The translations under genes were made by a program, and so were the position numbers. The notes under the pieces were generated by a model. The model was not told the DNA's origin. It did no database searches and worked only from the letters and a program-made list of their open reading frames with translations. A stretch of DNA of 40,410 nt from an uncultured Pelagibacteraceae bacterium (GTDB taxonomy: Bacteria > Pseudomonadota > Alphaproteobacteria > Pelagibacterales > Pelagibacteraceae): assembly GCA_902632445.1 (NCBI GenBank), contig CACPCL010000008.1, positions 1-40,410 of the forward strand, in the 5' to 3' direction. Of this stretch, positions 1 through 40,410 are shown one piece after another; positions within the stretch are counted from its first letter, which is position 1, and the number at the start of each line of letters is the position of its first letter.

Positions 1-1613
1 GTTACAACTTGCTTTTCTACTGATGTAGAAAAAGGGGGAATGTTATCGAATATTTGCCTTATTTTTGCCATATTTACTTTTCTTTGACCCATAATCTCTA
101 GGCATGATCTTCTTACTCCATCCATAGCAATTTTAATATCATATTTCTTTGCTTGATTAGGTGTTAGATAATTAGTTTTTAAAATTTTATTTAAAGCAAA
201 AATATTTTTTTTCTTTTCACTAAATATTTTTTTTCTCTCAAGACTAACTAAATTTAAATGTATTCCCAAATCTGTTAGTCTTTGGTCGGCATTATCGGCT
301 CTTAAAGTTAATCTATATTCAGCTCTGGAGGTAAACATTCTATAGGGTTCTGTAACTCCTTTAGTAATAAGGTCATCAATCATAACACCAATATAAGAAG
401 TTGATCGATCTAAAATAAACTCCTCTTGATTTCTAATTTTTAAAGCCGCATTAATCCCAGCTATCAGACCTTGAGCTGCAGCTTCTTCATACCCTGTAGT
501 TCCATTAATTTGCCCAGCAAGAAATAAAGAATTAATTTTTTTAGTTTCTAAGGTTGCTTTTAACTCCCTTGGATCCACATAATCATACTCAATTGCATAC
601 CCAGCCCTCTTCATCTTAACATGCTCCAAACCCTTGATTTTACTTAATATTTTGAGTTGTATATCCTCCGGAAGAGAGGTTGATATGCCATTTGGGTAAA
701 TAGTATTGTCCTTTAATCCCTCTGGTTCTAGGAATATTTGGTGTTTTTCTTTTTCCTTAAACTTAACAATTTTATCCTCTATAGATGGACAATACCTAGG
801 CCCTACTCCTTTTATGTTTCCTGAATACATGGCACTTCTTGAAATGTTATCACTAATAATTTTATGAACATCATTATTTGTGTAAGTCATGCCACATTTA
901 ATCTGCTTATTATCGATCTTGTTTGTCAAGAAAGAGAAATAGTAATGATCATCATCAGCAGGTTGCATTTCTAAGTCATCATAATTAATTGTATCTCCGT
1001 CTAGTCTAGGCGGTGTTCCGGTTTTTAATCTTCCAATTTGCATTTTGAATTTTGCTAGTTGTTCACTCAAACCGGTAGATGGTTTTTCATCGTACCGTCC
1101 AGCTGGTATCTGTGTTTCGCCTATATGTATTAAACCATTCAAAAAAGTTCCCGTAGTAAGTATTAGTTCTTTAGTTCTTATTTCTTTGCCACTATTACAA
1201 ACGAACCCTATAACTTTGTTATTATCAAATAAGAATTTTACTACTGGATCGGCTACGACCTCTAAATTTTCATAATTTAATAAAATCTTTTGCATATGCT
1301 CTTTGTAAAGAGCTCTGTCTGATTGTGTCCTTGGTCCTTGCACTGCTGGGCCACGACTTCTATTTAATAATCTAAATTGAATACCTGATTTATCAGCTAC
1401 TACACTCATCACACCATCTAAAGCATCGATTTCTCTCACAAGATGCCCTTTTCCGAGACCTCCAATAGCGGGATTGCATGACATTTCACCAATAGTCTCG
1501 ATTTTATGGGTAAAAAGAGCAGTATTTACGCCCATTCTAGCGGAAGCTGCTGCTGCCTCACATCCGGCATGTCCTCCACCTATAACTACTACGTCATAGC
1601 TTTGTTTTGTCAT
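1..1613 (-). CDS. mnmG: MnmG (GidA), tRNA uridine-5-carboxymethylaminomethyl modification enzyme, partial
   Basis: The reading frame is open from the ATG (complement of 1611-1613) to the left edge, giving 537 residues; the C-terminal end, roughly 80-90 residues by family length, lies outside the window. The start [20 protein letters not shown] holds the FAD-binding GxGxxG Rossmann motif. Family hallmarks follow: [22 protein letters not shown], then GTFLNG, TGTPPRL and [13 protein letters not shown]. With MnmE it installs the cmnm5 group on wobble U34 of certain tRNAs, using FAD, methylene-THF and glycine or ammonium in the cytoplasm. mnmE lies 42 bases upstream on the same strand, so the two are probably cotranscribed. 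In many alphaproteobacteria rsmG-parA-parB follow mnmG; that would be beyond the left edge. Identification is secure. Confidence 0.97.
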
Positions 1614-1655
1614 TCTGTGAATGTAAACGTCTAGATTAAGAATACAAGAAGTATT

Positions 1656-2984
1656 TTATTTACCGATACAGAAATCTTTGAATATAGATCCAAGTATTTC
1701 TTCCACATCTACCTTGCCGACGATACTACCAAGATGTCGTGTGGCCATTCTTAGGTCTTCAGCTGCTAGTTCAAGATCTTTGTTTTGATCCTTTTTAAGA
1801 AACTTTTCAATTTCTTTTAAGCAATCATTTAGCTTAACTCTGTGCCTTTCTCTAGTAATTAAAGCGCTATTATTGGGTGTAAATTTTTTGCTTAACTTAG
1901 CTTTAATCAAATCTATTAATTTATCGATATTTTTATTATTTTTTACTGAAGCTAAAACAGTATCAACATTAAATTTATGATTTTGTTTAGCTGAAACATC
2001 TGATTTATTTAAGAAAATTATAGAATCTCTATTAATCATATTCTGTATCTTTTTGTTAATTTGTTTTGATGAATTATCAATGACAATTATATTTAAATCT
2101 GCTTCTTTAAATTTTCCAAGGGCTAATGAAATTCCTTTTTTCTCTACTTCACTTTTAGTATCTCTAATACCAGCAGTGTCAGCTAGAAGAACAGGATATC
2201 CATCTAAATTTAAGTAGGTTTCTATAACATCTCTAGTCGTACCAGCCTCATCTGAAACAATTGCTACTTCTCTTTTAGATAGTAGATTTAATAATGATGA
2301 TTTTCCAGCATTAACTTCTCCTATAATCGAAACCCTAAAACCGTCTCTAATTTTTTCTCCAACTTTATTATCCTCAATAATTTTAGTAATTTCTGAGTGA
2401 ATTTCTTTGATAGATTTGTGAGCATCTTTTAATATTTTTTCTGGAAGATCTTCTTCTGCAAAATCAATTTTAGCTTCTATAAAAGCAAGAGATTTTATTA
2501 TTTTTTCCCTCAAATCATTATAGTAATTTGATACATTTCCCTGAACTAATTTTATTGCTTGCTGTCTTTGTAGCTCTGTTTCGGAATGGATAAGATCTCC
2601 TATGCTTTCTGCTTTTAACAAATCGATTTTATCATTTTGAAAAGCAATTTTAGTGAACTCACCTGGTTCAGCTAGTCTACAGTTCTTTTGCTCAGATAAA
2701 ACTCTCAATAAGGCGTTTATAACTGCGTTACTTCCATGGATTTGCAGTTCTGCTAAATCCTCCCCAGTATAGCTATTTGGCCCGGGAAACCATAACAATA
2801 GAGCCTCTGGATCTATTACATTGTCATTTTTAGGGTCATAAAACTTGCAAAAATTTACTTCATTTGACTTAATTTCTTTAGACTTAGTCAAGTTTTGACA
2901 AATCGTAAGTGTTTCACTGCCTGATATTCTTACGATAGCTATTCCGGAGGGTCCTCTACCCGAAGATAAAGCATAAATGTTCAT
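1656..2984 (-). CDS. mnmE: MnmE (TrmE), tRNA modification GTPase
   Basis: This 442-residue protein has the full MnmE layout. An N-terminal tetrahydrofolate-binding domain starts at the GRGPSGIAIVRISG segment (about residues 9-22). A helical domain carries an inserted G domain: G1 GEVNAGKSS at 222-230, GTTRD at 248-252, DTAG at 269-272 and NKSD at 326-329. The C-terminal CIGK (439-442) supplies the catalytic cysteine of the CxGK motif. It partners MnmG in cmnm5U34 synthesis. The start at MNIYALSSGRG is right for the family, though short before the first conserved block. The upstream UbiH-like gene ends 4 bases before it, so the two probably share a transcript. Confidence 0.97.
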   Translation of the reverse strand: MNIYALSSGRGPSGIAIVRISGSETLTICQNLTKSKEIKSNEVNFCKFYDPKNDNVIDPEALLLWFPGPNSYTGEDLAELQIHGSNAVINALLRVLSEQKNCRLAEPGEFTKIAFQNDKIDLLKAESIGDLIHSETELQRQQAIKLVQGNVSNYYNDLREKIIKSLAFIEAKIDFAEEDLPEKILKDAHKSIKEIHSEITKIIEDNKVGEKIRDGFRVSIIGEVNAGKSSLLNLLSKREVAIVSDEAGTTRDVIETYLNLDGYPVLLADTAGIRDTKSEVEKKGISLALGKFKEADLNIIVIDNSSKQINKKIQNMINRDSIIFLNKSDVSAKQNHKFNVDTVLASVKNNKNIDKLIDLIKAKLSKKFTPNNSALITRERHRVKLNDCLKEIEKFLKKDQNKDLELAAEDLRMATRHLGSIVGKVDVEEILGSIFKDFCIGK

Positions 2985-2988
2985 TGAG

Positions 2989-4098
2989 TTATAATGATAA
3001 ACCTCGATTAGAGATTATTTTACTGAATTTTTTTAATGTCTCGTTGTTCTTAATATTTTTTACAATTATTTCTTTGAATGGATCTAAATATTTATTTTGT
3101 TTAAAAAAGCTATGAGTAGCATCAACTCCTAAACTCATGATAGTATTTTCGGGTTTTCTACTATTATAAAAATCATTTAATGCATAGCTATTTTTAATAG
3201 AAATACCTAAACCCACATAATATTTAATAATTTCTTTTAGTTTTTTTATATCCCTTAAAACTAGATTAAAACCTTGACCGGCTACAGGATGAATAGTGTG
3301 CAAACCTTCACCAAGAATTAATATATTTTTTTGATGATACTGTCGTCTTAAACTTAGAGATATAGGATACGACTGAATATTGCTAATAGTGATATTTTGT
3401 TTATTCTTCAACATTTTTACTATTTTGTTTTTAACTAAAGTTGAAATTTTTTTTAAATTATTTTCGAAAAATTGTTTTTTTACACTCCAAACAAAAGAGA
3501 AATAATTTTTTGAAAAAGGAAGTATAGCTAATGGCCCTTCTTTTAAAAAGAACTGGCTTGTGTTTAAAATTTTGTAATTGTGCCTTACATAACCTGTTAT
3601 AGCTATTTCTTTATAATCTTTTTTTATAGATCTAATTTTTGTTATGTTATTGTAAATTTTAGATTGTCCGCCTACACAAAGGATAATTAAATCATAATTT
3701 TTTAACTCATATAATTTTTTTACATCCTTTCTTATTAACTTAATTTTATTTTTTGAAATTTCTTTCAATAATAAACTTTTAACTTTATCATTTTCAAAAA
3801 CATACATAAGATTAGAGTTTGCCTCGTTGAGATTTAAAAAATTTATATTTTCTTTAGAAGTCTCGTAAAAAAGCTCAATTTTTTTTGAAGGCCAGAACAA
3901 CTTTTGTCCTAAACTTGTAATATTTTGAGTAATAAACTTAAAATTTGTATCTGAGATAGCAGTAGTCCTTTTATCAACGTTTTTTGTACCTTTTTTAGCT
4001 ACTAAATTTACCTCTATACCTGGCACTTTGGCTAAAACTACAGCTGTCATTAAGCCTGAAAGACCGTCTCCGACAATGCATATTCTTTGTTTAATCAT
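2989..4098 (-). CDS. UbiH/UbiF/Coq6-family FAD-dependent monooxygenase (ubiquinone biosynthesis)
   Basis: This is a 369-residue flavoprotein. The N-terminus ICIVGDGLSGLMTAVV gives the dinucleotide-binding GxGxxG (G10, G12, G15). TTAIS near residue 45 matches the conserved R-x-x-A-L/I-S segment of UbiH relatives. The second FAD block is ILGEGLHTIHPVAGQGFNL (about 261-279), equivalent to GDAAHxxxPxxGQGxN. Such enzymes hydroxylate the ubiquinone ring at C5, C6 or C1. One SAR11-type enzyme may cover more than one position, so I give no specific symbol. The usual Asp of the GDA block is Glu here (E264). It sits just upstream of mnmE and diverges from ftsK across a 55-base gap that must hold both promoters. 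Confidence 0.85.
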   Translation of the reverse strand: MIKQRICIVGDGLSGLMTAVVLAKVPGIEVNLVAKKGTKNVDKRTTAISDTNFKFITQNITSLGQKLFWPSKKIELFYETSKENINFLNLNEANSNLMYVFENDKVKSLLLKEISKNKIKLIRKDVKKLYELKNYDLIILCVGGQSKIYNNITKIRSIKKDYKEIAITGYVRHNYKILNTSQFFLKEGPLAILPFSKNYFSFVWSVKKQFFENNLKKISTLVKNKIVKMLKNKQNITISNIQSYPISLSLRRQYHQKNILILGEGLHTIHPVAGQGFNLVLRDIKKLKEIIKYYVGLGISIKNSYALNDFYNSRKPENTIMSLGVDATHSFFKQNKYLDPFKEIIVKNIKNNETLKKFSKIISNRGLSL

Positions 4099-4153
4099 AT
4101 AACAATTTTTAACACTTTCATAAAAATGGTAAAAAGTACGTAATCGATTCGAA

Positions 4154-6235
4154 ATGAATACAAACTTTTTTGATAGTGTAACAAATTTTTTGAAAAAGCG
4201 AACCTTTGAATTACTAGGTTTAATCTTAGTTTTATCAAGTGTCGCACTTGCTATTGCCTTTACAACATATTCTCCTGAAGATCCTTCATTTGTTTATGGA
4301 GATAAGAACTTCGAGATCCAGAATTTTTTTGGAATTTATGGAAGTAGCGTTGCAGATTTTTTATTACAAAGTTTTGGTTTGGCTTCTTTTTTATTATTAC
4401 TTAATTTTTTATTTTGGGGATTAGATTTAATAATAAAAAAAGAATTAAGAAGAATAATTTTAAAACTATTTTTGGTTGTAGCCTATTTAACTGTTGGAAC
4501 AGTTTTTATCTATTTAACATTCGATAATTCTTTTTGGTTAATTGATAATGGTAATTCAGGTTTTGTTGGAAAAATAACATATAGCTTTATTAACACCTGG
4601 GCTCCGTGGATTGATAATACATATTCAATTTATGTACTACTTTTATTAACTATAATTTTTTTTTCATTTTCAGCTGATATAAATTATAAAAAAGTATTCT
4701 CAGTAATTATTTCACTTTTCAAAAGAAAACCTGTGGAAAATATTGAACCAGATTTTACTAAAATTAATATTGAAGGTCAGCCACAAACTTTAGAAAAACC
4801 ACAGCAATCTTTTTCGTTTGACACTGACACAAGTTCTAAAACAGAGCAAGTTACTACAAAAGCTAAATATAAATTACCAGATATAAATTATTTAGAAAAA
4901 AATTTATCTAAACTTAGTTCTGATGGAAATAAAAATCGTCCTGATGCTGAGTTTATGGAAAAAATATTATTAGACTTTGGTATAGACGGCAAAATTAAAA
5001 CAATTAATAATGGTCCTGTAGTAAGCCTTTATGAATTTGAACCAGCCCCTGGTGTAAAAGTATCGAAAATTATTAATTTATCTGAGGATTTAGCAAGAAA
5101 CACTAGTTCAACTTCTACAAGAGTTTCCGTCATCCCAGGAAAAAATACTGTTGGGATAGAAATTCCAAACGAGGAAAGAGAAGGTGTATCTTTAAGAGAA
5201 ATAATTTCTTATGATAAGTTTCAAAAAAAAGATGTGAGACTTCCAATTGCATTAGGTAAAAGTATTTCTGGAATGCCAATTGTAGGTGATTTAACTTCTA
5301 TGCCTCATCTTTTAATCGCTGGTACAACGGGTTCAGGGAAGTCTGTTTGTATTAATACTATAATAGTTTCACTACTTTACAAATTAAGTCCGGATCTTTG
5401 CAAATTTATTTTAATTGATCCAAAAATGTTAGAGTTGTCTACTTACGAAGGAATACCTCATTTACTAACACCAGTTATAACTGATGCTAAAAAAGCAACA
5501 TCAGCTTTATCATGGACAGTTAAAGAAATGAACAGCAGATATAAATTAATGAGCAAGGTAGGAGTAAGAAACATTGATGGTTATAATACTAAGCATAAAC
5601 TTAAAATGCCTTACATCGTTGTAGTAGTTGACGAGATGTCAGACTTAATGCTTGTGGCTGGAAAAGAAATTGAAAACTACATTCAAAAATTATCCCAAAT
5701 GGCAAGAGCTGCAGGTATTCATATTATCATGGCTACGCAAAGACCTAGTGTTGACGTAATAACGGGTACAATAAAAGCTAATTTCCCAACAAGAATATCT
5801 TTTCAGGTGAGTTCCAAAATTGATAGTAGAACTATTTTAGGGGAGCAGGGTGCTGAACAGTTACTTGGTAAAGGAGACATGCTATTTATGTCATCAGCAA
5901 ACAGAATAGTTAGAATTCACGGTCCTTATGTTTCTGAACAAGAAATTGAGAAAATTACAAACTCGTTAAGAGCCCAAGGAGAGCCAGATTATATGGAAGA
6001 GATTACTTCCCAAGAAACAACTGAAAGCTCATTAACTCCTGGAAGTGAGGGAGATGAAGATGAATTATTTAATCAGGCTGTAGAAATTATTAAAGCAGAA
6101 GGGAAAGCTTCTACAAGCTTTTTACAAAGAAAATTACAGATAGGATACAATAGAGCTGCTAGAATTATTGATATGATGGAGGAAAAAGGTATCGTTAGCA
6201 AGGCAAATCATGTTGGTAAACGTGAAGTTCTTTAA
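4154..6235 (+). CDS. ftsK: FtsK/SpoIIIE-type DNA translocase
   Basis: FtsK is a hexameric ATP-driven double-stranded DNA pump at the division septum that clears chromosome termini and activates dimer resolution. Several hydrophobic segments between about residues 20 and 172 form the membrane anchor. A short hydrophilic linker follows (about 190-245), much shorter than in E. coli and in line with a 693-residue protein. The motor has Walker A GTTGSGKS (390-397) and Walker B IVVVVDE (488-494). The C-terminal winged-helix gamma domain (about 638-693, FLQRKLQIGYNRAARIIDMM) reads polar KOPS-like sequences. The gene overlaps lolA by 26 bases, so expression is likely coupled. ftsK-lolA is a common alphaproteobacterial pair. 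Confidence 0.97.
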   Translation: MNTNFFDSVTNFLKKRTFELLGLILVLSSVALAIAFTTYSPEDPSFVYGDKNFEIQNFFGIYGSSVADFLLQSFGLASFLLLLNFLFWGLDLIIKKELRRIILKLFLVVAYLTVGTVFIYLTFDNSFWLIDNGNSGFVGKITYSFINTWAPWIDNTYSIYVLLLLTIIFFSFSADINYKKVFSVIISLFKRKPVENIEPDFTKINIEGQPQTLEKPQQSFSFDTDTSSKTEQVTTKAKYKLPDINYLEKNLSKLSSDGNKNRPDAEFMEKILLDFGIDGKIKTINNGPVVSLYEFEPAPGVKVSKIINLSEDLARNTSSTSTRVSVIPGKNTVGIEIPNEEREGVSLREIISYDKFQKKDVRLPIALGKSISGMPIVGDLTSMPHLLIAGTTGSGKSVCINTIIVSLLYKLSPDLCKFILIDPKMLELSTYEGIPHLLTPVITDAKKATSALSWTVKEMNSRYKLMSKVGVRNIDGYNTKHKLKMPYIVVVVDEMSDLMLVAGKEIENYIQKLSQMARAAGIHIIMATQRPSVDVITGTIKANFPTRISFQVSSKIDSRTILGEQGAEQLLGKGDMLFMSSANRIVRIHGPYVSEQEIEKITNSLRAQGEPDYMEEITSQETTESSLTPGSEGDEDELFNQAVEIIKAEGKASTSFLQRKLQIGYNRAARIIDMMEEKGIVSKANHVGKREVL

Positions 6236-6779
6236 AAAAATATTTTCACTCTCGTTTTTTTTATTAATATCATCGAGTTTATTAGCCAATGAGAAAGATC
6301 AAATAGTTGCTCAATTAAATAACTTAAACTCTTTAGAATTTACATTTGATCAATTAATTAATGAAAAAACAGAAAAAGGAAGTTGTCTTTTAGAATTTCC
6401 TGGAAAATTAAAATGCAATTACTTTGATAACAAAAAAAAAGAACTTATTATTAATAATAAGAGGTTAGCAATAACCCAGAAAAGGTATAATAAAACTTAC
6501 CATTATCCTATTTCAAAATCTCCGTTTTTAAATATTTTATATAAAGATAAACTTTTGGAAATTGTGCAATCAGGGGAATTAGAGTCAACTGACCAGATAA
6601 TTAAGCTTGTTTATTTTGGTGATAACGAAATTACAGTTTTTTTTGACAAAAAAAATCTAGATTTGAAAGGATGGGAAATTAAGGATCAATACAACAATAA
6701 TATAAATTTCTCCCTTAACATTGTTGCTAAAAATGATGTTTTTAAAAAAGGTACCTTTAAAGTGCCTGAAATTAACTAA
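6210..6779 (+). CDS. lolA: LolA-like outer-membrane lipoprotein carrier
   Basis: This periplasmic protein of up to 189 residues should ferry lipoproteins from the LolCDE transporter to the outer membrane. A cleavable signal peptide is visible: lysines, then FSLSFFLLISSSLLANE. The mature part has the LolA pattern LNSLEFTFDQ, then a G-x-x-L-L-E-F-P-G-K-L segment and a closing GTFKVPEIN strand. The first ATG (6210) lies inside ftsK; a GTG at 6222 giving MKFFKKIF is an equally good start and makes a more typical signal peptide. The gene converges with the GNAT gene, and the two overlap by 4 bases. Sequence divergence from model LolA is considerable, but context supports the call. Confidence 0.85.
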   Translation: MLVNVKFFKKIFSLSFFLLISSSLLANEKDQIVAQLNNLNSLEFTFDQLINEKTEKGSCLLEFPGKLKCNYFDNKKKELIINNKRLAITQKRYNKTYHYPISKSPFLNILYKDKLLEIVQSGELESTDQIIKLVYFGDNEITVFFDKKNLDLKGWEIKDQYNNNINFSLNIVAKNDVFKKGTFKVPEIN

Positions 6780-7282
6780 GCTACAAAATCAATTTCTTCT
6801 TCTTTAAAAATTTCAAAACCTTTAGATTTATAATTTTGTAATGCGTGTTTGTGGTCTAAACTACAAGTATGAACCCACATTCTACAAGGATTTTTTCTTG
6901 ATGCACTTGCAATAGCATGATTAACAAGTGTTGAGCCAAGCTTCAAACCTCTGAATTCTTTAAGTACCCCTAGATTAATAAGCTCTACTTCATTTGATCT
7001 AGGATGATATTCTTGTTCGTAATATCCAACTAGATCTTCACCTTTTTTTAGAACATGTGTTTCTAAATTTTTATTTGTAACATACTTTACCCATTCACTA
7101 TCAGACCAAAGTAATCTATCTCTCCAGTAATGATCTACGCCTATTTGTTTATAAAAAAATCTATTTAAATGAAAATTGTCTTTATCATCCAAAATAATTT
7201 GAAAATTTTCTGGAAGATTTAAATCAACTGTTTTTGAAAAATCTCTAATTTCTAAAAAATATCTTTTTACTCTTGAAACCAT
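6776..7282 (-). CDS. GNAT-family N-acetyltransferase
   Basis: The protein has 168 residues. The acetyl-CoA binding motif A is visible as LGVLKEFRGLKLGSTLVNHA (about residues 104-123), with the R/Q-x-x-G-x-G/A core RGLKLG. Motif B follows as an ALQNYKSKGFEIF segment, where Tyr and Gly-Phe are typical of the fold. The substrate cannot be told from sequence; small molecules, protein N-termini or lysine side chains are all possible. It overlaps the HIT gene by one base and converges with lolA, so it is likely the last cistron of the hisB-to-GNAT minus-strand run. Confidence 0.8.
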   Translation of the reverse strand: MVSRVKRYFLEIRDFSKTVDLNLPENFQIILDDKDNFHLNRFFYKQIGVDHYWRDRLLWSDSEWVKYVTNKNLETHVLKKGEDLVGYYEQEYHPRSNEVELINLGVLKEFRGLKLGSTLVNHAIASASRKNPCRMWVHTCSLDHKHALQNYKSKGFEIFKEEEIDFVA

Positions 7283-7638
7283 CAGCTAACCATCTTTCCT
7301 ATCTTTTCACCTGCAAATATATGAAAGTGTAAATGAGGAACCTCCTGACCACCATCACTTCCAATATTAGTTAAAACTCGATATCCTTTATCTTTTGCGC
7401 CCACTAAGTTTGCGACATGCGTCACTGCTTTGTTTAACTCTACAATCTCTTTATCTGAAGCTTTGTTGTTGAAATCATTAAGATCTACGTATTCACCTTT
7501 AGGAATAACTAAAACATGAACTTTCTTTTGAGGATTAATATCATGAAAAGCTAAAACATGATCATTTTCATAAACTTTTTTACACGGAATTTCTCCCCTT
7601 AGAATTTTAGCGAATATATTATTTTTGTCGTAACTCAT
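7282..7638 (-). CDS. HIT-family nucleotide-binding protein (HinT-like)
   Basis: This 118-residue histidine-triad protein carries the signature HLHFHIFAG near the C-terminus (HxHxHxx), whose middle histidine is the nucleophile in purine nucleoside phosphoramidase or adenylate hydrolases. The N-terminus NIFAKILRGEIPCKKVYEND is characteristic of HinT-type members. It overlaps hisE by 4 bases. HIT genes commonly sit at the end of alphaproteobacterial histidine operons, although a direct role in histidine synthesis is not established. Confidence 0.92.
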   Translation of the reverse strand: MSYDKNNIFAKILRGEIPCKKVYENDHVLAFHDINPQKKVHVLVIPKGEYVDLNDFNNKASDKEIVELNKAVTHVANLVGAKDKGYRVLTNIGSDGGQEVPHLHFHIFAGEKIGKMVS

Positions 7639-7907
7639 TTCTGTCTCTTCTTAAGTTCGCTCATCACATCTTCAATTTTTATATTGTTAGCCTCTAAGTA
7701 AACCATCAAATGATAAACCACATCAGTAGCTTCGTGTATCTTATTTGAATTTTTTTCCACAGATTCTATTAATTCGCCTATTTCCTCTTTTACTTTTGAA
7801 ACACTTAGGTTCTTATCGTTCAAAAGTTTATTGGTATAAGACTTATCTGGAGAAGAATTTTTTCTCTCTCTGATTGTTTTAATTAATTGTTCTAAGTTTT
7901 CAAACAT
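7635..7907 (-). CDS. hisE: HisE, phosphoribosyl-ATP pyrophosphatase
   Basis: This 90-residue all-alpha NTP pyrophosphatase hydrolyses PR-ATP to PR-AMP and PPi, the second step of histidine synthesis. The metal-binding E-x-x-E ... E-x-x-D pattern is visible as VKEEIGELIES followed by HEATDVVYHLMVYLE. It is a stand-alone domain rather than a HisI-HisE fusion, so a separate hisI is expected elsewhere in the genome. It lies one base downstream of hisF and overlaps the HIT gene. Confidence 0.95.
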   Translation of the reverse strand: MFENLEQLIKTIRERKNSSPDKSYTNKLLNDKNLSVSKVKEEIGELIESVEKNSNKIHEATDVVYHLMVYLEANNIKIEDVMSELKKRQK

Positions 7908-7908
7908 T

Positions 7909-8670
7909 TTATAACCTTACCGATACATTTTTAGAATTCAAATATTCTTTAACATCTTTAATTTTATATTCACCATAATGAAAAATAGAGGCCGCTAAAA
8001 CTGCACTTGCTCCACCTTTAACTATGCCATCATATAAGTGATCTAGAGTTCCAACTCCACCGGAAGCTATTACAGGAATATTAGTGTTATTCGTAATAGT
8101 TTTTAATAAGTCAACATCGTAACCAGATTTAGTTCCATCTTTATCCATTGAAGTCAATAAAATTTCTCCGGCTCCATTTTCTTCTACTTTTTTAGCAAAC
8201 TCTACTGCACCGATACCAGTTTTATTTCTTCCACCGTGTGTAAATACTTCCCATTTATTGTCTGAAACTTTTTTTGCATCGATCGCAACAACAATGCATT
8301 GAGATCCAAATTTTTTTGAAGCTTCCTTAACGAATTCGGCATTTTTTACAGCAGCAGTATTAATAGAAACTTTATCTGCACCGGCTAACAATAAATCGGT
8401 AATATTTTGAATAGTTCTAACTCCACCTCCAACAGTTAAAGGGACGAAACATTCTTTCGCAGTTTTTCTAACAATATCAATAATGGTTTCTCTATTTTCA
8501 TTTGAAGCGGTAATATCAAGAAAACAAATCTCGTCAGCGCCACCGTCACTATAAATTTTAGCTTGTTCTACTGGATCTCCAGCATCTTTTAATTCTACAA
8601 AATTAATACCTTTAACAACTCTTCCATCTTTAACATCAAGGCAAGGTATAATTCTATTTTTAAGCATCAA
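7909..8670 (-). CDS. hisF: HisF, imidazole glycerol phosphate synthase cyclase subunit
   Basis: This 253-residue beta/alpha barrel uses ammonia delivered by HisH to convert PRFAR into IGP and AICAR. Catalytic Asp residues are recognisable in [16 protein letters not shown] (near residues 6-21, equivalent to D11) and VVAIDAKK (equivalent to D130). Phosphate-binding GGG and GGVGTL segments are also present. Two consecutive ATGs (8670 and 8667) are possible starts; the second matches the usual [12 protein letters not shown]. The gene overlaps hisA by 8-11 bases, indicating translational coupling. AICAR released here re-enters purine synthesis through PurH, also encoded in this window. Confidence 0.97.
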
Positions 8671-9385
8671 TCTCCTTTGCTAACTCATCAAGTTTAATGT
8701 CGCCATCATAAATAGCCTTGCCAACAATAATACCTTCAATTTTTTTATTATTTAATTCTTTAGCTTTCTTAATATCATTTATTGAAGAAACACCTCCTGA
8801 AATCACAACAGGACAATTAGAAAGCTTTGCAATTTTTAAAGTCTCGTCTAAGTTAGGGCTAGTCTTCATTCCATCTCTACTGATATCAGTATAAATAATT
8901 CGGCTTACACCATAGTTGTTAACCTCTTTAAGAAAGTCTATGGTATTAATATTTAGATTTTCTTTCCAGCCTGAAACAGAAAGATTTCCATCTTTCGCAT
9001 CTAATCCTAAAGCGATTTGACCTTTAAACTTTTCACAAGATACTTTTAAAAATTCTTTATTTTTAATCGCGCCGCTACCTAAAATTACTTTCTCTACTCC
9101 AGCATCGATATATTGTTTTATACTTTCTGTTTTTCTTACACCGCCACCTACCTCGATTTTAAAATCGTATTTACTAACTATCTCTTTAATAATATCTAAA
9201 TTGACTGTTTTGCCAGTTAAAGCACCGTCTAAATCAACGATATGCAAGTTTTTAAAACCGTGATAACTATATTTAGCTGCTTGATCAACAGGTGAAGTTT
9301 CATATTCAGTTTTATTTTCAAAATCCCCTTTAATTAATCTAACGCATTTCTGATCTTTTATGTCTATTGCAGGAAATATTTTCAT
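8660..9385 (-). CDS. hisA: HisA, ProFAR isomerase
   Basis: This 241-residue half-barrel-duplicated TIM barrel catalyses the Amadori rearrangement of ProFAR to PRFAR. The acid/base Asp residues lie in [14 protein letters not shown] (D8) and ALGLDAKDG (near D129). GGGVR and GGVSS loops bind the two phosphates. It overlaps hisH by one base upstream and hisF downstream, so hisH-hisA-hisF is one coupled unit. Confidence 0.97.
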
Positions 9386-10014
9386 TATAATTTTAAAAAA
9401 TTATCAATTATTTTTAATCCAATTTTATCACTCTTCTCAGGGTGGAACTGCGTTCCAAACAAATTATCTTTCTCAACTGCACATACAATTTTTGAAGAAT
9501 AGTCTGCTGTTGCTGAAATGACTGATTTATCTTTAGGAATAAACTCATAACTATGAACAAAATACATATGAGATTTATTTTTTATATCTTTAAATATTTT
9601 ACTTTCTTTTTGAATTTCGATTTCGTTCCATCCAATGTGTGGAAGTTTAAATTTACCTTGTTGATTATCAATTTTAGAAACTTTGCCAGAAATCCAAGCT
9701 AATCCCTTTGTTTCTTCTTCTTCATACCCAATATCCGCAAACATTTGTAATCCTACACAGATTCCTAATAACGGTTTCTTATTTGTAATAGCAAAATCTT
9801 TTAGCGTGTCTACTAACCCAGAAATTCTGTTCAAAGAGTCTACGCAGCTTTTAAATGAACCTTGTCCTGGTAAAACAATCTTGTCACTAGATCTAATTTT
9901 ATTAATATCTGAAGTTACCTCTAGATTAACTTTACCTTTACCAACCTCTGTAAAAGAATTTATGACAGAGCTAATATTGCCTGATTGGTAGTCAACGATT
10001 GTGACGTTCATCAA
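9385..10014 (-). CDS. hisH: HisH, glutamine amidotransferase subunit of IGP synthase
   Basis: This 209-residue class I glutaminase supplies ammonia to HisF. The nucleophile Cys is in LLGICVGLQMFADIG (about residue 86), and the His/Glu of the triad are in FGTQFHPEKS near the C-terminus. The oxyanion segment PGQGSF is present near residue 50. It lies 2 bases downstream of hisB. Confidence 0.97.
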   Translation of the reverse strand: MMNVTIVDYQSGNISSVINSFTEVGKGKVNLEVTSDINKIRSSDKIVLPGQGSFKSCVDSLNRISGLVDTLKDFAITNKKPLLGICVGLQMFADIGYEEEETKGLAWISGKVSKIDNQQGKFKLPHIGWNEIEIQKESKIFKDIKNKSHMYFVHSYEFIPKDKSVISATADYSSKIVCAVEKDNLFGTQFHPEKSDKIGLKIIDNFLKL

Positions 10015-10016
10015 TT

Positions 10017-10607
10017 TTAAATAGAGCCTTTTGTCGAAGGTACCGAGTTTTTTATTCTTTTATCTATCGCTAAAGCATCTTTTAATGATCTAGCTAAACC
10101 TTTGTAACATGACTCAATCTTGTGGTGGCTATTTTCACCGTAAATATTTTCTATGTGTAAAGTAACTCCAGCTGATTGTGAAAAAGCTTGGAACCACTCT
10201 TTAAATAATTCTGTATCCATCTCGCCAAGTTTCTCAACCGGTAGATTTACTTTCCAGATTAAATAAGGTCTATTTGATACATCAATTGAAACTCGACTTA
10301 AGGTTTCATCCATAGGTATCATTGTTGATGCGTACCGTGTAATTCCTTTTCGATTACCCGCCGCTTTTTTAATAGCTTCTCCAATTGCTATACCGGTATC
10401 CTCAGTAGTGTGGTGTAAATCTATATGTGTGTCTCCCTTAGCTTTAACTTCTAAATCAATAAGGGAGTGTTTAGATAATTGTTCCAACATGTGATCTAAA
10501 AAACCTATTCCAGTTTTAATTTTGTACTTTCCTTTTCCGTCTAGATTGACCGCGACAGAAATACTGGTCTCTTTTGTTTTCCTAGTTATTTTTGCTTTTC
10601 TACTCAT
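10017..10607 (-). CDS. hisB: HisB, imidazoleglycerol-phosphate dehydratase
   Basis: This 196-residue monofunctional IGP dehydratase has manganese-binding repeats visible as [16 protein letters not shown] and [17 protein letters not shown]. The phosphatase half of the bifunctional E. coli HisB is absent, as is usual outside enterobacteria. It is the first cistron of the minus-strand run hisB-hisH-hisA-hisF-hisE-HIT-GNAT and diverges from hslV across 96 bases. Confidence 0.97.
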
Positions 10608-10629
10608 AAACTATGCCTGATTTACCCTT

Positions 10630-10658
10630 GATATATATTTAAATGGTCATTTTATCAA
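10630..10658 (-). promoter_or_regulatory. Candidate sigma-70 promoter for the hisB operon
   Basis: On the minus strand there is a -35-like TTGATA (10653-10658), a 17-base spacer and a -10-like TATATC (10630-10635), ending about 23 bases before the hisB start codon. Matches are 5/6 and 4/6. In DNA this AT-rich such matches arise by chance, so position and spacing are the main support. Confidence 0.35.
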
Positions 10659-10703
10659 TAAATCACTATTGAAGATCTCAAAATAATCTCCACATATAAC
10701 TTT

Positions 10704-11243
10704 ATGAATACAGCTGAAAAATGGCACGGAACTACAATTGTACTTCTCAGGAAGGGTGGGGAGACTATTGTTGCTGGTGACGGTCAAGTTAGTCTTGGTA
10801 ATACAGTTTTAAAAAGCAAGGCCAAGAAAGTTAGAAAAATTGAGAGCAGAGGAGTAATTGCAGGATTTGCTGGCTCAACTGCAGACGCTTTAACTTTATT
10901 TGAAAGACTCGAAGCAAAATTAGAAAAGCATGCTGGTAACTTGCAAAGAGCAGCTGTTGAATTAGCTAAAGATTGGAGAAGTGACAAATTTTTAAGAAGA
11001 TTAGAAGCATTAATGGCAGTAGCAGATAAAAATCATAGCTTTATAATTTCTGGAACTGGCGATGTTTTAGAACCAGAGGATGGAATAATTGGTATCGGAT
11101 CTGGAGGTAACTATGCTCTTGCAGCAGCAAAGGTATTAATTGATACTGATATGAAGGCTGAAGAGATAGCGAGAAAATCTTTAAAAGTTGCATCAGACAT
11201 CTGCGTATTTACAAACAATAATGTAACAATGGAAAAAATTTAA
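10704..11243 (+). CDS. hslV: HslV (ClpQ), threonine peptidase of the HslUV protease
   Basis: This 179-residue N-terminal-nucleophile hydrolase forms a double hexamer in the HslUV proteasome-like complex. After a nine-residue propeptide MNTAEKWHG comes [10 protein letters not shown], so Thr10 is the predicted nucleophile exposed by autoprocessing. [22 protein letters not shown] is the classic family block. It abuts hslU directly (hslU ATG follows the stop), so the two are coupled. hslV-hslU next to the histidine genes is a familiar alphaproteobacterial arrangement. Confidence 0.98.
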
Positions 11244-12620
11244 ATGTCTAAATCAAAAAAAGAGACGAATTTAAAACTAGTCAAAGGATCTAAAGCTGAT
11301 AGCTCAAAAGTAAGCGCCCTTTCACCAAGAGAAATAGTTTCTGAATTAGACAGATATGTAATAGGTCAAAAAGAGGCCAAAAAAGCTGTAGCAGTTGCAT
11401 TAAGAAACAGATGGAGGAGACAAGCTCTTACCGATGAAATGAGAGATGAAGTTTTACCAAAGAATATTTTAATGATTGGGCCAACAGGTGTTGGAAAGAC
11501 AGAAATTTCCAGAAGACTATCAAAATTAGCCGAAGCACCATTCATAAAGGTTGAGGCAACAAGATTTACTGAAGTAGGTTACGTTGGAAGAGATGTAGAA
11601 CAGATCGTAAGAGATTTAATTGAAATTGCTATAGCTATGGAAAGAGAGAGAAAAAGAAAAGAAGTAAAAGCTAAAGCAGAATTAAAAGCAGAGGAAAAAG
11701 TATTAGACGCATTAGTTGGTAATAAAGCAAGCGTGGCTACAAGAGAAAGTTTTAGAAAAAGACTAAGAAGCGGTGATCTTGATGATAATGAAATAGAAAT
11801 TGAAGTTCAGGACTCATCGTCCGGTCTTCAAAGCTTTGAGATACCCGGAATGCCTGGGGGAAACGTAGGTATGGTTAATCTTGGAGATATTTTAGGTAAG
11901 TCTATGGGAGGAAAAAAAGGAAAAAAGAAAAAAATGTCAGTTAAAGAGTCCCATGGAATTTTAGTAGCACAAGAGTCGGATAAGATGATTGAAGAAGATA
12001 AGATTATTAAAGAAGCTAAAAAAGCAACTGAAGAAAACGGAATAGTATTTTTAGATGAGATTGATAAAGTATCTGCAAGAAGTGACAGAGTAGGCGGTGA
12101 CGTATCCAGAGAGGGAGTTCAAAGAGACTTATTACCATTAATTGAAGGAACAACGGTGAGTACTAAACACGGACCGATTAAAACTGATCATATTTTATTT
12201 ATTGCATCGGGTGCATTCCAGTTAGCGAAACCCTCAGATCTATTGCCAGAGTTACAAGGTAGATTACCAATAAGGGTAGAATTAAATGCTTTGAATGAAG
12301 AAGATTTTAAAAGAATTCTTAAGGAGCCAGATAATAGTTTGATTAAACAATATAAAGCTCTTTTAAAAACAGAGGATGTAAATCTTGAATTCTCAGATGA
12401 TGGAATAGATATGCTTGCAAAAATATCTGCAGAAGTTAATTCCTCGGTTGAAAATATTGGAGCAAGAAGACTTCACACTATTATAGAAAAAGTATTAGAT
12501 GATATAAGTTTCAATGCTACAGATAAAGCGGGAGAAACAATTACAGTTGATAAAAAATTTGTGCAGGATAATTTAGGAAATCTAGTAAAGGATACAGATC
12601 TATCAAAATTTATACTATAA
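11244..12620 (+). CDS. hslU: HslU (ClpY), AAA+ unfoldase of the HslUV protease
   Basis: This 458-residue protein unfolds substrates and feeds them to HslV. The N-terminal [21 protein letters not shown] block and Walker A GPTGVGKT (79-86) are followed by a variable intermediate domain rich in Lys and Glu (about 130-245). Walker B lies in [10 protein letters not shown] and the sensor region in [25 protein letters not shown]. The C-terminus DTDLSKFIL is the canonical docking tail that inserts into HslV pockets. The 3' end overlaps the convergent smr gene by 6 bases. Confidence 0.98.
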
Positions 12621-13031
12621 ATTCTTTAATTTTATTAAAATTGCACCTTCCCCACCGTCTTTTACATCAGCTTCGTTTACAGAAATAATTGATTTATTTA
12701 AATCGGAATTAGATTTAATAAACTCAGGAACAGAAAATTTTAGTTTTCCAAAATCTTTTGAAACATAAGCATCTTTTTCATTTGAAGAGTGTATTCCTTT
12801 ACCCGTAATTAGTAATAATTCTTTGTACCTACTCTCTATACAAAATAACAATATCTCTCTGACTTTGTTGTTTGCTTCTTCTAAGGTAAAACCGTGAAGG
12901 TCAAATTTATATCTTACCTTTCTAATATTTTTTTGAATATTTTGATCTTTATCGTAAATATTAGAGGGATCTTTTATAAAATCTTCCCAAACCTTTTTAT
13001 CTTCGTTTGAAAGGTCCTTTTTTTTAATCAC
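12615..13031 (-). CDS. Smr-domain protein
   Basis: This 138-residue protein has a C-terminal Smr domain. The signature LDLHG-like strand is seen as [20 protein letters not shown] (about residues 43-62), followed by [11 protein letters not shown] (the TGxGxxS motif). Smr domains act as nucleases or nucleic acid binders in mismatch repair or ribosome rescue; the role here is not known. The HGxxG block after TGKGxHS is altered ([13 protein letters not shown]). It overlaps the Tim44-like gene by 4 bases. In many rhizobia and relatives an mltA gene sits between these two; it is missing here. Confidence 0.88.
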
Positions 13032-13648
13032 TTACTGATAATTTCGGATAAATGCCAGTTGGGGCTTTTACTATTAATATTTCGAGTAAATTTCCAACTA
13101 TCTGTTACAAATTTTATTTTATCAGGATTTCCCTCTATAATTTTATTTTCTTTATCTTTCTTCACTGAAATTACTTCTGCAACAAATTTTACTGTTGCAA
13201 ATAAGTTATCTTTAATTTTCTCATAATTTTCAACAGAAGACTCTTTCATTCCTATAAATGTAAATTCAGATTTAATATTTTCTTTATTTCTTGACTTAAT
13301 TGCCTCTGAAAAATTGGAAAACATATTAGGTGATAGCAAAGATTTTAGTTTGATTAGATCGCCAGATGCGAAAGATGTCAAAATACTTTCGTAAGCAATT
13401 TCTGCACCTTTTAGAAATTCTTTTTTATCGTTACCTTCTAAGATTTCTAAATTTTTTTTCTCTGCCACAACATCTTTTTGAGGCATACTGAATTCTTTTT
13501 CAGCAAAACTCGGGTAAATTTTCGACTCGTGCCCGGTCTTTCTTCCTAAAATACTTCTAAGACGTAGGATTATAAAACCTGCGATCATTCCTAAAAGAAT
13601 AATATCTAAATAGCCAAAACTGTTACTCATAATTTGATAAATATACAT
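13028..13648 (-). CDS. Tim44-like (TimA) domain protein, membrane-anchored
   Basis: The open frame gives 206 residues, but the likely start is Met7 (13630), giving MSNSFGYLDIILLGMIAGFI and matching the usual N-terminus with one transmembrane helix followed by RLRSILGRKTG. A hydrophilic linker leads to a Tim44/MBA1-type fold (about 70-206) ending in W-x-F-x-R and W-x-L-S-E-I. Bacterial members are inner-membrane proteins related to the mitochondrial import component; a role in envelope or protein transport is inferred only. It diverges from fxsA-secB. Confidence 0.82.
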   Translation of the reverse strand: MYIYQIMSNSFGYLDIILLGMIAGFIILRLRSILGRKTGHESKIYPSFAEKEFSMPQKDVVAEKKNLEILEGNDKKEFLKGAEIAYESILTSFASGDLIKLKSLLSPNMFSNFSEAIKSRNKENIKSEFTFIGMKESSVENYEKIKDNLFATVKFVAEVISVKKDKENKIIEGNPDKIKFVTDSWKFTRNINSKSPNWHLSEIISK

Positions 13649-13674
13649 GAATAATATAATTTTGTATCAGACAA

Positions 13675-14094
13675 ATGAACACATTTTTCTTATTTTTTAT
13701 AGGATTACCCGCTTTAGAGATATTTTTTATGATCAAAATTGGTAGTAAAATTGGAGCTTTAAACACTGTAGCTTTGATTTTTCTAACAGCGATAATAGGT
13801 GTCTACTTTGCAAGATTACAAGGTATCCAGACTTTAAAATCAGGAATGGTAAATTTATATCAAAATAAAACACCTATTTATGAAATTATGTCAGGAGCAT
13901 CAATTGCTTTAGCGGCACTATTATTAATTATACCCGGTTTCTTTACGGACTTTTTGGGTTTTTTATTATTAATACCTTTCACAAGAAAGATTTTGTTTAA
14001 TATAGCTTTAAGAGGAAAAACTAATAACAAAAAAAGCAGAGCTGATAAAACTATTGACGGAGAGATAATAGAAAAGAAAAAAGATGAGCTATAA
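13675..14094 (+). CDS. fxsA: FxsA-family membrane protein
   Basis: This 139-residue protein has three to four hydrophobic segments: an N-terminal FFLFFIGLPALEIFFMI helix, a TVALIFLTAIIGVYFARLQG helix and an ALLLIIPGFFTDFLGFLLLIPFTR hairpin containing the family's P-G-F-x-T/S-D motif. E. coli FxsA affects exclusion of phage T7 by plasmid F, but its chromosomal function is unknown. It overlaps secB by 11 bases, as in many alphaproteobacteria. Confidence 0.9.
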   Translation: MNTFFLFFIGLPALEIFFMIKIGSKIGALNTVALIFLTAIIGVYFARLQGIQTLKSGMVNLYQNKTPIYEIMSGASIALAALLLIIPGFFTDFLGFLLLIPFTRKILFNIALRGKTNNKKSRADKTIDGEIIEKKKDEL

Positions 14095-14503
14095 AATAAT
14101 TGGTAAATATATTAAAGATTTAAACTTTAGTATACCGAATCCTAAAACTTTTTTTTTACTTTCTAAAAATATTGAAAATTATAAAATAAACATTGACATA
14201 AAAAGCACTCAAGTTAAGCAAAATATAATTGAAGTTTTAACATCATTACATCTTACATCAACAAAAACAGATATTGAAAAAATAAATACAAAAATTGTTT
14301 ATGCTACATTAGTTGAACTTGATAATGATAAAATAGAAAAAAATGAAATGGAAAAAATTATTTTGGTTGATGTTCCCTCTAAAATTTACGGAGAATTAAG
14401 ACAGATATTTATAAGTTTATTTGAAAAATCTGGTTTCAAAGATGTGAAAATTAATGAGAAAGTAGATTTTGAAAGACTTCACAGTATGCGAAGAATTCAG
14501 TAA
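14084..14503 (+). CDS. secB: SecB-like protein-export chaperone (divergent)
   Basis: This 139-residue protein has an N-terminal YIKDLNFSIPNPKTFF segment matching the SecB start (YxKDLSFExPxxP), followed by alternating beta strands and a C-terminal helical part. SecB tetramers hold precursors unfolded and pass them to SecA. The conserved P-x-x-L-F-P-Y/F-A-R region is rewritten here as VDVPSKIYGELRQIFISLFEKSG, so the protein is diverged. The position between fxsA and dnaQ is the standard alphaproteobacterial secB slot and strengthens the call. It overlaps the convergent dnaQ by 7 bases. Confidence 0.8.
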   Translation: MSYKIIGKYIKDLNFSIPNPKTFFLLSKNIENYKINIDIKSTQVKQNIIEVLTSLHLTSTKTDIEKINTKIVYATLVELDNDKIEKNEMEKIILVDVPSKIYGELRQIFISLFEKSGFKDVKINEKVDFERLHSMRRIQ

Positions 14504-15156
14504 TGATTTTTTTTTAATTCGTGCTTTAAAAAATTTTTGTGTAACTTAATTTCTGTTTCTGAAATCTTAAGAATTTCTTTATTATAGCTTTTATTCTTTA
14601 CTAAGTTTTGCTCAAAGTTAGTCAAGGATAAATCAAACTTAGGTTCTTTAACATCTAAAAGATTTATATAAACTTCTCGCAGTAACTCGCAATCTAATAA
14701 AGCGTTATGCTTTGTACGTTTTGAAAGATCTATATTAAATTTTTTGCAAAGTGCATCTAAAGAATTTGAGGTCCCCGGGAACTTATTTCTAGCAATTTCT
14801 AAAGAGTCTATTACTAAATTCTCATCTATTAGTTTTTTTTTTACTACACTTAATTCGCCATTTAAAAAACTTAAATCAAAAGATGCATTATGAATAATTA
14901 TTTTTTTATTTCTAATGAAATTTAAAAAATCTTCAGCAATTTTATCAAATGTATCCTTGTTGCTTAAGAATTCTTTGGAAAATCCATGCACCTTAAATGC
15001 CTCATCTGGTACATCCCTTTTTGGATTAATCAATCTATGAAATACCTTGCCTGTTGGGATTAGGTCTTTAGTTTCTATACACGCAACTTCTACTATCTTA
15101 TGACCTTCTTTAAAAGATAATCCAGTAGTCTCAGTGTCTAAAAATATCTCATTCAT
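14497..15156 (-). CDS. dnaQ: DnaQ, DNA polymerase III epsilon subunit (3'-5' exonuclease)
   Basis: This 219-residue DEDDh exonuclease provides proofreading in the replicative polymerase. Exo I is IFLDTETTGLSFKEGHKIVE (D7, E9), Exo II is in IIHNASFDLSFLNGEL, and Exo III is KHNALLDCELLREVY with the catalytic His and Asp. It overlaps coaE by 8 bases. The dnaQ-coaE-aroE-maf-ppsR run is the conserved left flank of the chromosomal origin in alphaproteobacteria. Confidence 0.96.
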   Translation of the reverse strand: MNEIFLDTETTGLSFKEGHKIVEVACIETKDLIPTGKVFHRLINPKRDVPDEAFKVHGFSKEFLSNKDTFDKIAEDFLNFIRNKKIIIHNASFDLSFLNGELSVVKKKLIDENLVIDSLEIARNKFPGTSNSLDALCKKFNIDLSKRTKHNALLDCELLREVYINLLDVKEPKFDLSLTNFEQNLVKNKSYNKEILKISETEIKLHKNFLKHELKKNHY

Positions 15157-15715
15157 AATTTTGTAGTATACTCGATAAATTTGATTTTAATATCTTAATA
15201 TTTTTTTCATTAACAACAATATGATCACAGAATTTTATTTTTTTTACATCACTCATTTGTTTATTATTTAGTAAATTAAATAACTTTTTATTTCCTCCTT
15301 TTCGTTTAAATCTTTTTAATCTTAAATTTTTTTTTGCTTTTACAAAGATTATTACATCAAAGAATCTCATCAACCTACTTTCGATTAATAAAGGTATTTC
15401 TAAAAAAATAAATTTTTTTTTAATATTTTTTTTTATAAAAGTTTTCATTTCTCTCCTTACCAAAGGATGAATTACTCTCTCGAGTTTCATCATATTGAGT
15501 TTATTTTTTAATATTTTTTCTTTAAGAATTTTTTTTATATTTGAGCTTTTTTTAATTTTAAATTTATTCGCTATGAGATTTTTAAATTTTTTTTTTTTAT
15601 ATAATGTTTTTACAACCGCATCTGCACTAAAAAGTGGCCCTTTCCCCGAAGATAATATTTTACTAGCAGTAGTTTTTCCAGATGCTAGGGAGCCTGTTAT
15701 ACCTATTTTGATCAT
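15149..15715 (-). CDS. coaE: CoaE, dephospho-CoA kinase
   Basis: This 188-residue P-loop kinase phosphorylates the 3' hydroxyl of dephospho-CoA to give CoA. The Walker A loop lies in IGITGSLASGKTTASKIL (about 4-21). HPLVRREM and FLEIPLLIESRLM are the conserved CoA-site and Walker B-like segments. The protein is unusually lysine-rich, in keeping with the AT-rich DNA of this stretch. It overlaps aroE by 4 bases. Confidence 0.95.
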   Translation of the reverse strand: MIKIGITGSLASGKTTASKILSSGKGPLFSADAVVKTLYKKKKFKNLIANKFKIKKSSNIKKILKEKILKNKLNMMKLERVIHPLVRREMKTFIKKNIKKKFIFLEIPLLIESRLMRFFDVIIFVKAKKNLRLKRFKRKGGNKKLFNLLNNKQMSDVKKIKFCDHIVVNEKNIKILKSNLSSILQNYE

Positions 15716-16533
15716 TTTAGTTCTGATAATAGATGCTCTACTAATTTTTGATCTATCTCGGGGTTAACCTTATTCCATAAATAAAAAGATTTTTGCCCTT
15801 GATAAATAAACATTTCCAAACCATTAAATACTTTAATATCTTTATCTTTTAAAAATTTTAGGGTTTTTGTTTCAAGTGGATTATAAATAGTATCGATATA
15901 AATTAAGTCTGCTTTAGTTTTTTCAAAGTTGAAATTAAAATCTTCTCCGTTTTTTAAGCCCAAACTAGTTGCATTAATTATTATATCAAAATTTTCTATT
16001 ATTTTATTTAAGTTCTTCCATTCCAAAATATTAATGCTTTTAAATTTTTTTTTTAAAAAAAAACATTTTTCTATGGTTCTATTGGTTATTGAAATATTCT
16101 TAACTCCAGATTTTTCTAATGATAAAATTACAGAAGGTGAAACACCTCCAGCTCCTATAACCAAAGCTTTTTTATTTACCGCATTATCTACTTCTTTTAG
16201 ATATGCAGCTTGCATTCCAAATACATCCGTATTCTCTCCAACGAGATCGCCATCTTTATTAAGGAACACAGTGTTTACTGAGCTTGTTATTTCAGCATCA
16301 TTAATAAGAACATCTAGATGTGAAACAATTTTTTGCTTGAAAGGTAAAGTAATGTTTATACCTGTAAGATCCTTTTTTTTTATTTTTTTTACAATATCTG
16401 GTAACTCTTCCTCCTTAATGTCTATAATTGAATAATCTGCATCTATTTCGTATTTATTGAACCAATAATTATGCAACGCAGGAGATAACGAATGTCGAAT
16501 TGGGTTTCCAATTATTCCAAATTTTTTTTTCAT
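15712..16533 (-). CDS. aroE: AroE, shikimate dehydrogenase
   Basis: This 273-residue enzyme reduces 3-dehydroshikimate to shikimate with NADPH. The substrate-binding SLSPALHNYWF block is at the N-terminus. The catalytic Lys lies in GINITLPFKQKIV (about K66) and the catalytic Asp in GENTDVFGMQAA. The nucleotide motif is VIGAGGVSPSVIL. It overlaps both maf (4 bases) and coaE. Confidence 0.96.
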   Translation of the reverse strand: MKKKFGIIGNPIRHSLSPALHNYWFNKYEIDADYSIIDIKEEELPDIVKKIKKKDLTGINITLPFKQKIVSHLDVLINDAEITSSVNTVFLNKDGDLVGENTDVFGMQAAYLKEVDNAVNKKALVIGAGGVSPSVILSLEKSGVKNISITNRTIEKCFFLKKKFKSINILEWKNLNKIIENFDIIINATSLGLKNGEDFNFNFEKTKADLIYIDTIYNPLETKTLKFLKDKDIKVFNGLEMFIYQGQKSFYLWNKVNPEIDQKLVEHLLSELK

Positions 16534-17111
16534 TTATATTGATCTATATAGTTCATAATATCTTTGATTGGCAAACCCATAATTGAGTTCATGTCACCTT
16601 TGATATACTCAAAAAGCTCCAGTCCATCAGCCTCCACTTGATAAACTCCATATGCTATTAATGTCTCTGTCTTAATTTTGTTAAGATACTCTATTAATTG
16701 TTTTTCAGAAAAATTTTTCATTTTTAACTCTGAAGAATCTGAGTGATTCCAAACCATTGCTCCATTTTTAGAAAAACAAACTGAACTAATTAAATAATGT
16801 TTTGAATTGTTTAATTTTTTAAGAATTTTAAGAGCTTCTTCTCTTGTCTTAGGTTTATTGATTAATTCATTATTCAAAGATATGACACTATCAGCTCCCA
16901 GTACGAGTTGATCTGGATTTTTAGCGCTTACTTTTACTGATTTTATTTCAGCTAAATTTTTAGAAATTATCGATGGGTCTGCCCCCTCAGCTAAAAGAGA
17001 ATTTTTTACTTCATCTTCATCGACATTGGATACTATTACTTCACAATCTATACTATGATCATCAAGAATTTTTTTTCTTACACCACTTTTAGATGCTAGA
17101 ACTATTTTCAT
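16530..17111 (-). CDS. maf: Maf-family nucleoside triphosphate pyrophosphatase
   Basis: This 193-residue house-cleaning pyrophosphatase hydrolyses non-canonical or modified nucleoside triphosphates. The N-terminus IVLASKSGVRKKIL carries the S-x-S/G-x-R-K/R-x-x-L motif. DEDEVK and VLGADSVISL hold the catalytic acidic residues, and KPKTREEALKILKKL is the nucleotide-binding block. It overlaps ppsR by 4 bases upstream. Confidence 0.95.
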   Translation of the reverse strand: MKIVLASKSGVRKKILDDHSIDCEVIVSNVDEDEVKNSLLAEGADPSIISKNLAEIKSVKVSAKNPDQLVLGADSVISLNNELINKPKTREEALKILKKLNNSKHYLISSVCFSKNGAMVWNHSDSSELKMKNFSEKQLIEYLNKIKTETLIAYGVYQVEADGLELFEYIKGDMNSIMGLPIKDIMNYIDQYK

Positions 17112-17926
17112 TTATTTTTTTTTATTTCTATTATTTTTAGTATAGACGCAGCAGTTTCCTCAACGGACTTCCTGGTTACATCTATGATTGGCCAATTATT
17201 TTTTTTAAAAAGAACTTTTGAATCACTAACTTCCTTTTTAATCGAATCAAGGTTTGTATATTCTTTTAAATTTTGATCTTTCATAATAGCAACCCTATTT
17301 CTTCTAATATCGGCTAATCTTTCAGGGTCAGCAACTAATCCAATAATGCAAGCCGTTTTATTTAATCTTAAATCTTCAGGAATTTTTTGGTCAAGTACTA
17401 GAGGAATATTAATTGTCTTATAACCTCTGTTAGCCAAATAAATTGATGTAGGTGTCTTACTTGTCCTGCTGACTCCTAATAATATTACATCTGCATTGTT
17501 AATATCATCGACCTTTTTCCCGTCGTCATGTGACATTGTAAACTGAATGGCTTCAATTCTTTTGTAATAATCGTCATCCAATACGTGTTGAGCACTTGGT
17601 TTATGGATAGCTTTTTGATTTAGTAATTTGGAAAAACTCAAAATCAAGTTTCCTAAAATACCGAAACATGGCACATTGTTTTTTTCACTTTGACTTGAAA
17701 TATATTTTGCCAACTTTGTTTCAACAATAGTATATAAAATTAAAGAGTTTTCTAGATTAATACATTCTTTTATAATTTTATCAATTTGTTGCTCTGTTCT
17801 AACAAATGCAAACTCTTTTTTATCATAATCAAAATTTGCAAATTGGGACTTCAAAGATAGAAAAATTCTATCAAGGGTTTCACCTGTTGAGTCAGACACA
17901 AGATATACATTGTATTTTTCGTTCAT
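17108..17926 (-). CDS. ppsR: PpsR-type kinase/pyrophosphorylase (pyruvate phosphate dikinase regulatory protein, DUF299)
   Basis: This 272-residue member of the DUF299/PSRP family switches PEP synthase or pyruvate phosphate dikinase off and on by ADP-dependent phosphorylation and Pi-dependent dephosphorylation of a threonine. The N-terminus NVYLVSDSTGETLDRI is the family signature, and the P-loop-like GVSRTSKTPTSIYLANRGYK (about 150-170) is the nucleotide site. In alphaproteobacteria the target is usually PpdK, which is not in this window. It diverges from hemE across the putative origin. Confidence 0.93.
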   Translation of the reverse strand: MNEKYNVYLVSDSTGETLDRIFLSLKSQFANFDYDKKEFAFVRTEQQIDKIIKECINLENSLILYTIVETKLAKYISSQSEKNNVPCFGILGNLILSFSKLLNQKAIHKPSAQHVLDDDYYKRIEAIQFTMSHDDGKKVDDINNADVILLGVSRTSKTPTSIYLANRGYKTINIPLVLDQKIPEDLRLNKTACIIGLVADPERLADIRRNRVAIMKDQNLKEYTNLDSIKKEVSDSKVLFKKNNWPIIDVTRKSVEETAASILKIIEIKKNK

Positions 17927-18199
17927 ATATATGTTAATAAATAAATGATAATTAATGCTTTTCCACTAATATTGAAAAAATTGGAAAAAAAATTAACATT
18001 AACTAACATTATTTAAACATCTTATTCGATGTTTATAATGATGTTTTACTAATGTTTATAAGATTAATAAAGTCTGTAAATTAATAGTTTTTTTAAAAAG
18101 TTATCAAGTTATCAATGTATAAAATATGTATAAAAAGTTATATGAGCATTAAACAGGCCCTAAAGCCAAAACTAAGTTTTAAAAAAACTATTATTTAAT
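17927..18199. other. Candidate chromosomal replication origin (oriC) between ppsR and hemE
   Basis: This 273-base gap is among the longest in the window and extremely AT-rich. I see near-matches to the DnaA box TTATNCACA on the minus strand: TTATTAACA (17932-17940), TTATAAACA twice (18030-18038, 18053-18061) and TTATACATA, one mismatch (18125-18133). A weaker TTTTCCACT lies at 17959-17967 on the plus strand. TTATCAA is repeated at 18101 and 18109, and ATGTATAAAA is repeated at 18115 and 18126. An 8-base inverted repeat TAAACATC/GATGTTTA occupies 18014-18021 and 18028-18035. In Caulobacter the origin adjoins hemE in the same gene neighbourhood (established knowledge). That this gap is the origin here is inference; it may also hold the hemE and ppsR promoters. 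Confidence 0.6.
18014..18035. repeat. Inverted repeat in the candidate origin
   Basis: TAAACATC and GATGTTTA form perfect 8-base arms around a 6-base centre (TTATTC). The right arm overlaps the TTATAAACA DnaA-box-like element at 18030-18038, so the repeat may be a paired initiator site rather than a hairpin. Confidence 0.5.
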
Positions 18200-19210
18200 A
18201 TGAGTGAACTAAGAAAAATTCTATTATCAAAAAAAACTTGTAAATCGATATGGTTTATGAGACAAGCAGGACGTTACCTACCAGAATTTAGAAAAATTAG
18301 ATCTCAAAATCAAGATTTTATTAAATTATGTCTAAACACTAAACTTTGCTCGGAAATAACACTTCAGCCTGTTAAAAGATTCGACTTTGACTCCGCAATA
18401 ATATTTTCTGATATATTGATGGTACCATATGCTTTAGGGCAAGAAGTTAAATTCATTAAAAATTATGGGCCCGAGCTAAGTAATTTTGATTTTAAAAAAT
18501 TTAAAAAAAATGATGAAAAAAAATTTTCCAAAAAGTTGGAAAATATCTATAAAGCAATAAAAATTACTAGAGAAAATCTAAATAAAAATAAATCTTTAAT
18601 ATCTTTTGTTGGTGCACCATGGACTTTGCTAATTTATATGCTCAACTTAAAAAAGGGTAAAAACGAAATAGATTTAAATAGGTTAAATCATGAAAATTTA
18701 GAAATAGACCAAATTATAAAAGATTTAAATAAATATTTATGTATACATATCAAAAACCAAATCAATGCGGGTGCCGACGTTGTACAAATATTTGATTCTT
18801 GGGCAGGGTTAATCCCAGAAAAGGATATTAATAAATATTGTTTTTTACCTAATTTAGAAATTGTGAAATTTTGTAAGAACTTAAATATCCCCAGCATCTG
18901 TTTTCCTAAAGGTATTAAAAATAAATATAAAGACTTTAAAGAAATTGTTAAACCTAATTGTATGAGTTTAGACTCAGAAATTGACCCTATGTGGGCAAAG
19001 AGAAATTTAAAAGATGTAGTTATCCAAGGGGGCCTTGATCCAAAAATATTACTCAAGCCGGATGATGAAATTTTTAAAGCAGCGACGAAATACATTCAAA
19101 CTTTTAAAGATACACCTTATATTTTTAACTTAGGCCACGGTTTACTTCCAGAAACAGATCCTGATAAAGTAGATAAATTAATAAAATTTTATAGGAATTT
19201 TAATGGATAA
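18200..19210 (+). CDS. hemE: HemE, uroporphyrinogen decarboxylase
   Basis: This 336-residue enzyme decarboxylates the four acetate side chains of uroporphyrinogen III to give coproporphyrinogen III. The signature WFMRQAGRYLPEFRKIR is near residue 20, FDFDSAIIFSDILMVPYALG holds the catalytic Asp region, and FNLGHGLLPETDPDKVDKL is the C-terminal block. It is the first gene to the right of the candidate origin and overlaps hemH by 8 bases. Confidence 0.97.
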   Translation: MSELRKILLSKKTCKSIWFMRQAGRYLPEFRKIRSQNQDFIKLCLNTKLCSEITLQPVKRFDFDSAIIFSDILMVPYALGQEVKFIKNYGPELSNFDFKKFKKNDEKKFSKKLENIYKAIKITRENLNKNKSLISFVGAPWTLLIYMLNLKKGKNEIDLNRLNHENLEIDQIIKDLNKYLCIHIKNQINAGADVVQIFDSWAGLIPEKDINKYCFLPNLEIVKFCKNLNIPSICFPKGIKNKYKDFKEIVKPNCMSLDSEIDPMWAKRNLKDVVIQGGLDPKILLKPDDEIFKAATKYIQTFKDTPYIFNLGHGLLPETDPDKVDKLIKFYRNFNG

Positions 19211-20198
19211 AAACCATCCAGATGTGAAGTTTGGCAAAACAGGAGTTCTGATAATTAACCTAGGCACACCAGATTCAACGAGTTGGTGGGATATAAGAAA
19301 GTATTTAAAACAATTTTTATCTGATAGAAGAGTGATAGAGGTAAATCCAATTTTATGGCAAGTAATCCTAAATCTTATTATATTAACTTTTAGACCTTCC
19401 AAAACAGCTCATGCTTATAAAAAAATATGGAGAAAAGATACAAACGAGTCACCATTATTGTATTTTACAAGGAGCCAAGCTGAGAAGCTCCATAAAAAAA
19501 TAGGAAGCGAAAAAATCATTGTTGATTTTGCAATGAGATATGGAAACCCAAGTATAAGTTCACGTCTTTACAAACTTAAAGATGAAGGCTGTGAAAATAT
19601 AATAATTTTACCATTATACCCACAATACGCAGCTGCAACAACAGCAACCGTTTGTGATGAAGTTTATAGATCTTTGATGAATATGAGATGGCAACCTAGT
19701 TTACAGATAGTTCCTCACTATGAAAGTGAGCCAAAATACATAGAAGCATTGATAGAGAGTGTTGAAAAAAAGATTAGTGAGATTAATTGGAAACCAGATT
19801 TAATAATTGCTTCCTACCACGGCATACCTAAATCATATTTTGATAAAGGAGATCCATACCAATGTTATTGTCAAAAAACGACTAGATTAATGAAGGAAAA
19901 ATTTGGTAAAGTCGAAATTAAGACGACGTTTCAATCAAGGTTTGGGCCTCAAGAGTGGCTAACTCCTTACACTGATAAGACAATAGAAGATCTGCCTAAA
20001 AATGGAGTTAAAAATTTACTTGTTATATGTCCAGGCTTTGCATCAGACTGTGTTGAGACACTCGAAGAAATAAATATTCAAGCAAGAGAAACTTTTTTAG
20101 AAAATGGGGGAAAAAATTTTGATTTAATCCCATGTCTTAATGATGACGCTAAACATATAAGTCTTTTCCAACACATTATTAATAAGTACACACATTAA
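19203..20198 (+). CDS. hemH: HemH, ferrochelatase
   Basis: This 331-residue enzyme inserts ferrous iron into protoporphyrin IX. The N-terminal GVLIINLGTPDS block, the catalytic-His segment IIASYHGIPKSYFDKGDPYQ and the C-terminal CPGFASDCVETLEEI block are all present. The gene starts inside the 3' end of hemE and is followed 6 bases later by hemG, so hemE-hemH-hemG form one transcript covering the last part of heme synthesis. The coproporphyrinogen oxidase must be elsewhere. Confidence 0.97.
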   Translation: MDKNHPDVKFGKTGVLIINLGTPDSTSWWDIRKYLKQFLSDRRVIEVNPILWQVILNLIILTFRPSKTAHAYKKIWRKDTNESPLLYFTRSQAEKLHKKIGSEKIIVDFAMRYGNPSISSRLYKLKDEGCENIIILPLYPQYAAATTATVCDEVYRSLMNMRWQPSLQIVPHYESEPKYIEALIESVEKKISEINWKPDLIIASYHGIPKSYFDKGDPYQCYCQKTTRLMKEKFGKVEIKTTFQSRFGPQEWLTPYTDKTIEDLPKNGVKNLLVICPGFASDCVETLEEINIQARETFLENGGKNFDLIPCLNDDAKHISLFQHIINKYTH

Positions 20199-20204
20199 CT
20201 ACTG

Positions 20205-20726
20205 ATGAATTCAATTATAATTTATTCTACGACTGATGGACAAACTAAAAAAATTTGCGAGTCAATCAAAAATAATTCTATTTATAAAAAGACTACCGAA
20301 ATAATTAATTTGAACGAGGCTTTTGAAAAGAAAATAGTAAAATATGATCGAGTTATTATTGGGGCCAGCATAAGATATGGACATCATAATCCTATGGTTT
20401 ACAAGTTTATAGAGAAAAATAAAGATACTCTTGAAAATAAAAAAAGTGCATTTTTTTCAGTTAATGTGGTGGCGCGTAAACCAGAAAAAAGTACTCCAAC
20501 CACTAATCCTTATATTAAAAAATTTTTAAAAAAAACTAATTGGCGACCTAATAAACTTGGTGTTTTTGCTGGGAAAATAGATTATCCAAGTCTGACATTT
20601 TTAAATAGAAGTATAATAAGATTCATAATGTTCATCACTAGAGGACCAACAGACATTAAAAATGTATATGAATTTACAGACTGGGAAGGTGTAAAAATAT
20701 TTTCAAAAGAATTAGATGAAATGTAA
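20205..20726 (+). CDS. hemG: HemG-type protoporphyrinogen IX oxidase (flavodoxin fold)
   Basis: This 173-residue protein follows the E. coli HemG pattern along its length: an N-terminal FMN phosphate loop YSTTDGQTKKICESI, then VIIGASIRYGHHNPMV, AFFSVNVVARKPEKSTP with the long-chain insert, NWRPNKLGVFAGKIDYP, and a final DWEGVKIFSKEL. HemG oxidises protoporphyrinogen IX to protoporphyrin IX and hands electrons to the quinone pool at the inner membrane. Its position directly after ferrochelatase supports the role. HemG is mainly a gammaproteobacterial enzyme, while most alphaproteobacteria use HemJ, so this may be an acquired replacement. It converges with the next gene across a single base. 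Confidence 0.93.
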   Translation: MNSIIIYSTTDGQTKKICESIKNNSIYKKTTEIINLNEAFEKKIVKYDRVIIGASIRYGHHNPMVYKFIEKNKDTLENKKSAFFSVNVVARKPEKSTPTTNPYIKKFLKKTNWRPNKLGVFAGKIDYPSLTFLNRSIIRFIMFITRGPTDIKNVYEFTDWEGVKIFSKELDEM

Positions 20727-20727
20727 T

Positions 20728-21141
20728 TTATTCAGTTTTCTCTTTTATTTTTCTCGCGAATCTGAACGATTTAACACAAAGATAGACAAAGTAGCTCCCG
20801 GTAATAAGCATTATAATTTTAGTTAAGTCTGCCCAGAAATTTGTAAATGCACTCCCATTTAAAAGCCCTCTTAAAAAATCTAACCCACCAAGAGCAGTAA
20901 TTACACCAAATAAAACCACTATATGCATATAAACTTTTTTTTTATTAGGAAAAAATAAAGATAAAGAAGAAAAAATAGCAATTAGCAACCCAACAAATGT
21001 GGGAATATAAGAAGTCATTGAAGAACTGTTAGAAATAAAACTTATTATCAAACCCCATAAAATTAGAAATATCCCATAATATAATGATAGATATTCCATA
21101 CTTTTTCCAAAAGCTTTAAACTCTCTCTCATTTAAATCCAT
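20728..21141 (-). CDS. Small four-helix membrane protein of unknown function
   Basis: The protein has 137 residues with four hydrophobic segments, at about 16-36, 44-63, 71-88 and 103-123. It has a short charged N-terminus (NEREFKAFGKSMEYLSLYYG) and a basic C-terminal tail (RFARKIKEKTE). I do not recognise a family. HemJ also has four helices and a similar length and often sits near hemE and rho, but the conserved histidines and the helix-1 pattern of HemJ are not visible. It diverges from rho and converges with hemG. Confidence 0.75.
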   Translation of the reverse strand: MDLNEREFKAFGKSMEYLSLYYGIFLILWGLIISFISNSSSMTSYIPTFVGLLIAIFSSLSLFFPNKKKVYMHIVVLFGVITALGGLDFLRGLLNGSAFTNFWADLTKIIMLITGSYFVYLCVKSFRFARKIKEKTE

Positions 21142-21191
21142 AATATGCTTAATTTAGCCCTTATTTTTAAAAATTTAAAGTAATCTCGTAC

Positions 21192-21219
21192 TTGAATTTT
21201 TTCTAAAAAACCTTATATT
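21192..21219 (+). promoter_or_regulatory. Candidate sigma-70 promoter for rho
   Basis: There is a -35-like TTGAAT (21192-21197), a 16-base spacer and a -10-like TATATT (21214-21219). This places a start roughly 25 bases before the rho ATG. The match is moderate, and the AT-rich background weakens it. Confidence 0.4.
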
Positions 21220-21252
21220 TTAATAACATTCCTTAAATACTCAAATAATCAC

Positions 21253-22527
21253 ATGAACTTACAAGAACTAAAGCAAAAAAATCCTGCAGAGCTTATCAGC
21301 GAAGCTGAAAAATTAGGCATTGAAAACCCGAGTACGCTTCGGAAACAGGAGATCTTATTTGCTATCTTAAAAAAATTAGCTGAAAAAAACGAACAAATTA
21401 CTGCTACGGGCGTACTAGAAGTTTTGCAAGATGGGTTCGGTTTTTTAAGAGCTATTGAGTCTAACTACCTGCCAGGACCCGATGATATATATGTTAGTCC
21501 GAGTCAAATAAGAAGATTTGGTTTGAGAACCGGAGATTCTGTCGAAGGTGAAATTAGAGGTCCAAAAGATGCTGAAAGATACTTTGCTCTTCTGAAAGTA
21601 AATAAGATAAATTTTGACGATCCTGATAAAGGTAAAAATAAAATTGCCTTTGATAACTTAACACCTCTTTACCCGAACGAGAGGATAAAATTAGAAGTAG
21701 AAACGGCAAAAGTAGAAAAAAAACCAGACAACACTGCAAGATTAATAGATTTAGTAAGTCCAATCGGTAAAGGACAAAGGTCTTTAATAGTTTCTCCACC
21801 ACGAGCTGGAAAAACAATAATTTTACAAAATATAGCACAATCGATAACAGCTAATCATCCAGAATGTTATTTAATGGTACTACTTATTGATGAAAGACCA
21901 GAAGAAGTAACTGACATGCAAAGATCCGTCAAAGGCGAAGTAGTTGCATCTACGTTTGACGAGCCAGCTTCAAGGCACGTTGCTGTTGCAGAGATGGTCA
22001 TAGAGAAAGCAAAAAGATTAGTAGAGCATAAGAAAGATGTTGTGATACTATTAGACTCCATCACAAGGCTAGGGAGAGCTTATAACGCTGTAATACCAAG
22101 TTCAGGAAAAGTTTTAACTGGAGGTGTAGACGCAAACGCTCTGCAAAGACCTAAGAGATTTTTTGGTGCAGCAAGAAATGTTGAAGAGGGAGGATCTCTA
22201 ACAATTATTTCTACAGCACTTATCGACACTGGGAGCAGAATGGATGAAGTTATTTTTGAGGAATTTAAAGGTACAGGAAACTCAGAATTAATTTTAGATA
22301 GAAAAGTAGCTGATAAAAGAATCTATCCTGCGCTTGATATAACAAGGTCAGGCACAAGAAGAGAGGAACTTTTATTTGAAAAGGATGAATTATCAAAAAT
22401 GAATGTTCTAAGGAGAATTATAAGTCCAATGGGAACTATGGACGGTATTGAGTTTTTAATTTCAAAATTAAAAAACACAAAAAATAATTCAGATTTTTTT
22501 GACTCTATGAATAAATCCGCTAATTAA
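21253..22527 (+). CDS. rho: Rho, transcription termination factor
   Basis: This 424-residue hexameric RNA helicase has an N-terminal helical bundle (1-48) and a cold-shock-like RNA-binding domain (about 50-125: [33 protein letters not shown]). The RecA-like ATPase has P-loop SPPRAGKT (181-188), [14 protein letters not shown] and the [11 protein letters not shown] segment. Because intrinsic terminators are nearly absent in this window, Rho probably carries much of termination here (inference). In many alphaproteobacteria rho is followed by mnmE-mnmG; here those lie about 20 kb away. Confidence 0.98.
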
Positions 22528-22529
22528 TA

Positions 22530-23147
22530 TTATTGAACAGTTTGATTGTTAAAATTTACTTCGTGAAGATAAAAACTAATTATATTTTCTAAAGTATTTA
22601 TTTTATCTTTAATTGTGACAGCTTCCAAAAGTTTTTGTTTTTCTTCGTTAGTTACTGGAGATATCATTGAAAGCGTATTTACTCTCTGAGTTTTGTCAAG
22701 CTTGTTGAACTCTTTCCAATTAAGTAATAAACCATTTTTCTTAAAAAAAATTTTTGCTTTTTCCATTAGACTATCAATGCTCAAATCATCTAATTTATAA
22801 GTTAAATCTGTTTCAAAATTTTTGTAATTTACTCTAAACTCTCTGTATAACTTATTATTTTTTACTTCTTCTTGAATTTCAAATCTTGTTATACCAGTAA
22901 GATTTATCAAAATTCTCCCATCCTTGCTTTTTTGTAAGTCACTAATTTTACCTAGACACCCAACTTTATACACTGCATCTTTATCTTTTTGAGATTGAAC
23001 CATTCCCATTAATTTATCTTTGTTATAAGTATCGTTAACGAGATCTAGATATCTTTGTTCAAAGATATTTAAAGGAAGATTAGTTTTTGGAAAATAAATT
23101 ACCCCACTAAGAGGGAAAACTGGGATTATGCTTGGAAAGTTTTTCAT
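22530..23147 (-). CDS. Lon N-terminal (substrate-binding) domain protein
   Basis: This 205-residue protein consists only of the LON N-terminal fold. It opens with FPSIIPVFPLSGVIYFPKTNLPLNIFEQRYLDLV (conserved PLFPL-x-x-V-x-x-P and F-E-x-R-Y), followed by the GCLGKI and INLTGITRFEI strands and a helical C-terminus. The AAA+ and protease domains of Lon are absent. Stand-alone members are common in alphaproteobacteria, but their function is not established. It converges with rho across 2 bases and diverges from the tRNA-Gly gene. Confidence 0.9.
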   Translation of the reverse strand: MKNFPSIIPVFPLSGVIYFPKTNLPLNIFEQRYLDLVNDTYNKDKLMGMVQSQKDKDAVYKVGCLGKISDLQKSKDGRILINLTGITRFEIQEEVKNNKLYREFRVNYKNFETDLTYKLDDLSIDSLMEKAKIFFKKNGLLLNWKEFNKLDKTQRVNTLSMISPVTNEEKQKLLEAVTIKDKINTLENIISFYLHEVNFNNQTVQ

Positions 23148-23199
23148 CTAATTATTATAATAAAAATTTTACATCACCGATAGTGACATTTTATTAAGG

Positions 23200-23229
23200 T
23201 TGACCATTCTAGACAGGGTATACTATAAT
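23200..23229 (+). promoter_or_regulatory. Promoter of the tRNA-Gly gene
   Basis: A -35 TTGACC (23200-23205, 5/6), an 18-base spacer and a perfect -10 TATAAT (23224-23229) lie 12 bases before the tRNA 5' end, so transcription would start just ahead of the acceptor stem. This is the best-looking sigma-70 promoter in the window. Confidence 0.7.
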
Positions 23230-23241
23230 TATTAGAAATAT

Positions 23242-23316
23242 GCGGGCATAGCTCAGTGGTAGAGCGTCTCGTTGCCAACGAGAAGGTCGAGGGTTCGAGC
23301 CCCTTTGCCCGCTCCA
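23242..23316 (+). tRNA. tRNA-Gly (anticodon GCC)
   Basis: A complete cloverleaf is readable. Acceptor GCGGGCA pairs with TGCCCGC (23306-23312). The D arm contains AGCTCAGTGGTAGAGC. Anticodon stem TCTCG/CGAGA (23267-23271, 23279-23283) encloses loop TTGCCAA with anticodon GCC at 23274-23276. The T arm contains GGTTCGAGCCCC. The discriminator is T and CCA is encoded (23314-23316). The next ATG follows only 7 bases later. Confidence 0.98.
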
Positions 23317-23323
23317 AATTAAA

Positions 23324-23659
23324 ATGACTGATTTAGCAAGTAAAAAATGTATTCCTTGTGAGGGCAATATACCCCCCTTTGATCAAAGTGAAATTCATAA
23401 GTATTTAAAAAAAATTGATGGTTGGGACGTTAAAAGCAATCAAGACAAAAGTTTTTATTTAATAAAAGAGTTTTCATTTAAAAATTTTGTCGAAAGCCAG
23501 AGTTTTGTAAATAAAATTGGGGATATTGCTGAGAAAGAAAATCATCATCCTGATATTTCTTTTGGGTGGGGTTATTGTAAAGTAAAAATTTTTACTCATG
23601 CTATAAAGGGCCTAGCAGAAAGCGATTTTATCTTAGCAGCAAAGATAGATAAAATTTGA
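23324..23659 (+). CDS. Pterin-4-alpha-carbinolamine dehydratase
   Basis: This 111-residue protein should dehydrate 4a-hydroxytetrahydropterin to quinonoid dihydropterin, recycling the cofactor of pterin-dependent hydroxylases. The start MTDLASKKCIPCEGNIPPF is typical. The active-site segment ENHHPDISFGWGYCKVKIFTHAIKGL contains the [EDKH]-x(3)-H-[HN]-P motif followed by T-H-x-x-G-L. No aromatic amino acid hydroxylase is in the window, so its partner is unknown. The ATG lies 7 bases after the tRNA CCA, which suggests cotranscription with the tRNA. Its stop codon abuts the purH stop codon on the other strand. Confidence 0.93.
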   Translation: MTDLASKKCIPCEGNIPPFDQSEIHKYLKKIDGWDVKSNQDKSFYLIKEFSFKNFVESQSFVNKIGDIAEKENHHPDISFGWGYCKVKIFTHAIKGLAESDFILAAKIDKI

Positions 23660-25210
23660 CTAATGATTAAAATGTCTAATTTCAGTAAATAGCATTTTTA
23701 CTTTTCCTTTATTAGCACAGTTTATAACCTCTTGATCTCTAATTGACCCTCCAGGCTGAATAATTATTTTAACACCAGCCTTGATTAATGCTTCTACTCC
23801 ATCGGTAAACGGAAAAAAGGCATCTGATGCAGCTATCGAGTTTTTGATCTTTTGTGGTTGAAACTTTTTAGCTTTTTGTATTGCAATTTTACAGCTATCA
23901 AATCTACTTGGCTGTCCTGCTCCAATTCCTATAGTTGAAAAGTTATTACATATAACTATTGCATTAGATTTAACGTATTTACTTACGTTAAAAGTAAATT
24001 TAATTTCATCTAATTCCTTTTTACTTGGCTTTAATTTTGTTACGCATTTAAGCTTTTTCTTATCCAAAATAATTGTATCTTTATTTTGAATTAAAAATGC
24101 ACCTTCAAAATTTTTAATACTTGTAATATTTTTAGATTTATATCCAGATATATCTATAATTCTCAAATTTTTTTTTCTTTTTAAGATATCTAAAGAATTT
24201 TTTTCAAAACCTTTGGCTAAAATCACCTCTAAAAATTTTTTTTTTAATTCGACTGCCATTTTTTTATTAATTTTAAAATTACATGCAACCACACCTCCAA
24301 AGGCACTTAAAGGATCACAGGCAAAAGCATTTTTAAATGATTCGATTGGATTTTTGTTTTTTGATACTCCGCATGGATTTGCATGTTTTATAATTACAGT
24401 CCCAGCTTCTTTTCCTAAAGTCTCCAAAATTTCTAGGGAAGCAAACATATCATTATAATTATTGTAGCTTAATTCTTTACCAGCTAATTGTATAAAACCG
24501 AGTTTTTGGTCCTCATAGTCATTAATATAAATTGAGCTTTCTTGATGAGGGTTTTCACCATATCTGAGCTTTTTTAACTTTCTACCAAATATAGTTTTTC
24601 TTTCGGGAAACTCGATACTTAGTTTTTTGTTTAACCAGTTTGCGATCATGGCATCGTAATAAGCAGTAAGACCAAAGGCTTTGGAAGACATAATTTCTCT
24701 AAATTTGAGACTTGTTTTGCCTTTATATTTTTCTAGTTCTTTTACTAATTCAGAATAATCATTTTTATTTGTAATTATCGCTACATTTTTAAAATTTTTA
24801 GCAGCTGCACGCACCATAGTAGGGCCTCCGATGTCTATATTATCAATAATTTCTTTTGGATTAGAAGTACTCATAACAACTTTTTGAAACGGATAAAAGT
24901 TAACAATAATTAAATCTATTGGGGGAAATTTTTTTATATTCATCTCATTTTTATGAATTTTGTTTTGTCTATCGTGCAAGATACCAGCGTGTATTTTCGG
25001 ATGAAGTGTTTTTACTCTACCGTCGAGCATTTCTTTGAATCCAGTATATTTAGATAATTCGGTACAATCATAACCTAGTTTTTTTATTGATTTATAAGTC
25101 CCACCTGAACTTATAATTTTAACCTTATACTTTTTTAAAACTTTTAAAATTGAAATTAAATTTTCTTTATCTGATACAGATATAAGCGCGTTTTTAATTT
25201 TTTGATTCAT
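23660..25210 (-). CDS. purH: PurH, bifunctional AICAR transformylase / IMP cyclohydrolase
   Basis: This 516-residue enzyme carries out the last two steps of IMP synthesis. The N-terminal MGS-like cyclohydrolase domain (about 1-190) shows ALISVSDK, ISSGGTYKSIKKLG, DGRVKTLHPKIHAGIL and NIDIGGPTMVRAAAKN. The transformylase domain follows with LRYGENPHQ, KELSYNNYNDMF, VIIKHANPCGVS and a closing ASDAFFPF ... IIQPGGSIRDQEV. It also consumes the AICAR made as a by-product by HisF. It lies one base downstream of the heparinase-like gene. Confidence 0.98.
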   Translation of the reverse strand: MNQKIKNALISVSDKENLISILKVLKKYKVKIISSGGTYKSIKKLGYDCTELSKYTGFKEMLDGRVKTLHPKIHAGILHDRQNKIHKNEMNIKKFPPIDLIIVNFYPFQKVVMSTSNPKEIIDNIDIGGPTMVRAAAKNFKNVAIITNKNDYSELVKELEKYKGKTSLKFREIMSSKAFGLTAYYDAMIANWLNKKLSIEFPERKTIFGRKLKKLRYGENPHQESSIYINDYEDQKLGFIQLAGKELSYNNYNDMFASLEILETLGKEAGTVIIKHANPCGVSKNKNPIESFKNAFACDPLSAFGGVVACNFKINKKMAVELKKKFLEVILAKGFEKNSLDILKRKKNLRIIDISGYKSKNITSIKNFEGAFLIQNKDTIILDKKKLKCVTKLKPSKKELDEIKFTFNVSKYVKSNAIVICNNFSTIGIGAGQPSRFDSCKIAIQKAKKFQPQKIKNSIAASDAFFPFTDGVEALIKAGVKIIIQPGGSIRDQEVINCANKGKVKMLFTEIRHFNH

Positions 25211-25211
25211 T

Positions 25212-26858
25212 TCAAATTTTTTTCTTAATTTCCCAATTAAAAGATTTATTTTTATTAACTAAATTACCAGAGATTGTTATACAAGAGTTATCTAATATTT
25301 TTTTACCTCCCAAAAATATACTTTTTTCAATTTCAATGTCTTCATTTTCTATTGTGAAAATTAGTGATTTATTCTTAGATATTTGTATTAATGCACTATT
25401 ACCTCCCATTGTTTTAACCGCTGTTAAAATAGGATTTAAATGGAAACGAAACACGTACCTAACAGGTATCCCATCACTCTTTTTAGTTATATGATCAACT
25501 CCTTTTAATTTATTGTTTTGTTTATCAATATAAATTTCCCTTTTATGCAAACAACCGAAATTTTTTTCATACCCATTGTGTGATATCGAGCACCCAATTA
25601 AATTTTTATCATCTGTAAGTTTTAGCTCACTTGTTTTAAATGTATTTTTTATCGAGTTTCCAAAAATTCTATTAACAAGTTTATTTCTCTCAAATTTAGT
25701 AATAGAGGTATCATTAATAGTTAAAGTGGACTGAGTAGCTGTTAATCTACTTATTAAAACAGCCTTTGAAGATAAGTGGTTTCCAAATCCACAATTGGTA
25801 ATTATTTTTGTTCCATCTATAAAGTATTCAAAAGATAAAGGTCCGGACTGATAATTTTTAGAAAAATTTTTTTTTGGAGGACCATCTATATCCAAAAAGA
25901 TTAATTGAGATTTTGACTTAGCATAAAACAATCCACCTATAGTATTGTTTTTATTTTTTTTCTTGTGATTAGTGTCATCAAGATATTTTTCGAAACTAGA
26001 TAGATCAATTTCAGATCCACCATTGAAAAGTGGAACTTTTTCCTCCGGAGTTTTTATAAGTTTTATACAAGATAAATTTTGCTCAATAATTTTTTCTAAG
26101 AATTCAGGAATATATTTCTGGGCATCTTTAATAGACTCATTGCACAATAAAAAATACCTCGCTAAAAAAACTAAGTCATTTGGATTTCTTGATAATGGGA
26201 AACCATCTTTATCAAAATAGGAATTTACAAACTTATCCAATTCATTAATAGCAATATTAAAATTTTCTTCGTACTCTTTGAAAGCTAAGCCGGATAAAAT
26301 TAAAGCAGTTAGAATTTGTACTTTAACAAGTGGATCTTTTTCGAACCGAATATTTTTTTTTAGATGATTACACTGAGATACTATACTATTAAAAAAATTT
26401 CTTTTAAAATCAAATGTTCCATTATTAATAATAATATCTATATTTAAAATCCAACTTGTGATTCTGGAACTTAAAGTTTTACTATCCCAAATTTTTTTTT
26501 TGAAATTTGTGTTTCTTAGCATCCATAAATAAATAATTTTTTGAATATTCTTTCCATCTGTTTTTCTATCAATTAAGTTTAACCATAAAAAGTTATGACG
26601 TTCATTTAGCTGAGCGTTTTCCTCTTCTTTCAACCAAAAATTATTTGGATCTATCTCTTCTACTTTAAATAATTTTTTTTTGTAGGGAGATATGATCGAT
26701 AGTAAAAACGGGTTCGGGTTAAAATATACTTGAACTGGAACTTTAGATTGTAAAGATTTATTGTAATAGTTTGAAGTAAAATATATTTTTTTAAAAAATT
26801 TGATAATTGTTATTTGAAGAGAAACTAAATAAAAATAGGCACCTTTAAAGCCAAACAT
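25212..26858 (-). CDS. Heparinase II/III-like protein
   Basis: The protein has 548 residues. The N-terminal half (about 90-260) looks like the helical alpha/alpha toroid found in heparinase II/III proteins, with the substrate-type segment FLWLNLIDRK. The C-terminal half (about 310-548) is beta-rich and contains GPLSFEYFIDGTKIITNCGF and TLTINDTSITKFE, characteristic of the heparinase II/III C-terminal sandwich. No obvious signal peptide is seen. Homologues next to purH and rpe are common in alphaproteobacteria, but their substrate is unknown; polysaccharide lyase activity should not be assumed. Confidence 0.8.
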   Translation of the reverse strand: MFGFKGAYFYLVSLQITIIKFFKKIYFTSNYYNKSLQSKVPVQVYFNPNPFLLSIISPYKKKLFKVEEIDPNNFWLKEEENAQLNERHNFLWLNLIDRKTDGKNIQKIIYLWMLRNTNFKKKIWDSKTLSSRITSWILNIDIIINNGTFDFKRNFFNSIVSQCNHLKKNIRFEKDPLVKVQILTALILSGLAFKEYEENFNIAINELDKFVNSYFDKDGFPLSRNPNDLVFLARYFLLCNESIKDAQKYIPEFLEKIIEQNLSCIKLIKTPEEKVPLFNGGSEIDLSSFEKYLDDTNHKKKNKNNTIGGLFYAKSKSQLIFLDIDGPPKKNFSKNYQSGPLSFEYFIDGTKIITNCGFGNHLSSKAVLISRLTATQSTLTINDTSITKFERNKLVNRIFGNSIKNTFKTSELKLTDDKNLIGCSISHNGYEKNFGCLHKREIYIDKQNNKLKGVDHITKKSDGIPVRYVFRFHLNPILTAVKTMGGNSALIQISKNKSLIFTIENEDIEIEKSIFLGGKKILDNSCITISGNLVNKNKSFNWEIKKKI

Positions 26859-26861
26859 CTA

Positions 26862-27524
26862 CTAATTTTTTCTTAAAATTTCTATATTTTTTTTCAAGTC
26901 ACCTTGGTTTTCTTTAAATATAGTTGATCCAGAAACAAGAATATTCGCACCAGCCTCTTTAGCTAGAGTACAATTATCAAAATTAATTCCCCCATCAATT
27001 TCAATATCTACATTTAAATTTTTTTCTTTAATCATTTTTTTTAAAATTTTAGTTTTACTTAAAACTTCAGGCATAAATTTTTGCCCACCAAACCCTGGCT
27101 CAACACTCATAATAAGTACTAAGTCTATCTCGCTTAAATAATTTTCGATTAGGTCTATTTTCGATTTTGGTTTAAGCGAAATTCCAACCTTTTTTTTCTC
27201 ATTCTTAATTAAATCTATTGTTTTCGAAACATCTTGAGTAGCTTCAGGATGAAAAGTAATAATGTCAGATCCTGCATCAGCAAAGTCTTTAATAAAGTTG
27301 TCTACCGGTGAAATCATTAGATGAACATCAAATGTTTTCTTTGTTAGAGGACGAAGTTTTTTTATAACTTCAGGCCCTATAGTCAAATTTGGAACAAAAT
27401 GTCCATCCATTACATCTATGTGTATATAATCTGCACCAGCTTTTTCTAAAGAAATAACCTCACTACCCAATTTACTGAAATCAGCTGATAGAATAGATGG
27501 TGAAATTTTAATCGCACTACTCAT
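26862..27524 (-). CDS. rpe: Rpe, ribulose-phosphate 3-epimerase
   Basis: This 220-residue TIM barrel interconverts ribulose 5-phosphate and xylulose 5-phosphate. The signatures are ISPSILSADFSKLG, the metal-site segment YIHIDVMDGHFVPNLTIGP, VHLMI, ITFHPEA, LIMSVEPGFGGQKF and the final IEIDGGIN with VSGSTIF. It lies 3 bases upstream of the heparinase-like gene and starts the rpe-heparinase-purH run. Confidence 0.97.
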   Translation of the reverse strand: MSSAIKISPSILSADFSKLGSEVISLEKAGADYIHIDVMDGHFVPNLTIGPEVIKKLRPLTKKTFDVHLMISPVDNFIKDFADAGSDIITFHPEATQDVSKTIDLIKNEKKKVGISLKPKSKIDLIENYLSEIDLVLIMSVEPGFGGQKFMPEVLSKTKILKKMIKEKNLNVDIEIDGGINFDNCTLAKEAGANILVSGSTIFKENQGDLKKNIEILRKN

Positions 27525-27567
27525 TCTTTACTTATATTTTAATCCAAAACTTTGTCAAAAAATAAGC

Positions 27568-27903
27568 TTAATTAAACAGTTGATATAATTGTCTTGAAAA
27601 ATCACTTTCTAATGGAAATGCAAGCATTCCCCAGACGTCATAACCTAAAATATAAGGCATAGCATAGAATCTAAATAGGTAGAAAAACCAAGCAACATAC
27701 AAAGCTATAAAAGGACCAAATAAGAAACTAGGCGTGATAAATTTGAACAAATTAATTATAGGATTAGTATATTTTACAAAAACTCTCATGAAGAAAAATT
27801 GAGAATCTTCTCTTTGAAAAATATTCATAAATGCTCGACCGATTAAAGTCCACATTATCGTTCCTAATATATAATCTAAAACGATCGCCCAAGTAGGTAT
27901 CAT
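27568..27903 (-). CDS. Small membrane protein, YggT-like
   Basis: The protein has 111 residues with two or three hydrophobic segments (about 5-26, 61-85). The segment RVFVKYTNPIINLFKFITPSF resembles the loop of YggT proteins in which a conserved ITEPxxxPxRxxxP region follows the first helix. The similarity is suggestive only. It lies between rpe and the terminator of the symporter operon, 43 bases upstream of rpe on the same strand. Confidence 0.65.
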   Translation of the reverse strand: MIPTWAIVLDYILGTIMWTLIGRAFMNIFQREDSQFFFMRVFVKYTNPIINLFKFITPSFLFGPFIALYVAWFFYLFRFYAMPYILGYDVWGMLAFPLESDFSRQLYQLFN

Positions 27904-27933
27904 ATTTTTAAAATATCATGATTCAGGTAAAAA

Positions 27934-27960
27934 AAAAGGGGCGAATAAATCGCCCCTTTT
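27934..27960 (-). terminator. Rho-independent terminator of the symporter operon
   Basis: A perfect 11-base-pair stem AAAAGGGGCGA / TCGCCCCTTTT (27934-27944 and 27950-27960) surrounds a 5-base loop. Read on the minus strand the GC-rich stem is followed by nine T residues (complement of 27929-27937, partly shared with the stem). It sits 20 bases after the symporter stop codon. It is the only convincing intrinsic terminator I found in the window. Confidence 0.93.
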
Positions 27961-27979
27961 AATTTTATATAATTGTTAA

Positions 27980-29836
27980 TTAGTGTTGCTTACCAAGAAT
28001 AGCCTTACCTGTCGGTATTCTTGTATCGTCTACTAATTTTTGCGTAGCTGGGCTTGGCTCTTTAGTCATTAAACTGACTACCACCATTACAACTAAACAA
28101 ATTGGTGCTCCAATTAATCCAAATCTTAAGTGGTCAATACCTAAGAAAGGAGTATTTACACCGCCCCATATTGGAACTGAGAATTTAGGGAACACCCACG
28201 TTAAGTATAATGTTCCTGAAATAATTCCCGACAATATACCAGCGATTGCACCTTCTCTAGTAGCTCTCTTCCACCATACTCCAAGTACAAGTGGGAAGAA
28301 TAAACCTGACATTGCAAAGTCGAATGCCCAAGCAACCGAACCTAAGATACTTGTTAGCCTGAAAGAGGCTATGTAAGCACCAGCAGCTCCGATTATTACT
28401 AGAAGTGTACGAGCAACTAATAGTCTTTTAGCAGTTTCCGCTTTTGGATTTATGATCTTGTAATAAATGTCGTGTGATAACGCATTTGAGATCGCAAGAA
28501 CTAATCCATCGGCAGTTGACATGGCAGCAGCCATACCACCAGCAAACACAAGTCCTGAGATTACGAACGGTAGACCCGCTACTTCTGGAGTAGCTAATAC
28601 TACAACGTCACCTCTCATGAACCATTCGTTCAACTGAAGTATTCCGTCACCATTAAAGTCTGCGATAAATACTTGTTTAACTTCAGACCATCTTTGTACC
28701 CACTCTATCGACTGAACTTCAGAAATAGATTTTCCGATAATTCCAGTTGGTAGATTTGGATCCATCAATGCTAATTTAGACAATGTCGCTAACATAGGCG
28801 CTGAAGAGTAAAGTAAGAAAATAAAGAATAGCGACCAAGCTACTGATTTTCTTGCTGCTCTTACTGTAGGAGTTGTAAAGTATCTCATTAAGATATGAGG
28901 TAACGATGCAGTTCCTACCATCATACAAATCGCTAACGATAAGTATTTCCAGACAGCCATTCCACCTTCAGGTACTCCAGAGTGAGTTCCAGAGATGTAT
29001 TTCAATCCTCCTGGTACCCCAGCTGCTTTCATATCTGCGGCGCTGTTTTTAACTAGTCCAAATTGCTGTTCAAGTTCGCCAAGTCTTGCTACTTCATCAC
29101 CTAACATTAAGTGAGGGAAAATTCCTCCACCTACGTTAGAACTAATCCAGAATACTGGTATTAAGTATGCGATGATTAATACAATGTACTGAGCAACTTG
29201 TGTCCAAGTTACGGCTCTCATTCCACCAAGCATTGAACAGATAAGGATACTTATTAATCCTACCCATACACCTGCCTCGAACGGAATTCCAAGAGCTCTA
29301 GAAGCAATTGTTCCCGTAGCATTAATTTGTGCTGTTACGTAAGTAAATGATGCTATGAAAAGCACGAATACTGATGCAGCTCTTACTGCATTACCACCGT
29401 ATCGTGTTCCGATAAAATCAGGAACTGTGTAACATCCAAACTTTCTTAGGTACGGAGCCATTAGAGTTGCAACAAGTACGTATCCACCTGTCCAACCTAC
29501 TAAGAAGGCCATATAAGTATAACCACCAAAGTAAACTCCACCCGCTAAAGCTACGAATGATGCACCTGACATCCAGTCAGCTGCTGTTGCCATCCCGTTA
29601 AACACGGTAGGCACTTGTCTTCCTGCAACATAGTAGGCATCTACTTGAATGGTTCTTGATAAATATCCGATTAAGGCATAAATCAATACCGTGAAAGCTA
29701 CGAACATCACTCCGATGTTTTTAGCTGACACACCTGCTTGCTCTGCTAATGCCATCAAAATGATGAACACTATAAAGCCACCAGTGTAGGTACCATATAT
29801 TTTAGGAAGGTTTTGTATAAAATCTCCTTTAAACAT
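27980..29836 (-). CDS. Sodium:solute symporter, large subunit (VC_2705 / ActP-like type)
   Basis: This 618-residue protein of the solute:sodium symporter family has about 13 hydrophobic segments. Typical blocks are YYVAGRQVPTVFNGMATAADWMSGASF (66-93), MRAVTWTQVAQYIVL (206-220), a sodium-site region STADGLVLAISNALSHDIYY (440-459) and SVAWAFDFAMSGLFFPLVLGVWWKR. The pairing with a DUF4212 small subunit identifies the two-component VC_2705 subfamily, often linked to acetate or other short acids. acs lies nearby, so acetate is a reasonable guess, not proven. A hydrophilic loop (about 372-410) holds an EF-hand-like sequence D393-FNGDGILQLN-E404. Base composition is clearly less AT-rich than in neighbours. 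Confidence 0.92.
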   Translation of the reverse strand: MFKGDFIQNLPKIYGTYTGGFIVFIILMALAEQAGVSAKNIGVMFVAFTVLIYALIGYLSRTIQVDAYYVAGRQVPTVFNGMATAADWMSGASFVALAGGVYFGGYTYMAFLVGWTGGYVLVATLMAPYLRKFGCYTVPDFIGTRYGGNAVRAASVFVLFIASFTYVTAQINATGTIASRALGIPFEAGVWVGLISILICSMLGGMRAVTWTQVAQYIVLIIAYLIPVFWISSNVGGGIFPHLMLGDEVARLGELEQQFGLVKNSAADMKAAGVPGGLKYISGTHSGVPEGGMAVWKYLSLAICMMVGTASLPHILMRYFTTPTVRAARKSVAWSLFFIFLLYSSAPMLATLSKLALMDPNLPTGIIGKSISEVQSIEWVQRWSEVKQVFIADFNGDGILQLNEWFMRGDVVVLATPEVAGLPFVISGLVFAGGMAAAMSTADGLVLAISNALSHDIYYKIINPKAETAKRLLVARTLLVIIGAAGAYIASFRLTSILGSVAWAFDFAMSGLFFPLVLGVWWKRATREGAIAGILSGIISGTLYLTWVFPKFSVPIWGGVNTPFLGIDHLRFGLIGAPICLVVMVVVSLMTKEPSPATQKLVDDTRIPTGKAILGKQH

Positions 29837-30093
29837 TAGTCATCCTCTCTTTCTGAGAAACCATGTTCTTCGTCGATTTTTTCTTGTTTATTTGCAGTCC
29901 AAAACAAAATTATCACAAAGGCAAGAAGTGAACCTTGCGCAGTCATGTAATATGCTAGTGGATAGCCAAGAAAAGACATCGTGTTCAGTTCTGAACCAAA
30001 CATGAAGATCACTAATGAGAAGAAAGCCCAAAGAACCAATGTTACGATCATATGGTTTTTGGTCTTATTCCAATATGCGTCTTTATTTGACAT
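29836..30093 (-). CDS. DUF4212 small subunit of the sodium:solute symporter
   Basis: This 85-residue protein has two transmembrane helices (about 16-34 and 44-64) with an acidic C-terminal tail (EEHGFSEREDD). The order of small subunit then large subunit, overlapping by one base, is standard for this transporter class. A strong Shine-Dalgarno AGGGGGA lies a few bases before the ATG on the minus strand, unusual in this window and suggesting high expression. An 18-base palindrome lies just upstream. Confidence 0.92.
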   Translation of the reverse strand: MSNKDAYWNKTKNHMIVTLVLWAFFSLVIFMFGSELNTMSFLGYPLAYYMTAQGSLLAFVIILFWTANKQEKIDEEHGFSEREDD

Positions 30094-30115
30094 ATTTCCC
30101 CCTATTTATTTTTTA

Positions 30116-30133
30116 ACTTTTTACGTAAAAAGT
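30116..30133. promoter_or_regulatory. Perfect 18-base palindrome upstream of the symporter genes (possible operator)
   Basis: ACTTTTTACGTAAAAAGT is its own reverse complement. It lies 22 bases upstream of the small-subunit ATG and 115 bases before the GTG start of the divergent gene, so it falls in the leader or promoter. A dimeric regulator site is the simplest reading. The rest of the 155-base gap (30094-30248) shows no clear promoter. Confidence 0.45.
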
Positions 30134-30248
30134 ACTCTTATTGCTGGGGAGCATACTGATTATGAGTTGAATTAAAAGAGAAAAAAGGACCCCAAAACCA
30201 ATTTGAAATGCTATAAGACAAGTAAATAAAGGGTTTTTTAAATACAAC

Positions 30249-30890
30249 GTGAAATTGAATCTAAATAAATTGCGAAACACTCTTAGAACCACTCTAATTA
30301 GCGTTTGGGAGTACGTAATTCCCATCTGGAAGATTTCAGGACTATTTAAAAGCATAAAATCAAAAAAAGATTTAGAAAATTTTATTCAAGAAAGATCTGC
30401 TCACGTTACTCAAACAACTTTATACGGTTATTTAAAAACAAGAATAGGAGTTAAATACATTGCCATGATGGAAGATGAGAGGTTTTTAAAGTCAATCAAT
30501 ATTGCAAAATGGAATATATATGTGGTTGCTTTAGCTGATTGTACTTTTTATGTTTTTTCTTATCTTATTTCAGAAAAAAACTTGAAAGATAATGATTGTA
30601 AAGAAATCTTTTTAAAAATTTTAGAAAGTGAGAAAAAAAATGGTCTCAGTAATGAAATTTTTGATAGAGGAAAGAAAAATTTTTTAGAAAGAGTGGATAA
30701 AGTAAACTTTTCAAACTATCATTTAGACGATCCTTTTAAAGAGAGCGGTCAAGCTTTATACTATTGGTCACCTATTGCAGATGAATTAAAATCACTTGAT
30801 AAAAAAATTGTTCTGAATTCTATTCATTTGAAGTGGGAATTAATGAAGAATGAGTTTAAAAAATCAACGAAAAATTTAAAATTTAATTAA
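30249..30890 (+). CDS. Conserved-looking protein of unknown function
   Basis: The protein has 213 residues and starts at GTG; the next in-frame Met is about residue 73, after a region that looks conserved ([26 protein letters not shown], about 46-71). Further on come [25 protein letters not shown] and a C-terminal [27 protein letters not shown]. No signal peptide or catalytic motif is obvious; the N-terminus is basic and amphipathic. I believe similar proteins occur in other alphaproteobacteria but cannot name a family. It sits between the acetate-type symporter and acs, and its 3' end overlaps the convergent acs by 4 bases, so a role in acetate use is possible. Confidence 0.8.
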
Positions 30891-33025
30891 CCTTTATTTT
30901 GTCTATTTTCAACAAGGGAATTAACTACACTCGGGTCAGCAAGAGTTGTTGTATCACCAAGATTGTTTGGTTCATTTGCAGCAATTTTTCTAAGAATTCT
31001 TCTCATAATTTTTCCAGATCTTGTTTTAGGTAATCCAGGCGCAAATTGAATTACATCAGGTGTAGCTATTGGACCAATTTGCTTTCTTACCCAAAGTTTA
31101 AGATCCCTCTCCAAGTCTCCCGTTGGATTTTCTCCTGCATTTAAAGTTACATAACAATACAATCCGTTTCCTTTTATGCTGTGAGGAAATCCTACTACAG
31201 CTGCTTCAGCAACTTTTGGATGGGCGACAAATGCACTTTCTATTTCCGCTGTTCCTAAATTATGTCCAGAAACGATAATTACATCATCTACTCTTCCAGT
31301 AATCCAATAATAACCATCTTTATCTCTTCTGCACCCATCACCTGTAAAATATTTACCATCGAACTGTGAAAAATAAGTATCTATAAATCTTTGGTGATCA
31401 CCGTAAACTGTTCTCATTTGTCCTGGCCAGGAACTTGCCATACACAATCTTCCTTTTCCTTCCCCTTTGACAATTTTGCCATCTTTATCAACTATAACAG
31501 GTTTGATCCCGTAAAAAGGTTTAGTTGCCGAACCAGGTTTCAAATCTATAGCTCCCGGTTGTGGAGCTATCAATATACCTCCTGTTTCTGTTTGCCACCA
31601 TGTATCAACAATTGGACAACGTGAGTCTCCGACAGTTTTATAATACCACATCCAAGCCTCAGGGTTTATTGGTTCACCTACAGTTCCAAGTAATTTAAGT
31701 GTTTTCCTGCTTGTTTTTTTAACAGGTCCATCACCCTCTCTCATCAAGGCTCTTATCGCTGTTGGAGCAGTATAAAAAATATTTACCTTATGCTTATCGA
31801 CTATTTGCCACCAACGTGAGCTATCAGGATAATTAGGAACTCCTTCAAACATAATTGTAGTTGCTCCGTTAGAAAGTGGTCCATAGATTATGTAACTATG
31901 GCCTGTAACCCAACCTATATCAGCAGTGCACCAATAAATATCATTTGATTTATAGTCGAAGATATATTGATGTGTCATTGAAGCATAGACCATGTAACCG
32001 CCTGTAGTATGAAGCACACCTTTTGGTTTTCCTGTTGAACCAGATGTATAGAGAATAAATAATGGGTCTTCTGCGCTCATTTCTTCGGGTTCGCATTTAG
32101 CAGGAACCGAAGAAGTTAAATCCTTGTAAGAAACATCTCTTTCGTTATTCCAATCAACTTGGTTACCAGTTCTTTCTACTACTACACATTTTTTCACTCC
32201 TGGGCATTGATCTAATGCCTCATCAGCTATTTTCTTAAGGGGTATAATTTTCCCTCCGCGTACTCCTTCGTCTGCAGTAATTAAGTATTCAGACTCACAG
32301 TCTGTTATTCTTGTAGCGATTGAGTCTGGAGAAAAACCTCCAAAAATAATTGAATGCACCGCACCAATCCTTGCACATGCTAACATAATATAAGCTAGCT
32401 CGGGTATCATAGTAAGATAGATAGTAACCCGATCACCTTTTTGGATTCCTAAACTTTTTAAACCATTAGCGGCTTTACAAACATTTTGATGTAATTCTCG
32501 ATAAGATATTTTCTTCGTATCAGATGGGTCATCTCCAACCCAAATTATAGCTGTCTTACTAGGATTTTTTTTAAGATGTCTGTCTATACAATTTGCCGAT
32601 GCATTTAGTGTTCCATCATAAAACCATTTTATTTTTACATCTTCTTTACTATATTTAACATCTTTTATTTTAGTATATTTTTTAATCCATGTTATTCTTT
32701 TACCTTCTTTAGCCCAAAATTTATCATTTTCTTTTATAGAGAGCTTATATTTCTTTTTGTATTTAGATTCATTTACATACGCGTGATTAGCCCAGCTGTC
32801 AGAAACTTTGATTATTGAGTTTCCATCACTATCTTTCGAATATGTTGGGGCTTTAAAATTAATTTTTCTTACTCTAGTTCTTTTTTTTGAAAATTTTTTT
32901 TTCTTTTTTCTAGTTTTTTTCCTAGATTTTCTTATTTTCCTACTAGATTTTCTTACTTTTACAGTTTTTTTTCTAGATTTATTTTTTTTTCTATTTTTTC
33001 TTTTTTTCTTTCTCTTCTTAGCCAC
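30887..33025 (-). CDS. acs: Acs, acetyl-CoA synthetase with a polybasic N-terminal extension
   Basis: This 712-residue AMP-forming ligase activates acetate to acetyl-CoA. From about residue 85 it follows the family: WYDGTLN-type segment, [49 protein letters not shown] (acetate-pocket Trp), [22 protein letters not shown], and [17 protein letters not shown] with the catalytic Lys, the usual acetylation site. The first 54 residues contain 37 Lys/Arg and no acidic residue. No internal Met precedes about residue 206, and I found no GTG or TTG start between the tail and the enzyme core, so the extension appears real. E. coli Acs lacks it. The gene ends the tsaD-to-acs minus-strand run. Confidence 0.95.
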
Positions 33026-33037
33026 AAAATTTCTCCC

Positions 33038-33460
33038 CTATTTGCTCACTTTACCCATCTTATAAATAATTTTCCAGCTTTTAAAATCTATTGGCATTAC
33101 TGATAATCTACTTTGTTTTATCAATGGTAAATGTGAAATACTCTCTGTTTTTTTAATTTTTTCAAGTGTAATTGGATTTTTAAACTCTTTTTCAAACCTA
33201 ACTTGAACTGCCACAAATCTTCCTTTTTTATCAGATTTATCTAAAAAAGCTTTTTTTATAACTTTTACAATACCTACTATTTCTTTACCGATATTAGAGT
33301 GATAAAAATAACATAAATCACCTTCACACATATCCTTCAGATAATTTGCGGCTTGATAATTTCTTACACCATCCCAAGACACACCTTTAGCACCTGCTTT
33401 TTTTTGTTGTTTAATAGACCAAACATCAGGCTCAGATTTAAGTAACCAATACCGCATCAA
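33038..33460 (-). CDS. EVE-domain protein
   Basis: This 140-residue protein is a PUA-like EVE domain: MRYWLLKSEPDVWSI, then WDGVRNYQAANYLKDM and GDLCYFYHSN, with IVGIVKVIKKAF. EVE domains bind modified bases in DNA or RNA, and this stand-alone form resembles thymocyte nuclear protein 1. Two adjacent Mets are possible starts. It lies 12 bases upstream of acs and 12 bases downstream of the ACP gene, so it is embedded in the same transcription unit, although a functional link is not evident. Confidence 0.92.
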   Translation of the reverse strand: MMRYWLLKSEPDVWSIKQQKKAGAKGVSWDGVRNYQAANYLKDMCEGDLCYFYHSNIGKEIVGIVKVIKKAFLDKSDKKGRFVAVQVRFEKEFKNPITLEKIKKTESISHLPLIKQSRLSVMPIDFKSWKIIYKMGKVSK

Positions 33461-33472
33461 TATTATTATTTA

Positions 33473-33706
33473 TTAGGTTTTGTTTATGTAATCCAAAATT
33501 TTTTTTACAGTATTTAACTCAGAAATTTTACTTGTCGGAATTTTTTTCTTTATCATCTTTTCTATTTTTACCATTATAGTTACCTGACCAAGGCTATCCC
33601 ACTTGAAAAAATCTGTAGACTTTGAATTAATTCCTATTTTATTTTCTTGTTCCCCAATTGTATCAGAAATTATTTTAATTATTTTTCCTAAATTTTCTTT
33701 TTTCAT
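33473..33706 (-). CDS. Acyl carrier protein (dedicated, DltC-like role)
   Basis: The protein has 77 residues. The phosphopantetheine site is Ser38 in KWDSLGQVTIMVKIE, matching the D-S-L motif with helix II following. Unlike fatty-acid AcpP it is strongly basic in several stretches (KIEKMIKKKIPTSK), so it is likely a specialised carrier. Its start overlaps the ligase stop by 4 bases, pointing to a ligase-carrier pair as in DltA-DltC. The proposed role is to carry an activated acyl group to the MBOAT protein encoded just upstream in the run. Confidence 0.88.
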   Translation of the reverse strand: MKKENLGKIIKIISDTIGEQENKIGINSKSTDFFKWDSLGQVTIMVKIEKMIKKKIPTSKISELNTVKKILDYINKT

Positions 33707-35436
33707 TTATTTTTAATTAAATATAAAATTTTATTTATTAAATTCTTGTTTGTCATTACATTAAGATCAATTTTTTGTAAAGAATCTGGTTCAATAAGAG
33801 CCTGCCTTAATAACCTTCTCAAAATTTTTCCACTTCTAGTTTTGGGCAATTCATCTAAGTAAAATATCCTCTTTGGTATAGCATATGATCCAAAATTATT
33901 TACTATTTGTTTTTCAATAATTGTATCTATTTTCTTTTTTTTTGATACAACAAATAAATATAAAGTTTCACCTTCCATAAAGTTAGGTACTGAGATTGCA
34001 CAACACTCACTCACATGAATAATTTTTAATATTATTGACTCTATTTCCTCACAACCTATCCTGTGCCCCCTTATATTAATAACATCGTCCGTTCTACCGT
34101 GTATATATAAATTCCCGTTTCTTTTTGTTGCGAGATCGAACATTCTGAAATTTCCGGATTTGTCCCAATATTTCTTCCATACTTTAATTCCATTTAAAAC
34201 TCGTTTCATATTCCCAGGCCAAGGAGATAGAAGTTTTATTTCTATTTTATTTTTTTTATGAAGTTTATTTATTTTTAATTTTTTTGTGATTGTATTACCA
34301 ACTGAGCCTTGTGGTACTTTAGAAATTTTGTCCTCAAAAGTTGGTGAGATTATTATTGATCCATTTTCAGTCTGAAAATACCCGTTAACAACTGTTTTAC
34401 TTTTTTTTGTAAAACTTTTAGCAAACCATTCGGCTATAGGAGGCGCTAAGTGTTCTCCCATAGAAGCTAAAGTTTTAAGATACTTTGTTTGAAATTTTTT
34501 GTTTCCAAAAAATGATTTCATTAACCTTATCAATGTTACAGGTAAATAAAGTATAGTTACTTTTAATTTAAGTACTTTTTTTAATACTTTTTCGTCTAAC
34601 AATAAAAATGGGTCTTCAACTAAAACAGTACTTGCTCCGATTGATAATGGTCCAAACAAAGCGTATGAGTGTCCATTTATCCATCCAGCATTTGAAGCCG
34701 CCAAGATCACAGAGTTTTTATTCATGCCAAATTGTTTTAGGCAAGAATATTTTGTAGCAAAAAAATAACCACCAGATGAATGAACTATTCCCTTAGGAAT
34801 GCCAGTTGACCCAGAAGTAAATAAAGTAAATAAATCTCTATCTGAGTTTACGATCTGATCTTTTACGAAATTTTTTGTAGGTGAAGAGTTTAAAATTTTG
34901 TCATTAATAAAAAGCAATTTAAATTTCCATTTTTTCTTTACTTTGCTTAATATTTCTTTGTCGAAATACTTTTTATCAAACCTTGTTATAAATAAATTTG
35001 GTTTTATCAAATCTACTCTTTTTTCTATGGCTTCTGGCGCCAGGTCTTCAAATATAACTGAAAAGTGAATTCCTAATTTGACACATGCAAATAAAGATAC
35101 AGTTGTCTCAATCGATGAGGAGCCGTGAATGATTACTTTCGAATTTGAATTATGATCTATTTTTTTTTTTAAAATTTTTGCAAAATTATTTACGAGAAAG
35201 TAAAGTTGTTTATATGAATAACTCTTAACTTCTTTTTTTTTATTTACATAAAAAATTGCAGTCTTGTTTTTGTAATTAGATCTATAATGTTTTGAAATAC
35301 AATTCTCAAATATGTTTAATCTTGCACCAGGAAACCAAGTAATAAAATTATTATTTTTTTTTCTAAATGGTTTTTGTGGTTTAGTTATCCAATCTATTAT
35401 CTCAGAACTTTTTATCCAAAAATTATTTTTTGACAT
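33703..35436 (-). CDS. Adenylate-forming acyl ligase of acetyl-CoA-synthetase type (DltA-like role)
   Basis: This 577-residue ANL-superfamily enzyme has an ACS-like N-terminus (WFPGARLNIFENCISKHY, about 34-51), the P-loop FTSGSTGIPKG (206-216), NAGWINGHSYALFGPL, YFQTENGS (353-360), the hinge GRTDDVINIRGHRIG (447-461) and the catalytic Lys537 in [14 protein letters not shown]. Where Acs has Trp-Trp in the acyl pocket (WWQTE), this protein has Tyr-Phe (YFQTE), so a different short acyl substrate is plausible. The overlap with the ACP gene suggests that it charges that ACP rather than, or as well as, CoA. True acetoacetyl-CoA synthetase or a second Acs are alternatives. Confidence 0.85.
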   Translation of the reverse strand: MSKNNFWIKSSEIIDWITKPQKPFRKKNNNFITWFPGARLNIFENCISKHYRSNYKNKTAIFYVNKKKEVKSYSYKQLYFLVNNFAKILKKKIDHNSNSKVIIHGSSSIETTVSLFACVKLGIHFSVIFEDLAPEAIEKRVDLIKPNLFITRFDKKYFDKEILSKVKKKWKFKLLFINDKILNSSPTKNFVKDQIVNSDRDLFTLFTSGSTGIPKGIVHSSGGYFFATKYSCLKQFGMNKNSVILAASNAGWINGHSYALFGPLSIGASTVLVEDPFLLLDEKVLKKVLKLKVTILYLPVTLIRLMKSFFGNKKFQTKYLKTLASMGEHLAPPIAEWFAKSFTKKSKTVVNGYFQTENGSIIISPTFEDKISKVPQGSVGNTITKKLKINKLHKKNKIEIKLLSPWPGNMKRVLNGIKVWKKYWDKSGNFRMFDLATKRNGNLYIHGRTDDVINIRGHRIGCEEIESIILKIIHVSECCAISVPNFMEGETLYLFVVSKKKKIDTIIEKQIVNNFGSYAIPKRIFYLDELPKTRSGKILRRLLRQALIEPDSLQKIDLNVMTNKNLINKILYLIKNK

Positions 35437-35457
35437 AATATTTAGGTTAGAATTAAA

Positions 35458-35574
35458 TTAAAAAATCATATAAATGAATGGAACTAAATCTGCATTATTA
35501 TTTAGAGCAAGAAATGCAACAATTAATGCTAGTAAAAAAATAAATGCTGCTCGAACGATTTTCCTTTTATTCAT
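35458..35574 (-). CDS. 38-residue single-pass membrane peptide with a DltX-like C-terminus
   Basis: This short frame starts 16 bases after the MBOAT stop codon and ends 21 bases before the ligase start. It has a basic N-terminus (MNKRKIVR), one hydrophobic helix (about 9-24) and a short tail ending PFIYMIF, with Tyr35 four residues from the end. Inside-positive charge predicts a periplasmic C-terminus. DltX proteins of Gram-positive dlt operons are about 50 residues, single-pass, and end in a conserved Phe-Ile-Tyr-x-x-Phe type motif whose tyrosine is reported to take the acyl group from DltB (from memory). The match of size, topology, tail and operon position is the evidence. Small size means chance cannot be fully excluded. 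Confidence 0.75.
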   Translation of the reverse strand: MNKRKIVRAAFIFLLALIVAFLALNNNADLVPFIYMIF

Positions 35575-35589
35575 ATAAAGTTAAAGTAT

Positions 35590-36906
35590 TTAATCTAGTA
35601 GTTTATTTAAACTTAATTTACTTATAAGCCAATTAGTATTTTTAAGAACAAAACATATAATTATAGAAAAAATAAATGCCATTATTACTACAATAGATAA
35701 ATTAATTGAAATATATTCTAATTTATTAATAGATCTAAAATCTAACATTTTTTTAATAATGAAAGATGCTTGCTCAACGCTATCAGCTCTAAAGAAAATG
35801 AAAGTGAAATTTACATAAACAAAAGTAAGTGCTTGAGAAAAAAATTGATTAAGTTTGATATCGAAAATTCTTTTAAATGTATGATTTACTATTAATCCAA
35901 ATCCATGCATTGCACCAAAAATTACATAGGTCCATGATGGTCCATGCCATAATCCAGCAATTAAAAAAACTATCAAAGTGGCTATCATTGAATTGAAAAA
36001 ATTTATATTCTGAAATGATTTTAGCAGTGGCCCGTAAAGATAAGTTGTCAAAAAGTGGGTTAAAGTTATATGCCATCTCTGCCAAAAATTTATTATACCG
36101 GTAGCCTTAAACGGACTATCAAAATTTTGAGGAAGTCGAATATTAAATAATAAAGCTATTCCAGTTGCCATATCTATATATCCACTAAAATCAAAATAAA
36201 TTTGGAATGTGAAACACAAAGATCCAAGCCAACAATCTACAAAACTAAGAGATGTCGTATCAGTAAAAACCTGATCTGTTACTATTGATAGATTATCAGC
36301 TATAAAAACTTTTTTTATTATACCAATAGACAAAATTATTAAGCCTATGCATATATTTTTAAAAATAAAATTTAGATTTTTACCCTCTTCGAATTGGCTA
36401 ATCATTTGGTTATATCTTACAATTGGACCAGCTATTAATTGAGGAAAAAAAATTATAAACAATGCATATCTTTTCAAATTTAAATTTTTAATATTATTCT
36501 CGTAGCAATCACATAAGAATGCAATTGTTTGAAAAGTTACGAAGCTTAATGCTAGTGGAAATGGCAGATTAAGTGGTTTAATGTTTGAACTAAATAAAAA
36601 ATTAATATTATTAATAAAAAAATCTGAGTACTTAAAAAAACCTAAATAAAGTATGTTGAATATGATTGCTGAAATTAATATTGTTTTTTTATCTTTGTCA
36701 TCTCTATTTATAATCTTCTTGCTAAATAAATAATTAATTAAAATTGAAAAAATTATTAATGGTGAAAATTTTAAATTCCAGGCAGCATAAAAAATATATC
36801 CAGAAATAATTAAAAAAATAAATCTATATTTATCTTTGAGAAGAAAAAATCCTAATAAAACTAACGGAAGATAAGCAAATAGAAAGATTTTATCATGAAA
36901 TAACAT
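35590..36906 (-). CDS. MBOAT-family membrane-bound O-acyltransferase (AlgI/DltB-like)
   Basis: This 438-residue polytopic protein has about 10 or more hydrophobic segments. The MBOAT signature is clear: FFPQLIAGPIVRYNQM (153-168), IYFDFSGYIDMATGIALLF (236-254), NFWQRWHITLTHFLTTYLYGPL (273-294) and GLWHGPSWTYVIFGAMHG (318-335), with candidate catalytic histidines H279, H321 and H334. Such proteins pass acyl groups from a cytoplasmic donor to an acceptor across the inner membrane, as in alginate acetylation or teichoic acid D-alanylation. It lies 3 bases after the SGNH gene and 16 bases before the small peptide, within a ligase-ACP cluster. Confidence 0.95.
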   Translation of the reverse strand: MLFHDKIFLFAYLPLVLLGFFLLKDKYRFIFLIISGYIFYAAWNLKFSPLIIFSILINYLFSKKIINRDDKDKKTILISAIIFNILYLGFFKYSDFFINNINFLFSSNIKPLNLPFPLALSFVTFQTIAFLCDCYENNIKNLNLKRYALFIIFFPQLIAGPIVRYNQMISQFEEGKNLNFIFKNICIGLIILSIGIIKKVFIADNLSIVTDQVFTDTTSLSFVDCWLGSLCFTFQIYFDFSGYIDMATGIALLFNIRLPQNFDSPFKATGIINFWQRWHITLTHFLTTYLYGPLLKSFQNINFFNSMIATLIVFLIAGLWHGPSWTYVIFGAMHGFGLIVNHTFKRIFDIKLNQFFSQALTFVYVNFTFIFFRADSVEQASFIIKKMLDFRSINKLEYISINLSIVVIMAFIFSIIICFVLKNTNWLISKLSLNKLLD

Positions 36907-36909
36907 TTG

Positions 36910-37986
36910 CTAATTGTTAAAAACTTCTTGCGTTATTTTTTCTGCCAAAACGTTATGTCCAATATGAGTATAATGTTCATCACCAGTAAAAAAAAGTTTT
37001 TTATACCAATTTTTGTTATTTTTTTTGTAATTAGCAAAACTTTCAAAAGAATTAATAAAATTACAATTCTTTTTGCACAAGTCTTTAGCATACTTCTCCC
37101 AATTAAAATATTTTTGACCGTACTCCAAAGTGTCAGCGAAAGGGAATATTATTAAATAAAATTCAATATTTCTCTCCTCTAAGACTGATATTGTTTTATT
37201 AATTTTTCTTTTAATCTTATTTTTTCCTAATTCAAAATTTTTATCAGTATAATAGGGTTTAAGTTTTTCTAAAGGAGTATAAGTATAACCAGCCTGAATT
37301 GTAGTTCTTACCTCTAAGTTATTATTTTTTTTATCTCTATTTCTTGTTGATCTAATTAAATCCCTAATAGAATGAGCGATTGATCGGGATAATTTAAAGT
37401 TTTTTTTAACAAATTTTTCCTTTTTGTTTGCTTTTCTAAATAATTCATCGGTCATCAACATTGGCCTACCAGAGCTGTCATTATCCCCCCAAACACTTAT
37501 TTCACTTAAAATATCCGACATAGATAAAAAAAATAAAATTTTTTTTGGATTATTTTCTGAATTAATTTCATTTGTAAGATTAAATAAATGTACAGTAGGG
37601 CTACCGTAAGGATAAGAAAAATTATAAAATTCATATTGCTTATGATTATTTTCTAAAATTCCAATTACACTCTTCTCAAATTCTAATCCCGCGCCATATA
37701 TAAATGAAGATCCAAAAGCGTAAACTTTATTTTTTGTACTACGTTTATGCCCTTCTTTAATTCTTAAACCTTTATTATCAGTAAAAATATTAGTAGTTGG
37801 CATAGTAGCTCTAAGTTTTTCTTTTCCATTACAATTTTTTTTTAAAGCAATATAATATCTCTCAACATGCTTGCACCCTTTATCACTTAAATTGAGAATA
37901 GAATTACTTATAATTAGATCAATTATGAAAAAACAAAATAGGAAAAAAAATAAATTGGGGAAAAAAGAATATAAAAATTTTTTCAT
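36910..37986 (-). CDS. Membrane-anchored SGNH-like protein (DltD/AlgJ-like role)
   Basis: This 358-residue protein begins with a signal-anchor helix (about 8-30), placing the rest in the periplasm. Block I reads VYAFGSSFIYGAG (88-100), in which GSS replaces the usual GDS, so Ser94 is the likely nucleophile. Near the C-terminus FTGDEHYTHIGH (333-344) carries an Asp-x-His pair (D336, H338) followed by the family Gly-His. An Asn in NFSYPYGSP (122-130) could serve block II. It probably completes acyl transfer to an envelope acceptor in partnership with the MBOAT protein. The ATG overlaps the tsaD stop by one base (TAATG), so translation is coupled. Confidence 0.82.
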   Translation of the reverse strand: MKKFLYSFFPNLFFFLFCFFIIDLIISNSILNLSDKGCKHVERYYIALKKNCNGKEKLRATMPTTNIFTDNKGLRIKEGHKRSTKNKVYAFGSSFIYGAGLEFEKSVIGILENNHKQYEFYNFSYPYGSPTVHLFNLTNEINSENNPKKILFFLSMSDILSEISVWGDNDSSGRPMLMTDELFRKANKKEKFVKKNFKLSRSIAHSIRDLIRSTRNRDKKNNNLEVRTTIQAGYTYTPLEKLKPYYTDKNFELGKNKIKRKINKTISVLEERNIEFYLIIFPFADTLEYGQKYFNWEKYAKDLCKKNCNFINSFESFANYKKNNKNWYKKLFFTGDEHYTHIGHNVLAEKITQEVFNN

Positions 37987-39059
37987 TATAATTTTAAACC
38001 TGGGCCTTTCATGAAAGGTGCTTTTTCATCTAACGGCCATCTTGATTTTGCTATAACATTATTCTCATCTAATAAATTTTGATTGAATCTTTTAATTCCT
38101 GCCCACGCAATCATTGCTGCATTATCACCACAAAATTTTATACTAGGGTAAACAGTTTTAAATTTCATTTCATTGGATAAATTATTTAAATTTTTTCTAA
38201 TTGACTTATTAGCTGCTACACCTCCAGCAACAACAAGGTTTGTTTCAATAGATCTAGTTTTTTTCTTAAACATTTCAACTGCAATTTTTGTTTTTTTATA
38301 AAGAATTTTGTTGATAGTATTTTGAAATGAAGCTGCCAGATCATATTTCATTTTATCACTATTTATTTTTTTAGACTCTCTTAGGACTGCAGTTTTAAGT
38401 CCTGCAAAAGATAAATTACATCCTGCTTTGTTTATTATTGGTTCGGGTAATTTAAAAATTTTTTCATTTCCTAAAATAGAAAATTTTTCTATACTAGGTC
38501 CTCCTGGATACCCAAGATCGAGCATCTTAGCCGTTTTATCAAAAGCTTCACCTAGCGCATCATCTATCGTAGTTCCGAGCTGTTCATATTTATTTACATC
38601 TTTTACAATTAGAAATTGGGAATGACCCCCAGATATCAATAATAACAAATAGGGAAATTTGATATTTGTCTCAAGACCAGGACTTAAAGCGTGACCTTCT
38701 AAGTGATTAACTCCAATAAAAGGTTTGTTCGTAAATGTGGCAATAGACTTTCCAATATTGAGACCAATTGTTAAACAAACTATTAAACCAGGCCCAGCTG
38801 TTGCAGCTACACCATCAATGTCTTCTAAAGTGATTTTACTTTTTTCTAAAGCAGAATTAATGATGTAATCAATATTTTCTAAATGAGCTCTAGCTGCCAA
38901 TTCAGGAACTACACCCCCGAACTTTTTATGCTCGGAAATTTGACTTGATACAATATTTGATAAAATATCAGCAGTTCCTTTGTCATTTTCCCTAACTATC
39001 GCAGCTGCTGTTTCGTCACAGCTAGTTTCAATTCCCAAAAATGTAATCTTTTTCTTCAT
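37986..39059 (-). CDS. tsaD: TsaD (Gcp/YgjD), tRNA N6-threonylcarbamoyladenosine synthase subunit
   Basis: This 357-residue ASKHA-fold enzyme transfers the threonylcarbamoyl group to A37 of ANN-decoding tRNAs with TsaB and TsaE. LGIETSCDETAAAIV opens the protein, the metal-binding HxxxH lies in GVNHLEGHALSP, and LLLISGGHSQ, DDALGEAFDKTAKML, VVAGGVAANKSIR and FCGDNAAMIAWAG follow. It diverges from hemC across 56 bases and heads the minus-strand run that continues into the acylation cluster. Confidence 0.97.
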   Translation of the reverse strand: MKKKITFLGIETSCDETAAAIVRENDKGTADILSNIVSSQISEHKKFGGVVPELAARAHLENIDYIINSALEKSKITLEDIDGVAATAGPGLIVCLTIGLNIGKSIATFTNKPFIGVNHLEGHALSPGLETNIKFPYLLLLISGGHSQFLIVKDVNKYEQLGTTIDDALGEAFDKTAKMLDLGYPGGPSIEKFSILGNEKIFKLPEPIINKAGCNLSFAGLKTAVLRESKKINSDKMKYDLAASFQNTINKILYKKTKIAVEMFKKKTRSIETNLVVAGGVAANKSIRKNLNNLSNEMKFKTVYPSIKFCGDNAAMIAWAGIKRFNQNLLDENNVIAKSRWPLDEKAPFMKGPGLKL

Positions 39060-39115
39060 CTTATTTTATAATTTAAAATAGTATAAAATAATTCTATCAA
39101 ATATATAATCAATTA

Positions 39116-40033
39116 ATGACAAAAATTACAATTGGAGCAAGAGGTAGTAAACTATCATTAGCCTATGTAGCGAAAGTTAAAGAACTATTACTTAAAAATA
39201 ATAAAGATCTAAAAGAGGAAAATATTGAATTTAAAGCTATAAAAACATCAGGTGATAAAAATCCAAATGAAAGAATCTCAAAAATAGGTGGAAAAAATTT
39301 ATTTTGTAAGGAAATTGAGGAAAGCTTGCTAGCTAAGGAAATTGATATTGCAGTACACTCTCTTAAAGATATGGAGTCAGTTGAAAACAATAAATTATTA
39401 ATTGGTGCGTATCTAAAAAGGAACGATTTTCGTGATGTTATAATTAGCGAAAGAATTCACAGTATCAATGACCTTAGAGACGGAGTTAAAATTGGATCAA
39501 GTTCTAGAAGGAGAGAATTACAATTAAAAAAAATAAATAAAAAAATATCTGTAATAAACATGAGAGGGAACATAGATACAAGAATAAATAAAATCAGAGA
39601 AAATAATTTAGATGGAATAATTCTTGCTGCTGCTGGTGTAAAATCATTAAATCTCAATGAAAAAATTGGTTTTACTTTTGAAAGTGAGGAGATCTTACCA
39701 GCTGTAGGTCAAGGAATAATAGCAGTACAATGTAGGCAAGATGATGAAATTAAAAATTTAATAAAAAAAATTAATGACAGTAACACGAACCTTTGCGCTA
39801 TTGCCGAGCGAAAAATGCTTCAAACAATTGGAGGAGATTGCGAAACTGCAATTGGAGGGTTAGCGGAAATTAAGAACAATAACTTAAATTTAAGAGCTCA
39901 ACTATTTTCAGATAATGGAGAAGAGAGTTTTGAATACGAAATCACCGGAATAGATAAAAATGCATCAAATATTGGTAAAGATATGGGAAAAAAATTATTA
40001 AGACTTGCAGGTACAAAATTTAAAAAAAAATGA
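39116..40033 (+). CDS. hemC: HemC, porphobilinogen deaminase
   Basis: This 305-residue enzyme condenses four porphobilinogens into hydroxymethylbilane. ITIGARGSKLSLAY, the HSLKDMES block, IGSSSRRRELQL, MRGNIDTRINK and LPAVGQGIIAVQCR are all family signatures, and Cys242 in GGDCETAIGG is the dipyrromethane cofactor attachment site. It overlaps hemD by 4 bases (ATGA). The tsaD-hemC-hemD divergent arrangement is common in alphaproteobacteria. Confidence 0.98.
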   Translation: MTKITIGARGSKLSLAYVAKVKELLLKNNKDLKEENIEFKAIKTSGDKNPNERISKIGGKNLFCKEIEESLLAKEIDIAVHSLKDMESVENNKLLIGAYLKRNDFRDVIISERIHSINDLRDGVKIGSSSRRRELQLKKINKKISVINMRGNIDTRINKIRENNLDGIILAAAGVKSLNLNEKIGFTFESEEILPAVGQGIIAVQCRQDDEIKNLIKKINDSNTNLCAIAERKMLQTIGGDCETAIGGLAEIKNNNLNLRAQLFSDNGEESFEYEITGIDKNASNIGKDMGKKLLRLAGTKFKKK

Positions 40034-40410
40034 ATATTATAATAACTAGACCACTAATAGAATCCGAAGATTTAATGGGTAAATTGTTTTCACTCGGTCA
40101 TAACATAATTCACGTTCCAACGCTTAAAATCTCCACTGTTAAACTTAAGCCATTAAATCATGAAAATTACGATGCATTTATATTTACAAGTGCCAATGCA
40201 ATCAGAAATTTGAAGTTATCAAATGTAGACAAGACAAAGCTTTGTTTTTGTGTTGGAGCAATTACTGAAAAGATAGTTAGGCAACAAGGTTATAATAATA
40301 CAGTTTCAGCCGGCGGAACAGTCAACGCTTTAAAAAATATTATAATAAACTCAGAACAATTAGGTAAAAAAAAAACTTTAGCTTACATCTGTGGAGACAA
40401 TATTACATCC
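40030..40410 (+). CDS. hemD: HemD, uroporphyrinogen-III synthase, partial (5' end)
   Basis: The frame opens at an ATG overlapping the hemC stop and runs to the right edge, giving 127 residues. The start MNIIITRPLIESEDL matches the HemD N-terminus (TRP followed by an S/D-x-L helix), and DAFIFTSANAIRNL with CFCVGAITEKIV is the typical core of domain 1. It cyclises hydroxymethylbilane to uroporphyrinogen III, the substrate of HemE encoded near the candidate origin. The C-terminal half lies beyond the window. Confidence 0.9.
   Translation, partial: MNIIITRPLIESEDLMGKLFSLGHNIIHVPTLKISTVKLKPLNHENYDAFIFTSANAIRNLKLSNVDKTKLCFCVGAITEKIVRQQGYNNTVSAGGTVNALKNIIINSEQLGKKKTLAYICGDNITS

Follow-up and report, generated by a model that had tools for sequence, protein, structure and literature searches.

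A putative Dlt-like envelope O-acylation cassette assembled from different parts in a SAR11 alphaproteobacterium

Overview

The analyzed stretch of 40,410 nucleotides from an uncultured member of the Pelagibacteraceae (hereafter the window) contains five genes that encode an SGNH protein, an MBOAT acyltransferase, a single-pass microprotein, an adenylate-forming ligase related to acetyl-CoA synthetase (Acs), and an acyl carrier protein (ACP). They likely constitute a horizontally exchanged cassette for envelope O-acylation, which would resemble the Dlt system in its working and be made of different parts. In the proposed pathway, the ligase would convert a small carboxylic acid to acyl-AMP and load the acyl group onto the neighboring ACP instead of CoA. 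The MBOAT would then accept it from the thioester on the ACP and carry it across the membrane to Tyr35, a residue of the C-terminal FIYMIF tail of the microprotein, from where the membrane-anchored SGNH protein would take it over onto Ser94 and pass it on to a periplasmic or cell-surface glycan. The group would probably be a C2-C4 acid, perhaps hydroxylated, and probably not an amino acid. We infer each of these chemical steps, the acyl group, and the acceptor from the features described below.

Gene Organization and Insertion of the Cassette

All five ORFs were confirmed by an ORF check of the window and are located on the minus strand in the order SGNH protein (36910-37986; 358 amino acids), MBOAT (35590-36906; 438 amino acids), microprotein (35458-35574; 38 amino acids), ligase (33703-35436; 577 amino acids), and ACP (33473-33706; 77 amino acids). 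The SGNH and MBOAT genes are separated by 3 nt, the MBOAT and microprotein genes by 15 nt, and the microprotein and ligase genes by 21 nt, and the ligase and ACP genes overlap by 4 nt. Upstream, tsaD (37986-39059) has one base in common with the SGNH gene, and downstream 12 nt lie between the ACP gene and an EVE gene (33038-33460). An earlier, sequence-only reading of this DNA had described five tightly packed components on one strand, and the ORF coordinates and family matches bear this out. Because tsaD directly abuts EVE in 10 of 12 loci of the same genus, the cassette (full extent 33461-37985, no strand assigned) is recognizable as an insertion. Its G + C content is 25.5%, compared to 30.5% in the rest of the window, and the full five-gene set occurred a single time in the loci surveyed. 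A phage or defense origin was considered and rejected: PADLOC returned no match for the five proteins, and a PHROGs search with four of them (the ligase was left out) matched only the ACP.

Family and Active Site of the Ligase

The ligase contains the Pfam domains ACAS_N, AMP-binding, and AMP-binding_C. Its best NCBIfam match was acetate-CoA ligase (E 8.4e-106; 354.8 bits, below the cut-off of 657), whereas the DltA models NF003417 and TIGR01734 scored 108.3 and 92.3 bits, respectively (cut-offs 476 and 559.85). Judged by these scores, it is an Acs-derived adenylate-forming enzyme that is far closer to acetate-CoA ligase than to DltA, in agreement with the earlier assignment. It belongs to a rare SAR11 family of seven sequences. 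We take F163-G164-G165, R194, and R584 to form the CoA nucleotide site of Acs, based on work on the Salmonella enzyme. The FGGF of this site is replaced by FE[DE]L in all seven family members (FEDL in the window ligase); among 21 canonical Acs used as control, 20 had FGGF and one FAGF. R584 is replaced in all six family members compared, a residue that is also absent from one of three canonical Acs compared. Changes at R194 and R584 are visible in the aligned chains of the family, and five residues are absent beside R191/R194 in the family alignment; the R191 column itself was placed differently by two alignments. The adenylation lysine K609 and the hinge-region residues D500 and R515 are kept in 6/6 members. 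In the acyl pocket, the window ligase carries the changes V310I, T311N, A357P, V386M, W413Y, and W414F, and the resulting I310, N311, P357, M386, Y413, and F414 occur in all seven members. In all seven members, Ile occupies the pocket position that presumably matches the amine-binding Asp of NRPS A domains. With CoA-site residues lost and the acyl pocket recast, we propose that the enzyme is an acyl:ACP ligase, and the pocket residues hint at a cargo other than an amino acid, as had been suggested before.

Relatives outside SAR11 were searched for and not found: apart from the window's own ligase, there were none in 385 sampled genomes of the class (E 1e-75, at most three candidates scored per genome), in plasmids (E 1e-40), or in viral contigs. 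A scan of genome contigs with two narrow peptide patterns retrieved five loci, comprising two SAR11 members, two remote sequences (23-24%), and one canonical Acs, the latter from Croceivirga and 55% to the window's Acs. The window's canonical Acs is encoded at 30887-33025. One further candidate relative, obtained at the looser threshold of E 1e-60 (genome G096), was rejected, the stretch read containing a canonical Acs.

The ACP and the Recurrence of Ligase, ACP, and MBOAT

The ACP scored 24.3 bits against PP-binding (cut-off 20.8), has a phosphopantetheine site of the FxxWDSL type, and gave no DltC match at E 0.01 in Pfam and NCBIfam. The phosphopantetheinyl transferase that it needs is encoded in the source genome, in which two PP-binding proteins were found, the second on contig C4. 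In six of the seven ligase-family loci, the ligase gene is immediately followed by an ACP gene. Together with the replaced FGGF and R584, this supports the prediction of the sequence-only reading that the ligase would charge the ACP rather than make free acyl-CoA.

Ligase, ACP, and MBOAT occur together in four of the seven ligase loci, and these four represent three lineages with different arrangements; in the order as a whole, just 7 of 197 genomes have an MBOAT. In the stretches read, two loci (G172 and G664) contain ligase and ACP and no MBOAT, and in another (G625) the ligase has neither ACP nor MBOAT as neighbor. As three of the seven loci are without MBOAT in these stretches, ligase and ACP also serve something else. 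These loci, and the lack of any ligase or ACP match in seven other SAR11 MBOAT loci (L013-L019), would suit an ordinary MBOAT/SGNH acetyltransferase of the AlgI/PatA type working on acetyl-CoA, with ligase and ACP feeding, for example, cytoplasmic sugar acylation. We consider this unlikely, since the genes are tightly packed with a 4-nt overlap, the association with an MBOAT is repeated in three lineages, an extra ligase would be needless for acetyl-CoA in the presence of the canonical Acs at 30887-33025, and the motif discussed below is provided in trans, unlike in the fused acetyl-CoA type. The expectation that all five genes of the proposed O-acylation cassette would stay together in relatives was not borne out, as they do not form a conserved set of five: ligase, ACP, and MBOAT recur, but the SGNH partner is not the same between lineages, and in one of them (MED727) the MBOAT itself bears the motif. 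In part, this is the outcome that the sequence-only reading had named as refuting it.

A Split MBOAT with a Trans-encoded FxYxxF Motif

The MBOAT matched PF03062 (E 2.4e-27), and its sole NCBIfam match was DltB (E 1.5e-47; 162.7 bits, below the cut-off of 375). It comprises the core only, with His279 and His321 kept, and ends after the penultimate TM helix in NKLLD without an FxYxxF of its own. As control, 29 alphaproteobacterial MBOAT loci, the best-scoring of a search, were used, of which 28 could be parsed; FxYxxF forms the C-terminus in 27 of these 28. The motif also ends seven SAR11 MBOATs and 4/4 plasmid MBOATs from other phyla and classes. The Priestia MBOAT (H4), considered as a possible member of a dlt operon with DltX, likewise proved to be of the fused type with FLYFNF. 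In the window, FxYxxF is found instead at the C-terminus of the microprotein (FIYMIF), a single-pass peptide with a hydropathy peak at residues 6-24. The sequence-only reading had noted this peptide correctly and missed the identity of its tail. FXYXXF is described as an acyl-shuttle motif, which is present in trans on DltX and in cis on PatA (PMC12148441). The FIYMIF tail fits this hexapeptide, which turns the analogy to DltX into a specific mechanism, and we propose that the microprotein is a trans-acting acyl shuttle with Tyr35 as acyl carrier. It matched DUF5989 over residues 11-38, covering TM segment and tail, at E 0.001 and 19.5 bits, below the Pfam gathering cut-off of 27; no DltX match was obtained (Pfam up to E 5, NCBIfam up to 0.01).

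The split layout recurs in one further SAR11 lineage, represented by two near-identical genomes (G748 and G1147). The G748 MBOAT is 52% identical to that of the window, has the same end point, and is without FxYxxF, and each of the two MBOATs is accompanied by a TM microprotein carrying the motif. No G748-type MBOAT was found in plasmids at E 1e-60. The possibility that the peptide is a chance ORF was rejected. Among 1326 ORFs of 25-100 amino acids from the window and 12 SAR11 loci, five ended in FxYxxF, compared to 0.8 in residue shuffles, and just two of these five had a TM-like segment, namely the window and G748 peptides. In addition, the pN/pS of the G748/G1147 microprotein is 0.12 (three differences), in line with 0.10-0.23 for four neighboring genes. 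The G748 peptide adjoins the same kind of cassette.

The window peptide lies in the same frame as the MBOAT behind two in-frame TAA codons and corresponds in sequence comparison to the last TM segment and motif of fused MBOATs, so it might be the remnant of a recently nonsense-broken fused gene in a decaying locus. Such decay is highly improbable given that the two stops are followed by a fresh ATG, that the G748 and G1147 MBOATs stop at the equivalent position with their microprotein encoded on the opposite strand, that all five ORFs are open, and that DltX provides a natural precedent for a split.

The SGNH Protein and Its Relatives

The SGNH protein has an N-terminal signal anchor (hydropathy peak 8-26). 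Its only Pfam match was DUF1574 (E 0.0034, below the cut-off), which is listed as an SGNH family in PMC9487903; no DltD match was found at E 0.01 in Pfam and NCBIfam. In an alignment of 15 SAR11 sequences, G92-x-S94-F95 and D336-x-H338 are kept, with S94, D336, and H338 invariant. The protein is a candidate for the final transferase onto an envelope acceptor. A point against the proposed pathway is that block I reads GSSF in the window protein and GDSF in the other 14 of the 15. AlphaFold models were too poor to use, both for the SGNH protein alone (pLDDT 42) and for the window MBOAT together with the fused MBOAT of MED727 (pLDDT 38).

In 5 of 10 widely read neighborhoods of SGNH relatives, FxYxxF microproteins occur with other donors, either AT3 or SxtJ and a carbamoyltransferase. 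Of the two nearest relatives, one (G108) has a stand-alone AT3 and a nearby microprotein ending in FGYRLF, and the other (G180) has no microprotein within 9 kb, which speaks against the proposed pathway. These relatives suggest that microprotein and SGNH protein are a reusable module for several donors, the DUF5989 family included. At slightly below even chances, a trans-encoded FxYxxF microprotein and an SGNH protein may even form a general back end that moves activated groups across the membrane, to which different front ends are attached: MBOAT, ACP, and Acs-like ligase; stand-alone AT3; SxtJ and carbamoyltransferase; or Gram-positive DltB. If so, the tyrosine of DUF5989 would serve as carrier for carbamoyl groups destined for envelope glycans, and a microprotein would explain the hand-over from some stand-alone AT3 proteins to an unfused SGNH partner.

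Comparison with Known Systems

The Gram-positive Dlt system consists of the ligase DltA, the carrier DltC, the MBOAT DltB, the microprotein DltX, and the SGNH protein DltD. The window cassette shares with it a ligase, a carrier protein, an MBOAT, a single-pass FxYxxF microprotein, and a membrane-anchored SGNH protein, which supports the Dlt-like logic of five components postulated for this Gram-negative SAR11 bacterium; a thioester on the carrier protein is proposed as a further common trait. These shared kinds and the DltB match of the MBOAT could also indicate that a Gram-negative has taken up a genuine dlt operon for D-alanylation, with D-alanine as cargo. This is quite improbable, as the ligase is Acs-derived and not a DltA, the ACP and the SGNH protein are without DltC and DltD matches, the peptide matches DUF5989 weakly and gives no DltX match, and Ile occupies the presumed amine-binding position. 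The gene order also differs from what we take to be the dlt order, and the host is a SAR11 alphaproteobacterium.

With PatA/PatB, AlgI, and WssH, the proposed O-acylation cassette has in common an MBOAT and an SGNH protein in a Gram-negative and FxYxxF as acyl-Tyr carrier, and the SGNH Ser-Asp-His set is common to it and the PatAB type. In those systems, however, the MBOAT itself carries the motif and acyl-CoA serves as donor, whereas the window motif is encoded in trans. The MED727 locus (L020) has the same ligase family (48%), an ACP, and an MBOAT, and its adjacent 370-amino-acid protein, for which Pfam gave no match at E values of up to 5, appears SGNH-like by eye; it differs by FLYFEF being fused to its 513-amino-acid MBOAT. 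DUF5989 (PF19451) is an uncharacterized family that was present in 54 of the 299 Pseudomonadota genomes sampled; it forms operons with SxtJ, a carbamoyltransferase, and an SGNH protein. These operons share a single-pass microprotein ending in F[IL]YT[ILV]F and a related SGNH protein (24% in G183), but their donor side is the carbamoyltransferase with SxtJ, and no MBOAT, ligase, or ACP was found in the SAR11 stretches read.

Two architectures of the acyl-Tyr shuttle are described in PMC12148441 (2025), namely a trans DltX with a carrier protein and a motif fused to an acyl-CoA-using MBOAT, and non-Dlt MBOAT pathways are characterized there as being without both carrier protein and microprotein. 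Unlike the non-Dlt pathways so described, the window cassette has both: in a Gram-negative host, a carrier protein and a trans-encoded microprotein are here joined by a ligase that is unrelated to that of the Dlt system.

Gene content and genomic position of the cassette

The cassette occupies the minus strand in the order SGNH protein (36910–37986), MBOAT (35590–36906), 38-aa peptide ending in FIYMIF (35458–35574), Acs-like ligase (33703–35436) and acyl carrier protein (ACP; 33473–33706), with gaps of 3, 15, and 21 nt followed by a 4-nt overlap. The sequence-only reading had described a Dlt-like acylation locus, and its identification of the MBOAT, ligase, and ACP was borne out by Pfam and NCBIfam. 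The SGNH assignment is based on GxSF, Asp at 158, and DxH, which are kept across an alignment of 15 SAR11 sequences, and on a weak Pfam match to DUF1574, counted as one of the SGNH hydrolase families in PMC9487903. A canonical Acs (acetate-CoA ligase) is also encoded in the window (30887–33025). The genome (835 kb, 33 contigs, 80% complete) belongs to the same genus as MED727 and contains one more PP-binding protein besides the cassette ACP and one phosphopantetheinyl transferase.

The cassette is flanked by tsaD (37986–39059) and an EVE gene (33038–33460). Of 25 genomes, 22 (its own included) have a relative of the EVE gene. Among the 12 other loci from the genus, 10 have tsaD joined straight to EVE. 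In the remaining two, EVE is immediately preceded by another gene (KAS III-like in L067, a TPP enzyme in L068), with tsaD absent from the flank read. In another family, a 331–333-aa gene separates tsaD and EVE in six of nine loci; it is a glycerol-3-phosphate dehydrogenase in L076, the sole one scanned. Since the junction is direct or otherwise occupied in relatives, 33461–37985 is, by this comparison, inserted at a site that varies between genomes, with five genes that arrived as a unit or were put together in situ. The G + C content of the cassette is 25.5%, versus 30.5% in the remainder of the window. The site upstream of EVE (33460–33461/37985–37986) has the appearance of a hotspot for insertions in Pelagibacter (compare L067 and L068, where tsaD is beyond the flank read).

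The ligase family and its partners

Profile searches for the ligase yielded 5 of 397 genomes of the order (E 1e-120) and 4 of 169 of the genus (E 1e-140), and a single-sequence search of 385 class genomes (E 1e-75) recovered its own genome only. The family comprises seven sequences, from the window, MED727, and genomes G172, G748, G1147, G664, and G625. In all seven, FGGF (Acs 163–166; numbering from alignment to PDB 2p2f) is replaced by FE[DE]L, and I310, N311, P357, M386, Y413, and F414 are present. The 21 canonical Acs compared, 18 of them N-terminal parts from EVE loci, have V (20) or I (1), T, A, and V at positions 310, 311, 357, and 386, and W413 and W414 in the 20 long enough to cover these positions. 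R584 is lost in all six family ligases compared; two of three canonical Acs keep it and Croceivirga has T. K609, R515, and D500 are retained, and the R191 column, which two alignments placed differently, was left out. The simplest reading of these residues is an enzyme that would still adenylate its acid but no longer use CoA, with an altered acid-binding pocket.

An ACP is the next gene in six of the seven ligase loci; for G172 the assignment follows from the WDS motif together with the length, as there is no PP-binding match in Pfam, and the ACPs of G748 and G664 score slightly below the Pfam cut-off. An MBOAT, present in just 7 of 197 genomes of the order, accompanies ligase and ACP in four of the seven loci (window, MED727, G748, and G1147), representing three lineages, as G748 and G1147 are near-identical here (MBOAT 97.5%) and were counted as one. 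The five-gene grouping thus held in part: ligase, ACP, and MBOAT recur together, but their arrangements differ and the cassette is not a conserved operon. In the window the five cassette genes are co-directional; in MED727 the ligase is divergent, the motif is fused to the MBOAT, and another protein, SGNH-like by eye, follows; in G748 and G1147 the microprotein is divergent and an AT3-SGNH fusion follows the MBOAT. This fusion, directly 3′ of the MBOAT with a trans microprotein, is located at L030:12075–13955 and L117:3052–4932, and its SGNH domain may serve the MBOAT. G172 and G664 have ligase and ACP with no MBOAT within the stretches read, the G625 ligase neighbors neither, and genes around these three ligases resemble surface-glycan or phosphonate genes by eye. 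At L031:8565–16431, ligase and ACP lie near genes resembling, by eye, phosphonopyruvate decarboxylase, transaminase, nucleotidyltransferase, and radical-SAM/B12-type genes. Because seven other SAR11 MBOAT loci gave no match to ligase or ACP, most SAR11 MBOATs, judging from gene content, do not use this module.

A putative shuttle motif encoded in trans

The peptide C-terminus FIYMIF matches the acyl-shuttle motif FxYxxF, whose Tyr is the acyl carrier in DltX and PatA; the same source (PMC12148441) states that MBOAT pathways outside Dlt have neither a carrier protein nor a microprotein like DltX. As a control, MBOAT C-termini were taken from the 29 best-scoring alphaproteobacterial loci of a search that matched 44 of 123 genomes. 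Of the 28 parsed, 27 end exactly in FxYxxF; in the sole exception (L149), bases near the MBOAT end are masked, and the motif turns up in an 85-aa ORF beyond. It recurs in four plasmid-borne MBOATs (Deinococcus, Flammeovirgaceae, Vibrio, and Priestia) and, in fused form, in seven SAR11 MBOATs (L013–L018, L020). Apart from L019, which ends in LLYARI, the motif is missing among the SAR11 MBOATs read only in the window and G748/G1147. The window and G748 MBOATs share a C-terminal boundary after the penultimate TM helix, and beside each of them lies a TM microprotein ending in FxYxxF, downstream in the window and divergent in G748, as also in G1147. The G748 and G1147 microproteins differ by two synonymous and one nonsynonymous change, a ratio as low as in neighboring genes. 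Because the window peptide shares the MBOAT reading frame, with two TAA codons in between, the split may derive from a fused gene. The match of the window peptide to DUF5989 (PF19451), a single-pass microprotein family, is below the cut-off (E 0.001).

SGNH relatives and DUF5989 loci

Relatives of the SGNH protein are present in 14 of 197 genomes of the order, the cassette's own genome counted. Wider neighborhoods of 10 of the other 13 contain a TM microprotein ending in FxYxxF in five cases and none in five; the short flanks of the remaining three contain no such microprotein. Next to the best-scoring relative (G108; 33%) are a 37-aa microprotein and an AT3 protein, whereas the second (G180, L108; 35%) has neither within 9 kb. 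In the former (L103:4204–6419), stand-alone AT3 acyltransferase, SGNH protein, and the microprotein, ending in FGYRLF, lie side by side, which may bear on acyl hand-over by unfused AT3 proteins, raised as a question in PMC9558356.

Four further relatives (L104–L107) have nearby a DUF5989-type microprotein ending in FIYTIF, an SxtJ-like protein, and a carbamoyltransferase, with Pfam confirming all three in L104 and the others assigned by likeness; the microprotein loci are L104:3974–7433, L105:4243–4392, L106:4180–4329, and L107:8802–8954. DUF5989 occurs in 54 of 299 Pseudomonadota genomes, and 29 of the 30 best-scoring loci (L033–L062) end in F[IL]YT[LV]F, a form of the acyl-shuttle hexapeptide. 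A carbamoyltransferase was recognizable by eye in the seven DUF5989 neighborhoods examined, and for L033 Pfam also verified the SxtJ and SGNH assignments. These loci possibly represent a trans-membrane carbamoylation system. At L017:7659–12016 and L018:7689–12068, a SAR11 MBOAT with fused FIYFQF, an adjacent 379–383-aa protein in the SGNH position, and a 585-aa carbamoyltransferase (Pfam-assigned in L017) form one run.

Proposed mechanism and relation to known systems

Sequence comparison establishes the components, their order, the insertion, the motif in trans, the loss of CoA-site residues, and the recurrence. In the pathway proposed from these, the ligase would convert an acid and ATP via acyl-AMP to acyl-ACP, and the MBOAT would transfer the acyl group to Tyr35 of the peptide, acting through His321, the presumed counterpart of the MBOAT histidine in PatA and DltB. 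The SGNH protein would then accept it from Tyr on Ser94 and pass it to a glycan. The activated acid is probably a small one, with weak hints from Asn311 and Phe414 that it is short and perhaps hydroxylated. Position 310, which would correspond to the amine-binding Asp of NRPS A domains, lacks an acidic residue, and this counts weakly against an amino acid cargo.

Listings from open-literature searches include no MBOAT-SGNH system with an Acs-like ligase and ACP, no non-Dlt trans microprotein, and no account of what DUF5989 does, and no paper in that open collection mentions DUF5989. The cassette would work like Dlt but is not a member of it, since neither its ligase nor its SGNH protein passes as a member of the corresponding Dlt family.
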